Of a stretch of DNA of 64,000 bases, positions 1-64,000 are shown piece after piece. The notes under the pieces are model-generated. The model worked only from the letters and a program-made list of their open reading frames with translations, did not search any database and was not told where the DNA came from. The stretch covers positions 51,471 through 115,470 of the forward strand of contig JAKAHA010000001.1 of NCBI GenBank assembly GCA_021825445.1, in the 5' to 3' direction. This stretch comes from a bacterium (GTDB taxonomy: Bacteria > Patescibacteriota > Microgenomatia > UBA1406 > GWC2-37-13). The translations under genes and the position numbers were made by a program. Positions within the stretch are counted from its first letter, which is position 1. Each line of letters starts with the position of its first letter.

Positions 1-596
1 AGTCCAATTTTAGTTGATACTTTAGCTCCTCCAATAATTGCCACAATTGGTTTTTTTGGTTCAACGGTAACTTGAGAAATCATCTCAAGCTCTTTTTTTA
101 GAAGAAGTCCACCATATGATGGAATAAATTTTGGCGGGCCAATTACCGAAGTATCAGACCTATGACAAACTCCAAAAGCATCGTTGACGTAAACATCCGC
201 AAGGGACGCAAGTTGTTTTGCAAATATTGTCGAATAGTCTTTTTCTTTTGGAAAAAATCTAATATTTTCAAGAATAACTATTTCCGACAGGTTTTCTTTA
301 GCTGATTCAATATCTTTAGCAAGAAAAATATTATTTTTGGGTAAATACTCTTTTAATTTATCAGCAACCACCTTCAGGGAGTATTTACTGTCGGTTCCTT
401 TTGGTCGTCCAAGGTGTGAGATAATAACTAAACGATTTTTATTCTTTAATAAATATTTTATTGTTGGTAGAGATTGTTCAATTCGAGCACTATTGGAGAT
501 AGTATAATCAGCATTTAATGAAACATTAAAATCAACCCGAAGGAGAACGGTTTTAGCCTTAATTTCAGCTTCGTCAATATAGGTTATTTTGTGCAT
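1..596 (-). CDS. pgk: Phosphoglycerate kinase, N-terminal part (runs off window start)
   Basis: Reverse strand from ATG at 596 translates MHKITYIDEAEIKAKTVLLRVDFNVSLN...RIEQSLPTIKYLLKNKNRLVIISHLGRPKG, PGK signature (LLRVDFNV, SHLGRPKG). Missing from ORF track because truncated. Confidence 0.93.
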   Translation of the reverse strand, partial: MHKITYIDEAEIKAKTVLLRVDFNVSLNADYTISNSARIEQSLPTIKYLLKNKNRLVIISHLGRPKGTDSKYSLKVVADKLKEYLPKNNIFLAKDIESAKENLSEIVILENIRFFPKEKDYSTIFAKQLASLADVYVNDAFGVCHRSDTSVIGPPKFIPSYGGLLLKKELEMISQVTVEPKKPIVAIIGGAKVSTKIG

Positions 597-712
597 TGCT
601 AAATTGGTCTAATTGATCTAATTATTCTAATTGACCTAAATAATATCCAAAGACCAATCGCCAATGATTATTGGAACTTGGTTATTTTTTTAGAAATTAG
701 GTTAATTAGAAA

Positions 713-1726
713 TTAGAAATTTTTTGATAATATCTCGACGAGGTCAACGAGCCTAGTACTGTAACCCCATTCGTTGTCATACCAACCAAATACTTTTACC
801 AAATTACCATTGACGACTTTTGTATAGTTGGCATCGAATATACAAGAATATGAGGAGCCAATGTAATCAGAGGATACAAGAACTCGGTCTTCATAACCTA
901 AAATTCCTTTCATCGTCGTCTCTGATGCTTCTTTAAATTTCCTATTTACTTCCTCAACTGTAGTTGGCTTTTCAACAATGATTGAGATATCGGTAATTGA
1001 GCCCGTCGCAACTGGGACTCGAAGAGACATACCGTCAACTTTTCCCTTCAATTCCGGGATAACTCGAGCAACTGCCTTGGCAGCGCCCGTCGTTGAAGGA
1101 ATAATATTGATAAATGCAGCTCGTGATCCACCGGGATTTTTTCCGGCGTCATCCAACAATTTTTGACTGATGGTCATTGCATGTGTAGTTGTCAAAAAAC
1201 CTGAGACAACCTTAAAGTTATCGTTAATAACTTTGAACATTGGGGCGGAACAGTTTGTTGTACATGAGGCGTTTGATATAACCGTTTCCTTTTTAAAATC
1301 AAATGTTTTGTCATTTACTCCAAGAACGACAAATGGTGTCTCTTCATCTTTGGCTGGTGCCGTGAGGACTACTTTTTTTACAGATCCTTTCAAATGTTTT
1401 GACAGATCCGCTTTTTTTGTAAAAGCACCGGTTGCGTCGACGACAACTCCAACTCCATACTTATCCCACGGAATGTTCTCAGGCTTATCATTTAGAAGGG
1501 TCAATATTTTTTTTCCGTTAACTGAAAACCCATCAGACTCTTCTTTGACTTCCTTTGCAAATTTTCGATAAACAGAATCAAAAGTCAGTAAATAAGCCAT
1601 AATTGAAGTTTGAGTTTTTCGGGTATTTATGGCAACTATTTCAAAATTACCTCTCGTTAATGCAATTCTAGTAAAAGCCCGACCAATTCGACCAAAACCA
1701 TTTAGACCAACCTTTATTTTTTTCAT
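713..1726 (-). CDS. gap: Type I glyceraldehyde-3-phosphate dehydrogenase
   Basis: GLNGFGRIGR Rossmann motif and SNASCTTNC active site. Confidence 0.97.
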   Translation of the reverse strand: MKKIKVGLNGFGRIGRAFTRIALTRGNFEIVAINTRKTQTSIMAYLLTFDSVYRKFAKEVKEESDGFSVNGKKILTLLNDKPENIPWDKYGVGVVVDATGAFTKKADLSKHLKGSVKKVVLTAPAKDEETPFVVLGVNDKTFDFKKETVISNASCTTNCSAPMFKVINDNFKVVSGFLTTTHAMTISQKLLDDAGKNPGGSRAAFINIIPSTTGAAKAVARVIPELKGKVDGMSLRVPVATGSITDISIIVEKPTTVEEVNRKFKEASETTMKGILGYEDRVLVSSDYIGSSYSCIFDANYTKVVNGNLVKVFGWYDNEWGYSTRLVDLVEILSKNF

Positions 1727-1737
1727 AATTATTCACA

Positions 1738-1781
1738 GGATCCTTCGACTCGGTCGCTACTGCTTCCTCGCTCAGGATGAC
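1738..1781. repeat. Interspersed repeat of the GTCATCCTGAGCG...CGAAGGATCC type
   Basis: GGATCCTTCGACTCGGTCGCTACTGCTTCCTCGCTCAGGATGAC between gap and glpX. Confidence 0.6.
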
Positions 1782-1802
1782 TCTCTTCAACTGTGATGAG
1801 AG

Positions 1803-2747
1803 TCACTTATAATAATGGTGATGCGTGGTAATATATCGGATTGTACCGGATATTCCCCGAACAACGATAGAATGAGTGATGGCTTTATTTTTTCCAAAGA
1901 CGACTCCGTTAAGAAGTGGTCCATCAATAACTCCGGTTGCCGTAAACGTCAATTCTTTTCCATGAGCTAAATCTTCTGCAGTAAAAATTGTATTAATATC
2001 TTTTACTCCAGCGGCTTTAATTTTTGGAATATCAGCATCTTTTTTTGGTTTAAACTGACACAAAATTTCTCCTCCTAAAATTTTCACAGGGACGGCGGCG
2101 AGAACCGCTTCAGTTGATCCACCAAGGCCCATAAGCATATCAATACCACTTTCTGGGAAACAAGTAGCAATCGCAGCTGCCACATCTCCGTCGGTAATAA
2201 GTCTGACTCGAGCCCCAGCATCTCTAATTTCTTTAATCAAATCATGATGTCTCTCTCGATCAAGAACAACAACCGTAACTTCCTCAACTTTCTTTTTCAT
2301 ATCTCTAGCCACTTTTCGGATATTTTCTTTCGTCGAAGCTTCAAGATTTATGGCATTTCGAGCCATGGGACCAACGGCAATTTTTTTCATGTAAGTATCT
2401 GGAGCATGAAGTAGAGAACCCTTTGGACCTGACGCAACAACGGTTGTTGCATTATATCTACCATAAGCAACGCTTTCGGTACACTCAAGAGGATCAATTG
2501 CCAAATCCATAACCGGACCTTTTTTTGTTCCAACTTTTTCTCCGGTGTAGAGCATCGGAGCTTCATCTTTTTCACCTTCTCCGATGACGACGGTTCCGGA
2601 AAAATCTATTAAATTAAAACGAGATCTCATTGCGTCAACCGCTGCTCCGTCGGCTTTATTTTTATCACCACAACCAATCCATTTGGCGGCTGCAATCGCG
2701 GCAGCCTCGGTGACTCGAATAAATTCAAGGGCTAAGTTTCTATCCAT
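1803..2747 (-). CDS. glpX: Fructose-1,6-bisphosphatase class II
   Basis: DFSGTVVIGEGEKDEAPMLYTGEKVG, DPLECT, GLGGSTEAVLAAVP typical of GlpX. Confidence 0.95.
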   Translation of the reverse strand: MDRNLALEFIRVTEAAAIAAAKWIGCGDKNKADGAAVDAMRSRFNLIDFSGTVVIGEGEKDEAPMLYTGEKVGTKKGPVMDLAIDPLECTESVAYGRYNATTVVASGPKGSLLHAPDTYMKKIAVGPMARNAINLEASTKENIRKVARDMKKKVEEVTVVVLDRERHHDLIKEIRDAGARVRLITDGDVAAAIATCFPESGIDMLMGLGGSTEAVLAAVPVKILGGEILCQFKPKKDADIPKIKAAGVKDINTIFTAEDLAHGKELTFTATGVIDGPLLNGVVFGKNKAITHSIVVRGISGTIRYITTHHHYYK

Positions 2748-3967
2748 TTTGAAGTATTGAATAAATTAAGTTGGGTAAAAAGATATTCAAATTGAGTTTT
2801 AAGAGCAACTAAAGTTTCGTCTTTATATTTTTTGGCCTGTGTCCAAATTTTATTTTTAAAAGGTCCAAGGGCTTTTTTTCTAGTTTTATAAAGAAATTGA
2901 TCGTCAGTTTCACCCTCTTTTCGCTCACTTGCACAATTGTCTTTTAACCATTGAAAAATTTCTTCTTTTAGTTTTGGATCCATGTGTTCATAAATAATAT
3001 TTTGAAAGCCTGTTGCCAAATGAATTTCAAGAGTTTTGTAGGTTGGGAAGTTGTGAAAAAGTTCATTTGGAAGAGTGGAAGCTCCATGTTGAACTGATCC
3101 ACCAATTTTATACTTGCTCCACGCCGACTCTGTAATTGATTTTAATACATCAAAATCAAGTTTTACTTTTGCGATTGTCCCATCGGGAAGGGGAATGCCC
3201 CCGTGAGATGTCCCTGTTTGGACACTAACTTTCGAGACTCCAACTAAATTTTTATCCTTAATCAATTTTAAATAATTATCCATGAATGTTTCAAAATCGG
3301 CGACGGTACTATTGACTCCGCCAATGTGACCAATCTCACCACCGATTGAAATCATTACATCTTTTGGTTGGATGGAACGGATATACTCGGTTAAGAGTGC
3401 CGTCATTTCATAATTATTTCTTTGTCTTTCAACCAGATCAGTTTTGGTTAAATCAACAAGAGTTGATGCATCAATATCGATATTATAAAAACCAGCATCA
3501 ATTGATTTTTTTATCAGTTCTTTAATTTTTGCGATCTCATCCTCCTTATTTACAGCAAAATTTTTAGCAGAAAATTGGTAGTGATCGCCTTGGATAAAAA
3601 CTTTTCCAACATAATTTTCTTTGATGGCAGCAGCTAAAATTGAAACTGCGTATTCATCGGGCTGTTGTTCAGTATATTTAATTTCAGATCTGGCGATTTC
3701 AAAAAGAACTGGACCAACTTTTTTTTCTTTCATTATTTGGAAAACTTGGCGAGCCAAATCATAAGTAAGAGAACGAACATTAATAGCTGGAACCGTAAAT
3801 CCACTGACTTTTCCTTGACCAATTGACATGTATAGATCGTTAATGGAGGCAAGTTTAATTCCTTTTTCTTCAGCAAGTTTTCTGATGGATGTTCTTGAAG
3901 ATTTTTTGACGTTTTCGTCTGGGGAGAATATTGCCGAGTAAATTAATTCATCAATATTATCTACCAT
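2732..3967 (-). CDS. fba: Class II fructose-bisphosphate aldolase
   Basis: GDHYQF, GGEIGHIGG, TGTSHGGIPLPDG, VQHGASTLP motifs; clustered with glycolytic genes. Confidence 0.88.
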   Translation of the reverse strand: MVDNIDELIYSAIFSPDENVKKSSRTSIRKLAEEKGIKLASINDLYMSIGQGKVSGFTVPAINVRSLTYDLARQVFQIMKEKKVGPVLFEIARSEIKYTEQQPDEYAVSILAAAIKENYVGKVFIQGDHYQFSAKNFAVNKEDEIAKIKELIKKSIDAGFYNIDIDASTLVDLTKTDLVERQRNNYEMTALLTEYIRSIQPKDVMISIGGEIGHIGGVNSTVADFETFMDNYLKLIKDKNLVGVSKVSVQTGTSHGGIPLPDGTIAKVKLDFDVLKSITESAWSKYKIGGSVQHGASTLPNELFHNFPTYKTLEIHLATGFQNIIYEHMDPKLKEEIFQWLKDNCASERKEGETDDQFLYKTRKKALGPFKNKIWTQAKKYKDETLVALKTQFEYLFTQLNLFNTSKWIET

Positions 3968-4014
3968 AAGGTATTCATAATATAATAAACTAAAAAATAA
4001 CTGTCAAGCGAATT

Positions 4015-4251
4015 TTATTTTAACGGGTCATAACCACCACGATTCCACGGATGACAGCGAATAATTCTTTTAAAACCAATAAATAGCCCTTTAATACTTC
4101 CATATTTTTTTACTGCCCCGTAAGTATATTCGGAGCAGGTTGGTGTAAAACGGCAGGCACTTTCGTTTAAAAATAATTGCTTTGCAAGTGAGCCGCGGAA
4201 TAATTCTGTTTGTTGATAGAATCTAATTAATTTTAAAATTATTTTTTTCAT
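4015..4251 (-). CDS. yidD: Membrane protein insertion efficiency factor YidD
   Basis: [19 protein letters not shown]...[12 protein letters not shown] signature. Confidence 0.96.
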
Positions 4252-4260
4252 ATATGTTTT

Positions 4261-4352
4261 GTCATCCCCGTGAAGACGGGGATCCAGTCTATAATTACAT
4301 CTTAAAACAAAAAGGAATATTTAGCTTGGATTCCCGCCTCCGCGGGAATGAC
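4261..4352. repeat. Paired GTCAT(C/T)CCCG...CGGG(A/G)AT(C)CAG palindromic repeats (dRS3-like)
   Basis: GTCATCCCCGTGAAGACGGGGATCCAG ... TTGGATTCCCGCCTCCGCGGGAATGAC inverted pair. Confidence 0.85.
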
Positions 4353-4382
4353 ACAATGTAACAATTATAGTAAAATATAAAA

Positions 4383-5105
4383 ATGAAGATTAGCATAGTC
4401 ACTCTTTTCCCGAAAATGATCAGCGGCTTTTTTGAAGAAAGTATTGTCAAACGAGCAATCGAAAAAAAACTTGTCGAAATTGAAATTATAAATTTAAGAG
4501 ATTTTGCTATCGACGATTATGGGACAGTTGACGACCGACCTTATGGTGGAGGAGCAGGAATGGTACTGCGAATTGAACCTTTATACAACGCGGTTCAATT
4601 CGCAAAATCCAAATTCCAAATTCCAAGATCCAAACAAATTCCAAATTCCAAGACCCAAAAAATTATATTGACTTCTGCGAAAGGAAAGCAATTTAAGCAA
4701 AAAAAGGCGAAAGAATTTTCAAAGTTGGGCCACTTAATTATCATTGCCGGACATTATGAAGGAGTAGATGAACGAGTTCTAAATTATATTGATGAAGAAG
4801 TGTCTCTTGGAGACTTTATTATGACTGGTGGAGAAATTACTGCAGTTGCGATTGCCGACGCTATCACCAGACTATTGCCAGGAGTATTGAAAAAAGAAGA
4901 AGCGACTATCCAGGAATCTTTTAATATAAATGGAGAAAATCTACTTGAATATCCTCAGTATACGAGACCGGAAGAATTTCAAGGACTGAAAGTCCCTAAA
5001 ATTTTACTCGGAGGAAATCATAAAGAGATCGAAAAGTGGCGATTTGAGATGGCAAAAAAAGAAACGAAAAATAAAAGACCCGATCTATTTAAGAATATTA
5101 AATAA
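4383..5105 (+). CDS. trmD: tRNA (guanine-N1)-methyltransferase TrmD
   Basis: DDRPYGGGAGMVLR, AGHYEGVDERV, GDFIMTGGE motifs. Confidence 0.96.
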   Translation: MKISIVTLFPKMISGFFEESIVKRAIEKKLVEIEIINLRDFAIDDYGTVDDRPYGGGAGMVLRIEPLYNAVQFAKSKFQIPRSKQIPNSKTQKIILTSAKGKQFKQKKAKEFSKLGHLIIIAGHYEGVDERVLNYIDEEVSLGDFIMTGGEITAVAIADAITRLLPGVLKKEEATIQESFNINGENLLEYPQYTRPEEFQGLKVPKILLGGNHKEIEKWRFEMAKKETKNKRPDLFKNIK

Positions 5106-5230
5106 TAAATTACAAATAACAAATAAATTTTAAATATCAAATTTCAAAACTAGACTTGACAAAAATTTTTTAAAATGAAATAATTTAACTATTACTAATT
5201 AAGTGTTAGTTATAAATTAAATTTAATTTT

Positions 5231-5866
5231 ATGAAAATTATAAAAATGGAGGCAAAAAAGTTTTCGGATAATATCTTATCAATGAAGGGGATTTCCAAAA
5301 AGACTGTTGAAGAACACTTAAAACTTTATCAAGGATACGTTAATAAATATAATGAAATCCAGGAAAAATTGAGTTTGCTAAAAGATAATGACTATGAAAA
5401 AGCCAATCAAGTTTATTCAAATATTCGTGAGTTAAAAACAGAACTGTCTTTTGCTTGGGGTGGAGTAGTTAACCACGAAATTTATTTTAGTCATTTAGGA
5501 GGAAAAGGTAGGGTACCGTCTGGTACCCTATTGAAACAAATTGATGAAGACTTTGGTAGTTTTGAAAATTATAAAAAAGATCTGAAGGCGACGGCAATTT
5601 CAGCTCGCGGATGGGTCTGGACAGGTTGGAATCAAATGGAGGAAAGACTAGTAAATTATCTTGGCGATTCACAAAATACCTATGCAATGTGGGGAGTAGT
5701 TCCACTGGTTGCTCTTGATGTTTATGAACATGCATATTTTGCCGACTTTGGTGTAAAAAGAGCTGATTATATAGATGCTTTTTTTGAAAATTTAGATTGG
5801 AATGTAATTGAGGAAAACTTTCAAGATTTAGTCGGTTGTTGTGGAGAAAACTGTCAATGTGAATAA
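5231..5866 (+). CDS. Superoxide dismutase (Fe/Mn family)
   Basis: NHEIYFSHLGGKG, WVWTGWNQ, DVYEHAYFADFGVKRADYI; Cys-rich tail CCGENCQCE. Confidence 0.93.
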   Translation: MKIIKMEAKKFSDNILSMKGISKKTVEEHLKLYQGYVNKYNEIQEKLSLLKDNDYEKANQVYSNIRELKTELSFAWGGVVNHEIYFSHLGGKGRVPSGTLLKQIDEDFGSFENYKKDLKATAISARGWVWTGWNQMEERLVNYLGDSQNTYAMWGVVPLVALDVYEHAYFADFGVKRADYIDAFFENLDWNVIEENFQDLVGCCGENCQCE

Positions 5867-5895
5867 ATAAAGCAACTGATGTTATAATTTACGAT

Positions 5896-7284
5896 ATGGT
5901 TAGAACAAGAATTGCTCCTTCCCCAACTGGTTCTGATGTCCATGTTGGATCAATCGCGACTGCTTTAATGAATTACGCTTGGGCAAAAAAAAATAATGGA
6001 CAGTTTATTATTCGTATTGAAGATACCGACAGAACTAGAATTGTTGAGGGTGGAGAAGCACAGATGTTGAAAACATTAAAACGCATCGGATTAGTTGCCG
6101 ACGAATCGCCTATTGTTGGCGGTCCTTATGCTCCGTATCGCCAGTCTGAAAGACTTGATATTTATAAAAAATACGCGGAAGAATTAGTCGCTAAAGGCAA
6201 GGCATATTATTGTATTTGCACGCCGGAAAGATTGACAAAGATGCGAAATGAACAACAAACAAAAAAACAAATTCCTAAATACGACCGCCTCTGTTTAAAA
6301 AAACAAGATCAAATTTCAAAGATTAAAGATCAAACACCTCATGTCATCAGACTTCAGATTCCAGAGGGTCAAATAAAGTTTAACGATGCCGTCCGTGGTG
6401 AAATAACAATTGATGCAAAAAATATTGATGACCAAGTTATCTTAAAATCAGATGGGTTCCCAACCTATCATTTGGGTGTCGTCATAGATGATTATTTAAT
6501 GAAGATCACTCACGTGATTCGTGGAGAAGAATGGCTGCCGTCGACGCCAAAACATGTCATTCTTTATCGGGCTTTTGGTTGGGAGTTGCCTGTATTTGCT
6601 CATATTTCACTGCTTCGCAATCCTGATAAATCAAAACTTTCCAAAAGAAAAAATCCTGTTTGGACCTCATATTATTTGGACCAAGGAATATTTCCAGAAG
6701 CATTATTGAATTATTTAGCTCTTATGGGTTGGAGTCATCCTGAGGGAAAAGATATTTTTTCACTTGAGGAATATATAAGGGTTTTTGATATTAAAGATAT
6801 TCAAACATCTTCTCCGGTCTTTGATCCAGTGAAGTTGGAGTGGATGAATGGAATGTACATTCGTCAAAAATCAATCCGCCAGCTGGCGGATCAAATACTG
6901 GAATTTTATAAAGATAAAAAATTAGATGAAGCACTTGTTGAAAAATCAATTCCTTTAATTCAGGAAAGAATTAAAAAACTTTCAGATTATTTGACCCTGT
7001 GCGAGTTCTTTTTTAAAGCCCCGGAAAAATATGAGATTGATATAACAGACAAGAAAGATTTTTTTGGAAAAGTTCACAGCGAACTGGAAAAAGTGGCTGA
7101 CTGGAAGGCGTTGGCAATCGGAGAATCTTTGGCAAATTTGGCAAAAAAATTAGAAATAAAAAACTCTCAATTTTTTGCCGACATGAGAATGGTAATAACA
7201 GGAAAAAAAATTTCACCGCCACTTAACGAATCAATGGAAATACTCGGGAAGAATGAGTGTCTAAAGAGATTGACAATAAATTAA
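5896..7284 (+). CDS. gltX: Glutamyl-tRNA synthetase
   Basis: RIAPSPTG HIGH-region, IEDTDRTR, KLSKRK motif. Confidence 0.96.
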   Translation: MVRTRIAPSPTGSDVHVGSIATALMNYAWAKKNNGQFIIRIEDTDRTRIVEGGEAQMLKTLKRIGLVADESPIVGGPYAPYRQSERLDIYKKYAEELVAKGKAYYCICTPERLTKMRNEQQTKKQIPKYDRLCLKKQDQISKIKDQTPHVIRLQIPEGQIKFNDAVRGEITIDAKNIDDQVILKSDGFPTYHLGVVIDDYLMKITHVIRGEEWLPSTPKHVILYRAFGWELPVFAHISLLRNPDKSKLSKRKNPVWTSYYLDQGIFPEALLNYLALMGWSHPEGKDIFSLEEYIRVFDIKDIQTSSPVFDPVKLEWMNGMYIRQKSIRQLADQILEFYKDKKLDEALVEKSIPLIQERIKKLSDYLTLCEFFFKAPEKYEIDITDKKDFFGKVHSELEKVADWKALAIGESLANLAKKLEIKNSQFFADMRMVITGKKISPPLNESMEILGKNECLKRLTIN

Positions 7285-7304
7285 TTTTTTTGTATCTTTA
7301 AATC

Positions 7305-8096
7305 ATGAAATTAAAAACTGCACTGGTTATATTACTTTCTTCAAGCTTATTATTTTTTGGATATTCATTGGTGAGAGCCGAAGAAGAAATAGTTTTAACA
7401 ACTACAGGTAAGGTCGAAGATGAAAGACAGAATATTAAAAATGATATTTTAGAGCAAAAGGAGAAAAGAGAAGTTGTTCAAATAACACGTAAGGTTGAAA
7501 GAGAAGAAAAGAAGGAAGAAATTGAAAAAAAGAAAGAAGAAATAAAAGAAGAAAGAGAGACGTTTCAAGAAACGTTAAAAACTGAAAGAGAAGAAAGAAA
7601 AACAAAAATTGAAGAAATGAAGGCAGATTTTAAGGCAAAAAGAGAAGAGTTTAAGACAAAAATTGAAGCAATTAAGGATGAAAGAAAAAAGCAATTAGCC
7701 CAAAAAATTGATGATAGAATGTCGACGGTCAATAAAAATCAAACCTCAAGAATGATGGAAGCTTTGGGAAAGCTGACAGAACATATTGGTAAACTTGAGG
7801 AAAAAGTTAGTCAAGTAAAGGCAAATGGAGAAGATGTCTCGGAAGTTGAAGGTTTGATCACCAAAGCAAAAACTGCTATTAGCACGGCACTTGCGGCTGT
7901 TGAAACTCAAGTAGCAAAAGATTATGCATTTACAATAACTGATGAAAAAAATCTTGGGCAATCTATAAAATCTTCATATGAAATATTAAGTCAGGATTTA
8001 AAAAATGCTCAGACTTTATTGGTCAAAGCCAAAGAAGCGGTTGTTAGTGCTTTTAAAGCGTTTGAAAAAATTAGAAAAATTTCACCAACACCATGA
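7305..8096 (+). CDS. Secreted/anchored coiled-coil protein of unknown function
   Basis: N-terminal signal-like hydrophobic segment, long E/K-rich coiled coil. Confidence 0.7.
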   Translation: MKLKTALVILLSSSLLFFGYSLVRAEEEIVLTTTGKVEDERQNIKNDILEQKEKREVVQITRKVEREEKKEEIEKKKEEIKEERETFQETLKTEREERKTKIEEMKADFKAKREEFKTKIEAIKDERKKQLAQKIDDRMSTVNKNQTSRMMEALGKLTEHIGKLEEKVSQVKANGEDVSEVEGLITKAKTAISTALAAVETQVAKDYAFTITDEKNLGQSIKSSYEILSQDLKNAQTLLVKAKEAVVSAFKAFEKIRKISPTP

Positions 8097-8386
8097 ATCC
8101 TATACAAATAGAGACTCAAGAATCACCATTGAATAAAGTATTAAGATTTACTCTCGTTCTTTTGATTGTTGTAGCGATTGGTGTTGGAGTACTACTTTAT
8201 ATTGATAATAAAAGATTGGCTGAAATAGATAATATGGCAACAATTTCTCCAACCGTGGTTGTAAATAAAGAGAAAATATCGCCAACAATGTCAGTTGCTG
8301 AAAAAAATGATCCAAGCAATATTAATATTGGAAGTGTTGAGGCAGACTTGAAGGATATAGGGACTGATGTAAATAGCCTACAATAA
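8093..8386 (+). CDS. Single-pass membrane protein of unknown function
   Basis: One TM segment (LVLLIVVAIGVGVLLYI); overlaps preceding stop. Confidence 0.65.
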   Translation: MNPIQIETQESPLNKVLRFTLVLLIVVAIGVGVLLYIDNKRLAEIDNMATISPTVVVNKEKISPTMSVAEKNDPSNINIGSVEADLKDIGTDVNSLQ

Positions 8387-8390
8387 CTAG

Positions 8391-9500
8391 ATGAGCACTA
8401 CAAATAAATTAACCTACAAAGATTCAGGGGTTAACTACGAGACGGTTGATTACCTAAAAAGGATTGCCCAACAAGCCGGAGAAAAAACCGTTAATAATAC
8501 CCCTTCAAACTATAAAGAAGTTACCCAAAGCCGGGGAGAGTCGGCTCACGTGGTTGACGCAGGAGAATATTGTTTTGCCTCGGTCATCGAGGGATTGGGG
8601 ACAAAAAATTTGGTCGCCGACGAAATGTATCGCCTTACGGACAAAACATATTATGATAATGTTGCTTATGATACGGTAGCAATGATCGTCAATGACCTCA
8701 TAACTGTTGGGGCAAAACCGTTGACCTTAATGGCGTATTGGGCTGCCGGATCATCAGATTGGTTCAAAGATCAAAAGCGGGCTGACGATCTGGTAACAGG
8801 CTGGACTAAGGCGAGTAATGATTCCGGTGTCGCCTGGGGAGGGGGAGAAACTCCAGTACTGTCCGGGGTGATTGAGAAGGATAAAATTGATCTGGCGGGA
8901 AGTTGTTTTGGAATAATTGATCCGAAAAGTAATTTATGTTTAGGAGAAAAACTAGAAGTGGGAGATAGAATTGTTTTATTTGAAAGCAGCGGAATACACG
9001 CCAATGGTTTGACTCTTGCTCGAAAAATTGCGGAAAGTTTGCCCGAAGGATACCTCACTAAGATTGATGGAGAGAAAACTTATGGAGAATTATTATTAAC
9101 CCCAACGATAATTTATGCAAAATTAATTGAGGATTTATTGAAAAATACTATAGATATACATTACATGGTCAATGTCACCGGACACGGCTGGAGAAAACTA
9201 ATGAGACATCAAAAAGATCTTACTTATAAAATAACAGAGCTTCCGTCGGTTCCGAAAGTTCTGCAGTTTGTCGTTGAACAGGGAAAATTGGACGAAAAAG
9301 AAGCTTATGGAAATTTGAATATGGGAGCAGGCTTTGCAATTTTTGTTCCGGAAAGTGACGCGCCCCAAGTATTAAAACTTGCTGAAGCTCACAACATAAA
9401 AGCCTACAATGCCGGAGTAGTCGAGAATGGCGACAAAAAAATCATCATCGAACCAAAAAATATTATCTTCGAAAAAGAAAGTCTGCAGGTTCGTGCCTAA
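8391..9500 (+). CDS. purM: Phosphoribosylformylglycinamidine cyclo-ligase (AIR synthetase)
   Basis: YKDSGVNYE, SVIEGLGTK, VNDLITVGAKPL, SSGIHANGLTLARK, HYMVNVTGHGWRKL, NMGAGFAI. Confidence 0.92.
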   Translation: MSTTNKLTYKDSGVNYETVDYLKRIAQQAGEKTVNNTPSNYKEVTQSRGESAHVVDAGEYCFASVIEGLGTKNLVADEMYRLTDKTYYDNVAYDTVAMIVNDLITVGAKPLTLMAYWAAGSSDWFKDQKRADDLVTGWTKASNDSGVAWGGGETPVLSGVIEKDKIDLAGSCFGIIDPKSNLCLGEKLEVGDRIVLFESSGIHANGLTLARKIAESLPEGYLTKIDGEKTYGELLLTPTIIYAKLIEDLLKNTIDIHYMVNVTGHGWRKLMRHQKDLTYKITELPSVPKVLQFVVEQGKLDEKEAYGNLNMGAGFAIFVPESDAPQVLKLAEAHNIKAYNAGVVENGDKKIIIEPKNIIFEKESLQVRA

Positions 9501-9555
9501 ACATATTTATTATATATCGACGTTTTTTTCTTATCCTAACAAGCCGAAACACTAC

Positions 9556-9580
9556 TTTTGTAGGTTATAAGCGATTGACT
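9556..9580 (+). promoter_or_regulatory. Conserved 25-bp box TTTTGTAGGTTATAAGCGATTGACT (copy 1 of 3)
   Basis: Near-identical to 36809-36833 and 63152-63176; ends in a -35-like hexamer. Confidence 0.75.
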
Positions 9581-9609
9581 AATGAATAATTTTTTTAGAA
9601 AATATTTAT

Positions 9610-9810
9610 ATGAAATTACTTCAGTCGCATACAATTAAATCCAAACTCTCAGATTTTTTTCTGAGCGTTTCAGCTTCTTATTTTATTATGATGGTCGTTA
9701 CTCCGGGGCTTACTGGTAAAAACGGTTTTGATTTATTTATAAATTTTGTTTATTATTTTTCCCTTGTTATAATATATTTTATAAGTTCGATTATAATTTT
9801 ACGTTTTTAA
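9610..9810 (+). CDS. Small membrane protein, unknown
   Basis: 66 aa with two hydrophobic segments, downstream of the conserved box. Confidence 0.55.
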   Translation: MKLLQSHTIKSKLSDFFLSVSASYFIMMVVTPGLTGKNGFDLFINFVYYFSLVIIYFISSIIILRF

Positions 9811-9813
9811 ATT

Positions 9814-9924
9814 ATGAATAATTTTGATTTTTCTAAAGTAAATTTTAGTATGCAATTAATAGGATTATTGGTAATAATTGCTTTTTTCTTAATGTTTATA
9901 GCTTTCAAAAAAACCTCCCATTAA
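9814..9924 (+). CDS. Small single-TM protein (36 aa), unknown
   Basis: ATG at 9814: MNNFDFSKVNFSMQLIGLLVIIAFFLMFIAFKKTSH; 3 nt after preceding ORF; not in ORF track. Confidence 0.5.
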   Translation: MNNFDFSKVNFSMQLIGLLVIIAFFLMFIAFKKTSH

Positions 9925-10053
9925 TATTATTTTTTTTGCATTTTCCCACCCAAAAGAATAATTATTATTTGCTTTGCAAAAATTACCATATTTACGAATG
10001 TTTCAATATATCGATATATCAAAACAAACTGGAAAATTAAATTGTTATTTTTT

Positions 10054-10080
10054 GTCATCCCCGTGAAGACGGGGATCCAG
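10054..10080. repeat. dRS3-like palindromic repeat, single arm
   Basis: GTCATCCCCGTGAAGACGGGGATCCAG, identical to left arm at 4261. Confidence 0.85.
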
Positions 10081-10086
10081 TCGATT

Positions 10087-10125
10087 GTAGTGGTGTGATT
10101 TATCACACCAGAATCGTTCCACTAC
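10087..10125 (-). repeat. GTAGTGG...CCACTAC element, internally deleted form
   Basis: Reverse complement equals the 15-nt left and 24-nt right ends of the 24524-24596 element exactly. Confidence 0.9.
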
Positions 10126-10231
10126 AAAAAACTTTTACTTAAACTTTTCCTCTTGCATTTTTCCGTCCCAAAGACTAAATTAATAACAAAAAATAATTAA
10201 TTAAAATAATTTTTAATTATTTTATAAATGA

Positions 10232-10663
10232 ATGACAAAAAATGATAACCCACATATGTATATGCATTTTATAGAGCAACATTTAGAAGCATATACTATA
10301 TTAAAAGATAAATATCCTTTACCAGTAAATTTATTTTTTGTTAAAGCCTTTTTATTAGGTAGGATGATTGAACTTATTTTAAAGACTGATTTAATAATGA
10401 AAGGATTTAGCTCAGACGACTTGAAGAAAAAAGAAAGAGGTGGACATAGCTTAATTAAATTATTAGAATTATTAGGATTTCCTAATAAATATATCATTTC
10501 TACAACAACATTTGATTCAATAAATCATCTAAGTAATTATTATGAAAATAAGAAATACGAATATCCACAATCAGAAGATGTCGAAATTAAAAATATTGTA
10601 TTTTTAGAAGAGTTTATTAGTCTTTCGATACAAAAACTCAAATTTCATTTAAAAAATCCATAA
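10232..10663 (+). CDS. HEPN-domain-like protein, unknown
   Basis: All-helical, GHSLIKLLELLGF-like motif resembling HEPN proteins. Confidence 0.45.
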   Translation: MTKNDNPHMYMHFIEQHLEAYTILKDKYPLPVNLFFVKAFLLGRMIELILKTDLIMKGFSSDDLKKKERGGHSLIKLLELLGFPNKYIISTTTFDSINHLSNYYENKKYEYPQSEDVEIKNIVFLEEFISLSIQKLKFHLKNP

Positions 10664-10744
10664 ATATATTTTTAAGTTTTTATTAATTTTCTCCTCAATC
10701 AGATAAAAACTTGATATGACGGGCTAATCGTATATAATATTTGA

Positions 10745-11626
10745 ATGAGTTTATCAAGATACGAAATACCACAACTTCAACCATTTTTTACAGAAAGGAC
10801 TCCTATTAGCGAAACACCAAGTGAAAAATATGCTGCTTACTACAAACTTATCCATTCAAATGGTTTAGCAAAATTACCTCGAACTTACTTTACCACAACA
10901 ATTACGAGTGGTGGATTTAATGTTTTTGCTGAACAAACAAAACCAGAATCAAATGGAAAAGGAAACTTTGACTTTTTTAATATAGTTGTAGCACCTGGAG
11001 AGATGAAAACTAGAACACCATTACCGAAATCACTAAATTTTTCTGAAATTTTAAATGGAAATGTTAAATTAGCCGAGAATTTCCGCTTAGCTCTATTGAA
11101 TTCAGGAAAAGTTTCAACGGAAAAAAATTTATTAATTTTTCCACCAGATTTGGGTAAAGTACCAGGATGGACGCAATTTGATTTTAATTTATTTTGGTTA
11201 AATATTATATCTGGAATTAATCCTGAAGACGCTGTGAAAATTGAGTCTGCATTCAGAAATTCAAATTTTGATTTTGAAACTTATAATAATGGGAAATTGC
11301 CAAATGAAGTAAGAAGACCGGTATATCTAGAGTTTGTTCGTTCGTATTTACAGATGATTGATCAAGAAGGATTTCATGTTGATCCAATTTCTGAATTTAT
11401 ACAATTGGTTGATCCAAAAGGATCACTTGGCGGTTTTGTTGAAGAATTTCTTGCAAAGTCTTTAGGGGTGAATATATCTAGAGTTGTAATTAATAATATG
11501 AAAGCTTTCTCTGGCGAAGACGGAGCAAGAGCTTTAATTAAGCAAGGAGTTGATCTGCCAGCGGCAAGACTTAGTCTCAAAAAAGAAGATTCTGTATTGT
11601 TGGTTTCCCAACAACAGTTGATGTAA
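10745..11626 (+). CDS. Hypothetical protein
   Basis: Complete 293-aa ORF, no recognised family. Confidence 0.7.
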   Translation: MSLSRYEIPQLQPFFTERTPISETPSEKYAAYYKLIHSNGLAKLPRTYFTTTITSGGFNVFAEQTKPESNGKGNFDFFNIVVAPGEMKTRTPLPKSLNFSEILNGNVKLAENFRLALLNSGKVSTEKNLLIFPPDLGKVPGWTQFDFNLFWLNIISGINPEDAVKIESAFRNSNFDFETYNNGKLPNEVRRPVYLEFVRSYLQMIDQEGFHVDPISEFIQLVDPKGSLGGFVEEFLAKSLGVNISRVVINNMKAFSGEDGARALIKQGVDLPAARLSLKKEDSVLLVSQQQLM

Positions 11627-11634
11627 TAGTTGTA

Positions 11635-12600
11635 TTAAAAATACTTCTTCAAATTCTTTTTTATTCTTTCTTCAATTGGGTATTCAAAGGCTTTGAATTT
11701 TTTGCCGGTGAGTTTTTCGTAGACTCCGATATAACGCTGGGCGACAGCGACGGCTAGTTCATTAGCCATTGGAGGTGGAGGACCATCGCCTCGATACCCT
11801 CTCTTTACATACCAAAGTCGCAAAAATTCTTTATCAAAGTTTTCCGGTTCTAGTCCCTTTTCAAATCGACTCTTGTAAGTTTTTGCAATCCAGAAACGGG
11901 ATGAATCCGGCGTGTGGATTTCATCAATCAAAGTAAGTTTCCCGTTATGCAATCCAAATTCATATTTTGTATCGACCAAGATCAATCCCTTGGAAAGACA
12001 AAGCTTTGTTCCATATTTAAAAAGAGCCAATGCAGTTTTTTCCATTTGTTTATAAAGTTTTTCACTGATTAATTTCTTCTTGATTATTTGTTCCCTTGTA
12101 AGTCTCTCATCATGACCCACGGCACCAACCAATGGGTGAGTGGTTGGGGTGATGACTGGCTCTTCAAGTTTTTGATTTTTTTTCAAACCATCTGGAAATT
12201 TTAGTCCATAGATGACTCTTTCACCTTTTTCATATGATCCCCAGATAGAGGTGTTTGTGACTCCAGAAATATATCCACGGACAACCATTTCAACAGGAAT
12301 TGGTTCGCAGTTTTTTGTAATCGCAACATTTGGATCAGGGACTTCGATCAAATGATTATCAATAATTTTTTTTGTTTTATTAAACCAGAAAGCTGCCAAT
12401 TGATTTAGAACAGCTCCTTTGAAAGGAATATTTCCAAGGATCACATCAAAAGCAGATTGGCGGTCGGTCGTAATAAGAATTCTTTTTTTATCTTTAAAAT
12501 AAATATCTCTTACCTTTCCCTGAAGTTTTTTACCTAAGGGCAGATCAACGGTTTTTAAAACTTTAGGGATTGACTTTAAAATCACTTTTTCTGTGATCAT
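11635..12600 (-). CDS. purC: Phosphoribosylaminoimidazole-succinocarboxamide synthase
   Basis: GKVRDIYF, EMVVRGYISG, LVDTKYEFG, LIDEIHTPDSSRFW. Confidence 0.96.
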   Translation of the reverse strand: MITEKVILKSIPKVLKTVDLPLGKKLQGKVRDIYFKDKKRILITTDRQSAFDVILGNIPFKGAVLNQLAAFWFNKTKKIIDNHLIEVPDPNVAITKNCEPIPVEMVVRGYISGVTNTSIWGSYEKGERVIYGLKFPDGLKKNQKLEEPVITPTTHPLVGAVGHDERLTREQIIKKKLISEKLYKQMEKTALALFKYGTKLCLSKGLILVDTKYEFGLHNGKLTLIDEIHTPDSSRFWIAKTYKSRFEKGLEPENFDKEFLRLWYVKRGYRGDGPPPPMANELAVAVAQRYIGVYEKLTGKKFKAFEYPIEERIKKNLKKYF

Positions 12601-12601
12601 A

Positions 12602-13126
12602 TTATTTTTTTAAAATTTTTAAATATTTTTCCACTCCCAGTGTTTTTAACTTTTCAGTTTTTTCCAAAACCGTATCTTTTTGTTTTGACCGGAAATCATT
12701 CAGTTTCTTTTCAAGCTCTTTATTAGAGGTTGAAAGTATTTGGACTGCCAGAAGTCCGGCGTTTTTGGCACTATTTATTCCAACTGTAGCAACCGGAATT
12801 CCTGGAGGCATCTGGACAATTGACAGAAGTGAGTCCAAGCCTTCTAAAGATTTTGATTTTATTGGAATTCCAATTACCGGTAGCGGGAACATGGCAGCGA
12901 TAACACCAGGGAGATGGGCTGACCCACCGGCGCCAGCGATGATGACCTTTGTTCCTCGAGCAATGGATGACATTACATATTCTCGGGTTGCCTCAAATGT
13001 CCGATGAGCTGATAAAACTAATACTTCATTCTTAATACCAAAATTATTCAGGACATCGACCGCCCCCTTCATAACTTCAAGATCAGAATCACTTCCCATT
13101 AATACGGATACGATTACATTTTTCAT
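12602..13126 (-). CDS. purE: N5-carboxyaminoimidazole ribonucleotide mutase
   Basis: VLMGSDSDLEVM, SAHRTFEATREYV, IAGAGGSAHLPGVIA. Confidence 0.96.
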   Translation of the reverse strand: MKNVIVSVLMGSDSDLEVMKGAVDVLNNFGIKNEVLVLSAHRTFEATREYVMSSIARGTKVIIAGAGGSAHLPGVIAAMFPLPVIGIPIKSKSLEGLDSLLSIVQMPPGIPVATVGINSAKNAGLLAVQILSTSNKELEKKLNDFRSKQKDTVLEKTEKLKTLGVEKYLKILKK

Positions 13127-13177
13127 AATTTCAAATTTCTAATTACTAATTTCTAACAAAATTTCCAATTTCCAATA

Positions 13178-14575
13178 CTAAATTAAAACACGGATCAACT
13201 TAACTAACTTTTTTGCTCGCTCGGGTGCATCCCCAATATGGTTTTCAACTTCCATAAGTTTTTCCAGTTGATCTTTATTCAAAAATTTTTTCACTAATTT
13301 ATCGTTGACTAGTAATTCCATCATGGGATTTTTTTTACCCGATTGGATATCTCCCCAGGCGATCATAGAATTGATCCTTAAAACCTCATGCATCTCCTGT
13401 CGGTCGGCTCCATTTTTGACAGCTTCCAAAATAATGGATTCTGAAGCGGCAAATGATGCATACTGACGCAGATTAAAACTAATTTTTTCTTTATTTATAA
13501 CAAGTCCTCCGATAATTTTTTCGGCAGTTATCAATATTTGATCGGTTGTTAAAAATGCTTCAGCCATAACAATTCTTTTGTTAGCCGAATCATCAAGGGT
13601 TCTTTCTAAATAGGAGAGAGTGGCATTTTCTCTAGCCGTTTGAGGAAGGGCAGCAACTAATCGGGCGAGCGAGCAAATGTTTTCACTACTGATTGGATTT
13701 TTCTTAAAAGGCATCGCCGATGATCCCACCTGTTTTTTTCCGAAGGGTTCCGACCATTCTCCATATAGCGGAGACTGAAGGATCCTTAAGTCTCCTGCAA
13801 ATTTGGCAAGGGCTGATGTCACCATTACCAAACTGTTTAAAACTATAAAATCATAAAGGCGGGGATAGACCTGTCCGGAAATCAAAGCCGCATCAATCCC
13901 CAAACTCTTCATTACTTTAGTTTCCAATTTACCAACTTCTTCATCTTTGTCTTTAAGTAGCTCTTTATAACTTGCAGCAGTTCCGACCGCACCTTTCATT
14001 CCTTTTCCCTTAATTGTTTTTTTTGAAAATTGAATAGATTCATAAGCGGTAAGCAGGTCTTGAGCGTAAAAAGCCAGGCGGTAGCCGACTGTTGTTGGCT
14101 CAGCCGGTTGCAAATGAGTATAGCCTAAACAAGGAAAATCTGCATACTCTTCAATTTTATCGGCGAGCAGATTTAAGATAATAACAACTTTTTTTTCAAC
14201 AATTTGGAGCGCCTCCATAATCCTGACCATGTCAGCGTTATCAACGATGTCCATGCTGGTTGCTCCCAAATGGATTTTTCCTCCTCCAATTTTAGCAATA
14301 CTCGCAAATTCCTTAATGGCAGCAACAACATCATGTTTGGTATCGCGTTCTAATTCAAATATCTTCTCAATATCAATATTTTTTTCATTTTTTTTAAGAT
14401 CATCCAGTTCTTGACTGCTCACAAGTCCGACTTGATGTTGGGCTTGGGCTAGGGCAACCCAAATTTTTCTCCAAAGCTCATATTTATGTTTTTCACTGAA
14501 TATTTTTCTCATTTCGTCCGATCCATAACGCCAGGTTAATGGGGACAAGTAGGTTGAGAAATCAAAGTGGGTCAT
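13178..14575 (-). CDS. purB: Adenylosuccinate lyase
   Basis: GSSAMPFKKNPISSENICSLAR signature; HLGATSMDIVDNAD. Confidence 0.96.
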   Translation of the reverse strand: MTHFDFSTYLSPLTWRYGSDEMRKIFSEKHKYELWRKIWVALAQAQHQVGLVSSQELDDLKKNEKNIDIEKIFELERDTKHDVVAAIKEFASIAKIGGGKIHLGATSMDIVDNADMVRIMEALQIVEKKVVIILNLLADKIEEYADFPCLGYTHLQPAEPTTVGYRLAFYAQDLLTAYESIQFSKKTIKGKGMKGAVGTAASYKELLKDKDEEVGKLETKVMKSLGIDAALISGQVYPRLYDFIVLNSLVMVTSALAKFAGDLRILQSPLYGEWSEPFGKKQVGSSAMPFKKNPISSENICSLARLVAALPQTARENATLSYLERTLDDSANKRIVMAEAFLTTDQILITAEKIIGGLVINKEKISFNLRQYASFAASESIILEAVKNGADRQEMHEVLRINSMIAWGDIQSGKKNPMMELLVNDKLVKKFLNKDQLEKLMEVENHIGDAPERAKKLVKLIRVLI

Positions 14576-14636
14576 TTTATAAATTTCTAATTACTAATTT
14601 TTAATATCTAATAAAATTTCAAATTTCCAAATGTTT

Positions 14637-14691
14637 GTCATCCTCGGGCTTGACCCGGGGATCCATGGATTCCCGCCTTCGCGGGAATGAC
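14637..14691. repeat. dRS3-like palindromic repeat pair
   Basis: GTCATCCTCGGGCTTGACCCGGGGATCC ATGGATTCCCGCCTTCGCGGGAATGAC. Confidence 0.85.
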
Positions 14692-14696
14692 ATTGT

Positions 14697-15818
14697 TTAT
14701 GACAATATTTTAGCAAAACTATTAATTTTAATCGCCTCTTTTATTTCCATCGCTACCCTCTCACCAACTGAAATATTTTTTCCGTAAAGATAATTTCCAT
14801 ATGGGGTAGAAGATATTCCCGGTGATCCCGGCATACGGGGAGAAATATCAATAACGACTATATCTTTTTTTGGAGGTCCGGCGGTAATGATACTTTGCAG
14901 GGCAAAAGGTCCGATAATTCCCGGGGAAAAAAGCTCTTTACTGGTTTTGACAAATTTTTCACCCAATTCAAAAGCCTTTTCCAACATCGATTCAAGGACG
15001 GTAACGGCGATATGACCGGCCTCTTCATATTTAACCTGAATTTTTTTTGAAACCTCAGTTTGGTAGGAAGAGGGGATCCGGAGAAGTCCTTCTATATTAG
15101 TTTGTCTTCTCATATCAGTTCCAAGTAGTTCCAAACGATCGGAAACAGGGGAATAAAAAAAATTAAAATTAACTTGGACACCGACGACAAATTCTTCAAT
15201 GACTGCCTGACTTAATTGTTCTTCAGTAAAAATTCCCTGTTTCAATTTTTCATCAACTTGGGTTTTATAATCCTGATAGTTTTCTGCCAAGAAAAAAGCT
15301 CTCTCAAAAACACGTTTTTTTTCCTGAACTTTGACAAGACATAGTCGGTCGATCTCTTTTGGATCTTTGAATTGTTTTGGATACTTAATTCCCGATTTTT
15401 CAAGAAGATAATATTGATTTTCAGCACGTCCACGCTCTTCTATCTTAAGCAGTTCCCGGTTGCCAAACATCGGGACAATAAAATTTTTCTCAATTGCTTC
15501 ATAATCAAAATTCAGATAAGCTTCAAAGGAGCGGTTGGGTACGAAGACAGAGTTTTTATCCAATAATTTTTTTTGAATTTCAGGTTTAAGAAGATCGGAA
15601 AATTTATCAAGAGTTATAGTCTCATCAACACAACCTAATTTTCCATCTGTTTTATAATATCTTTCATAAGTTTTTTCCCGTCCAATCTCTGTAATAACTA
15701 AAGTTTTGAAGCCAAGATTCTTTGCACCCCGACAGACATCAAGGGCAGAATGCGAGCCGAGAGTAGTGACCGTAAGATTAGATAAATTGTAAGAACTTAA
15801 AATTTGTTTGATGTTCAT
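14697..15818 (-). CDS. purP: PurP-family formate-dependent FAICAR synthetase paralog (PurP2-like)
   Basis: TVTTLGSHSALDVCRGAKNLGFKTLVI, FIVPMFGNRELLKIE, NFNFFYSPVSDRLELLGTDMRRQTNIEGLLRIP, ISPRMPGSPG. Confidence 0.88.
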   Translation of the reverse strand: MNIKQILSSYNLSNLTVTTLGSHSALDVCRGAKNLGFKTLVITEIGREKTYERYYKTDGKLGCVDETITLDKFSDLLKPEIQKKLLDKNSVFVPNRSFEAYLNFDYEAIEKNFIVPMFGNRELLKIEERGRAENQYYLLEKSGIKYPKQFKDPKEIDRLCLVKVQEKKRVFERAFFLAENYQDYKTQVDEKLKQGIFTEEQLSQAVIEEFVVGVQVNFNFFYSPVSDRLELLGTDMRRQTNIEGLLRIPSSYQTEVSKKIQVKYEEAGHIAVTVLESMLEKAFELGEKFVKTSKELFSPGIIGPFALQSIITAGPPKKDIVVIDISPRMPGSPGISSTPYGNYLYGKNISVGERVAMEIKEAIKINSFAKILS

Positions 15819-15829
15819 AAGTTTTTGTT

Positions 15830-15916
15830 AAAGCGTGACACTGAATTTTATTTCTCTGTGGGAACCCTCCCCTTTTCGGGGACTCCCAAGTCGAAAAAAA
15901 TTAAGCGTCCCGCTTT
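15830..15916. repeat. 87-bp hairpin repeat, copy 1
   Basis: AAAGCGTGACACTGAATTTTATTTCTCTGTGGGAACCCTCCCCTTTTCGGGGACTCCCAAGTCG...AAGCGTCCCGCTTT; second copy at 52048-52134. Confidence 0.92.
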
Positions 15917-15918
15917 CC

Positions 15919-16911
15919 CTAGTCTAATATTAAATCTAACTTATTATCTTTAATGGCATTTTTAATTTCACGTGCTATCCTTCGACCGGTGCTCATCGGT
16001 TCATCGAAAAGCAAATCGGAGTAAGGCGAACCTTCAATAAAAAGATTCGTTCCGGCGACGATTCTTGCCGAGATCTCGATCACATAAAATTTTTGATCAG
16101 GAGTGATTATTGTTTCTAAGCAAAATGGTCCAAATAATCCTTGATGACTAATCAGTTCCTGAGATTTTTTGACGACTTTTTCACCCATTGCATAAGCTTC
16201 GGGCAACATTGATTCACGAAGAACTAACGGGCTATTGCCGACAACGACGTAGCTTGGATCAACTCTAAATGGGAGTCTTCCTAACGCATCAACATTGGTT
16301 TCATAACGTCTATCCATACTTAAGATCTCCAAAGTTTTTGTCAGTGGAGAATAGAAGTAGTGTATATATAGTGAAACTCCAACGACATATTGTTGGATGA
16401 CATATTTCTGGTTTTTAAAAAGTTTTATTTTATTTGTCAGATCTTGTTTGTCGTTTACAAGGTAATAACCTTTTCCACCGGCAGCTCCAAACGATTTTAT
16501 AATTACCGGAAATTCAACGTCTTCAATATTTTTGAACTCTTTTGGAGTATTTATTCCCGATTCCTTTAACCATTCTCCCTGTTTAATTCGGTCAAATTCA
16601 AAATCAAGAACTTTTTTATTTCCAAAATAGGGGAGGGTCATTTTTTTATTGCCCTCCATTCCGAGGTAAGCGACAAAAGACCCGTGAGGTATGACAATGA
16701 TCTTTTTATTTTTTAATTTTTCTTCAATTTCCGGAAATTCAGAAAAAGAGTTAACTCCGATTATTTCATCAATGAAAGAATATCGTTTATAAAATGAAAT
16801 TTGTTTATTAAGAGCGATCACCAAAGTTTTGAAACCCTCGTCATGAGCACCTTTTAAAATTTGAAGGGCCGAATGGCTGCCAAGAGTGCAGATAGTATAT
16901 TGATCATTCAT
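15919..16911 (-). CDS. purP: PurP-family formate-dependent FAICAR synthetase (PurP1-like)
   Basis: ICTLGSHSALQILKGAHDEGFKTLVIAL, VIPHGSFVAYLG, YFGNKKVLDFE, HYFYSPLTKTLEILSMDRRYETNVDALGRLP. Confidence 0.92.
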   Translation of the reverse strand: MNDQYTICTLGSHSALQILKGAHDEGFKTLVIALNKQISFYKRYSFIDEIIGVNSFSEFPEIEEKLKNKKIIVIPHGSFVAYLGMEGNKKMTLPYFGNKKVLDFEFDRIKQGEWLKESGINTPKEFKNIEDVEFPVIIKSFGAAGGKGYYLVNDKQDLTNKIKLFKNQKYVIQQYVVGVSLYIHYFYSPLTKTLEILSMDRRYETNVDALGRLPFRVDPSYVVVGNSPLVLRESMLPEAYAMGEKVVKKSQELISHQGLFGPFCLETIITPDQKFYVIEISARIVAGTNLFIEGSPYSDLLFDEPMSTGRRIAREIKNAIKDNKLDLILD

Positions 16912-16971
16912 AGTTGCTTAAAATATACCCTACGTAATTATAAATTACTTCGAGTATAACCATTCGTACGC

Positions 16972-17847
16972 TCATTTTAAAGTATATTTTTTTAGAAATG
17001 AGCTACGTTTGGTATAGTCTACCCCATTTTTGAAAATTTGTAACCCCGGTCCGAATTCCGGAAATTTTTCCTCGCCTCGCCGAATCCCGTTCCTGGGAGA
17101 GAAGGCGGGTCTTTTCCTTAATATTTTTTCCTTTAAATATGGCCAGTTAGGGAGTTGGGTAAAAAACATCGCTCGCTCAGGGTGTGGCATAAGTCCGAGT
17201 ATCCTTCCTGTTTCGTCGTTTACCCCGGCAATATCATCTATTGATCCGTTTGGACTTGCTGGAAGATTTAAGTATTCACACATCTCACCCTTATAATACC
17301 GGAAGGCGATCAAATTTTTTTCTTTCATAACTTTCAGAGTTTTTTTATTGGCATATAGTTTTCCTTCACCGTTTGAGACGGGAATAGTTAATGATTTAAT
17401 ATCTTTTAACCAAGGAGAAATTTTATTTTCAGTTTTCAGGTCAACAAATCGTACAGTATATCGGGGAATTTCATTTGGCATCAACCCGAGTTCCCGTTCA
17501 CCGTACTTCAAATTTAAGGCAGGCAATAAACCGAGGTTCACCAATACTTGAAATCCATTACAGATACCGATGATAAGTTTTCCGTCATTGATAAATTGAA
17601 TGATATCTTTCCACAAATGATTTTTAAGCCTATTGGCATAACCGTTTCCGGCTCCAGTATCGTCGCCGTAAGCAAATCCTCCGGGGATGGCAAATATTTG
17701 ATAGTCACTTAATTTCTTTTTTTTGGAAATAAGGTCGTTTATATGAACTATCTCAGCATCACCGCCGGCAATATCAAAAGCAAATTTTGTTTCCACTTCA
17801 GAATTCAATCCGTATCCTGAAAAAATTAGTATTTTTGGTTTTTTCAT
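16972..17847 (-). CDS. purQ: Phosphoribosylformylglycinamidine synthase glutaminase subunit
   Basis: PGGFAYGDDTGAG, IGICNGFQVLVNLGLLP, GLMPHPERA. Confidence 0.94.
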   Translation of the reverse strand: MKKPKILIFSGYGLNSEVETKFAFDIAGGDAEIVHINDLISKKKKLSDYQIFAIPGGFAYGDDTGAGNGYANRLKNHLWKDIIQFINDGKLIIGICNGFQVLVNLGLLPALNLKYGERELGLMPNEIPRYTVRFVDLKTENKISPWLKDIKSLTIPVSNGEGKLYANKKTLKVMKEKNLIAFRYYKGEMCEYLNLPASPNGSIDDIAGVNDETGRILGLMPHPERAMFFTQLPNWPYLKEKILRKRPAFSPRNGIRRGEEKFPEFGPGLQIFKNGVDYTKRSSFLKKYTLK

Positions 17848-17980
17848 ATTTATTAAATATTAATACTATAATCGGTAAACAAAAATTTATTCGAACAAAA
17901 CTCGACTATTTTGAAAGTGATTTCGTCTCAAACAGGTTGTTCTCATAAATTTTCATTACCGAGTCTTTATCGTTTTAGGA

Positions 17981-20941
17981 TTAATAATCCTTAAAAGTTG
18001 ATTTATAGGCTTTTTCTAGTTCATCAACTTTCAAATTAATAATCTTTTTATTTTCCAAACCAATAATTTCAAATGCAGGGGTTTCTGTAACTTTTCCGAT
18101 GAGACCAAAGCCAACATTTTTAAAGTTCTTTTCAAACTTATCTTTATTTTTTGGGTCAATGCTAACAATGATTCTTCCTTGTGATTCCGAATATAAAATA
18201 TAATCGTCACGAGAAACATTTCCCGGGATATTTTTTAAATCAATTTGAATTCCAAGTTTTCCGCCGATTGCAGTTTTTGCTAAGGCAACTGCGATCCCAC
18301 CTCGACCAACGCTAATGCTTGACGCAATCATATTTTTTTGGATCGCTTTAAAAAACAGATCATAAAGTTTTTTATTTTTTTTAGCATCAACTTTTGGAAC
18401 ATTATTTCCGATTGAATTGTGCATGGCATAATATTCCGAACCTCCTAATTCACTTTTTGTTTCTCCAAGTATATATATCAGATCACCTGACTTTTTTAAA
18501 TCAAGAGAAACGACCTTATTTATGTCATTTATTACACCGATTGAAGATATAAGTAATGTTGGAGGAATAGAAATGTTAATAGGTTTTCCCTTTTCATCAT
18601 AACCATTGAAATCATTGAACATACTGTCTTTTCCAGAGATAAAAGGGGTTCCATAAGAAACCGCATAATCATAACAAGCTTGAGCAGACCTTTTCAAAGA
18701 TCCAAGTCTTTCAGAGTCATTAGCTGAACACCAGCAAAAATTATCCAAGATTGCGAGATATTCAGGATCAGCTCCGGCAGCCACAGCGTTTCTTATGGCA
18801 GTATCGATCGCGGACGCCGCCATATGGTAAGTATCAATATCGCTATATGACGGATAAAGACCCTGAGACATAACCAATCCTTTTTGAGAGTTAAGGCTTG
18901 GTCTGATTGCCGACGAATCGGCGTTGACCCGACCACGACCCTGGAGTGGTGGAAGGATAGAATTTGCCTGGACTACATAATCATACTGCTGACTGATAAA
19001 TGAAAAACTTGTGATGTTTAGCCTGGAAAGCATCTTTAATAATGTTGCTCCGAAATTTTTTTCTAGTGAGATATTGGGCTCATCATGTTTTTTTGGATTA
19101 TATGTTGTTGTTAAAAATTTTGTCGGTAATCCGTCATGGAGAAAGTCCATATCTATATCCATAATTATTTTACCGTTATATAAAACTAAACATTTTCCGG
19201 AATCGGTAAATTTGCCGATTATAGTTGCTTCAACTTCACGACTATCCATCAAAGATTTAAATTTTTTCCACTTTTCTTTTGGAACAGCCAAAGTCATCCG
19301 TTCCTGTGATTCTGAGATCCAAATTTCCCAAGGTTCAAGTCCGGGATATTTAAGGGGAACTTTTTCCAGATTTACGATAACCCCACCTGATTCTTTGGCC
19401 ATTTCAGAAACAGAACAAGAAAGACCGCCGGCGCCGTTATCAGTAATACTGTTATATAGAAGCATATCTCTTGCCTCCTTCACAATTGCATCACTTAATT
19501 TTTTTTGAGTTATCGGATCGCCGATTTGAACAGCGGTTGAGGGACTTCCGCAGTCCATTGCCTCAGAAGAAAAAGTTGCCCCGTGGATCCCATCTTTACC
19601 GACCCGCCCTCCAAGCATAACCACATAATCTCCCGGACAAGCTTTTTTTACATGAGAAGGTTTGCCTTTAATTTTTTTTGGGATCAGACCGATCGTTCCG
19701 ACAAAAACTAAAGGCTTACCTCTAAATCTTTCATCAAAATTAAGAAAACCTTGAGGAGTCGGGATCCCGGATTGATTTCCTCCGGCGTTCACTCCATCTA
19801 TCACTCCGTTCATAATTCGATATGACGAAAGCATCGGCTGAGTTAAATTCGCTCCTTTGTATAATTTTTTTTCAATTCGTGGGTCAGACAAACAAAATCC
19901 AAAATAATTAGCGATCGGTTTAGCCCCCAATCCAAATCCCAAAGTATCCCGGTTAACGCCGACTATTCCCGTGACCGCTCCTCCAAATGGGTCAAGGGCC
20001 GATGGGCTATTGTGAGTCTCAACTTTGTGGGTGATCAAATATTTTTTGTCAAAAACAATTGCACCGGAATTATCGTTAAATACGGAAACGCAAAAATCAT
20101 TGGATTTCTTTTTTCTAATTTCTTTCGTTGCCCTTTTTATATAATGCTTAAATAACCCATCCTTTACTTCATCAATTGAGTTGGCAAAGATCGTATGTTT
20201 GCAGTGTTCAGACCAAGTTTGGGCCAAAGACTCAATCTCGATATCATTTGGGCTCCTGTTTTTGCTCTTAAAATAATTCCTAATTGTTTTTAGGTAATCA
20301 ATATCCAATGCCAAAGGACCTCGCCTTGATCCATCTGTATTTTTAATACCTGATTTACCGATTTTGACCAATTCATCGTCAGAGACTTTCAGATCAACCT
20401 TTGACACAGTTGGTTTTTTGATCAACTTAACTCTTGGAACAATGAAATCCATGCCGTGATCTTTAATATATTGCTTATAGCTTTTTATGTGAACCCGTTG
20501 AATAAGCGGGTTATATAGACCGTCGGCAATTTGTTGTATCTCAACAATATTTAAGTTCCCAGAAATTAAAGTTATCTGCGAACTGTAAACATCTTCACTT
20601 CCGATAAATTTTACTTTAAGAAGATCTTCAACGATCTGTTTAACAGTGTGTGAAATATTATCAGTAACCCCCGGTAGAAAACCGATCTCAATTGCCCAGT
20701 CAAAAACATTTATTTTATATGGCTGATTTTTCTCATTATTTCTAATGAAAAATTTTTGAGTAATGGGATTTATAACTGCAGATCCAATTTTATTAAGGTC
20801 GGTTGAAAATAATTTTTTGTCAATAGTATAAACATCAATAAGTGTTACAGATTTTATTTTTTTAATTTTTTTACGTAGTTCCGCCCTTGAGTCAAAGACG
20901 TTGGTGAGAATTTCAATTCGACTAATCATAGTTACTTCCAA
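17981..20941 (-). CDS. purL: Phosphoribosylformylglycinamidine synthase, PurS-like N-terminal region fused to PurL
   Basis: QTWSEHCKHTIF, KVETHNSPSALDPFGGAVTGIVGVNRD, GRGGIAVALAKTAIGGKLG; about 200-aa PurS-like N-terminal region. Confidence 0.94.
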   Translation of the reverse strand: MEVTMISRIEILTNVFDSRAELRKKIKKIKSVTLIDVYTIDKKLFSTDLNKIGSAVINPITQKFFIRNNEKNQPYKINVFDWAIEIGFLPGVTDNISHTVKQIVEDLLKVKFIGSEDVYSSQITLISGNLNIVEIQQIADGLYNPLIQRVHIKSYKQYIKDHGMDFIVPRVKLIKKPTVSKVDLKVSDDELVKIGKSGIKNTDGSRRGPLALDIDYLKTIRNYFKSKNRSPNDIEIESLAQTWSEHCKHTIFANSIDEVKDGLFKHYIKRATKEIRKKKSNDFCVSVFNDNSGAIVFDKKYLITHKVETHNSPSALDPFGGAVTGIVGVNRDTLGFGLGAKPIANYFGFCLSDPRIEKKLYKGANLTQPMLSSYRIMNGVIDGVNAGGNQSGIPTPQGFLNFDERFRGKPLVFVGTIGLIPKKIKGKPSHVKKACPGDYVVMLGGRVGKDGIHGATFSSEAMDCGSPSTAVQIGDPITQKKLSDAIVKEARDMLLYNSITDNGAGGLSCSVSEMAKESGGVIVNLEKVPLKYPGLEPWEIWISESQERMTLAVPKEKWKKFKSLMDSREVEATIIGKFTDSGKCLVLYNGKIIMDIDMDFLHDGLPTKFLTTTYNPKKHDEPNISLEKNFGATLLKMLSRLNITSFSFISQQYDYVVQANSILPPLQGRGRVNADSSAIRPSLNSQKGLVMSQGLYPSYSDIDTYHMAASAIDTAIRNAVAAGADPEYLAILDNFCWCSANDSERLGSLKRSAQACYDYAVSYGTPFISGKDSMFNDFNGYDEKGKPINISIPPTLLISSIGVINDINKVVSLDLKKSGDLIYILGETKSELGGSEYYAMHNSIGNNVPKVDAKKNKKLYDLFFKAIQKNMIASSISVGRGGIAVALAKTAIGGKLGIQIDLKNIPGNVSRDDYILYSESQGRIIVSIDPKNKDKFEKNFKNVGFGLIGKVTETPAFEIIGLENKKIINLKVDELEKAYKSTFKDY

Positions 20942-22250
20942 ATATTAATCCATTTTTACCGATATCGTGACGATATTGCATTCCTTTAAAATAAATGTTC
21001 TTTTTTCCGATAAATTGATAGGCTTTTTTAATTGTTTCATCAAGTGTTACACCATGGGCGACAACCAATAAGACTCGTCCACCGTAAGACACAATTTTTT
21101 TATCAACTTTTTTTGTACCAGCATGAAAAATTTGAACATCTTTATCGTCAATTTTATCCAACCCATGAATTTGATCTCCTTTTTTATATTTTTCAGGATA
21201 GCCGGAGGAGGCAAGAACGATACCAACAGAAAAACCCTTTTTAAATACTAATTTTTTATTTTTTAATTTATTTTTTTGTTGAGCAAGAATAATTTCAACC
21301 AGATCTGACTCAAGACTCATCATCAAGGCTTCGGTTTCTGGGTCCCCAAAACGACAGTTGTATTCTAAGACCTTTGGTCCATCTTTAGTCAAAATTAAAC
21401 CAGGGTAGAGGACACCTTGATAAAGACAACCTTCTTTAGCCATGGCACGGATTGTTGGAGCGACGATCTCTTTTTCAATTTGTTTTAGAAGTTTTTTGTC
21501 AACAAAAGGAACAGGAGTATAAGCGCCCATGCCGCCGGTATTTGGACCTTGATTGTTATCAATAAGCCTTTTGTGGTCTTGTGAAGGTAGTAAAGATAGA
21601 AAATTTTTCCCATCGGTTATTACCATAAAAGAAACTTCTTGACCATATAAACATTCTTCAATGATAATTTTTTTTGCTGATTCACCAAAGGTTTTATCAA
21701 TCATTAATTCTTCCAAAAATTTTTCTGCCTCTTTTTTATTTTTGCAAACAGCGACACCTTTACCCATACATAGACCATCTGCTTTTATAACCAAAGGGTA
21801 CTTGGTTTTTTGAAGATAATCTTTGGCCGCTGAGAAATTATGAAAAATATCATATTGGGCGGTTGGAATTTTGTATTTTTTCATCAGTTGTTTGGAGAAA
21901 GTTTTTGATCCCTCAATTTGACTAGCTTTTTTTGATGGTCCAAAAATTTTCATTTTTTCTTTTTTGAAAATATCAACAATCCCTAAAACTAGTGGAGTTT
22001 CTGGACCAACGACCGTAAGATCAATCTTTTTGTTTTTGGCAAAATTCACTAATTTTTTGATGTCAGTTACTTCAATTGGAACATTTTCTCCAATTTCTTT
22101 TGTCCCGGGATTTCCTGGGGCGAAATAAATTTTGGAAACAAGTGGTGATTGTTTTATCTTCCAACCCAATGCATGTTCGCGTCCTCCGGAACCGATTATT
22201 AAAATTTTCATAATTTTGTTTCTGTCATCCCCTTGAAAAAGGGGATCCAT
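20922..22250 (-). CDS. purD: Phosphoribosylamine-glycine ligase
   Basis: LIIGSGGREHALGWK, DHKRLIDNNQGPNTGGMGAYTP, LEYNCRFGDPETEALM; probable start ATG at 22211. Confidence 0.96.
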   Translation of the reverse strand: MDPLFQGDDRNKIMKILIIGSGGREHALGWKIKQSPLVSKIYFAPGNPGTKEIGENVPIEVTDIKKLVNFAKNKKIDLTVVGPETPLVLGIVDIFKKEKMKIFGPSKKASQIEGSKTFSKQLMKKYKIPTAQYDIFHNFSAAKDYLQKTKYPLVIKADGLCMGKGVAVCKNKKEAEKFLEELMIDKTFGESAKKIIIEECLYGQEVSFMVITDGKNFLSLLPSQDHKRLIDNNQGPNTGGMGAYTPVPFVDKKLLKQIEKEIVAPTIRAMAKEGCLYQGVLYPGLILTKDGPKVLEYNCRFGDPETEALMMSLESDLVEIILAQQKNKLKNKKLVFKKGFSVGIVLASSGYPEKYKKGDQIHGLDKIDDKDVQIFHAGTKKVDKKIVSYGGRVLLVVAHGVTLDETIKKAYQFIGKKNIYFKGMQYRHDIGKNGLIFGSNYD

Positions 22251-22282
22251 GATTTCTGGATTCCTGCTTTCGCGGGAATGAC
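22224..22282. repeat. dRS3-like palindromic repeat pair
   Basis: GTCATCCCCTTGAAAAAGGGGATCC ... TGGATTCCTGCTTTCGCGGGAATGAC. Confidence 0.85.
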
Positions 22283-22285
22283 AAT

Positions 22286-22888
22286 TTATTCGTTACACAA
22301 TTTCATCAAAGCTTCAACATAAATTTTATTTTCTTTTTTCTTTAATCTTGCATATAAATTTTCAACCGTATCACCTGGTAATATTTTTTCAAAACAACGA
22401 TTTAATACTTTTCCAAAATCAAATTCTTTTGATAAAAAATGAACAGTTGATCCGGCATAAGTTGCTTTTTTATCTAAGAAGTTTTGAATGGCAATATCTG
22501 TCAACTTTCCTCGATTCCAAAGTCCGGGAGTTCCGTCTGGATTTTTAACAACCCCGTCCATTATATCTGGAATAAGTCCCGGATGAAGATTAAGAACTTT
22601 ATTTTCAAAAGTCATTATCAAAGATTGAGGGATGATTAATTTCCAACCGGCTAAAATAGCAAAATCAATTTCATTATCTTTTAATATTTTTTCTAAATTA
22701 TCTTTTTTACCAACGACTTCTATTTTTAAATTATTTTTTTTAGCTCGTTCAAGTCCCAAAGCAAAAGGTGAACTACTAATAACTATAGAAATTTCTGCAT
22801 TTAATTTTTTGTTTTTGATTGCGTCGATGATCGCCTGAAGATTGGTACCTGTACCTGTATCGGAAATTAAAACCGCAAGTTTTTTCAT
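22286..22888 (-). CDS. purN: Phosphoribosylglycinamide formyltransferase
   Basis: LISDTGTGTNLQAIIDAI, KVLNLHPGLIPDI, ATYAGSTVHFLSKEFDFGKVL. Confidence 0.92.
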   Translation of the reverse strand: MKKLAVLISDTGTGTNLQAIIDAIKNKKLNAEISIVISSSPFALGLERAKKNNLKIEVVGKKDNLEKILKDNEIDFAILAGWKLIIPQSLIMTFENKVLNLHPGLIPDIMDGVVKNPDGTPGLWNRGKLTDIAIQNFLDKKATYAGSTVHFLSKEFDFGKVLNRCFEKILPGDTVENLYARLKKKENKIYVEALMKLCNE

Positions 22889-22922
22889 AATGATAAATAA
22901 GATGCCAATCTACAAATATATG

Positions 22923-24455
22923 CTAATCTACAAATTTGGATATTCGTTGATTAGGATTCATTCGTAGATTAGTATCTTCCGACTCAAAAACATCTTTTCT
23001 AAAACCGCCTGCAACTGGCATCGGATATTTTCCATCAAAACATGAAGTACACAACTCATCTGATTTGACGCGAGACGCTTTTTTTAAACCGTTTAAACTT
23101 AAATATGCAAGTGAATCTGCCCCAATAAATTTTTCAATTTCTTTCACAGTCATTTTCGATGCAATTAACTTTTTTTTATCAGGAGTATCGATACCAAAAT
23201 AACAAGGATCGGTGACCGGAGGAGAGCAAACTCGAATATGAACTTTTTTTGCGCCACAATTTTTTAACATTTTTACAATTTTTTTCATTGTTGTTCCGCG
23301 GACGATTGAATCATCAACGATGATAATTCTTTTTCCTTTTACAATTTCTTTTAAAGGATTAAATTTTATTCGAACTCCCATATCTCTAATATGTTGCTCT
23401 GGTTGGATAAAAGTCCTTCCAATATAACGGTTTTTGATTAAAACTTCTCCGTAAGGAATTCCTGAGGCTTTTGAATAACCAATAGCGGCTGAAGTTCCCG
23501 AATCAGGAACAGCTACAACCATATCGGCTCCAACTGGTGATTCATGAGCTAATATTTCTCCTGATCTTTGCCTTACCTGGTGGACTAATTGTTTATTAAA
23601 AATACTATCAGGACGGGCTAAATATACATACTCAAAAAGACAGAAACTTTTTTTTATTGAACGAACTTTACCTAAACTATGAATCCCTTTTTCATCAATT
23701 ACAATTATTTCTCCAGGAGCGACTTCTCTAATAAATTTTGCTCCAACCGTATCAAGAGCACAGGTTTCTGAGCATGTAATATATGATCCATTTAACTCTC
23801 CAAGTACCAAAGGTCGAAAACCATAACTATCTCTGAAAGCAATTAATTTATTTTTTGTTAAAGCGATTATGCTAAAAGCTCCCTGAAATTGTGAAAAAGA
23901 TGTAAAAACTTTTTCTTCCCAACTTTTACCTTTAGAATTTTTTATTATCCAACCCATAATTTCGGTATCTGAGGTTGAAGACAATTTGTCTTGGGAAGGC
24001 AATGTTTTTGCTAAATCCATCGCATTGATTATATTTCCATTATGAGCAAGAGCAAAAACATCATCTTTTAAATTTAAAACCACTGGTTGAACGTTGCAAA
24101 GTTTATTTCCACCGGTTGTTGAATAACGAGTATGACCAATTGAGGCAAAACCTTTAAGTGAGTTTATTTTTTCCTCATCAAAAACCGAAGAAACCAATCC
24201 CAGACCCTTAACGCTTTTCAATTTTTTCCCATCAGTGACCGTAATCCCTGCCCCCTCCTGTCCACGATGTTGGAGACTATATAAACCAAAAAAACTGATT
24301 CTGGCCACATCAACTTCTTTTCCATAAATTCCAAAAATTCCACATTTATCTCTTAGAGGATTGCCTGAAGGCTTTAAAAAAACCCGCTCTGGGCGGGTGC
24401 TTTTTTTAGCTGAGAAACTATTTTTCCTCATTAGAAGTAAATTATATAAAATCAA
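22923..24455 (-). CDS. purF: Amidophosphoribosyltransferase
   Basis: CGIFGIYG N-terminal nucleophile domain, YSLQHRGQEGAG, PRPP loop IIIVDDSIVRGTT; start codon uncertain. Confidence 0.95.
   Translation of the reverse strand: MILYNLLLMRKNSFSAKKSTRPERVFLKPSGNPLRDKCGIFGIYGKEVDVARISFFGLYSLQHRGQEGAGITVTDGKKLKSVKGLGLVSSVFDEEKINSLKGFASIGHTRYSTTGGNKLCNVQPVVLNLKDDVFALAHNGNIINAMDLAKTLPSQDKLSSTSDTEIMGWIIKNSKGKSWEEKVFTSFSQFQGAFSIIALTKNKLIAFRDSYGFRPLVLGELNGSYITCSETCALDTVGAKFIREVAPGEIIVIDEKGIHSLGKVRSIKKSFCLFEYVYLARPDSIFNKQLVHQVRQRSGEILAHESPVGADMVVAVPDSGTSAAIGYSKASGIPYGEVLIKNRYIGRTFIQPEQHIRDMGVRIKFNPLKEIVKGKRIIIVDDSIVRGTTMKKIVKMLKNCGAKKVHIRVCSPPVTDPCYFGIDTPDKKKLIASKMTVKEIEKFIGADSLAYLSLNGLKKASRVKSDELCTSCFDGKYPMPVAGGFRKDVFESEDTNLRMNPNQRISKFVD
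24377..24407 (-). terminator. Rho-independent terminator-like hairpin at 5' end of purF ORF (possible attenuator; also T-tailed on + strand)
   Basis: Minus strand: AAAAAAAGCACCCGCCCAGAGCGGGTTTTTTT. Confidence 0.7.
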
Positions 24456-24523
24456 AAATGGTTATGCAAGGTGGATTTATTTTTGCAAGAGTTTATTATC
24501 TTTGAAAAAATTGTGTTTTTTCT

Positions 24524-24596
24524 GTAGTGGAACGATTCATCGTTCAATAATTATTCATTAAATTGTTTATTTTGGTGTGATAAATCACACCACTAC
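24524..24596 (+). repeat. GTAGTGG...CCACTAC element, full-length form
   Basis: GTAGTGGAACGATTCATCGTTC...TGGTGTGATAAATCACACCACTAC, nested hairpins. Confidence 0.9.
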
Positions 24597-24711
24597 TATA
24601 AAAACACGTTGAGTTTGAAATTAATAAATAGCAATTTTTGTCAAGGAGAGTGAATTCTTACAATAATTATATTTTTTTTGACATCTTCTAGTATTTGATA
24701 TATAATTTTTT

Positions 24712-26196
24712 ATGCTTAACTCGTCAAGTTCGATTAAGGATTTGCTTAGAGACTCCTGGGTTTTATTCAAAAAAACTTTATTAAGAATGATTACGGTAAA
24801 CGTTATCTCATTTCTAACTTCGTTTATTTTGATTGCAAGCGTGCTTGGATATTATTTTTTTACCGTATTAAACACTTTATACGGAAAAAATCAACCTGAT
24901 ATTACAAAATATTTTACTTTACCAAACCTAATAGTAAGCGGCATCGCCTTTATAACCCTAATTTTTATTTCTCTTGTTACAAGTATATCCTTAATATTGG
25001 TTGCTGGAGGAAATTATTCGGAAGAAAAAATTTTATTCGTTTTTAAAAAAAGTTTAGCTTTGATATTTCCTGTAATTGCTGTTTCCTTATTGACACAATT
25101 TCTTATTTTTGGCGGAACTATTATTTTAATTATTCCAGGCTTGATTTTCAGTTTTTTAGTTCAATTTGCCATCTATGAAATAGTATTAAACAGAAACAAA
25201 CCTCTTAAATCCATAAGAAGAAGTATTACGATTGTTACGGAAAATTTTGTTGATATTTTAATAAAAGAACTTATACTATGGTCCATATATATTGCTTCAT
25301 ATTTTCTTCAAGGAGTTGGGTCGAGTTTGATTAAAAGTGGTTTTACACAAGGAATTTACCTAGTTATTTTTGTTTCAGTAGTTATGATTTTACTTAACTT
25401 TTTTAATTTGGTTTATCATATCACACTTTATAATCAATACAAAAATTATGCTTTAGATAAAGAAAATAAACATCCGATGGTTTGGGGTTTAGCGATTGTG
25501 GGTTGGGTTTTGATAATTATTATTATATTTTTTGGAATTAAATATGCATTAAAAAATAAAGATGCAATATCAAAAACATTTTTATCCCCTTATTCATCTA
25601 AATTGTCAAAAACCTTAGATAAAAACAAACAAAATGTTAATCCACAGACAAAGATTCATTGGGATAGATCAGAAAAATTGTTTTTAGAAATTAGAAAGAT
25701 TAATTCAGCAATCAATGATTCGAATCAAAATGAATCAGTGGAAAAAATTAAAAAATTAAATGATGAAAATATATTAGTATTAAAATCCGCTCTTGCTATA
25801 GATCCAAAAATATCAAGATTATGGTACGATCTTGGATCGGCGTATTCTTGGATTTCTTCAACGGGAACACTTGAAGATAGCTTAAATGCATTTAAGAAGG
25901 CTGAAGAAATTGAACCCGATAATATTATTTATATAAATGGAGTAGGAGATGCCTTAATTAGTTTGAATAAATATGAGGAGGCGGTCATACAATTTCAAAA
26001 AACACTAAGAATTACTCAGAAATCTGGATATGCGTATGAGAGTCTAGGTCATGCTTACTATAACTTAAAAATGTTTGATTTGTCTAGAGAAAATTATCAA
26101 AAAGCAATAGAGGTGTTTACTCAAGAAAATAAAAAAGGTGAGTGGGACGCAAAAATATTGAAAATTAGGAAGTATATACAAAATTTACCTAAGTAA
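24712..26196 (+). CDS. Multi-pass membrane protein with C-terminal TPR repeats
   Basis: Several TM segments then TPR-like repeats (ALAIDPKISRLWYDLGSAYSW..., YAYESLGHAYYNLKMFDLSRENYQKAIEVF). Confidence 0.8.
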   Translation: MLNSSSSIKDLLRDSWVLFKKTLLRMITVNVISFLTSFILIASVLGYYFFTVLNTLYGKNQPDITKYFTLPNLIVSGIAFITLIFISLVTSISLILVAGGNYSEEKILFVFKKSLALIFPVIAVSLLTQFLIFGGTIILIIPGLIFSFLVQFAIYEIVLNRNKPLKSIRRSITIVTENFVDILIKELILWSIYIASYFLQGVGSSLIKSGFTQGIYLVIFVSVVMILLNFFNLVYHITLYNQYKNYALDKENKHPMVWGLAIVGWVLIIIIIFFGIKYALKNKDAISKTFLSPYSSKLSKTLDKNKQNVNPQTKIHWDRSEKLFLEIRKINSAINDSNQNESVEKIKKLNDENILVLKSALAIDPKISRLWYDLGSAYSWISSTGTLEDSLNAFKKAEEIEPDNIIYINGVGDALISLNKYEEAVIQFQKTLRITQKSGYAYESLGHAYYNLKMFDLSRENYQKAIEVFTQENKKGEWDAKILKIRKYIQNLPK

Positions 26197-26204
26197 TTCT
26201 TTAT

Positions 26205-27110
26205 TTAATAATACATCTCCTGCCAATGGGGGTCGACTTCAATAGTCAAATCAAGAAAAACTTTTTTATTAATGGCAAGGGCGATTTCTTTGCGGGCGTA
26301 ACTTCCAATTTCTTTAATTTTTCTTCCATCTTTTCCGATGAGCATTCCCTTATATCGATCATTAGTAGTTAGAATTCTAGCTTTAATGTAAGTGATTCCG
26401 TTTTTTCGCTCTAGTATTTGGTCAACCATGACAGTTGTTGTGTAGGGAATTTCCTCTCCCATCATTAAAAATATTTTTTCACGAATAAGTTCACCTAAAA
26501 ATATCTTACTGTCAAGGTTTAAGAGAGGGTAAACCAAATCAGGAGGAATTTTCTCCTTGTCCGCCGCAGCTTCAACAGAGATGGAAGGAAGATATTCAAA
26601 AATTTTGTCTAAGAGCGGACCAACGTGCATATTGTTAATTGCCGATATTTGGAAGACGTCCTTAAATTCTTCCTCTAAAAATTTGTATTGAGGTAAGAAA
26701 GATTTTCCCGGGTCGTCAATTTTATTGATAACCAATATTTTGGGACGATTAATTTTTCGGACTAGTCCAAGCACTTTACTTTCTTCAAAATCACGTTTGC
26801 GAGTCGCATCAACCATATAAATCACCAGATCGACGCTTTCATTTAGGACCTGCAAAGTCTTTTCATTAATGCGTTTTGAAAGATAATCTTTAGCTTTTCC
26901 AACAATTCCCGGAGTATCAACAAAAATAATTTTTCCTCGCTCTTCTTCATATAAAGCGCGGATTGAAAATCTGGTTGTTTGAGGTTTTGGAGAAGTAATT
27001 GCTACTTTTTGTCCAATCACATTATTGACGAAAGTTGATTTGCCAACATTAGCTCGTCCAACCAATAGTACTTTACCTATTTTTATCATGTCTCTATTGT
27101 ACCTCATCAT
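26205..27110 (-). CDS. era: GTPase Era
   Basis: GRANVGKSTFVN, DTPGIV, NKID, C-terminal KH domain (LIGKDGRKIKEIGSYARKEI). Confidence 0.96.
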   Translation of the reverse strand: MMRYNRDMIKIGKVLLVGRANVGKSTFVNNVIGQKVAITSPKPQTTRFSIRALYEEERGKIIFVDTPGIVGKAKDYLSKRINEKTLQVLNESVDLVIYMVDATRKRDFEESKVLGLVRKINRPKILVINKIDDPGKSFLPQYKFLEEEFKDVFQISAINNMHVGPLLDKIFEYLPSISVEAAADKEKIPPDLVYPLLNLDSKIFLGELIREKIFLMMGEEIPYTTTVMVDQILERKNGITYIKARILTTNDRYKGMLIGKDGRKIKEIGSYARKEIALAINKKVFLDLTIEVDPHWQEMYY

Positions 27111-27864
27111 TCCAGCTTATTCCCCCCAAGATTGAATTATTTGCTTTTGACCACTTAAAAAGGGCAAAGCTGGTGTATCCACGAATTTTTAGAAATTTTA
27201 TTTCGGGGAGATTTTGTATTCCGGCTTTTTGCCAAATTTGAGCAACCAAGCTACCACAATAAATTGCTTTTATATCCTTTTTAAGTTTTTTTGAAAAAAA
27301 AGCTAATTTAGCTTTACTTTTAATAGGATCGGCATAAATAGTATAAAATTTTTTGATCAATGGAATTGTCGGAAATGAAAAAACAGCAGGATAATTATCA
27401 ATGGTACCGGTATCACTGATTTGTTTAGCAATTTTACCTGCGTTTATAATCTTTTCTTTGTTATCAGTTGGTGGAGGACCAAAAAATATTTTGCTGTAAT
27501 CACCACTTTTAAATAATTCGATATATTCAATTGCTGTAATAATTCGTAAACCGGATTTGTCAAAAGTATCGTTTGTCAAAGGTCCAATTCCTAGTCCAAC
27601 TGGGGGTGGTGCAGCATGAAGGAGTAGGGCATCGAACAAATTGAGATTGATTTCATCTTGGTGAGGGATGATAGCTATATGATCAATATAATTTTTTTCT
27701 CGCACAAAATAAATCGCCCAGCCAGGTTCAACTTTAATACTTTTTGCTTTTGTTTTTAATTCATTCCAAGATAAAAAGTGGGTAATATTAAGATCATCCA
27801 AAGAAATTCTATGAACTTTATTTAAAAATGCCTCAAATTTATCCTTAATTGAACCAAGACTCAT
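27094..27864 (-). CDS. Hypothetical protein, possibly cysteine-peptidase-like fold
   Basis: IYCGSLVAQIWQKAG resembles NlpC/P60-permuted Cys segments (weak). Confidence 0.4.
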   Translation of the reverse strand: MSLGSIKDKFEAFLNKVHRISLDDLNITHFLSWNELKTKAKSIKVEPGWAIYFVREKNYIDHIAIIPHQDEINLNLFDALLLHAAPPPVGLGIGPLTNDTFDKSGLRIITAIEYIELFKSGDYSKIFFGPPPTDNKEKIINAGKIAKQISDTGTIDNYPAVFSFPTIPLIKKFYTIYADPIKSKAKLAFFSKKLKKDIKAIYCGSLVAQIWQKAGIQNLPEIKFLKIRGYTSFALFKWSKANNSILGGISWNDEVQ

Positions 27865-27979
27865 AGTTAATCATGATACTATAAAGAGGCGGAAAATGTG
27901 ATATAATATACACTATTAATCCACTGATACCACTTCGTCCCGTCAAACGGGACTTCGTTAGGTATAAATTTTTTATTTT

Positions 27980-29824
27980 ATGGAAATTAGAAATGTCGTT
28001 ATTATTGCCCACGTCGATCATGGTAAAACTACTTTAGTTGACGCCATTTTAAAACAAACTCATACTTTTCGAGACAACCAAAAAGAAATGGGTGAGACCT
28101 TAATCATGGACTCAAATGATTTGGAACGAGAAAAGGGGATTACAATACTTGCCAAAAATACAGCCGTTTTTTATAAAAATACCAAGATTAATATCGTCGA
28201 TACTCCCGGACATGCTGATTTTGGTGGAGAAGTCGAACGAGTCATTAATATGGCGTCAGGTGCTATTCTTTTGGTTGACGCTGCCGAAGGTCCACTTCCT
28301 CAAACAAAGTTTGTTCTAAAAAAGGCTATAGAAGCAAAATTAAAATTAATTTTAGTCATCAATAAAATTGATAAAAAAGACGCCAGACCTAAAGAAATTT
28401 TGGCTCAAGTTGAAGATTTGATTTTGGAGTTGGCTCCTGACGAATCATTTCTTCATTTTAAGACCCTTTATGCGGTTGGTCGTGACGGAAAGGCGTTTTA
28501 TGAATTGCCAGAAAAATATGATCCAACAAGTAAAAATAATCTTATTCCTTTGTTTGATACCATAATTTCCGAGATTGAAAATAATGCGACCGATGAAGAT
28601 AAGCCTTTTCAAATGTTAATCTCAACACTTGACTATGATAATTATGTTGGGCGACTTTGTATTGGAGAAGTAAATCAAGGTATTTTAAAAAAAGACCAAC
28701 CGATAGTTTTAGTACAGGATAATAAAATAATTGGACAATATAGGGCTCAAAAACTTTATACTTTTGAGGGTTTAGAAAAAAAAGAAGTTGATAAAGTAAC
28801 CAGTGGAGATATAGTTGCAATTGCAGGGATTCCTCAACTTAATATTGGTCAAACAATTTGTGACCCAAGTAATCCCGTAAGTCTTCCATCAATTAAAGTT
28901 GAAGATCCCACAATTAAAATCACAATCGGACCAAACACTAGTCCGTTTTCAGGTCGTGAAGGAAAATATTGTACTTCCCGACAAATTAAAGAAAGATTAG
29001 ATAAAGAAAAACAAACAAATTTAGGTTTAAAAATAGAACCGGATCCAGAAGGAGTTAACTACGTAGTTTATGGTCGAGGTGAATTACATTTGGCGATTTT
29101 AATTGAAACAATGAGAAGGGAAGGATTTGAACTTCAAGTTTCCAAACCCCAAGTTATCTATAAAAAGATTGATGGGGTGATAAGTGAACCATATGAGGAA
29201 GTGACGATTGATGTCGATCGCGAATATATGGGTTTGGTGACTGAGGAGTTTGGTAAACGAAAAGGTGAGATGCTTGATATGGTGACAACTGGAAATAACA
29301 CAAGACTTATTTATAAAATTTCCGATTACAATCTCTTGGGAGTAAGAAGTATATTATTGACAAAGACTCGTGGAACAGCAGTTTTAAGCACTTATTTTCT
29401 TGGATACTTTCCGAAGGGATCAAAGATGGAATCAGTGAGAAATGGAGCGTTAATTGCGACTAAGCCTGGAGAAACTGTTACCTATGGACTGGTTAAAAGT
29501 CAAAAAAGAGGCACCCTTTTTATAGGGACAGGAGTGCAGGTTTATGAAGGAATGGTCGTTGGCTTGTCGTCCCGCGAAATGGATATTGATGTCAATGTTG
29601 TTAAAGAAAAACAATTGACAAATAACAGGTCAGCTGGAGAAGGAGTTTCTGAGCCATTAATTCCGGCAACTACCTTATCTCTTGAGCAATCTCTTGATTT
29701 CATCAATGACGATGAAATGTTGGAAGTAACTCCATTAAACATCAGAATTAGAAAGACTTATCTTTCACCATCGCAGCGAAGAATCGAAGGACGAAAATCT
29801 GAAAGTATACAAGCAGAAGAATAA
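27980..29824 (+). CDS. typA: Translational GTPase TypA/BipA
   Basis: [42 protein letters not shown], TypA C-terminal region. Confidence 0.97.
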
Positions 29825-29845
29825 ATAAACTTTCTTAACATAAAA

Positions 29846-29897
29846 AAACACTACCCTTCATAATAAATTTTTGATTTACTATTTCCGGATAGTGTTT
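29846..29897. terminator. Putative bidirectional terminator between typA and RRM gene
   Basis: AAACACTA...TAGTGTTT inverted arms between convergent genes. Confidence 0.4.
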
Positions 29898-29911
29898 AGT
29901 TTGTTTGTGAA

Positions 29912-30238
29912 TTAATAGCTTCTTCGATCATCTCGAAATCCGCCACCTCCACCTCTATTAAAACCGCCTCCACCTGGTCGCCTCTCTTCTCGAGGTCGAG
30001 CCACGTTAACGACGATTTTTCTACCTTCAACTTCTTTTTCATGCATTTGTTGAGTAGCTGCAACAGCTGCCTCTTCAGTTGCGAATGTTACGAAACCAAA
30101 ACCTTTTGATCGTCCAGACATTCTATCTGTGATGATGACGGCTTCAGTTACTTCTCCAAATTGAGAGAATAATTCTTTTAAAGAATCGTTAGTCATTGTC
30201 CAAGGAAGATTACCTACGTACAATTTTTTAGTATCCAT
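29912..30238 (-). CDS. RRM-domain RNA-binding protein with Gly-rich tail
   Basis: KLYVGNLPW (RNP2), KGFGFVTF (RNP1), GGGGFNRGGGGGFRDDRRSY tail. Confidence 0.95.
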   Translation of the reverse strand: MDTKKLYVGNLPWTMTNDSLKELFSQFGEVTEAVIITDRMSGRSKGFGFVTFATEEAAVAATQQMHEKEVEGRKIVVNVARPREERRPGGGGFNRGGGGGFRDDRRSY

Positions 30239-30348
30239 TTATGTTTTTCACCTCCTTTTGATTATATGAATGTTATCCAGAAGTTTACAAACTGAATTGT
30301 TTTCCAAGTGCAGTTTTTCTACCATACTGAATTAACTTCAATAAGTAT

Positions 30349-30377
30349 ATCATAAAGAACCAGTTTTCGACTGTCAA
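30349..30377 (-). promoter_or_regulatory. Promoter of RRM gene
   Basis: Minus strand TTGACA-17 bp-TATGAT, about 110 nt upstream of ATG. Confidence 0.65.
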
Positions 30378-30727
30378 ATGGATTTTTTCCTCTTTTTAAA
30401 GAAGTAAATTATTTTTTTAAATATAAAATATAAAACTGTTAAGTAGAGGATAGTAATAGTAATATCGAATAAAAAAGTAGTAAATAAGCTAGTGTTGGAA
30501 TTTAATAAATTAAAGATTCCTGAAATAATTATGATTGGAAGCATAAATACATAATATATAAATATAAACGTATAGAATACTAAGTAATTTCTTGAAAAAT
30601 TATCAACAAAAAATGTATCACCAAATAACCCATAAAATGAAGCTTTTATAAAAAATAATATTAAAAATATTATTAACAATATAATTAAACCTTTATTTAA
30701 AATGCCCTTCTTTTTTAATTTTTTCAT
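30374..30727 (-). CDS. Hypothetical membrane protein
   Basis: Multiple hydrophobic segments. Confidence 0.55.
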   Translation of the reverse strand: MKKLKKKGILNKGLIILLIIFLILFFIKASFYGLFGDTFFVDNFSRNYLVFYTFIFIYYVFMLPIIIISGIFNLLNSNTSLFTTFLFDITITILYLTVLYFIFKKIIYFFKKRKKSI

Positions 30728-30740
30728 TAAATAAATTAAA

Positions 30741-30774
30741 TTACTATCTTGGTACGATCGTGACGAGATAGTAA
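30741..30774. promoter_or_regulatory. ACGATCGT-core palindrome (operator-like)
   Basis: TTACTATCT-TGGTACGATCGTGACG-AGATAGTAA. Confidence 0.8.
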
Positions 30775-30810
30775 TAAAGAAAAAAATATCAAATGGATTT
30801 TGTATTTTTT

Positions 30811-30864
30811 GTAGTGGAATGATTCATCATTCCATAATAATTCATTAAATTGATTATTTTTTTT
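30811..30864 (+). repeat. GTAGTGG element, right-truncated copy
   Basis: GTAGTGGAATGATTCATCATTCCATAATAATTCATTAAATTGATTATTTT, matches left part of 24524 element. Confidence 0.75.
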
Positions 30865-31129
30865 ACTTGTAAAAATATCTCTCCCAGATTTTTTTGAAAA
30901 AAGACAGACTAAGAGTTGAAAGAAGAAATCCAATTGAGGGAACGATAGCATTTAACCAAGGTTTATCGATATTAATTACTCGCAAATAAAATCCAATTGC
31001 AAGATAAGTAAATATTATTAATAGAAATTTTCTAGTCCAACTTGTTTCCCAAGACTTATCAATTTCAACATTTTTATTTCTGTTTTTTATTGCCAAAATT
31101 TCTTTTTCTAAATCACGAATAGAAGTCAT
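30863..31129 (-). CDS. Hypothetical small membrane protein
   Basis: 88 aa, two hydrophobic segments. Confidence 0.55.
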   Translation of the reverse strand: MTSIRDLEKEILAIKNRNKNVEIDKSWETSWTRKFLLIIFTYLAIGFYLRVINIDKPWLNAIVPSIGFLLSTLSLSFFKKIWERYFYK

Positions 31130-31154
31130 ATTTAATCATTATACAAAATAAAAA

Positions 31155-31184
31155 TTATCTTATTAACGATCGTTTATAAGATAA
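31155..31184. promoter_or_regulatory. ACGATCGT-core palindrome upstream of two-component genes
   Basis: TTATCTTATTAACGATCGTTTATAAGATAA, one mismatched pair in 30 bp. Confidence 0.85.
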
Positions 31185-31225
31185 ATATTCAGCTAACTTT
31201 CAGTGAAAGATTTATAATTATCAAC

Positions 31226-31894
31226 ATGCGAATACTTGTGGTTGAAGACGAACATAGGATTGCAAACTCCATAAAAAAAGGTTTAGAACAAGAAAGGTAT
31301 GCAGTTGATGTTGCCTATACTGGATCGGACGGCTATGATCTTGCCTCAACTGAAGATTACGATTTGATACTTCTTGACATAATGCTTCCGGAAATGAACG
31401 GGATAGAGATCTGCAAAAACTTAAGAAAAAATAAAATAAATATTCCTATTCTATTATTAACCGCCAAAGGTCAAACGGAAGATAAGGTAAAAGGGTTGGA
31501 CGCAGGAGCCGATGATTATATGACAAAACCATTTTCGTTTGATGAATTACTTGCGAGAATAAGGGCTCTAACAAGAAGAAAAGGAACAGTCGTAAATACG
31601 ATTCTATCAGTTTCAGATTTGAGTTTAGATAAAAAACAATATTTAGTAAAAAGAGGAAATAAAGAAATCAAGCTTTCAAGTAAGGAATTTTCGTTACTTG
31701 AATATTTGATTACCAATAAAAATACCATTGTTACTAAAGATCAAATCATTGCTCATATCTGGGATTACGATGCTGATATTCTTCCAAATACTATTGAGGT
31801 ATATATAAAAAATTTAAGAAATAAAATAGATAAACCGTTTAAAAAACCGTTAATTAATACTGTGAGAGGGTTTGGGTATCGGATAGGTGGATAG
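31226..31894 (+). CDS. OmpR-family response regulator
   Basis: Receiver (LLDIMLPEMNG, LTAK, KPFSFDELLARI) + winged helix. Confidence 0.96.
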   Translation: MRILVVEDEHRIANSIKKGLEQERYAVDVAYTGSDGYDLASTEDYDLILLDIMLPEMNGIEICKNLRKNKINIPILLLTAKGQTEDKVKGLDAGADDYMTKPFSFDELLARIRALTRRKGTVVNTILSVSDLSLDKKQYLVKRGNKEIKLSSKEFSLLEYLITNKNTIVTKDQIIAHIWDYDADILPNTIEVYIKNLRNKIDKPFKKPLINTVRGFGYRIGG

Positions 31895-31907
31895 GTAATT
31901 AAAATAT

Positions 31908-32876
31908 ATGTTCAATTCCGCCCGCATAAAATTAACCGCTTGGTATTTAACAATAATAATGTTTATAAGTATTTCATTTAGTTTTGTTATTTATCGAGGC
32001 TTGATGTTTGAAGTTCGTCGATTTTCAAGAGTGCAAAGAATAAGAATGGAAAATGTAAGCGAAGAAATGTTTGACGAAATAAAATACAGGATAGTAATCG
32101 AATTGGGAATTATTAATATTTTTATTTTCATAACATCAGGTGCTTTGGGATATTTTTTAGCAGGAAAAACTTTACGTCCAATCCAAGAGATGGTTGAAGA
32201 ACAAAACCGTTTTATTTCTGACGCCTCACATGAATTTAGGACTCCGCTTACTGCTTTAAAAAGTTCGCTTGAAGTCAATCTTCGTGACGAAAACTTATCG
32301 ATAGAAGGTGCAAAAAAAATTATGAATGAAAGTATTGACGACGTTAATGATTTGCAAAGACTTTCTGATTCATTATTAGATTTAGCACAGCACCAGAAAA
32401 AAAATACCAGCCTAGATTTTGAAGTTATTTCCTTAGGTTTTTGTATCAACGAAGCAGTAAAAAAAGTAATTCCTTTAGCTAAACAAAAACAAATAATATT
32501 TAAAAAAGATTTAGAGGAAGTTCACATTAATGGTTTAAAAGACGACTTAATAAATTTATTCGTCATAATTTTGGACAACGCAATTAAATATGGAAATAAA
32601 AAAATGGTAATAAATATTATTGCAAAAAAAATAAAAAATAAAATAAAGGTAGAAATAAAAGATCGGGGGATAGGAGTTGAAAAAAAAGATTTAACTAATA
32701 TTTTTGAAAGATTTTATAGGGTTGATCAGTCTAGGTCGAAAGAAAAAATCGCAGGATACGGTTTGGGTTTATCAATTGCCAAAAAAATAGTATTAAATCA
32801 TCGAGGGAAAATAAAAGTCGAAAGTACAATAAATAAAGGATCAAAATTTATTATTACTTTTCCAAGTACAGCTTAA
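31908..32876 (+). CDS. Sensor histidine kinase
   Basis: ISDASHEFRTPLTALKSSLEV H-box, N/G boxes, two TM segments. Confidence 0.95.
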   Translation: MFNSARIKLTAWYLTIIMFISISFSFVIYRGLMFEVRRFSRVQRIRMENVSEEMFDEIKYRIVIELGIINIFIFITSGALGYFLAGKTLRPIQEMVEEQNRFISDASHEFRTPLTALKSSLEVNLRDENLSIEGAKKIMNESIDDVNDLQRLSDSLLDLAQHQKKNTSLDFEVISLGFCINEAVKKVIPLAKQKQIIFKKDLEEVHINGLKDDLINLFVIILDNAIKYGNKKMVINIIAKKIKNKIKVEIKDRGIGVEKKDLTNIFERFYRVDQSRSKEKIAGYGLGLSIAKKIVLNHRGKIKVESTINKGSKFIITFPSTA

Positions 32877-32994
32877 ATTCAGGATAAATATTTAATATGA
32901 AAGCTTGATATCATATTTTTTCGAACGCCACACCCCGAAGGGGACCCCTGGCGATTTTCTCAAAAATAAATATTTTCGCTTTTAAAAATATTAT

Positions 32995-34281
32995 ATGAAT
33001 AAAGTCAAAAACTGGTTTTTAAAATTATCTTTAATTAAAAAAATAATATTTATTCTGGTGATTTTGGTTGTTGGATATTTTGCAATTTCAAAATTATTTT
33101 TAAATAGAAGTAATAAGATCACTTATCAAACTGAAAAAATTGTTAAAGGTAATTTGATTGTTACTGTGACTGGTTCGGGGACAGTTGCCTCAACTAACAG
33201 CAGTAATATCACGACAAGTGCTACTGGAGTTGTTAAAAATATTTATATCAAGGACGGTGACGTTGTCAAAACAGGTGATAAAATTGCTGAGCTTGAACTT
33301 GATCTTGAAGGTCAACAAAAATCTTCACAAGCTTGGGGCTCATATCAATCGGCAAAAAATTCTCTACAAACTGCCAAAGACAATCTTTATTCTGTCCAAT
33401 CAGATTTATTTACCAAATGGCAAAGTCATTTTGATCTCGCAACGAGTAGCACGTATGAAAATAGTGACAAGACACCAAATATTCCCGAACGTCAATCACA
33501 AACGGAATATAGAATTTCAGAAGACAATTGGTTACTATCTGAGGCAAAATATAAAGCCCAGCAAAAAGTTATTGAACAAGCACAGTCGTCTCTTAATACC
33601 GCTTGGTTTGCTTATCAACAGGCTTCACCAATTATTTATGCTCCAATTTCAGGAACTGTCTCAGGGCTTTCTTTGCAAATTGGGACAGTAATTAATTCCC
33701 AGTCCATAAATAATACTTCGGCAACGACGAATAAAATAGCCAATATTAAGACTGATGCTTTGCCAACTTTATCGATTAATTTAACTGAAATTGATGTTCC
33801 AAAAATAAAAATTGGAGACAAAGCAACAATCACTTTCGATGCCTTTGTCGACAAAACCTTTACCGGAAAAGTAATTTCCATCGATACAGTTGGATCAGTA
33901 ACATCAGGTGTCACAAACTATCCGACAGTAATTTTACTTGATACAAAATCAAACGCAATTTTACCTAATATGGGGGTTTCAGCAAATATTATCACGAATA
34001 CTAAAGATGATATTTTACTTGTATCATCGTCTGCAATAAAAACAGATAGTAATGGAGTAAATTATGTTCAAGTTATGAAAAATGGAAACCCTATTAATCA
34101 AAATGTAGAAATTGGATTATCTTCAGATAGTCAGACAGAAATAATCTCAGGATTAAGAGAAGGAGATATAGTAGTTATTTCGACAACTCAAGCGACTAGT
34201 ACTACTCAACAAACTCAGTCAGTTTTCGGAGGTATTGGAGGTCGTACCGGAGGAGGCAATGTTCGAATTCAGGGAAGATAA
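32995..34281 (+). CDS. Efflux periplasmic adaptor (MacA/HlyD-like)
   Basis: N-terminal TM, VTVTGSGTVASTNSSNITTSATGVVKNIYIKDGDVVKTGDKIAEL lipoyl-like domain. Confidence 0.88.
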   Translation: MNKVKNWFLKLSLIKKIIFILVILVVGYFAISKLFLNRSNKITYQTEKIVKGNLIVTVTGSGTVASTNSSNITTSATGVVKNIYIKDGDVVKTGDKIAELELDLEGQQKSSQAWGSYQSAKNSLQTAKDNLYSVQSDLFTKWQSHFDLATSSTYENSDKTPNIPERQSQTEYRISEDNWLLSEAKYKAQQKVIEQAQSSLNTAWFAYQQASPIIYAPISGTVSGLSLQIGTVINSQSINNTSATTNKIANIKTDALPTLSINLTEIDVPKIKIGDKATITFDAFVDKTFTGKVISIDTVGSVTSGVTNYPTVILLDTKSNAILPNMGVSANIITNTKDDILLVSSSAIKTDSNGVNYVQVMKNGNPINQNVEIGLSSDSQTEIISGLREGDIVVISTTQATSTTQQTQSVFGGIGGRTGGGNVRIQGR

Positions 34282-34282
34282 T

Positions 34283-34957
34283 ATGATAAAAGTATTAAAA
34301 CAAACAAAAATTTATAGTGTTGGAGAAGTTCAAACAATTGCACTAGATAATATTTCTTTTGAAATTAAAAAAGGGGAATATGTGGCGATTATGGGACCAT
34401 CGGGATCCGGAAAATCAACCCTGATGCATATATTGGGAATATTAGATATGCCTACCCGTGGAGAATATTTTTTAGACGGACAAAGAGTTAGCCAACTAAC
34501 TGAGGATGAATCGGCAGACATTCGAAATAAAAAAATTGGTTTTATTTTTCAAGCATTTAATTTACTTCCTCGAACGACCGCGATACAAAACGTAATGTTA
34601 CCGATGCGTTATGCAAATGTTCCAATAGCTAAAAGATTTGAAAAAGCAAAAAAATTTTTAGAAATAGTTGGACTCGAAAATCGCCTTGATCATAATTCAA
34701 ATCAGTTGTCTGGTGGACAACAACAGAGAGTCGCAATTGCCCGTGGTCTGGCGATGGATCCGGCAATACTACTTGCAGATGAGCCAACCGGAAATATTGC
34801 CAGTGCACAAGCTGAGGAAGTGATGAATATATTTACAAAATTAAATAAAGAAGGACACACAATAATAATGATTACTCACGAACCAGACATTGCTTCTCAC
34901 GCCAAAAGGATAATACATATTAGAGATGGAAGAATTGAGAAAGACGAAAAATTATGA
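34283..34957 (+). CDS. ABC transporter ATP-binding protein (MacB/LolD-like)
   Basis: GPSGSGKST, LSGGQQQRVAIARGLA, LLADEPTG; ATG at 34283 preferred over ORF-track start 34235. Confidence 0.95.
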   Translation: MIKVLKQTKIYSVGEVQTIALDNISFEIKKGEYVAIMGPSGSGKSTLMHILGILDMPTRGEYFLDGQRVSQLTEDESADIRNKKIGFIFQAFNLLPRTTAIQNVMLPMRYANVPIAKRFEKAKKFLEIVGLENRLDHNSNQLSGGQQQRVAIARGLAMDPAILLADEPTGNIASAQAEEVMNIFTKLNKEGHTIIMITHEPDIASHAKRIIHIRDGRIEKDEKL

Positions 34958-36177
34958 ATGATTTAATTGAAACCATTATCGAAAGTTTTCAAACCCTAAC
35001 TTTAAATAAAATGAGAACAGGACTCGCAATCCTTGGAATAGTTATTGGTATTGGCAGCGTCATCACCCTTATTTCACTTGGTCAAGGAAGCACTCAAACA
35101 ATTGAAAATCAAATTCAATCTCTTGGAAGTAATTTGCTTACAGTCAGCCCCTCTCGTCAAAATGATCGAGGGATAGCAGGTCAATCGGGAGGGGGAAATA
35201 GCCTCACAATCACAGACGCAAAAGCAATTGAAAGCAAATTACCAAAAACTTTAATAAATAAAGTTTCTCCAGAATTTTCTAGTCGTAGCCAAGTAGTTGC
35301 TGGTCGAAACAATACAAATGTTTCGGTAATTGGAGTTTATCCGACTTACGGGGAAATCAGAAAGATCACGATGGATAAGGGAGTTTTTATTAGTAGTCAC
35401 GATGTTTTATCAATGACAAAAGTTGCCGTTATTGGTCCTACAACAGCAACAGATTTATTTGGAGAAATAAACCCAATTGGAAAAACAATTAAAGTTGGTA
35501 GTCAAACGCTAAAAGTAATTGGAGTAACTACATCAAAAGGAGGGACAGGTTTTAATAATCCAGACGACATGGTTTATGTTCCATTATCAACAGCCCAAAA
35601 GCAAATATTTGGGAGAGATAATTTATCAAGTATCGCGGTTGAAGCCACATCAAAAGAGGTAATGATTCAAGCACAAGATGCAATTGGATATCTACTGCTT
35701 AAAGAACATAAATTAAATATACCGACTGACGCAGATTTTACAATCATGTCACAAAACGATTTATTAAATACAGTTTCTCAGGTGACTGGAACTTTAACAA
35801 CACTTCTTGGAGGAATTGCGGCAATTTCACTTTTGGTTGGAGGAATTGGAATTATGAATATAATGCTCGTGACGGTTACTGAAAGAACTCGTGAAATTGG
35901 ACTTCGAAAAGCACTAGGTGCCAAAAAGAAAACTATTATTGCTCAATTTTTGATTGAATCAATTTTATTGACTTTTACAGGAGGAGTTTTTGGAATGGTT
36001 TTTGGAATTTTGGCATCTTTGATAATTTCAAAGATCATGAATATTGCATCAGTTATTTCAATTTCATCAATATTACTTGCAATTGGAGTTTCAAGTTTAA
36101 TTGGGATAGTTTTTGGATTATATCCAGCCCGCAAAGCCGCAAATTTACAACCGATTGAAGCATTAAGGTATGAATAA
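34954..36177 (+). CDS. ABC transporter permease (MacB/FtsX-like)
   Basis: MacB periplasmic core + FtsX TM domain (MNIMLVTVTERTREIGLRKALGAKK). Confidence 0.94.
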   Translation: MNDLIETIIESFQTLTLNKMRTGLAILGIVIGIGSVITLISLGQGSTQTIENQIQSLGSNLLTVSPSRQNDRGIAGQSGGGNSLTITDAKAIESKLPKTLINKVSPEFSSRSQVVAGRNNTNVSVIGVYPTYGEIRKITMDKGVFISSHDVLSMTKVAVIGPTTATDLFGEINPIGKTIKVGSQTLKVIGVTTSKGGTGFNNPDDMVYVPLSTAQKQIFGRDNLSSIAVEATSKEVMIQAQDAIGYLLLKEHKLNIPTDADFTIMSQNDLLNTVSQVTGTLTTLLGGIAAISLLVGGIGIMNIMLVTVTERTREIGLRKALGAKKKTIIAQFLIESILLTFTGGVFGMVFGILASLIISKIMNIASVISISSILLAIGVSSLIGIVFGLYPARKAANLQPIEALRYE

Positions 36178-36190
36178 ATTTAATACTATC

Positions 36191-36311
36191 AATACTACAA
36201 ATAAACAAATACTATCAATAAATGAAAAACAAAATAATCAAATGATTTAATTATTTGTTTATTTGATTATTTATTTGTCGGATTTGTCGGATTTATAGTA
36301 TTTGTAGTATT
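36191..36311. repeat. AT-rich inverted repeat
   Basis: AATACTACAAATA (36191-36203) / TATTTGTAGTATT (36299-36311), perfect 13-bp arms. Confidence 0.75.
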
Positions 36312-36341
36312 AATTTCAAAGAAAAGGAGGTGAATACCTAT

Positions 36342-36749
36342 ATGAAGAATAATTACTTAATGACAACAGTATTAGTTATTGTTTTTGCCGGAATTGGATT
36401 TTATGGTGGAATTAAATATCAACAAAGCCAAAAAATTAATTTTTCGTCCTTGAGAAATGGAAGAACGGGAACAGGAGCGCCGCGAGGAGGATTTCGACCA
36501 GTGGCTGGAGAAATAATTTCTGCCGATGATAAATCAATCACGGTTAAAATGCAAGATGACAGCAGTAAGATTATTTTATTAAATGCAAAAACCATTATTA
36601 ACAAAGCCCAAACAGTCGATAAAACAGAATTAAAAGTAGGGGAAAGAGTCTCAGTTTTTGGAAGCGAAAATACTGATGGGTCAGTCACCGCTCAAAACGT
36701 CCAGTTAAATCCGGTCGAAAGGATGGGTGGGGTACGACCATCAAAATAA
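36342..36749 (+). CDS. DUF5666-like secreted/anchored protein
   Basis: Signal/TM segment then GEIISADDKSITVKMQDDSSKIILLNAKT...LKVGERVSVFG; SD AAGGAGGTG favours ATG 36342. Confidence 0.7.
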   Translation: MKNNYLMTTVLVIVFAGIGFYGGIKYQQSQKINFSSLRNGRTGTGAPRGGFRPVAGEIISADDKSITVKMQDDSSKIILLNAKTIINKAQTVDKTELKVGERVSVFGSENTDGSVTAQNVQLNPVERMGGVRPSK

Positions 36750-36808
36750 TTATTTATTGATATGGTATATCATTAAAAAAATGCTTTCTTAACAATCTAA
36801 TATTGTGG

Positions 36809-36833
36809 TTTTGTAGGTTATAAACGATTGACA
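36809..36833 (+). promoter_or_regulatory. Conserved 25-bp box TTTTGTAGGTTATAAACGATTGACA (copy 2 of 3)
   Basis: Includes -35 TTGACA; -10 TAATAC at 36851-36856 with 17-bp spacer. Confidence 0.8.
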
Positions 36834-36836
36834 TGA

Positions 36837-36866
36837 ATACTTCATTATATTAATACAATGAAGTAT
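36837..36866. promoter_or_regulatory. Inverted repeat ATACTTCATT-N10-AATGAAGTAT overlapping promoter and start codon
   Basis: Perfect 10-bp arms. Confidence 0.8.
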
Positions 36867-37302
36867 GGTAAGAAATTCACGCTTTGTTCTTTCTGACGAT
36901 CTTTTGAAAAAATTATTTGATTTATTTTTTGAAATAGTGGGAAATATTACATCAAAAGATGAATTTAAAAAAATATTTACAGATCTTTTAACTCCAGCAG
37001 AAAGAATAATGTTGGCCAAAAGAGTAGCGATCGTTTATTTATTATTAAAAAAAGTCGAATATTATAATATCTGCCAACGTATAAAAGTTTCACAAGCGAC
37101 AGTAGCGAGATATTCTCTTCTTATGGAAAAAAGTGAAGGAATTGTTCCTGCTTTTAAACAAATTGTTCAAAATGATAAAGTAAAAATTTTCCTTGAAGAA
37201 ACGTTTAATAATATCTTTGCTCCTGGTAAGATTGGAGTTAATTGGAAAATCGCCTGGGAGAATAAAAACAACCTTGAAAAAAAGAAAACTTTTGGAATAT
37301 AA
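36865..37302 (+). CDS. TrpR/YerC-family transcriptional regulator
   Basis: LLTPAERIMLAKRVAIVYLLLKKVEYYNICQRIKVSQATVARYSLLM. Confidence 0.85.
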   Translation: MVRNSRFVLSDDLLKKLFDLFFEIVGNITSKDEFKKIFTDLLTPAERIMLAKRVAIVYLLLKKVEYYNICQRIKVSQATVARYSLLMEKSEGIVPAFKQIVQNDKVKIFLEETFNNIFAPGKIGVNWKIAWENKNNLEKKKTFGI

Positions 37303-37305
37303 CCC

Positions 37306-37331
37306 ACTTCATTATAATATTATAATGAAGT
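37306..37331. promoter_or_regulatory. Perfect 26-bp palindrome ACTTCATTATAATATTATAATGAAGT
   Basis: Shares ACTTCATT/AATGAAGT arms with 36837-36866. Confidence 0.8.
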
Positions 37332-37355
37332 ATTTGAGGCTAAAAAATATTTAAT

Positions 37356-38228
37356 TTATATTTTAAAAATTAATTTTCCGTCTTTTTTTACAATATATCC
37401 TCCGACGGGATTTGGAAAATGAGATCCAAGTAGGAGAGTTCCTGAATCAACCAAAGTTGAAAGAATTTTTTTTCTTGTTTCAAGGGCTTGATCAGAATAA
37501 GTGTCTACCGTATTTCCCCATTCAGGTTTTTCAACCTGGCATGGGTGGTAAATAAAATCACCAGAGATTAAAGCATTTTTGCCTTGCGATTGAATTTGAA
37601 CACTTACGTGATGAGGAGTGTGACCAGGCGTTTGGATAAGACTTATATTTTCATCAAATTTATAATCATCTTTAACCAATTCAGCCAAACCAGTGTCAAT
37701 AATTGGTTGTACAGAATCTTCGATTCCTAGCAAATCATCTACTAACTCTTTTTTTGGTTTACTTTTCCAATACTCATATTCTTTTTTTGAAAAAATATAT
37801 TTTGCATTTGGAAACGTTGGTATCCACTTTTGATTAATCAAAGTAGTGTTCCAACCTACATGGTCAAAATGCAGATGAGTACAAACAACATAATCAATAT
37901 TTGATGGAGTTATTCCAAATTCATTTAATTTTTCAATAAATTTTATTTTGAGATTCCCCCATTCTGTCATACTGGGTCGATTTTTATCATTTCCATTACA
38001 TGTATCAACTAATATGTATTTTTCGTTAGATTTAATCAAAAAACTTTGTACTAATGCTTTAAGAATTCCATTTTTATCAGCATAATTTGGAATAAGCCAA
38101 TTCATTTTTTTAACATTTTCAGGACTCGCATCTGGTATTATACTTTGAATAATTTTTCCTGCCTCAAGTTCTACTATTTGAAAAATTTCTACATCTCCAA
38201 CAATCCATTTCATAAAGGAATTATACAA
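37356..38228 (-). CDS. MBL-fold metallohydrolase
   Basis: CTHLHFDHVGW, TPGHTPHHVSV, SGDFIYHPCQ. Confidence 0.92.
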   Translation of the reverse strand: MYNSFMKWIVGDVEIFQIVELEAGKIIQSIIPDASPENVKKMNWLIPNYADKNGILKALVQSFLIKSNEKYILVDTCNGNDKNRPSMTEWGNLKIKFIEKLNEFGITPSNIDYVVCTHLHFDHVGWNTTLINQKWIPTFPNAKYIFSKKEYEYWKSKPKKELVDDLLGIEDSVQPIIDTGLAELVKDDYKFDENISLIQTPGHTPHHVSVQIQSQGKNALISGDFIYHPCQVEKPEWGNTVDTYSDQALETRKKILSTLVDSGTLLLGSHFPNPVGGYIVKKDGKLIFKI

Positions 38229-38284
38229 AATTTATATATTTTTCAGTTGTAAATTTGACGGAAAGATACTACTATATTAATCCA

Positions 38285-39928
38285 ATGAATAGCTCAGAAT
38301 TATTTGTCAAATGTTTGGAGAGTGAAGGAGTTAAATATATTTTCGGCGTACCTGGCGAGGAAAATTTACAACTTCTTCAGGCGATCAAAAATTCTTCAAT
38401 TGAATTTATCGTTACCCGCCACGAACAAGCCGCTGGTTTTATCGCGGCAACCATCGGAAGATTAACAGGAATTCCCGGAGTTTGCCTATCAACTCTTGGA
38501 CCAGGAGCCACCAATTTGGTGACAAGTGCCGCCTATGCCCAACTTGGAGGAATGCCGGCTCTATTTATCACCGGTCAAAAACCAATAAAAAAAAGTAAAC
38601 AGGGAAATTTCCAGATAATAAACACCGTTGAAATGTTTAAACCAATTACCAAATCAACAAAGCAAATTATTAATGGGGAAATGATCCCAATGATGGTACG
38701 CGAAGCATTCAGACTTGCAAAAGTTGAGCGACCTGGGGCTGTTCATTTAGAACTTCCAGAAGATGTTGCTGAAGAAAAAGTAATTGGAGTTCCACTAGTA
38801 AATAATCATACCAGACGACCAGTTGCGGAAGCTAAGGCAATAAAAAAAGCAGTAGAGTTAATCGAAAAATCTAAAAGTCCATTAGTTTTAATTGGTGCCG
38901 GAGCCAATCGCAAAAGAACTTCACAAGTTTTGACTGAATTTATTGAAAAAACTGGAATTCCTTTTTTTACTACCCAAATGGGTAAGGGGGTGGTGACGGA
39001 AAAACATTTGCAATATTTGGGAACTGCGGCACTTTCTGAAAACGACTATATTCATTGTGCCATAAATAAAGCAGACCTAATTATTAACGTCGGTCACGAT
39101 ACTCTCGAAAAGCCACCTTTTATCATGGAAAGATCAGATAAAAGAAGTGTAATTCATATTAATTTTTTCCCGGCGATAGTTGATCAGATATATTTTCCTC
39201 AACACGAAGTCGTTGGAGATATCGCAAATACCATCTCTCAAATGGGTAATTTTATTAGTAAACAAAAACAATGGGATTTTTCATATTTTTATAAAATGCA
39301 AAAATATTTAAATTCTCATTTTCAGTTAAATACAAAAAAAGATCGATTTCCTTATACTCCTCAACAAATAGTTAAAGTTATAAGACAAAATATGAGTGAG
39401 GATGATATTGTCACATTGGATAATGGAATGTATAAAATTTGGTTTGCTCGAAATTACCATACCTTAAAACAAAATACTTTGCTTTTAGATAATGCTTTGG
39501 CCAGCATGGGAGCAGGACTACCGTCGGCGATGGCTGCCAAAATTGTTTTTCCGGAAAAAAAAGTTATGGCAATCTGCGGTGATGGTGGATTTTTAATGAA
39601 CTCTCAGGAACTGGAGACAGCAAATAGACTCAAATTAAATTTGATAATAATTCTTTTGAGAGATAATAGTTTTGGAATGATTAAATGGAAGCAAAAGACG
39701 ATGGGTCTAGATGATTTCGCCCTTAATTTTGGAAATCCCGATTTTGTAACACTTGCCAAATCTTATGGAGCTCATGGTTATCGAGTTGAGAAAAATGGCG
39801 ACCTGGAAAAATATCTGAAAGAAATCGCAGACAAAAAAGGAGTTCACTTAATTGAAGTTCCAATTGATTATTCTGACGACTATAGAATTTTGGTAAAAGA
39901 ATTACAAAAGAAGACCTGTTTACTTTAA
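38285..39928 (+). CDS. TPP-dependent enzyme, acetolactate synthase / 2-oxo-acid decarboxylase-like
   Basis: IFGVPGEENLQLLQAI, RHEQAAGFIAA, CLSTLGPGATNL, GDGGFLMNSQELETA TPP motif; ATG 38285 preferred over ORF-track start 38255. Confidence 0.9.
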   Translation: MNSSELFVKCLESEGVKYIFGVPGEENLQLLQAIKNSSIEFIVTRHEQAAGFIAATIGRLTGIPGVCLSTLGPGATNLVTSAAYAQLGGMPALFITGQKPIKKSKQGNFQIINTVEMFKPITKSTKQIINGEMIPMMVREAFRLAKVERPGAVHLELPEDVAEEKVIGVPLVNNHTRRPVAEAKAIKKAVELIEKSKSPLVLIGAGANRKRTSQVLTEFIEKTGIPFFTTQMGKGVVTEKHLQYLGTAALSENDYIHCAINKADLIINVGHDTLEKPPFIMERSDKRSVIHINFFPAIVDQIYFPQHEVVGDIANTISQMGNFISKQKQWDFSYFYKMQKYLNSHFQLNTKKDRFPYTPQQIVKVIRQNMSEDDIVTLDNGMYKIWFARNYHTLKQNTLLLDNALASMGAGLPSAMAAKIVFPEKKVMAICGDGGFLMNSQELETANRLKLNLIIILLRDNSFGMIKWKQKTMGLDDFALNFGNPDFVTLAKSYGAHGYRVEKNGDLEKYLKEIADKKGVHLIEVPIDYSDDYRILVKELQKKTCLL

Positions 39929-39948
39929 AGCGTGAAATTGAATTTTAT
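39927..39948 (+). repeat. Solo left-end-like fragment of the 87-bp hairpin repeat
   Basis: AAAGCGTGAAATTGAATTTTAT matches 20/22 of AAAGCGTGACACTGAATTTTAT at 15830. Confidence 0.5.
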
Positions 39949-41293
39949 GAAAAAATTATTTTCTATAAATCCGGCGACCGAAGAAATTTTGGGAGAATTT
40001 CCAATTCTAACGATAAATGAATTAGAAGAAAAAATTAATTTAGGACATGAGACTTTTAAAAAATGGAGAAAGGTTTCTTTTGCAGAAAAAAAAGATTTAA
40101 TGAAAAAAGTAGCACAAATATTATTACGGGAAAAAGAAAAATTTGCTAAAACCATAACGCTTGAGATGGGAAAAATGATAGGTGAAAGTTTGGCTGAAGT
40201 TGAAAAATGTGCGACTCTTTGTGAATTTCTTGCCAATAATTCCGAGTCCATCATGAAGGAAGAATCAACAAAAACCAAAGCTCAAAAATCATATATTTGC
40301 TTTGAACCTTTAGGGATTATATTTGCGATCATGCCTTGGAATTATCCTTTTTGGCAGGTTTTTCGAGCAGCCGTCCCAGCTTTGATGGTGGGTAATACAA
40401 TGTTGCTCAAGCATGCTTCAAACGTCCCTCAGACTTCGCAATTAATTGAAAAAATATTTATTGACGCAGGTTTTCCAAAAGGAGCTTTTCAAAATTTATT
40501 AATTGATTCTTCAATGACGAGCCAAGTCATTAATAATTTATATGTACGTGGAGTGACGCTCACCGGTAGTGAAAAAGCAGGGTCAATCGTTGCTTCAATG
40601 GCGGGCAAAGCAATCAAAAAATCAATATTGGAGTTGGGAGGAAGTGATCCTTTTATAGTCCTCGACGATGCCGATATAAAAAAAGCCGTTCTTACCGCAA
40701 CTTCAGCACGATTGAGTGTTTCGGGTCAAGTATGTATATCTGCAAAACGATTCATCCTCCAAAAAAAAATAGCTCAACAATTTATTAAAGAACTAACAAA
40801 AAATTTTAAAGGAATAAAGGTGGGGGATATAGGACCGCTTTCAAGTAAAAAAATTTTGGAAACAATTGAAAATCAAGTAGATATTTCCGTCAAAATGGGG
40901 GCAAAAATTATCATTGGGGGCAAAAGAACTCCAGGTAAAGGATATTTTTATCCACCAACAATTATGACTAACGTTACCAAAAAAATGCCACTTTATTTTG
41001 AAGAAACTTTTGGACCAGTTGCCACAATTTTTATCGTTGAAAACGATATTGAGGCGATCAAAATCGCCAATGATACAAAGTTTGGACTAGGTGCATCAGT
41101 CTGGACTAAAGATTTAAAAAGGGCAAAAAAATTTATTGAAGAAATTGAATCGGGAATGGTTTTTGTAAATTCCAAAGTTGTTTCAAATATTAATCTTCCA
41201 TTTGGAGGTACCAAAATGTCAGGATATGGAAGGGAACTATCTTCATACGGTCTTAAAGAGTTTGTCAATATTAAGACAGTTTTTATCGAATGA
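39947..41293 (+). CDS. NAD(P)-dependent aldehyde dehydrogenase, succinate-semialdehyde dehydrogenase-like
   Basis: PWNYPFWQV, LELGGSDPFIVLDDAD, SGQVCISAKRF; ATG 39947 or GTG 39932. Confidence 0.92.
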   Translation: MKKLFSINPATEEILGEFPILTINELEEKINLGHETFKKWRKVSFAEKKDLMKKVAQILLREKEKFAKTITLEMGKMIGESLAEVEKCATLCEFLANNSESIMKEESTKTKAQKSYICFEPLGIIFAIMPWNYPFWQVFRAAVPALMVGNTMLLKHASNVPQTSQLIEKIFIDAGFPKGAFQNLLIDSSMTSQVINNLYVRGVTLTGSEKAGSIVASMAGKAIKKSILELGGSDPFIVLDDADIKKAVLTATSARLSVSGQVCISAKRFILQKKIAQQFIKELTKNFKGIKVGDIGPLSSKKILETIENQVDISVKMGAKIIIGGKRTPGKGYFYPPTIMTNVTKKMPLYFEETFGPVATIFIVENDIEAIKIANDTKFGLGASVWTKDLKRAKKFIEEIESGMVFVNSKVVSNINLPFGGTKMSGYGRELSSYGLKEFVNIKTVFIE

Positions 41294-41530
41294 TAAAAGT
41301 AGTATTTCTTTTTTTTCTTTAACCATCTTTTTTATTTCAAATTCTCTTTTTAAAACCTCACTAACAGTTTTATATTTTTCAAGATAAACTAATTTTACTG
41401 GTCTTCGGACGCGAGTATATTTTGTTTTGGAATTATTACTATTGTGTTCTTTAATTCTTTTTATGAGATTTTTTGTTTGCCCACAGTAAAGTGAATTATC
41501 AGAGCATCTGAGAAGATAGATATAAAACAT
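41243..41530 (-). CDS. GIY-YIG nuclease-family protein
   Basis: MFYIYLLRCSDNSLYCGQTKNLIKRIKEHN. Confidence 0.9.
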   Translation of the reverse strand: MFYIYLLRCSDNSLYCGQTKNLIKRIKEHNSNNSKTKYTRVRRPVKLVYLEKYKTVSEVLKREFEIKKMVKEKKEILLLSFDKNCLNIDKLFKTV

Positions 41531-41534
41531 AATG

Positions 41535-41987
41535 CTATTTAATTATTTTTACCAGTGCTAGAGAAGCAAGAAACAGAATAATGAAGCTACTTATAAACCA
41601 ACTTAAAAGAAGTTGAAAGGGTATATTAAAAATAATATAGGCAGGGAGAGTAAAAAAAATAAAAGAGGCTCCGATCATTAAATCGGCAAAAAATGTCACC
41701 CGATGCCAGAATTGTTTTGGTAAAAAATTTCTTATGTAATAATAGATAAGACCGATTGATAGTCCAATGGTAAAAGTGAAAGTAAATGACTTGATTGGTA
41801 TCATTGATTGGTTCCAGGCACCAAAATATTGAGGCATTAAATAGTACTTCATTGTTAGAACCGTCTCTATTTTATGAACGATTGATGCAAAAGCAAGGTA
41901 TATTAAGCTGTAAAGAAATAACTTTTTCCACTTCACTTCCTTAATCCATTTAATTGTACATTTTGGCCATTCAGGTGTGATTAGCAT
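41535..41987 (-). CDS. Hypothetical membrane protein
   Basis: Four hydrophobic segments. Confidence 0.6.
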   Translation of the reverse strand: MLITPEWPKCTIKWIKEVKWKKLFLYSLIYLAFASIVHKIETVLTMKYYLMPQYFGAWNQSMIPIKSFTFTFTIGLSIGLIYYYIRNFLPKQFWHRVTFFADLMIGASFIFFTLPAYIIFNIPFQLLLSWFISSFIILFLASLALVKIIK

Positions 41988-42394
41988 TGTTTATAAAAAG
42001 AATAACATATTTTGGTAAAATGCAAAAGAATGTTATTATTAACTTAATGTTTAAAACATATAATACGAAGATTAAAAAGATACTGTCTGAAAAATCTTCT
42101 GAAACAAATTGGAAAAATGTCTTAGAACATCATCGGAGAATGATTGAAAGGATACAGCATGAAAGGATAATTCATCTTTTAGTGATGATATTTGTTGGAA
42201 TAGTAATGTCAACTTCCGCCTTCATTATTATAGTAACCAGAAAACCAGATCTTCTAATCATTTGTATTCCGCTTTTATTTTTGTTCATCGGATACATTTT
42301 TTATTACAGATTTTTGGAAAATACCACTCAAGATTGGTATTTGGTTGAGGATGAGATAAAAAAAATTGTTGGGGAGCAAGGATTCGGACCTTGA
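41987..42394 (+). CDS. Hypothetical membrane protein
   Basis: Two hydrophobic segments; 3' end overlaps the tRNA on the opposite strand. Confidence 0.55.
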   Translation: MFIKRITYFGKMQKNVIINLMFKTYNTKIKKILSEKSSETNWKNVLEHHRRMIERIQHERIIHLLVMIFVGIVMSTSAFIIIVTRKPDLLIICIPLLFLFIGYIFYYRFLENTTQDWYLVEDEIKKIVGEQGFGP

Positions 42395-42441
42395 GTCGCG
42401 CTGCTCCAAAGGCAGGCGTGTTACCATTACACTACTCCCCA
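42370..42441 (-). tRNA. tRNA-Gln (anticodon UUG)
   Basis: Reverse strand TGGGGAGTAGTGTAATGGTAACACGCCTGCCTTTGGAGCAGCGCGACTCAAGGTCCGAATCCTTGCTCCCCA: 7-bp acceptor with U1-A72, D-arm, loop CTTTGGA (UUG), T-arm CAAGG/CCTTG. Confidence 0.93.
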
Positions 42442-42507
42442 TATATAAAAGAACAACCATATTTTACCAAATAAGCACGGCTTTAGGTTTGCTATAATCT
42501 TACCTAT

Positions 42508-43599
42508 ATGAATGATAACAATCTTAAGATTAATTGTCCTCATTGCGGTGAGGAAATTTCGATTCAAGATGCTCTTAGTCACCAAGTCAAGAAAAATATT
42601 TCTGAGCAGGCTAAAGAACAAGCAAAAAAAGAAATGTCAATGGAGCTGAAATATTTGAAAGATGAGAATGAAAAAAAAGATCAAGAATTGGAACAAACAA
42701 AAAAAAATGAGTTAGAGCTCCGAAAAGAAAAAAATCAATTAGCCGAAGAAAAGAAAAATTTTGAATTAGAAAAACAACGTCAGATAGATGAAGAAAGAGA
42801 AAAAATACGTCAACAAACTGCCAAAGAAATTCTTGAACAACAACATTTCAAAATTGCGGAAAAAGATAAGCAAATTGATGGTATGAAAAAACAGATTGAA
42901 GAGTTAAGAATCAAATCAGAAAATAGTTCCCAGCAACTTCAAGGAGAAGTTCAAGAACTAGATTTAGAAATAGAATTAAAAAAACTTTTCCCAACCGATG
43001 TGATTGAAGAAATAAAAAAAGGAGAAAAAGGCGCCGATGTTCGTCAGATTGTTAAAACTCAAAAAGGCAATATTTGTGGAACAATATTATGGGAATCAAA
43101 ACGTACCAAAGCATGGAAAGATGACTTTGTTAGCAAATTAAAAGAGGATCTGCGTGCCGAAAATGCTAATATTCCAATCATTGTGACAACAGTGATGCCA
43201 AAAGAAAGTAATAGTGAGATATATAGTGTTTCCGGAGTTTGGGTTTGTACTTATTCTTTTGCGATGATTTTAGCTGAATTAGTAAGGCAACGATTGATTG
43301 AAGTTGCCAGAGAAAAATTTATTATAAAAAATCAAGGAACAAAAGCGGAAGATCTTTATTCATATATAATGGGTCATGAATTTCGTGGGCAAGTTGAAGC
43401 TTTGGTTGAAACTTATATGACAATGAGGAATGAATTAGATAGAGAACAAAGAGCTTTTGAAACTATTTGGAAACGAAGAGAAGCTCAAATAGAAAAGATG
43501 GTAAAAAGTACTGCAAGAATTGTTGGTTCGATTTCCGGAAAAGCCGGTTCAGAATTTCCTCAACTGAAAGGATTAGATTTATTGGATTCAGGCGAATAA
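42508..43599 (+). CDS. DUF2130-family coiled-coil protein
   Basis: N-terminal CPHCGEEI, coiled coil, GTILWESKRTKAWKDDFVSKLKEDLR. Confidence 0.88.
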   Translation: MNDNNLKINCPHCGEEISIQDALSHQVKKNISEQAKEQAKKEMSMELKYLKDENEKKDQELEQTKKNELELRKEKNQLAEEKKNFELEKQRQIDEEREKIRQQTAKEILEQQHFKIAEKDKQIDGMKKQIEELRIKSENSSQQLQGEVQELDLEIELKKLFPTDVIEEIKKGEKGADVRQIVKTQKGNICGTILWESKRTKAWKDDFVSKLKEDLRAENANIPIIVTTVMPKESNSEIYSVSGVWVCTYSFAMILAELVRQRLIEVAREKFIIKNQGTKAEDLYSYIMGHEFRGQVEALVETYMTMRNELDREQRAFETIWKRREAQIEKMVKSTARIVGSISGKAGSEFPQLKGLDLLDSGE

Positions 43600-43600
43600 T

Positions 43601-44125
43601 ATGGATGATTTCTTTTCCTTCATTTCAAAAGCGGTGATTATTATTCCTATTTTTGTTTTGGTTGTTTCATTGTTTTTTAAATTTAACCAGACAAAAACAT
43701 CCACGAATTTATCAAATAATTTATATGATGGTCAGTCACGCCTGACCCCTACGATAATGAAAACAAATTCAATTAAATTTAATCTAACAGGTCCAATCAT
43801 TTGTGATAATTTATTTATCCAAGATAAAAAAATTTTTCTAAAAAATAAAACAATAAATTATTTATTAAATGGTGACTGTCTCTATATTTGGGAAACAGGA
43901 AAGTTTATCGGAGAAAAGAAATGTGGTTTGACAAGCTACGTCAATATGGCGGAAAATTATTTAGGATTTTTAAATATCGATGATCTGATAAATAATAATT
44001 TGGTTAAGGATAAAATTAAAAACAAGGATATTGATTTAGAGAAGATTATTAAGAGTTGCAAAAGAGGGGAAATTAAGGATAAAAATATTTTTGAAATACC
44101 GAAAAAAATAGTTTTTAAGCCATAA
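43601..44125 (+). CDS. Hypothetical membrane-anchored protein
   Basis: N-terminal TM, complete ORF. Confidence 0.65.
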   Translation: MDDFFSFISKAVIIIPIFVLVVSLFFKFNQTKTSTNLSNNLYDGQSRLTPTIMKTNSIKFNLTGPIICDNLFIQDKKIFLKNKTINYLLNGDCLYIWETGKFIGEKKCGLTSYVNMAENYLGFLNIDDLINNNLVKDKIKNKDIDLEKIIKSCKRGEIKDKNIFEIPKKIVFKP

Positions 44126-44130
44126 AAAAT

Positions 44131-44250
44131 GTCCCGGCTACGACCTACTTTCCCTTCATCTTTCGATGTGAGTATCATCGGCGCTGACTCGTTTCACGAC
44201 CTTGTTCGGGATGGAAAAGGGTGGGACCAAGTCGCTCAAGTAACCAGGAC
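44131..44250 (-). rRNA. rrf: 5S ribosomal RNA (orphan)
   Basis: Reverse strand GTCCTGGTTAC...GGTCCCACCC...CCCGAAC...GTGAAACGAGTCAGCGCCGATGATACT...AAAGTAGGTCGTAGCCGGGAC matches 5S conserved segments; closing GTCC/GGAC stem. Confidence 0.95.
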
Positions 44251-44275
44251 GGTTTATAGTATATAATATAAGTGA

Positions 44276-44827
44276 ATGGAAAACAATATTAAAAAAAGCT
44301 CGACCTTCTATTCGTACTGCGTTAATCCACAGACCAAGTTTGATACTCAGGAAGATGGGGAAAAGGTTTATTTATTACTTCGAAGTCATCCTTTTACACA
44401 AATTGGATGGATAATGAGCTCAATCTTGTTTTTTATAATACTTTTTATTTCAAATTTTTTTCTTCAGAATTTTTTTAATCCCGGACAAATATTTATCATT
44501 AACTTATTTTTTATAGTTATTATTTTCAGTTATATTTGGTTTAACATCTTAAATTGGTATTTTAATGTTGGAATTATTACAAGTAAACGTGTAATTGATA
44601 TTGATTTTTATGCAGTTTTATATAAAGAAATTACCAATGCTCAGCTTGGGAGAATAGAGGATACTACAGTAAAAAGTGGCGGGTATATAGAATCATTCTT
44701 TGATTATGGATCAATTTTTGTTCAGACGGCAGGGACTGAGGCAAATGTTGAATTTATCGATGTCCCTCATCCGTCGGACGCTGTCCAAATAATTAATAAA
44801 TTATTAAGTAAAAAACATGGATTTTAA
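44276..44827 (+). CDS. PH-domain membrane protein
   Basis: Two TM then GIITSKRVIDIDFYAVLYKEITNAQLGRIEDTTVKSGGYIESFFDYGSIFVQTAG. Confidence 0.8.
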   Translation: MENNIKKSSTFYSYCVNPQTKFDTQEDGEKVYLLLRSHPFTQIGWIMSSILFFIILFISNFFLQNFFNPGQIFIINLFFIVIIFSYIWFNILNWYFNVGIITSKRVIDIDFYAVLYKEITNAQLGRIEDTTVKSGGYIESFFDYGSIFVQTAGTEANVEFIDVPHPSDAVQIINKLLSKKHGF

Positions 44828-45029
44828 AGATATTATTTTCAAAGTCATCATTTTACTTGCTTCTGTTTTTTATTATCTTTATGCCTTGGTGATTTCTAAG
44901 CAAGTAAAAATAATGAATAAAACCCTTGAGGACGAGCATAATAAATTTATTCTTTTTGTAACTTCATTGCAAGTGACCGCCTCGTTGATTATATTGATAA
45001 TAGTATTGTTGAGTATATTTTTTTTATAA
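44817..45029 (+). CDS. Hypothetical small membrane protein
   Basis: Two TM segments, overlaps previous gene. Confidence 0.6.
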   Translation: MDFKDIIFKVIILLASVFYYLYALVISKQVKIMNKTLEDEHNKFILFVTSLQVTASLIILIIVLLSIFFL

Positions 45030-45048
45030 GTCTAAATTTATAATAAAT

Positions 45049-45113
45049 GTCATTCCCGCGGAGGCGGGAATCCAGACTAAGATTTCCTGGATCCCCGTTT
45101 TCACGGGGATGAC
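45049..45113. repeat. dRS3-like palindromic repeat pair
   Basis: GTCATTCCCGCGGAGGCGGGAATCCAG ... CTGGATCCCCGTTTTCACGGGGATGAC. Confidence 0.9.
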
Positions 45114-45123
45114 AAGTAATAAT

Positions 45124-46791
45124 ATGTTTAAACAAGATCTTGGTTTTTATCTAGGTCATGAAAAACAGAACGGTTTTTCTGGCTTTGTTGATGAAAATAA
45201 TTTATTTTTGACAATTGAAATTGAAGAGGGGATTGATCCCGATCGTGGTCGAGAAATAACATTTTATATTAGAGAAAAAATCAGAGTCATCGTGATTGAA
45301 AATCTGCATCAATTTGATTTGTTTATTTCCAACATTATCAAAGAAAAAAATCTTCCTTCAGGGTCTTCACTTTCTATCGGTTACTTAAAAGGAAATATTT
45401 TTTATTTAAAAACAGTCAATCATGGAAAAATCTATATACGTCGCGATGATAAGCTAGCTCTTCTTGTTGAGGGAGACAAAACTGCATCAGGATTTATAAA
45501 AGAAGAAGATGTATTCGTCTTTACTTTCAGCAAATTTATGAATTTGCTTGGAGGGGAATCTGGTCTTAGTGATAAATTTGACCACCGACCAATCTCGGAA
45601 ATCATTGATGAAATCACTCCAGAATTATTAACTAAGGATGATCGGGGAACAGCCGCTTTATTTTTGAAATTAAAAAGTATTGATGAAAATCAAAAACCTG
45701 CCTCTAGTTTTTTTGAATTACCAAGAAAACCACAACAAAGAACTTTAACATTTATTACGGTTTTTATCTTAACATTGATTCTTTTTTGGAGTGTAGGTCT
45801 TGGGTATTATCGAAGATCTAAAGAAATTAATCAGAAAAAAATCAATTTAACAAAAGAATTAATTACTCAAAAATTAAGTCAGGCTGCGGAGGTATCTTTC
45901 TTAAATATGTCAAGTGCCTTGAGTTTGATTGCAGATAGTAAGGCGGAAGTGAAAAAATTAGTGGGATTAGATGATCAAGTAAAAGAATTAGAAAAGATGA
46001 TCAACGATAGTGAAAATAAGATTTTAAAAAAAGAAGAGAAAAAATATACGGAATTTTTTGATTTGACGGTCGACGACAAAAATGCAAAAGGTGAAAAACT
46101 TTATCTTGATGATGGTCGTTTACTAGTTAGTGATAGGAGTAGAGGAATATTATATGATCTTTCGCTTGATAAAAAATCTCTAGATAAAGATCAGTCGAGT
46201 GAAGTAAAAAAATCAGCTTTGATTTCTTTATTTGAAGATAAAAAATATTTTTATGTTGAAGGTGTGGGCATTTATCAAATAGTTGATGGAAAAACTAAGA
46301 AGATTATTAATGATGATAAAGAGTGGGGAAAAATCATTGATATGGTAGTTTTTAACGGTAATATTTATCTGCTCGATCAAGGCAAAAACGATATTTATAA
46401 ATATGTTAAAACGGAAGATGGGTTTGGAGGAGGGAAATCATATTTTGAGGCTGGGCAGACAATTAATTTATCATCGATTAACTCATTTACGATTGATGGT
46501 TCAGTCTATCTGGCAGGTGACTCGGTTATGTTTAAATATACGTCAGGTCTTCGAGACGGATTTAAGACTAATTTGCCAGATGAAAATATAAATACAACCA
46601 AAATTTTTACCAGTCGTGATTTGGAGAAAGTTTACGTCTGGGATAAAAGTCGAGGGACTATTTACATCATGGGCAAAAACGGTGATTACCTCGAGCAAGT
46701 AAATTCGAAAATACTTTCAACAGGAGCAGATATTGTGGTTTATAAAGATTCTATTTATATTCTTCAAGGAAGTAAAATTTATAAAATTTGA
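45124..46791 (+). CDS. PP2C-like N-terminal domain, TM segment and C-terminal propeller-like region, unknown function
   Basis: 557-aa ORF; ORF-track start at 45109 lies in the repeat, so ATG 45124 preferred. Confidence 0.65.
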   Translation: MFKQDLGFYLGHEKQNGFSGFVDENNLFLTIEIEEGIDPDRGREITFYIREKIRVIVIENLHQFDLFISNIIKEKNLPSGSSLSIGYLKGNIFYLKTVNHGKIYIRRDDKLALLVEGDKTASGFIKEEDVFVFTFSKFMNLLGGESGLSDKFDHRPISEIIDEITPELLTKDDRGTAALFLKLKSIDENQKPASSFFELPRKPQQRTLTFITVFILTLILFWSVGLGYYRRSKEINQKKINLTKELITQKLSQAAEVSFLNMSSALSLIADSKAEVKKLVGLDDQVKELEKMINDSENKILKKEEKKYTEFFDLTVDDKNAKGEKLYLDDGRLLVSDRSRGILYDLSLDKKSLDKDQSSEVKKSALISLFEDKKYFYVEGVGIYQIVDGKTKKIINDDKEWGKIIDMVVFNGNIYLLDQGKNDIYKYVKTEDGFGGGKSYFEAGQTINLSSINSFTIDGSVYLAGDSVMFKYTSGLRDGFKTNLPDENINTTKIFTSRDLEKVYVWDKSRGTIYIMGKNGDYLEQVNSKILSTGADIVVYKDSIYILQGSKIYKI

Positions 46792-46816
46792 CATTTGTTC
46801 CCCCCCCATATAAACT
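46788..46816 (+). promoter_or_regulatory. Promoter with C8 homopolymer in the spacer
   Basis: TTGACA (46788-46793), CCCCCCCC (46800-46807), TATAAA (46809-46814). Confidence 0.65.
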
Positions 46817-46849
46817 GAAGATTATTAGTAGTTATATACTTATCTTACT

Positions 46850-48151
46850 ATGAAGAACGACAAAATCTGTTTCTCAAAGACCTTCGTCACATTGGTACTT
46901 CTAATCGCGGTTGTAGTTGGCGGATTTTTGTTGATGAATAAATTCAACATAACAAAAATTAGCAGCAAGCCAAAGGCAGATGTTAGGTGTACTATACCGT
47001 CTGGGGGAGTATTAAATAGAACAAAATTTTCTTGTGATATTTATGGAGGTAGTAGTTCATTATTTTATTTTAAGAATCCAGAAAATGGAAGATATTATGC
47101 TGATGATGAGTGTAAAAAATGGCTGGTAGACGGTGTAAAAAACTTTTGTCAAAATTTATCTACAAATTCGAATAGAAACTGTGTCTGGAAAGTATGTGAA
47201 AGTCCCATCGCAGGTTCTAAAACAGTAAAGAGCTACTATACAGATGCAATTAATTACTATCTAAATAGTTCATGTCAAGGTAAAGTTGGAGCACTATATA
47301 ACGGTAGTAATTTTGCACCGAGTAAAAGTAAAAACGCAATTGAAACCTCTTATTGTCAAAAACCATATTCTGATTTAATTCCTCTTCAATTTAGTTGTTC
47401 CACCGTACCTGGTCAGTCGACAAATAATCAGGTATTTTATTACCAAAATGGTCAGTATTATAAAGATGCAAATAAATCAGTGAATGTCACAAAATGGGGT
47501 GTTGGAAATTTTTGTAAGTTGGCTAATGGCGGTACAGTTGCACAAAAAAACTCAATAGTTTCAACTACGTGTTTTGATTTAAAATTAAAACCAAGTGGAT
47601 CAAATAGTAATATTAATAAGGGGATGTTTACTAAAGCACAAGATTTAGTCAATTATCAAAATTCGTTAGATGTTCCTTACTACTACGACTCAGCACTTTC
47701 GGCAAAAATAGATAATATAAAGGGTTATTGCACGTATCCTGGATCAGCAGCACAATATAAAGCCAGTAGAATAATATCATATGATTGTAGTAAAAGTGTG
47801 TCAAAATCAATACCGGGTGCGTATTTTTATATGAAAGATAATAAATTGACTGACAAAGATGGACATGCACTTTCTCCAAGAATAACAACTAGCAATGTTT
47901 GTACGGGTAACCTAGTACAAAATGTCGGGTGTTATGATTTTTGGTCAACTTACCCGGACAAAACTATAAAAAACAAGTTTGATTGTACCAATCTTACTTC
48001 TGCCTCATTTGATTTGGGTTTTGACTATGCTAGTAATAAGTATTATTATAAATATCGAGCAGGAAATAAATATAAAGTGAGTGCAGAAGAAATCATGAAG
48101 CCATGGAACTCATCAGGGAACTTATATTGTAGTTGTGAAGCCAATTATTAA
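46850..48151 (+). CDS. Cys-rich secreted/anchored repeat protein, unknown
   Basis: N-terminal TM; repeated pattern F.C...(F/Y)YY/YF...W...NFC. Confidence 0.75.
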   Translation: MKNDKICFSKTFVTLVLLIAVVVGGFLLMNKFNITKISSKPKADVRCTIPSGGVLNRTKFSCDIYGGSSSLFYFKNPENGRYYADDECKKWLVDGVKNFCQNLSTNSNRNCVWKVCESPIAGSKTVKSYYTDAINYYLNSSCQGKVGALYNGSNFAPSKSKNAIETSYCQKPYSDLIPLQFSCSTVPGQSTNNQVFYYQNGQYYKDANKSVNVTKWGVGNFCKLANGGTVAQKNSIVSTTCFDLKLKPSGSNSNINKGMFTKAQDLVNYQNSLDVPYYYDSALSAKIDNIKGYCTYPGSAAQYKASRIISYDCSKSVSKSIPGAYFYMKDNKLTDKDGHALSPRITTSNVCTGNLVQNVGCYDFWSTYPDKTIKNKFDCTNLTSASFDLGFDYASNKYYYKYRAGNKYKVSAEEIMKPWNSSGNLYCSCEANY

Positions 48152-48170
48152 TTGGTTTGGTATTAAAATA

Positions 48171-48196
48171 CCCCGCCGGAGTGCGGGGTGTTTTTT
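48171..48196 (+). terminator. Rho-independent terminator
   Basis: CCCCGCCGGAGTGCGGGGTGTTTTTTT. Confidence 0.9.
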
Positions 48197-48274
48197 TGGT
48201 TATAATATTAAAATATATAAACTCGATAATATCATCACTTGACATTTAAAAAAATCGAGTTAAAATGGAAGTAT

Positions 48275-49531
48275 ATGATAAAAAGAGAGCTTTTTGACAA
48301 GATTCTTCCTTATTTAAATGAAAAAGAAATTATTTTAATTGCAGGACCAAGACAGGCGGGGAAGACAACTTTGTTAAAAATGATAAAGGAATATCTTGAA
48401 AAAAAAGGAGAAAAAACTGTTTTCTTCAATTTAGATATCGAACAAGATCGTCAGTTCTTCGTTTCTCAGGAGAGTTTGATCACTCAAATTAAGTTGCGAT
48501 TAGGAAACAACCCAGGGTTTGTTTTTATTGACGAAATCCAAAGAAAAGAAAATGCAGGTTTATTTTTAAAAGGTATGTATGATGTGGGACTTCCATTTAA
48601 ACTTATCGTTTCGGGCTCAGGAAGTTTAGAATTAAAGGAAAAAATTCATGAATCATTGACTGGTAGAAAATTAATTTTTGATTTAAATACAATATCACTA
48701 AGAGAATTTGTTAATTACAAAACAAATTATTTATATATTAATAATTTAATTGAGTTTTTTCAATTTGATAAGATCAAAAGTAATTCACTGTTACAAGAAT
48801 ATCTGAATTTTGGTGGCTATCCAAGGGTAATTCTTGCTGAAGAAATTGAAAAAAAAAGACTAATAATTAACGAAATTTTTCAAAGTTATCTAGAAAAAGA
48901 CATCTCTTATTTTCTAGGTCTAAAAAAAACCGATGAATTTATTAATTTAGTAAAAATTATTTCGTCTCAAATCGGACAGCTCGTAAACTTAAGAGAGCTA
49001 TCTTCTGTATTGGGTTTATCTACAAAAACAATCAAACTTTATCTTTGGTATTTAGAAAAAACTTTTATCCTGAAAAAGGTAACGCCATTTTATTCAAATA
49101 TAAGAAAAGAAATTACAAAGATGCCAATATATTATTTTATGGATTTAGGATTGAGGAATTTTTCCATTAATCAATTTGAAAATCTTAATAAAATTTCTCA
49201 AACTGGTTTCTTGTTTCAAAATTTTATTGCACGTTTAATAAATGATCAATTAAGTCTTTCTTCAAACTCTTTTCATTTCTGGAGGACACAAGATAAATCA
49301 GAAGTAGATTTTGTTATAAAAATAGGTCAGAAGATAATTCCACTTGAAGTTAAATTTAAACAGTTGGAAAAATCAGAGGTTCCTCGTCCCTTAATAAGTT
49401 TCATTGATAAATATAAACCTGAGAGAGCTTATTTAATCAATATGAATTTAGAAAAAGAAATCTTTATTAATAAAACAAAATTAACCTTCATTCCCTATTG
49501 GAGACTAATAGTTGATTTAATAATAAAATAA
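48275..49531 (+). CDS. AAA ATPase, DUF4143-type
   Basis: IAGPRQAGKTTLLK Walker A, FVFIDEIQR Walker B, GSGSLELKEKIHESLTGRK, C-terminal SEVDFVIKIGQKIIPLEVK; ATG 48275 preferred. Confidence 0.9.
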   Translation: MIKRELFDKILPYLNEKEIILIAGPRQAGKTTLLKMIKEYLEKKGEKTVFFNLDIEQDRQFFVSQESLITQIKLRLGNNPGFVFIDEIQRKENAGLFLKGMYDVGLPFKLIVSGSGSLELKEKIHESLTGRKLIFDLNTISLREFVNYKTNYLYINNLIEFFQFDKIKSNSLLQEYLNFGGYPRVILAEEIEKKRLIINEIFQSYLEKDISYFLGLKKTDEFINLVKIISSQIGQLVNLRELSSVLGLSTKTIKLYLWYLEKTFILKKVTPFYSNIRKEITKMPIYYFMDLGLRNFSINQFENLNKISQTGFLFQNFIARLINDQLSLSSNSFHFWRTQDKSEVDFVIKIGQKIIPLEVKFKQLEKSEVPRPLISFIDKYKPERAYLINMNLEKEIFINKTKLTFIPYWRLIVDLIIK

Positions 49532-49608
49532 TTTGCAGACATGCGGGGTGTTTTTTTGGCAAAATAACTGTTGACTTTTGCTGACTAATGCTACATAATA
49601 GGAGCTAT

Positions 49609-49878
49609 ATGAGTAATGGAATAACTTCAAACTTACAATTAAAATTGTCTTTGGATCAGGGTTTAACTGATGTGTGGGGGTATTTAAAAAAAGAATATCA
49701 AGGGTTAGACAAGTCCAGCATTGTTCGTCTCGCTTTAAATACTCTTTTTAAAGAAACAAAAAGAAGTCAATATAGACTGTACAGTATAGAAGAAATAATA
49801 AAAGAATTGGAGGTAGCTAATGAAGGAATGACTGAAAAAGAGATATATAATTGGTGGAATCAAAATAAACCTTTATAA
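49609..49878 (+). CDS. Antitoxin-like (RHH-type) protein
   Basis: Small ORF directly upstream of PIN gene; KSSIVRLALNTLFKET RHH-like. Confidence 0.65.
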   Translation: MSNGITSNLQLKLSLDQGLTDVWGYLKKEYQGLDKSSIVRLALNTLFKETKRSQYRLYSIEEIIKELEVANEGMTEKEIYNWWNQNKPL

Positions 49879-49885
49879 TCCATTT

Positions 49886-50311
49886 ATGCTAGTAATCCTT
49901 GACACTTCGGTAATCATAGCATTTTTACTTTCAACAGGTAAAAATTTTATTAGAGAAATTATTCGTCAGGCTAAAAATGGAAAGATAAAATTAATTGCTT
50001 CAAAAGAAACGATTGGTGAATTAAAAAAAACATTAACCCATCAATCAATAAAAAAATTACCAAACTATAAACCTCATCTAATTGCTTCATTTATTGCTTG
50101 GTATCAATATAATTCAATTTATTATTCTTTAGAAAATACAAAAATAATCATAGGTTCAAGAGATGCTAAAGATGATATATATATACAATTGGCTCTAATT
50201 TCTAAAGCAAAATACCTAATAACTGGAGATGAAGACTTGCTAATTATTAAGAAAATCAAATCAACAAAAATAATTACAACAGAAGAATTTTTCAACTCGA
50301 AAACTACATGA
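49886..50311 (+). CDS. PIN-domain toxin-like protein
   Basis: VILDTSVIIAFLLS...SRDAKDDIYIQLALISKAKYLITGDEDLL. Confidence 0.92.
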   Translation: MLVILDTSVIIAFLLSTGKNFIREIIRQAKNGKIKLIASKETIGELKKTLTHQSIKKLPNYKPHLIASFIAWYQYNSIYYSLENTKIIIGSRDAKDDIYIQLALISKAKYLITGDEDLLIIKKIKSTKIITTEEFFNSKTT

Positions 50312-50312
50312 T

Positions 50313-50690
50313 TTATTGCCCTAGTGTTGGGAGTTTGATTCCAAATCCGCCGCTACTTGGTTCAAAGATGTGGAGAATATTTACGGTTAGTAAATTAAAG
50401 ATGGTTAAAACGGCAAAGATAAGTAACATTCCAATCACTGCGTTTGTAATCTTATTTTGAGCTTTGGTTAATTTTTCTTTCTCACCACTTGAAGAAATCC
50501 AATCGAAAGCACCCCAGAGAAGATAAAGAAGCATAAAAAATCCTGCTATTATAATAAAAACATTGATACCAAAGGCAATAAATTTACCCAGACCTTCGGC
50601 TGGTCTATCTCCACCGACATTCATGGCGGCAGGTGGGGAAATACCGCCAAACAGATCATCGATTGCTTTATCAGTAGTAAGTAATTTCAT
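50313..50690 (-). CDS. Pilin/VirB2-like small membrane protein
   Basis: Two TM segments, WISSSGEKEKLTKAQNKITNAVIGMLLIF. Confidence 0.6.
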   Translation of the reverse strand: MKLLTTDKAIDDLFGGISPPAAMNVGGDRPAEGLGKFIAFGINVFIIIAGFFMLLYLLWGAFDWISSSGEKEKLTKAQNKITNAVIGMLLIFAVLTIFNLLTVNILHIFEPSSGGFGIKLPTLGQ

Positions 50691-50968
50691 TTTGGTAAAA
50701 CAGCTCCAATTAGTCTGACGACTAAGAAGCTGGCTATAACAATAATTAAACCCAGTACAGCGTATGTGATTGCAGCGTAAGCTTTTTTTAGTGCATCTGG
50801 ATTATCACCATTCGTCAGGATATCAAAAGCAGCCTTAAGAGTGATTACTAAAAATATTAGCCCAGCTCCAATTGTTACTAAAGGCAAAGCAAGATTTGTC
50901 AGGTCACTAATTTTACTTATTTTTGCTGCAGGAAAACTATTTTGATCGATAGTGAATGCGTAGACCAT
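50687..50968 (-). CDS. Pilin/VirB2-like small membrane protein
   Basis: Two TM segments with ILTNGDNPDALKKAYAAITYAVLGLIIV. Confidence 0.6.
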   Translation of the reverse strand: MVYAFTIDQNSFPAAKISKISDLTNLALPLVTIGAGLIFLVITLKAAFDILTNGDNPDALKKAYAAITYAVLGLIIVIASFLVVRLIGAVLPK

Positions 50969-50995
50969 GGAAAAATTATAAGCTATAATTATTAA

Positions 50996-52039
50996 ATGTT
51001 CAATCCTGTTTTTAATATCACAAATAAGATTTTGGTTAATATTTCAAAGATTGAAGCATCTGAGGAAGTGATTAAACATTCTCCACTTTTACCTCTTTGG
51101 GAAAAACAATTTAAAGAAGAAGCGTTAATCAGGTCAGCATATCATGGTACTCATATTGAAGGAAATAATCTTCATAAAGATGATGCTAAAGATATTTTAC
51201 TGGGACGTGACGTCATTGGAAGACCTCGAGATATTCAAGAGATTATAAATTATCGAAAAGTGATTGAATTTATCGATGATGAAGCTAATAAAAAAATCGA
51301 TAAAATTTCCGAGCAAATTATAAAAAAATTACATCGAATTTTAACTGATAAAATTTTAACAGGTGAACAAATAGGTGAGTACAGAACAAAACAAGTAATT
51401 ATTAGAAATTCAGCTAACGGCGAAGTGACTTTTCGTCCGCCGCCTCCCATTGAAGTTCCATTTTTGATGCGGGAATTTGTATATTGGTTGGGAAAAGATG
51501 ATAAGGATAAAATGCATCCGGTGCTTAAGGCAGGGATTGCTCATCATGAGCTGGTCCGAATTCATCCCTTTTTAGATGGTAATGGTCGAGTATCAAGAGT
51601 TCTTGCAACATTGATTTTATTTTTAGGTGGATACGATATTCGTCGATTTTTTTCGCTTGAAGAATATTATGATCGCGACGCAATCACTTATTATCAGAAC
51701 TTACAAAAAGCATCAGCTGGTGATTTAACCTCGTGGCTTGAGTATTTTACAAGTGGCGCAGGGATAGAATTTGATAAAGTAAAGAATAAAATTTTAAAAT
51801 TATCAAAAGACGTAAAACTTAAGGAAAAATTTGGAGGTCAGCAAATATTTTTGACCGAACGCCAGATGAAGATGATTGAATACATCCAGGAAATTGGCTA
51901 CATCCAAAACCAGACTTTTGGTGATGTTTTTCCCGATGTATCTGAGGATACAGTACTTCGTGATTTGCAGGAATTAATAAAAAAGGGATTAATTAAAAAA
52001 ATTGGATCGACAAAATCAGCACGTTATACTATGGTCTAA
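50996..52039 (+). CDS. Fic-family protein with C-terminal winged helix
   Basis: HPFLDGNGRVSR Fic motif; HGTHIEGNNL. Confidence 0.95.
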   Translation: MFNPVFNITNKILVNISKIEASEEVIKHSPLLPLWEKQFKEEALIRSAYHGTHIEGNNLHKDDAKDILLGRDVIGRPRDIQEIINYRKVIEFIDDEANKKIDKISEQIIKKLHRILTDKILTGEQIGEYRTKQVIIRNSANGEVTFRPPPPIEVPFLMREFVYWLGKDDKDKMHPVLKAGIAHHELVRIHPFLDGNGRVSRVLATLILFLGGYDIRRFFSLEEYYDRDAITYYQNLQKASAGDLTSWLEYFTSGAGIEFDKVKNKILKLSKDVKLKEKFGGQQIFLTERQMKMIEYIQEIGYIQNQTFGDVFPDVSEDTVLRDLQELIKKGLIKKIGSTKSARYTMV

Positions 52040-52047
52040 TAAAATAA

Positions 52048-52134
52048 AAAGCGTAACGCTGAATTTTATTTCTCTGTGGGAACCCTCCCTTTTTCAGGGA
52101 CTCCCAAGTCGAAAAAAATTAAGCGTCCCGCTTT
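52048..52134. repeat. 87-bp hairpin repeat, copy 2
   Basis: Same length and nearly identical to 15830-15916. Confidence 0.92.
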
Positions 52135-52150
52135 TACGCAATTTATTATT

Positions 52151-52188
52151 GTCATTCCCGCGGAGGCGGGAATCCAGTCTATAATTAC
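52151..52188. repeat. dRS3-like palindromic repeat
   Basis: GTCATTCCCGCGGAGGCGGGAATCCAGTCTATAATTAC. Confidence 0.85.
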
Positions 52189-52191
52189 CTT

Positions 52192-53916
52192 ATGTTTTTT
52201 TCTGAACTTTCCAAATATTTCGAAAGAATCGAAAAGAATTCTTCCCGCCTTGAAATTACCCGTATTTTAGCGGAACTTTTTAATAAATTAAGTGCAGAAG
52301 AGATTGCTAAAGTTGTCTATCTTCTGCAAGGAAGAGTAGGACCTGCTTATGAAGGAATTGATTTTGGTATGGCAGAGCGAACGATTATTAAATCTGCAAT
52401 GTCGGCCCTCAATATTGACCGAAGTTATTTTGAAAAAGAGTTTAAAAAAAGTGGGGATCTGGGGGCGACTGTTGAAAGTTTTAAAAAACAATACAGCTCA
52501 TTTGAAGAGAAGGATATGGAGGTACTTGTAGTTTTTGATTTTTTTTATCGACTAGCGACTGCATCGGGCAATGGTTCGCAGGACGTCAAAGTTAGTTTAC
52601 TTTCACAGCTTATCCGTCAACTTGATCCGCTGTCCGGGCGTTATTTGGTTCGTCTTCCAACCGGTATTATTCGCTTGGGTTTTTCTGATATGACGGTGTT
52701 GGACGCTTATTCTTGGATGCTCTCTGGTGACAAAAGTCTACGCTCGGTTATTGAAACTGCCTATCACGTAAGACCTGATCTAGGGTTTATCGGTAAAACT
52801 TTAAAAAAAGAAGGGATTGAAGGACTAAAAAAAATAGAACCAGAGGTTTTTACCCCAATTATTATGATGAAGGCAGAGCGAATGTCATCAGCAAAAGAAA
52901 TTATAAAACAAATTGGAAAATGTCTTGTCGAGCCGAAGTTTGATGGATTTAGATTGCAAATTCATTATAAAAATAATCAGGTCAAACTGTTTTCCCGAAG
53001 TTTGGAGGATGTGACTTTTATGTATCCGGATATTGTTGAAGGAATAAAAAAGGAAGCCAAAGCCGATGAATTGATTATTGAAGGTGAGGCGATTGGGTAT
53101 AATCCAAAAACGGGGGAATTTCTTCCATTCCAAGAAACAGTTCAAAGAAAAAGAAAATATGATATTGGGGCAAAAGCAGTTGAAATACCTTTAAAACTTT
53201 TTGCCTTTGAACTGCTTTATTTAAACGGTAAAAATTTTATCAAAGAGCCGTTTATAAAAAGAAGAGAAGCCCTTGAGCAAGTTACCATAAAAAATAAAGA
53301 TATTTCCAAACAAATAATCGTCGTTGATCATCAGGAGGAAGTAGATAGAGAGGAAAGGTTGGAGGAGATATTTGATTTAGCGATTGCCAAAAAACTGGAA
53401 GGAGTGATTGCCAAAAAAATTGATGGAGTTTATCAACCTGGAGCGAGAGACTGGAACTGGATCAAATATAAAAGAAGTTATTCTTCAAAGATCAACGACA
53501 CAATTGATTGTCTGGTGATGGGTTACGACTTTGGAAAAGGAAAACGGACGGATTTTGGCATGGGAGCTTTTTTAGTTGGAGTACGCGACGATAAAAATGA
53601 CAGGTTTGTCACTGTTGCAAAAATTGGTACAGGGTTGACGGATGAGGAATGGAGATTTCTCAAAATCAAAACTCAAATATCAAAACTCAAAGATAAGCCA
53701 ATGAATTATTTCGTTGATAAATCAATGAACTGTGACGTATGGATTTCTCCCGCAATTGTGGTTGAAATTAAGGCGGATGAGATTACCAAATCTCCGACTC
53801 ATACGGCGGGCTTAGCTCTTCGATTCCCTCGACTTGAAAAATTTCGTGATGATAAAAAGCCAGAAGATATAACTACTCTCCAAGAATTAAATTCAATTCA
53901 GATTAAAGATAAATAA
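52192..53916 (+). CDS. lig: ATP-dependent DNA ligase, archaeal-type
   Basis: VEPKFDGFRLQIH (KxDGxR), EGEAIGYNP, FELLYLNGK, EGVIAKKIDGVYQPGARDWNWIKYKRSY. Confidence 0.94.
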   Translation: MFFSELSKYFERIEKNSSRLEITRILAELFNKLSAEEIAKVVYLLQGRVGPAYEGIDFGMAERTIIKSAMSALNIDRSYFEKEFKKSGDLGATVESFKKQYSSFEEKDMEVLVVFDFFYRLATASGNGSQDVKVSLLSQLIRQLDPLSGRYLVRLPTGIIRLGFSDMTVLDAYSWMLSGDKSLRSVIETAYHVRPDLGFIGKTLKKEGIEGLKKIEPEVFTPIIMMKAERMSSAKEIIKQIGKCLVEPKFDGFRLQIHYKNNQVKLFSRSLEDVTFMYPDIVEGIKKEAKADELIIEGEAIGYNPKTGEFLPFQETVQRKRKYDIGAKAVEIPLKLFAFELLYLNGKNFIKEPFIKRREALEQVTIKNKDISKQIIVVDHQEEVDREERLEEIFDLAIAKKLEGVIAKKIDGVYQPGARDWNWIKYKRSYSSKINDTIDCLVMGYDFGKGKRTDFGMGAFLVGVRDDKNDRFVTVAKIGTGLTDEEWRFLKIKTQISKLKDKPMNYFVDKSMNCDVWISPAIVVEIKADEITKSPTHTAGLALRFPRLEKFRDDKKPEDITTLQELNSIQIKDK

Positions 53917-55046
53917 ACTTTTTCCAATTGTTTAACGGAATCTTCCAAAAGATGTTCTTTGGCAATTTTTAGGGATTCTCTACTAAATTTTTTTTGCATA
54001 TTTTGATTAGAGGCGACAAGTTTTAAAGCTTTTGCAAAACTATCGATATTATTTGGTTCACATAAAATACCATTATTTTTTACTAATTCTGTCATTGCTC
54101 GAGATTTTATTGTGACTATTGGTAGACCATACGAAAAAGCTTCAAGAACGCTTAATCCTTGAACCTCGCTTGTGCTTGGGCTTACAAAAGCAAGAGCATC
54201 GGAAAAAATATTCGATTTTAATAAAGTTTTATGAGGAATAGCTCCAAGAAAATGAACTCGATCTTTCAAATCAGCTTTAATTACCAACTGTTCAAGATTG
54301 TTTTTATCTGGACCATCTCCAACGATCACTAAATGAGTTTTTTTATTATCAGAGGCAAATAGTACAAATGAATTAATTAATACATCAAGGCTCTTTTCTT
54401 TACTCAGTCTTCCAACGTACAGAAAATATTGATCAAAGGGGTAGGCGATTGACACTTTTTGTTTAACAGGAAGAGTAATTCCATTACTTATTTTTATTAT
54501 CGGTTTGGTAAAAGAATGTTTAATTAAATCATTTTTGGTAAATTCTGAAGGAACAATAATAACATCAGATTGATCGTGAAAAAAACGAGCGAACTGCCAG
54601 CCCAATTCATTTATCAATTTGCTATTATCAAGATTAAATCGATCAAAACCGACGATTCTTAGATATTCTGGTTCCATAAAATAAGTATGAAAAGTCGAAA
54701 CTACTGGCTTTTTTAAATATCTGGAAACCATCACGGCATTAAACCCAATCGTAAATGGAGTGTGAAAATGAATGATATCAGGATTAAATTTTTTAACTGC
54801 CTTTAAAGCCTCCAAATTTAATGGGTTTGTGACTTTAAAATCTGGATAAAATAAAGCAGGCAAACCTGAAATATATTTAATTTCCACTCCTTTAATATTT
54901 AACTTATCTATTATTTTTTCTGAATGAGGGGCTATGATCAAAACCTTATGTTTGTGTTTAGCAAAAATCTTAATTGTTTCGGCAATGTGAGTGACAACTC
55001 CATTGACGTGTGGTAGAAAGGTATCTGTAAAAATAGCTATTTTCAT
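53898..55046 (-). CDS. Glycosyltransferase (GT4-like)
   Basis: FTDTFLPHVNGVVTHI, YVGRLSKEKSLDVLI, SPSTSEVQGLSVLEAFSYGLPIV. Confidence 0.93.
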   Translation of the reverse strand: MKIAIFTDTFLPHVNGVVTHIAETIKIFAKHKHKVLIIAPHSEKIIDKLNIKGVEIKYISGLPALFYPDFKVTNPLNLEALKAVKKFNPDIIHFHTPFTIGFNAVMVSRYLKKPVVSTFHTYFMEPEYLRIVGFDRFNLDNSKLINELGWQFARFFHDQSDVIIVPSEFTKNDLIKHSFTKPIIKISNGITLPVKQKVSIAYPFDQYFLYVGRLSKEKSLDVLINSFVLFASDNKKTHLVIVGDGPDKNNLEQLVIKADLKDRVHFLGAIPHKTLLKSNIFSDALAFVSPSTSEVQGLSVLEAFSYGLPIVTIKSRAMTELVKNNGILCEPNNIDSFAKALKLVASNQNMQKKFSRESLKIAKEHLLEDSVKQLEKVYLSLI

Positions 55047-55792
55047 ATTTTTTGTAATAGATTGCTTTTAATATATTTTATCAATTTGTCAATTTGATTA
55101 TTGTTTTTTTTGGGTTTTTTAATGTAAAAAGAATAGAGATAAGACTTAAGTAGGTATGAAACAGGGTTTTGTTGTTTTAGGATTTCCGAAAGAATATCAA
55201 AGCTTTCTACAAGAAATAATTTTGCAACAATATCATAAGATTGTTTTTCATATTTTAATGTTGTTTTTACATTATCAAGTGGAAATAATTTCATTTTTTT
55301 ATTTCTAAAAATATAGTTTAAATACAGTTCCAATCCATATCCTTTTTCAGACATATTTTTTAAATGTGGTGCAAGGTCCTTTTTGAAATAAGCTCTTTCT
55401 CCGCTTAATGGGAGGAATAATTTATCGGCTTTTAGATCGTTAGGATAGCCAATAGCAAAGTCATTTTTGCCAGCGATTAATGGATTTATGAGTTTTTTTA
55501 TATGAGAATCATTAAATCCCGTAAGGTCAGCATCAATAAAAACAATAATATCTCCTTTTGATTTTTTAATTCCTTTTACAATAGCGTAACTTTTTCCATG
55601 ATTTTTCTTTAAATTAATTAACTTGATTTTTTTAAATTTTCTAATTATGGAAAGAGTTTTGTCTGAAGATCCATCATTGACTACTATTAATTCATCAATC
55701 AAAGAAGATGTAACTAGAGACTTTAATACACCTGCAATTTTTTTTTCTTCATTATACGCAGGTACAATCACGGAAACAATATATTTATTCAT
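55043..55792 (-). CDS. Glycosyltransferase family 2
   Basis: VSVIVPAYNEEKKIAGVL, VVNDGSSDKT, IVFIDADLTG. Confidence 0.93.
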   Translation of the reverse strand: MNKYIVSVIVPAYNEEKKIAGVLKSLVTSSLIDELIVVNDGSSDKTLSIIRKFKKIKLINLKKNHGKSYAIVKGIKKSKGDIIVFIDADLTGFNDSHIKKLINPLIAGKNDFAIGYPNDLKADKLFLPLSGERAYFKKDLAPHLKNMSEKGYGLELYLNYIFRNKKMKLFPLDNVKTTLKYEKQSYDIVAKLFLVESFDILSEILKQQNPVSYLLKSYLYSFYIKKPKKNNNQIDKLIKYIKSNLLQKI

Positions 55793-55799
55793 AAATTTT

Positions 55800-56585
55800 T
55801 TATAATGAAAAAGTTGAAATAATAGGGTAATGATCGGAGAACTCTGCTTCGATCCTTTCAGTTTTTATCAGTTTTAATCCTCGGAAGAAAGAATAATCGG
55901 TCTTAGCTTGTTTGACAAAAAAATTATTAATAAATGGCAAAGTACATCGTTGAAATAAATTGAATTTTTCAAACTTCCCATTTTTTGAAAATTTTATTGT
56001 TTGTCGAATATTAGCAGTTGCCTCCTTTAATCCAAATTTTGCCATCATTTTTTCAAGACCCTTTCTTTTATAGGGGAAATAATTAAAATCTCCAGATATG
56101 ATCAGAGGCATCCTTTTTGAAAGATTAATAGACTTTAGAGCATTATAAATGTGCTTGATTCGAAGTTCATTACTTCCAACAACATATAGATGGACATTAC
56201 AAACACAAATCTTTTTTTTACTCAATTTATGAGTGAGATTAGTTTCAAGAATCGTTTTTGGTTGATTGTAGCCAAGTACAATTCTTAAAATGTTAAAGAA
56301 AAATTCACCTGGGTTTATTCCAAGGTCGAGCTTAAACGAATCTTTATATTCAAGAATATTTTGGTTATAAAAGGTAATTACACCAAATATTTTCCCAAAT
56401 TTAACAAAAGAATTAGAATAGTCCGCCATTTTATAGCCAAGTTTCTCAATACTACGGATACTTTCGTCGTCAGTCAATGCTTCCTGTAGGCAGATAATAT
56501 CGGGGTGATATTTATTGATTACTTCATCAAGTTTTCCGACTGCGTTGTTAAATAAAGTGTTGTATGTAAGTAAAGATAAGTTCAT
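55800..56585 (-). CDS. Endonuclease/exonuclease/phosphatase-family protein
   Basis: YNTLFNN, ICLQEALTD, ISGDFNYFP, FSDHYPIISTF. Confidence 0.9.
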   Translation of the reverse strand: MNLSLLTYNTLFNNAVGKLDEVINKYHPDIICLQEALTDDESIRSIEKLGYKMADYSNSFVKFGKIFGVITFYNQNILEYKDSFKLDLGINPGEFFFNILRIVLGYNQPKTILETNLTHKLSKKKICVCNVHLYVVGSNELRIKHIYNALKSINLSKRMPLIISGDFNYFPYKRKGLEKMMAKFGLKEATANIRQTIKFSKNGKFEKFNLFQRCTLPFINNFFVKQAKTDYSFFRGLKLIKTERIEAEFSDHYPIISTFSL

Positions 56586-56742
56586 AAGGAAATTTATATA
56601 TTATACAACTTACTGGTGATTAATGACAAAACATACTTATCCACTGACTTTGGATAACTTTTTTTATATTGATATAGCAATGTAAACAAGCAATAAAATA
56701 CTATAAGATGTCTTATAAATGAAGAGTATTTTTCTATAGGTC

Positions 56743-56771
56743 TTGACAAACATTTCAGCTTTGTTTATAGT
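56743..56771 (+). promoter_or_regulatory. Sigma-70-like promoter
   Basis: TTGACA-17 bp-TATAGT. Confidence 0.7.
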
Positions 56772-56779
56772 TACAACGT

Positions 56780-56908
56780 ATGAATAAATCAATAGTCTTT
56801 AAAAATAAGTATCAAAAGAAGAACGAGTTGATTAGTTTTGTGGCAGATCAATTTAAGAAATTAGCAAAGAAAAATTTAAGAATACCTGTGACTTTGTATC
56901 ATTTATAA
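56780..56908 (+). CDS. Small basic protein (42 aa), unknown
   Basis: MNKSIVFKNKYQKKNELISFVADQFKKLAKKNLRIPVTLYHL; strong promoter upstream, hairpin and terminator downstream; not in ORF track. Confidence 0.5.
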   Translation: MNKSIVFKNKYQKKNELISFVADQFKKLAKKNLRIPVTLYHL

Positions 56909-56997
56909 AACAAAAGAGCATCACTACCGCTCGTATATTAAGGCAACGACGTATAGTAATGCTCGCTCCAAAGATAGCAAAAAGAAATTGGTTTGTC

Positions 56998-57022
56998 AAC
57001 CCCGACTAAGTCGGGGTTTTGC
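56998..57022 (+). terminator. Rho-independent terminator
   Basis: AACCCCGACTAAGTCGGGGTTTTG. Confidence 0.85.
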
Positions 57023-57024
57023 GT

Positions 57025-59202
57025 TTACTGATTTACTTGATACAAAGCCCCAAACCCATTAGAAGACTTAAAAATTAGACGACCGATTTTACTCCATTTT
57101 TTCTCATTTAAATTTGAGTATTTTTGGCGTTCCAACCTTGCAATTATCACATATTTTATTTTATATTTATCAATAAGCATTCTTGTTTCTTCAACATCTT
57201 TTGATTCATAAAGAGAAACGACTTCAGGAATTCTTTTTCCAACGATGTCCGACGAACCTCTCCAAAGCCACTCGTGTACCCACCAGCCTGCAACCGTTGG
57301 AAGACCTGTAAAAGCACTTATCCTCTCGTAGTCAGTATATGAGTCTCCTTGAGCCTCAAGGACGACAGGTTGTCCTTTTTCATTTTTGTTTAGATAGTCG
57401 ACAATTTCATTATCTTCCAAATTATTATCCTTTAACCAAACTTGACCGTCAAGTTGTACCTTCCTATCAAGTTTGCCGTAATATGAGGGAACAGAGAAAT
57501 ATGGGTAGATAGAGGGGAAGAGTGAGAATATTATGAAGATGATAGATAGAAGAAAATTGCTCCATTGCTTCATTGTTCGATTGTTATATTTAATTAAGAA
57601 GAATGTTACTATTGAGGCGATTCCCATCATTGAAAAAGCTTGATATCCAAGTTTAAACATTGTATTGGCACGAAAGTGTTGGGGATAGATGTCTTTGATG
57701 TAAAAAAATTCAGGAATTGTCGTTAAAAAAATACCAAACAAAAATAAAATTAGGATAAAATCATTTAATTTTTTGTAGAGAAAAGGCATTGCCTTTTCTC
57801 TACCTTTTATAAACAAAAATATCAAAAATGAGATCCAAAAGAACCCCCATAGGACAAAAAGCATCCAGAGAGGAGAGATTTGGCAGTTGCCGGCTTCAAA
57901 AATAAATGGACCGATTTTTTTAAGATCAGTCAAAAATTTAGGAGAACAATTTACTCCAATACCAGAAACAAATGGTTTGAAAAACCAGGAAAAAGGGAGA
58001 GAGAAAAATATAAATGAAGCAACTAAAGTTATTGTGTTAATTAAAAATTTAATTGAAAAACCAAACATAAAAAAGAAAACGATTAAGGTTAGTAAAATAT
58101 ATATTGGACCATCGAAGGCGTTGGTCATGTAGTGGATGGCGGACATAAAACCGAGGAAAACAATAGGGGGTAGGGCGTAGAGTGTAGGGAGTAGATTGGT
58201 TATAAATGGTTGAAAATAGTTATAAATAGTTGTAGGGGCGACCCTTGTGGTCGCCCTTTCTTTGATTCGTGTAAAAATAATAAAAAGCAATGCTAATGTC
58301 AATAGTGCAAACGGGATGTCAAACACATGACCGTGGAGGTCGGCGACGACATACGAATAAGAAGGAAATTCATGAATTGTAAATGGAATAAATCGAGTAG
58401 CATTTGGATACCAATACGAAGTTGGATTATATTTTGAAAATATTTTCCAAAATGGAATTGGTCCTTCATTTGGATAGCCTTTGGTAAAAAGATAGATGGT
58501 ATGAAGGTTTCCGCCAAGATTGACCAAAAAAGCTCCAATTAAGCCATAGATTATCGCCTTAAAATTATTTAATTTTTGATTGTATCGTTTAATAATATTT
58601 GTTACGAGCGAAAATACTTGAGTCACCCCTTCTGCAAAGATAGTTGCAAGAATCAAGTTATAGCCGATTGATGCCTTGACGTTACTTAGTTTTATAAGCA
58701 GTGCCCCCGTCAAATGCCCGAAATAATAGTAATTAATTGGTTCTGGTGTATACCAAATATCAAGAGGCGGAAAGAATTTTGTCCGTATTATTGAATTTAT
58801 AAACCCAAAATCCATAAATTTTTCCAGTCCATGGATAGATGGTTCTTGACCTCGAATGAAGGTCCAGAAAAAAAGGCAGAAAAGGAAGAGGAATTCTTCA
58901 AGGATGATAGGGGGTAGGGGGTAGGGGGTAGGGGGTAGTTTTTTGTTTTTAAATATAATCCAATTGATGATTGCAAATAAACAGAGGGAAAAAATTAATG
59001 CCAGTCGATCAAACGGTAAAATTTTTACAATTCCAAGAACAAAAACAAAATAGCTAAGAAGAATAATTCCTAAAGTTTTGGCAAAAGGGTAACCAAAATC
59101 AAATGAAAAACTTTTAAATATTTTTTTAGTTAGTGGAGTAAAAATTAAACCAATAACAAGTAAAGTTAGATACCACTGAAGGGTAATTGAGATCCAGTTC
59201 AT
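57025..59202 (-). CDS. Large multi-pass membrane protein, DUF2298/YYY-like
   Basis: SIHGLEKFMDFGFINSIIRTKFFPPLDIWYTPEPINYYYFGHL, PSYSYVVADLHGHVFDIPF. Confidence 0.88.
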   Translation of the reverse strand: MNWISITLQWYLTLLVIGLIFTPLTKKIFKSFSFDFGYPFAKTLGIILLSYFVFVLGIVKILPFDRLALIFSLCLFAIINWIIFKNKKLPPTPYPLPPIILEEFLFLFCLFFWTFIRGQEPSIHGLEKFMDFGFINSIIRTKFFPPLDIWYTPEPINYYYFGHLTGALLIKLSNVKASIGYNLILATIFAEGVTQVFSLVTNIIKRYNQKLNNFKAIIYGLIGAFLVNLGGNLHTIYLFTKGYPNEGPIPFWKIFSKYNPTSYWYPNATRFIPFTIHEFPSYSYVVADLHGHVFDIPFALLTLALLFIIFTRIKERATTRVAPTTIYNYFQPFITNLLPTLYALPPIVFLGFMSAIHYMTNAFDGPIYILLTLIVFFFMFGFSIKFLINTITLVASFIFFSLPFSWFFKPFVSGIGVNCSPKFLTDLKKIGPFIFEAGNCQISPLWMLFVLWGFFWISFLIFLFIKGREKAMPFLYKKLNDFILILFLFGIFLTTIPEFFYIKDIYPQHFRANTMFKLGYQAFSMMGIASIVTFFLIKYNNRTMKQWSNFLLSIIFIIFSLFPSIYPYFSVPSYYGKLDRKVQLDGQVWLKDNNLEDNEIVDYLNKNEKGQPVVLEAQGDSYTDYERISAFTGLPTVAGWWVHEWLWRGSSDIVGKRIPEVVSLYESKDVEETRMLIDKYKIKYVIIARLERQKYSNLNEKKWSKIGRLIFKSSNGFGALYQVNQ
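57775..57803. repeat. Palindromic repeat inside DUF2298-like ORF
   Basis: GTAGAGAAAAGGCA-T-TGCCTTTTCTCTAC, perfect 14-bp arms. Confidence 0.85.
58164..58194. repeat. Degenerate heptamer repeat inside ORF
   Basis: TAGGGGGTAGGGCGTAGAGTGTAGGGAGTAG. Confidence 0.7.
58233..58258. repeat. GTAGGGGCGACC...GGTCGCCC palindromic repeat inside ORF
   Basis: GTAGGGGCGACCCTTGTGGTCGCCC, translated as ERATTRVAPTT. Confidence 0.8.
58908..58938. repeat. Tandem heptamer (GGGGGTA)x4 inside ORF
   Basis: TAGGGGGTAGGGGGTAGGGGGTAGGGGGTAG. Confidence 0.92.
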
Positions 59203-59348
59203 AGGAAATTATTATATAATAATAACCAGCCTAAATAACAAATGATAAATGTTAAATGATAAATCAATAATCAATATTTAATGTTTAAAATTTGTTATTT
59301 AAAATTGATTTGTTATTTGTCATTTTAAATTTATTATTTCTTTAGAGT

Positions 59349-61466
59349 ATGGACTCAAAATATAGTCCTCAATTAGTTGAGGAGAAAATTTATAAAGGTT
59401 GGGAAGAAAAAGAATTTTTTAAAGCAAAAATTAACCATAAGAAAAAGCCTTTTTCCATCATTCTTCCACCTCCTAATGCAAACGGTAGTCTTCATTTGGG
59501 TCACGCAATGTTTACATATGAAGATATCATGATAAGATTTAACAAAATGAAGGGGAAAGAGACTCTTTGGTTACTTGGTTTGGATCATGCAGGGACTGAA
59601 ACACAGTTTGTCTACGAAAAATATTTAAAAAAACAAGGGAAGAGTAGATACGACTATAAAAGAGATGAGCTTTATAAAATGATTTGGGATTATGTTGCTG
59701 AGAATAAAAGCACCATTAAAAATCAGTTGAAACGACTAGGATTTGCTCTTGATTGGAGTAGGGAAAAATTTACGATGGATCCTGAAATTGTAAAAATTGT
59801 TTATAAGACTTTTAAAGATTTATTTAATCAAGGTTTAATTTATCGAGCTAACAAATTAATTAATTATTGCACCAACTGTGGAACTTCGTTTTCTGACCTA
59901 GAAGTAGTTTATACGGAAAAAATTGACTCACTTTTTTATATTAAATATCAGATTAAAGAAGGTGGAAGTATTGAAGTTGCAACCACAAGACCAGAAACTT
60001 TATTTGGTGATACTGCGATCATGATTAATCCAAAAGACAAACGGTATATTAAATCAATTGGCAAGACTGCAATAATTCCCTTAATTAATAAAGAAATTCC
60101 GATTATTGCGGACTCGTCGGTTGATATTAAATTTGGCACAGGAGCAGTTAAAGTAACACCATACCATGATTTTAATGATTATGAAGTGGGAAAGAGACAT
60201 AATTTACAAATGGTTCAAGTGATAGATTTTGATGGTAAATTAAATAATTTGACTGGAAAGTATCAAGGTTTAAGAATATTTTCGGCTAGACAACAAGTAG
60301 TTACTGATCTGCAAGCTAGCGGTCAAATGGTAAAAATAAAGACAGATTATCTGCATCGGGTTGGGAGTTGCTATAGATGTGGAAAAGCCTTAGAGCCACT
60401 GCCTAAAGAACAATGGTTTATAAAAATAAAACCGTTGGCAGACAAAGCAAAAGAATTAATTGAAAAAAAAGAAACTGAAGTTCTACCAAAAAGATTTAAA
60501 AAAAGATTATTAGCAATTTTAGATAATTTTATTGATTGGAATATTTCTAGACAAGTAGTTTGGGGAATTAGAATTCCAGCTTATCGATGCAAAGCAAAAA
60601 ATGAATGGTTTATTTCAACTGATATGCCGGAAAAATGCCAGGTTTGTGGGAACCATGATTTTGAACAAGATGAGGATACTTTTGATACTTGGTTTTCATC
60701 GGCTCAGTGGCCGTTTGCAACTCTTATGACTGAAGGGCAAGATTTTTTTGATTATTTTTATCCTACTTCAGTTATGGAGACAGGTCACGACATACTTCGA
60801 GCTTGGGTTGCTAGAATGATGATGATCGGATATTTTTCCACAAAAAAAACTCCTTTTAAAAAAGTATTTTTACATGGAATGGTTCGGGATCCAAAGGGAC
60901 AAAAAATGAGCAAAAGCAAAGGAAACGTCATCGACCCGATTTTAATGATTAATAAATACGGAGCTGACGCATTAAGAGTGGCTCTTATTTTTGGGACTAA
61001 AGAGGGTGGGGATGTTGCACTGTCTGAACAGAAAGTAATTGGAATGAGGAATTTTATAAATAAAATATGGAATGTTGGAAGATTTGTTGAGATTAATCAG
61101 AAAGTAGTGGAGCAATTTATTGCTCCAGAAATTAATAGTGCGATGAATCGCACCACAACAAAAACATTATTAAAAGAATTGGATAAAGAATATAAAAAAG
61201 AGAAAAAACAATATTTAAAATATATGGAAGGTTACCAATTTTCCAAGGCTTTGGGATTGGTTTATGAGTTTATTTGGCATCGGTTTGCTGACTATTATAT
61301 AGAGCAATTGAAAGATGAAGTAATTAATGGTAATATAGAAGCTCTTGGTAGTTTGAAATCGGTTTATTTGGAAAACCTGAAGATGTTGCATCCGTTTATT
61401 CCGTTTGTAACGGAAGAGATATGGAGAGTATTTAATAAAGAGTCGATTTTGAAATCAAGTTTATAA
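59349..61466 (+). CDS. valS: Valyl-tRNA synthetase
   Basis: PPPNANGSLHLGHAMF, TTRPETLFGDTA, KMSKSKGNVIDP; lacks long C-terminal coiled coil. Confidence 0.95.
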   Translation: MDSKYSPQLVEEKIYKGWEEKEFFKAKINHKKKPFSIILPPPNANGSLHLGHAMFTYEDIMIRFNKMKGKETLWLLGLDHAGTETQFVYEKYLKKQGKSRYDYKRDELYKMIWDYVAENKSTIKNQLKRLGFALDWSREKFTMDPEIVKIVYKTFKDLFNQGLIYRANKLINYCTNCGTSFSDLEVVYTEKIDSLFYIKYQIKEGGSIEVATTRPETLFGDTAIMINPKDKRYIKSIGKTAIIPLINKEIPIIADSSVDIKFGTGAVKVTPYHDFNDYEVGKRHNLQMVQVIDFDGKLNNLTGKYQGLRIFSARQQVVTDLQASGQMVKIKTDYLHRVGSCYRCGKALEPLPKEQWFIKIKPLADKAKELIEKKETEVLPKRFKKRLLAILDNFIDWNISRQVVWGIRIPAYRCKAKNEWFISTDMPEKCQVCGNHDFEQDEDTFDTWFSSAQWPFATLMTEGQDFFDYFYPTSVMETGHDILRAWVARMMMIGYFSTKKTPFKKVFLHGMVRDPKGQKMSKSKGNVIDPILMINKYGADALRVALIFGTKEGGDVALSEQKVIGMRNFINKIWNVGRFVEINQKVVEQFIAPEINSAMNRTTTKTLLKELDKEYKKEKKQYLKYMEGYQFSKALGLVYEFIWHRFADYYIEQLKDEVINGNIEALGSLKSVYLENLKMLHPFIPFVTEEIWRVFNKESILKSSL

Positions 61467-61479
61467 ATTATTAATGTAG

Positions 61480-61499
61480 GGAACAAAAATTTTTGTTCC
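61480..61499. repeat. Perfect 20-bp palindrome upstream of rpmH
   Basis: GGAACAAAAATTTTTGTTCC within GTAGGGAACAAAAATTTTTGTTCCTTAC. Confidence 0.8.
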
Positions 61500-61511
61500 T
61501 TACCAAAAAAT

Positions 61512-61646
61512 ATGAAAAGAACATGGCAGCCAAAAAAGGCAAAAAGAAATAAAGTCCACGGATTTATGAAAAGGATGTCGAGTGCAAAGGGAAAGTTAGT
61601 CCTTAAAAGGAGAAGAGCAAAGGGAAGAGCGAAACTCACTGTTTAA
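61512..61646 (+). CDS. rpmH: 50S ribosomal protein L34
   Basis: [44 protein letters not shown]; missing from ORF track (44 aa). Confidence 0.96.
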
Positions 61647-61648
61647 TT

Positions 61649-62479
61649 ATGTTAAATCCCAATTTATTTAACACTGTTTTTGTCATCCCAATTTTAAATT
61701 TATTGGTCGTCTTTTATAAATTATTTTTGTTAGTTAAACTTCCTGGTGCTTTTGGGTTTGCAATTATTGCCTTAACAATATCTATCAGATTGCTTTTTCA
61801 ACCTTTTTTCCAAAAGCAGATTGAGACAGCTAAAAAAATGCAGGAACTAAAACCTCACTTGGATAATTTATCGGCAAAACATAAAAACGATCAAAAACAA
61901 CTACAAGCTGAACAATTAAAATTGTATCAACAACATGGTATCAATCCGACCTCCGGTTGTTTAGTAATGATCCTTCAATTACCTGTCTTTATTGCTCTAT
62001 ATAACACCCTAAATCTTTTCTTATTGAACGGTCATGCGGAAAAAACAATTACAGCTATAAATAAGGTTTTGTATTTCTCATTTTTGAAAATACAATCTAT
62101 CAATTCTTGGTTTTTCGGTCTAGATCTGGTCAAGTCACCAAAACAGGCAGGAAGTTGGGTGTATTTTTTAATTCCTGTAATAACAGCCGCTTTACAATAT
62201 TTTCAAGCTCAAGCTTCCATGCCTAGTGCGTCACAGCCAGCCGTGTCTAACCTCGGAGGTTCGGACAAGGGTGGCAAAAGTAAGGATGAAAAAAAGAAAG
62301 ATGAGGGTGGAGATTTTCAAAAAGCAATGAATACACAAATGAAGTATATGTTTCCATTTATGATCGGTTGGTTTTCATATTCGCTCCCAATCGGGTTAGC
62401 CCTTTACTGGAATATTTTCTCGATTATGGGTATAATGCAGTACAAAAAAGTGAATGGCAAATTGCAAGTTAAATCTTAA
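61649..62479 (+). CDS. yidC: Membrane protein insertase YidC/Oxa1
   Basis: YidC core: IALTISIRLLFQPFFQKQIETAKKMQELKPHLDNLSAKHKND, GCLVMILQLPVFIALYNTL. Confidence 0.94.
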   Translation: MLNPNLFNTVFVIPILNLLVVFYKLFLLVKLPGAFGFAIIALTISIRLLFQPFFQKQIETAKKMQELKPHLDNLSAKHKNDQKQLQAEQLKLYQQHGINPTSGCLVMILQLPVFIALYNTLNLFLLNGHAEKTITAINKVLYFSFLKIQSINSWFFGLDLVKSPKQAGSWVYFLIPVITAALQYFQAQASMPSASQPAVSNLGGSDKGGKSKDEKKKDEGGDFQKAMNTQMKYMFPFMIGWFSYSLPIGLALYWNIFSIMGIMQYKKVNGKLQVKS

Positions 62480-62550
62480 ATTTTAAATCTCAAATCACAA
62501 ATAAATTTATTTGGAACTTGGAATTTATAATTTATTATTTTTATAAACTT

Positions 62551-63006
62551 ATGGATAAAATTAAAACAATCAAAACCGAGACAGAAGAACTTTTGGGGAA
62601 AATGATTACAAAATTTGAAGTCGAAGTTGCCGATGATGGAGGAGTTTTTCAAGTAATTATTAAAGCCGATGAAGAAGTATCTGCAGTCATTGGTCGTCAT
62701 GGAGAGACGATTCGAGCCATTCAAAAGATATTGGAAGTAATTCTTTATAAAAAATTTAATGAGAGAGTTGAGATCTTAGTTAACGTCAATGACTTTCGAG
62801 AAAAACAAAAAGAAAGACTTGAAGCAATGGCTAGCGAATATGCCGATCAGGTAAAATCAACCGGAACAGCAGGATATATTCGTTCTCTTTCCTCATTTGA
62901 GCGAAAATTGATCCATGAATTTATCACCGCAAACTATCCAGACCTAACAACCTCGTCAGTTGGAGAAGGTCGTGAAAGACAGTTAGTGATAGAAGTCAAA
63001 AAATAA
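62551..63006 (+). CDS. jag: Jag/KhpB-like RNA-binding protein (KH-R3H)
   Basis: VIGRHGETIRAIQKILEVILYKK; R3H-like FERKLIHEFITANYPDLTTSSVGEGRERQLVIEVK; ATG 62551 preferred. Confidence 0.92.
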   Translation: MDKIKTIKTETEELLGKMITKFEVEVADDGGVFQVIIKADEEVSAVIGRHGETIRAIQKILEVILYKKFNERVEILVNVNDFREKQKERLEAMASEYADQVKSTGTAGYIRSLSSFERKLIHEFITANYPDLTTSSVGEGRERQLVIEVKK

Positions 63007-63078
63007 CGAGAGAAATAAATAAGAAAAGATTCTTTGCTGTCCAGTCTGCAATCATAATTAAATTCGAATGTTTTTAAG

Positions 63079-63106
63079 TATCTTGTCTACGATCGTGAAG
63101 TAGTTA
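63079..63106. promoter_or_regulatory. ACGATCGT palindrome, degenerate right arm
   Basis: TATCTTGTCTACGATCGTGAAGTAGTTA. Confidence 0.6.
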
Positions 63107-63151
63107 TGTCCTTCGTCAAAAATATATTGTTATAGCAATCCAAACACACAC

Positions 63152-63176
63152 TTTTGTAGGTTATAAGCGATTGACA
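63152..63176 (+). promoter_or_regulatory. Conserved 25-bp box TTTTGTAGGTTATAAGCGATTGACA (copy 3 of 3)
   Basis: Includes -35; -10 TATAAC at 63194-63199, 17-bp spacer. Confidence 0.8.
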
Positions 63177-63226
63177 TAAAAATAAATACTTTATATAACA
63201 AAATTAGTTAATTATTTTATTAATTA

Positions 63227-63256
63227 ATATCTATCTCACGATCGTGAATAAGATAA
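63227..63256. promoter_or_regulatory. CACGATCGTG palindrome
   Basis: ATATCTATCTCACGATCGTGAATAAGATAA. Confidence 0.85.
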
Positions 63257-63265
63257 TAATTAGTT

Positions 63266-63853
63266 ATGAAAAATATTAAAGAAGTTAAATTAAAAAGAGG
63301 GCAGCTTTATTGGTATATCCTTGAAGTTATTGGGATGACGATATTATCTGGCGGTAACCCTCTTCGTCCCATAATTCCTATGGCTATAAAAGAAATTATC
63401 AAAACTCTTAAAGAAGTTAAAAACTTAAATATTAAAGAAGAAAAAATTAAAAAAAGTTTGGAAAACTTAGAAAAAAATGAAATTATTGAACTGGAAGAAA
63501 AAGAAGATAAAGTTTTCGTAAAATTAAAAGATAAAAATAATTTAACAGTCTTAAAATATTCAATCAAAGCTCTTTTAGATTTTAAAAAGAAAGAAAAAAA
63601 GTGGAATGGCAAATGGTTTTTAGTTTTTTTTGATGTCCCAGAAATCCAAAGGAATAAGCGGGATTATTTGCGAAGTTTTTTAAATAAAATCGGATTTTAT
63701 TGTTATCAAAAAAGCGTGTACGTATTTCCATATGAATGTGAAAAAGAAATAACATTAATTAAAAAAATCGTTGAGGGCGCAAAATATATGAAGTATATTA
63801 TTGCTGAAAAGATAGAGGATGAAGCAAAAATAAAAACATTTTTTAGTCTCTAA
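63266..63853 (+). CDS. PaaX-like regulator with Cas2-like C-terminal domain
   Basis: N-terminal helical region, then WFLVFFDVPEIQRNKRDYLRSFLNKIGFYCYQKSVYVFPYECEKEI. Confidence 0.8.
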   Translation: MKNIKEVKLKRGQLYWYILEVIGMTILSGGNPLRPIIPMAIKEIIKTLKEVKNLNIKEEKIKKSLENLEKNEIIELEEKEDKVFVKLKDKNNLTVLKYSIKALLDFKKKEKKWNGKWFLVFFDVPEIQRNKRDYLRSFLNKIGFYCYQKSVYVFPYECEKEITLIKKIVEGAKYMKYIIAEKIEDEAKIKTFFSL

Positions 63854-63856
63854 ATT

Positions 63857-63886
63857 CTATCTACCTCACGATCGTGGACAAGATAA
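63857..63886. promoter_or_regulatory. CACGATCGTG palindrome
   Basis: CTATCTACCTCACGATCGTGGACAAGATAA. Confidence 0.85.
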
Positions 63887-63903
63887 TAACTTGAATTTAA
63901 CTC

Positions 63904-63933
63904 TTATCTATATCACGATCGTGAAGGAGATAT
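63904..63933. promoter_or_regulatory. CACGATCGTG palindrome
   Basis: TTATCTATATCACGATCGTGAAGGAGATAT; 47 bp from previous copy. Confidence 0.85.
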
Positions 63934-64000
63934 AATAATTTTGAGTTAAATTTAGGTTTATTTGTAAGAAGAAACAGTACATACCTCAAAGAGGTAAAAA

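Follow-up and report, generated by a model that had tools for sequence, protein, structure and literature searches.

A cytosine-tract promoter spacer of differing length, a candidate for graded modulation by slippage, precedes a putatively exported Cys-rich protein gene in Patescibacteria (Roizmanbacteria)

Phase variation by simple sequence repeats is known mainly from host-associated pathogens. At the porA and fetA promoters of Neisseria, a homopolymer is located in the spacer separating the -35 and -10 elements and expression is graded by spacer length, as experimentally proven. The opc promoter of Neisseria meningitidis carries a poly-C tract whose length, according to the account relayed by a later article, dictates expression by experiment (Sarkari et al. 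1994, cited in PMC3447861). This tract varies in a mutS- meningococcus, no variation being observed in 89 colonies of the parent, and a G8 tract was converted to G9 in selected meningococcal mutants (PMC3447861). The poly-A promoter tract of N. meningitidis nspA counts 5A or 6A depending on the strain, and phase variation could not be demonstrated (PMC6389960). A full-text literature search for 'phase variation' together with 'Patescibacteria' returned nothing related.

We investigated a candidate promoter within a 64,000-nucleotide stretch of a Patescibacteria genome (hereafter termed the window). A TTGACA hexamer (46788-46793) overlaps the TGA stop codon (46789-46791) of a gene encoding a 560-aa protein (45109-46791) and is followed by TTTGTT (46794-46799), a run of eight cytosines (46800-46807), a single A (46808) and TATAAA (46809-46814), all on the + strand. 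On re-reading the sequence, each of these coordinates, the overlap with the stop codon and the 15 bp between TTGACA and TATAAA proved to be exactly as given in the original prediction, which took TATAAA, a five out of six match to the consensus, as the -10 element. A better-spaced overlapping hexamer, TAAACT (46811-46816, +), was omitted from that description. It lies 17 bp from TTGACA (spacer TTTGTT-C8-ATA, 46794-46810, +), and the combination TTGACA-N17-TAAACT displays 10 of the 12 consensus matches and was picked independently by a promoter scan. TAAACT possesses A2 and T6, the two most conserved -10 positions, whereas TATAAA is devoid of T6. Both hexamers and a spacer within 16-18 bp, kept in eight orthologous loci, correspond to a vegetative promoter of the sigma70 type, here with a simple repeat, C8, inside the 17-bp spacer. 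The segment 46788-46816 is thus very probably the real promoter of the gene for the exported Cys-rich protein, and transcription would start from TTGACA-N17-TAAACT.

Homologues of the 560-aa protein, composed of a TM segment and of a C-terminal part predicted to be probably beta-propeller-like, are found in 164 of 185 relatives and the gene served as a synteny anchor. None of the Pfam, NCBIfam and PHROG families matched the protein above cut-off, and no Rfam structured RNA was detected in 46400-48400. The DNA 3' of the upstream stop codon was read in 30 genomes, including that of the window (G000); a single scan of public genome contigs yielded three relatives only and IMG/VR contained no strain-level copies of the window's own sequence. 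In eight orthologous loci TTGACA was retrieved just 3' of the upstream stop with a -10 element at 17-18 bp, which bears out the promoter comparatively: the distance is 18 bp in G008, G015 and the more distant congeners G004, G010, G017, G019 and G003 (-10 elements TACATT, TAATCT, TATTCT, TATTCT and TTAATT, respectively), and 17 bp in G014, this last value being weak evidence since the -10 there is partly made by a repeat inserted at a contig end. That repeat, AAGTTTATGTTTCAAATAATGGGTCTATAAACGG, is inserted directly after the C7 tract, within the -10, and occurs at three contig ends of G014 (C67:32990-33045, C67:1-33 and C78:1-33); it is probably the end of a mobile element interrupting the promoter.

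In the closest clade (G000, G002, G008, G014 and G015, support 100/100), the locus reads TTGACA-TTTGTT-C8-ATATAAACTGA in G000, TTGACA-ACCGCT-C9-AATTAAAATGA in G008, TTGACA-ACCGCT-C7-TAATTATAAG in G014 and TTGACA-ACCGCT-CTCTCCCCC-AGTTAGAATGA in G015, and a different gene without C tract occupies it in G002. G008, G014 and G015 share the same context: the same upstream gene lies 5', and the gene located 3' encodes an exported Cys-rich protein. Tract length does vary between species, each represented by one genome (C7, C8, C9 and CTCTC5). The tract of G015 is interrupted, the gene downstream of it being intact. Within the clade, identity amounts to 72-81% for the upstream proteins and to 36-53% for their four-fold degenerate sites; that 13 of 13 spacer bases (ACCGCTCCCCCCC) are nevertheless common to G008 and G014 argues for constraint.

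The same alignments bear on the position of the -10 element. The G008, G015 and G000 sequences downstream of the tract align gap-free, which places the -10 at TAAAAT, TAGAAT and TAAACT, at 18, 18 and 17 bp respectively. The 15-bp TATAAA register finds no support among orthologues and is probably wrong, the homologous -10 being TAAACT. As initially conceived, the promoter would be an on/off phase-variable switch leaning to OFF at C8, one step short of a favourable spacer, and turned ON at C9-C10 by the gain of 1-2 C. TATAAA is indeed a five out of six match at its proposed place, and switching by a promoter poly-C tract is well documented at opc, C11 against C12 (PMC3447861). With the homologous -10 at 17-18 bp in G008, G015 and the sister clade, and with A2 and T6 both present in TAAACT, C8 is however already near optimal and the gain of a C is not the step to ON; this on/off scheme is accordingly improbable. 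An illustrative score, based on assumed base frequencies and spacer penalties with -10 weights that we approximated, amounted to 3.6 for C7, 4.6 for C8, 3.9 for C9 and 1.9 for C10. By the same scoring TATAAA comes in range at C9-C11 and takes over at C10-C11.

Could the C8 run simply have fallen by chance between promoter-like hexamers? The original prediction regarded it as conspicuous, and it exceeds all other C/G runs of the window (GC 33%) in length, but only four C8/G8 runs were counted in 1.02 Mb of genome when order-1 to order-3 Markov models of the window predict about 3.3-8.4 on both strands, so that the length of the run does not by itself surpass chance. Nor does the region contain an excess of promoter-like sites (38 found, 33 expected). 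Against a fortuitous run stand the orthologues, whose promoters show C7, C9 and CTCTC5 in the corresponding place, and the scarcity of the combination elsewhere in the genus: TTGACAN{2,10}CYCYCCC, searched in 20 congeneric genomes, matched promoters at this locus only, its seven further sites lying in ORFs. We reject chance as highly unlikely, largely refuted by the orthologues. What exceeds chance is the C-rich spacer kept at an orthologous promoter in relatives; position and conservation matter.

The other three C8/G8 runs of this genome lie within ORFs, the run at 46800-46807 being the sole one in a promoter, and no genome-wide contingency set of C8 runs was seen in it. The 5' end of an ORF is a classical place for translational slippage, and one of the three (L003, contig C20, 1166-1173, minus strand) is a C8 in a short Pro-rich ORF, situated 8 codons past its ATG. 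A wider search for TTGACAN{4,9}C7 in 72 relatives revealed four further sites, three of which are not promoters of any same-strand gene. The promoter-like one, from another family of the class (L052, G092:C5:16102), reads TTGACA-AAT-C8-GATTCT-TATTAT with 17 bp between hexamers; it is located shortly 3' of an upstream stop and before a gene for a protein with an N-terminal TM segment, and constitutes an independent poly-C spacer. On a GC-rich, unrelated IMG/VR contig (L131:14398-14440), TTGACAACCGCTCTCCCCCGGCCTATAATGAGTGCATG forms a consensus promoter with 17 bp between hexamers and this same C-rich spacer, a match to the G008-like motif that is probably coincidental.

The gene that this promoter would drive (46850-48151, +) encodes a 433-aa protein and is followed by an intrinsic terminator (48165-48194, +). 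With a single N-terminal hydrophobic segment and 19 Cys, the product looks exported, in agreement with the secreted Cys-rich protein announced by the original prediction, and may be located at the surface. It had also been called a repeat protein; BLAST self-comparison gave no internal repeat, and by eye degenerate Cys-containing units may occur. No match was found in Pfam, NCBIfam, PHROGs or PDB sequences. The first ~45 residues, a leader/TM segment, are conserved in the genus (MKxDKICFxKTLTYLVLLxxAVVGAFxxMNYxNxQ...A, 47-54% identity to the window's copy), the leader of G008 being itself divergent. The body past the leader, predicted to be extracytoplasmic and Cys-containing (Cys share 3-7.5%), diverges very fast and is unalignable between G000 and its closest relatives. 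The same leader (MKxDKICxxKTxxYLxxL...NYxNxQ...KA; window 46850-46990) is found at the start of further exported proteins of the family (L103-L128), whose bodies are unrelated: some are Cys-rich, and two (G019 C12 and G006 C38) look trypsin-like by sequence. We interpret it as a common export or anchor segment combined with exchangeable bodies, and it may be a lineage-specific signal. Several contigs end inside or shortly after the leader (G001:C17:27-77, G007:C13:4037-4105 and an ORF running off G019:C38), as if the assembly had broken at points where one leader is followed by several bodies in the population. In the window's genome (46817-46849) and in G008, the Cys-rich gene lacks a Shine-Dalgarno sequence; G015, G004, G010, G017, G019 and G003 carry GGTGGTGA or GGGGGTGA as Shine-Dalgarno before the gene. 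In the window (48239-50311), genes for an AAA_14/DUF4143 ATPase and a PIN-domain protein, with a small ORF, separate the Cys-rich gene from a T4SS-pilin-like pair. Since G008 and G015 have the Cys-rich gene alone there, this segment looks like an accessory-gene insertion.

MutL (PF01119) was detected in none of 20 congeneric genomes, that of the window included, and MutS_V (PF00488) was absent from 19 of them, leaving the window's genome without detected MutS or MutL; controls for these searches were positive in 11 of 14 genomes. The exception is G008, where the MutS_V ATPase domain occurs twice in an unusual 1183-aa ORF (L132, G008:C15:1678-5230) that differs from canonical MutS. A literature search on mismatch repair loss in CPR yielded nothing directly usable. 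The apparent lack of both proteins would favour slippage. We propose that an ancestral pyrimidine-rich 18-bp spacer gave rise to a C tract in a small clade of the genus, and that species then came to differ in its length by one or two bases. Slippage of such a tract is to be expected when the DNA is replicated, and all the more with MutS and MutL apparently missing. A one-base slip at C8 would bring the -10 to 16 or 18 bp from the -35, with as likely outcome a graded change of expression, akin to a rheostat, rather than an on/off switch, and having two staggered -10 hexamers would cushion the promoter when one or two bases are gained or lost. A C-tract promoter that would modulate the exported-protein gene in this graded fashion is our best explanation, although we hold it to be evenly balanced between right and wrong. 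The same even judgement applies to slippage of the tract within populations, which is plausible, and expression would be expected to change with tract length.

Several observations would suit a spacer that is C-rich for another cause, be it promoter geometry, a regulator reading ACCGCT or C-rich DNA, or pyrimidine-rich drift. Under this alternative the promoter would be an ordinary one, constitutive or regulated, with a spacer of invariant length within populations. Sister-clade spacers are conserved in sequence without any homopolymer (e.g. ACTCTTACATTTTCAG), in G015 an interrupted tract goes together with ACCGCT and 18 bp, and ACCGCT is identical in three species (G008, G014 and G015), so that constraint extends past the C run. 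Against this alternative, three species have maintained a pure C run though the preceding six bases differ in G000, and the interval length differs by one base between species (17 and 18). Taken as a whole, this explanation is a real if lesser possibility. The intact gene behind the interrupted tract of G015, a tract that should slip little, indicates that a pure tract is not needed, and with silent sites near saturation the differences between species need not reflect ongoing slippage.

Graded modulation by slippage, our preferred reading, is to be distinguished from a selected phase switch, which is possible but doubtful, C8 being short for a switch and below the C11-C12 of meningococcal opc (PMC3447861). 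Phase variation as such is a plausible idea that we entertain only tentatively, tract lengths being known between species only. It is similarly rather unlikely, albeit conceivable, that we are dealing with a genuine contingency locus, in a lineage of Patescibacteria (Roizmanbacteria) without mismatch repair, where slippage of the spacer tract would tune or switch an exported protein with a constant leader and a hypervariable body. If true, small uncultured bacteria that are probably dependent on a partner cell would use contingency loci, which might serve for instance against phages or for attachment to the partner.

As in opc, a poly-C tract lies in the promoter of a gene whose product, here by prediction, is located at the surface, and slippage, which is commoner at opc without mutS (PMC3447861), would occur in a genome where MutS was not detected. 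Unlike that of opc, which is C11-C14, the tract here is C7-C9, is embedded in a canonical TTGACA promoter with a 17-bp spacer, is known to vary in length between species only, and precedes the gene for an unrelated protein in a different phylum. The likeness to nspA resides in a short homopolymer near the -10 with length differences, between strains there and between species here; as those of nspA came without demonstrable phase variation, C7, C8 and C9 in different species are not proof of switching. With porA and fetA the locus shares a homopolymer in the spacer between -35 and -10, and from its sequence a graded dependence of expression on spacer length would be expected here as well.
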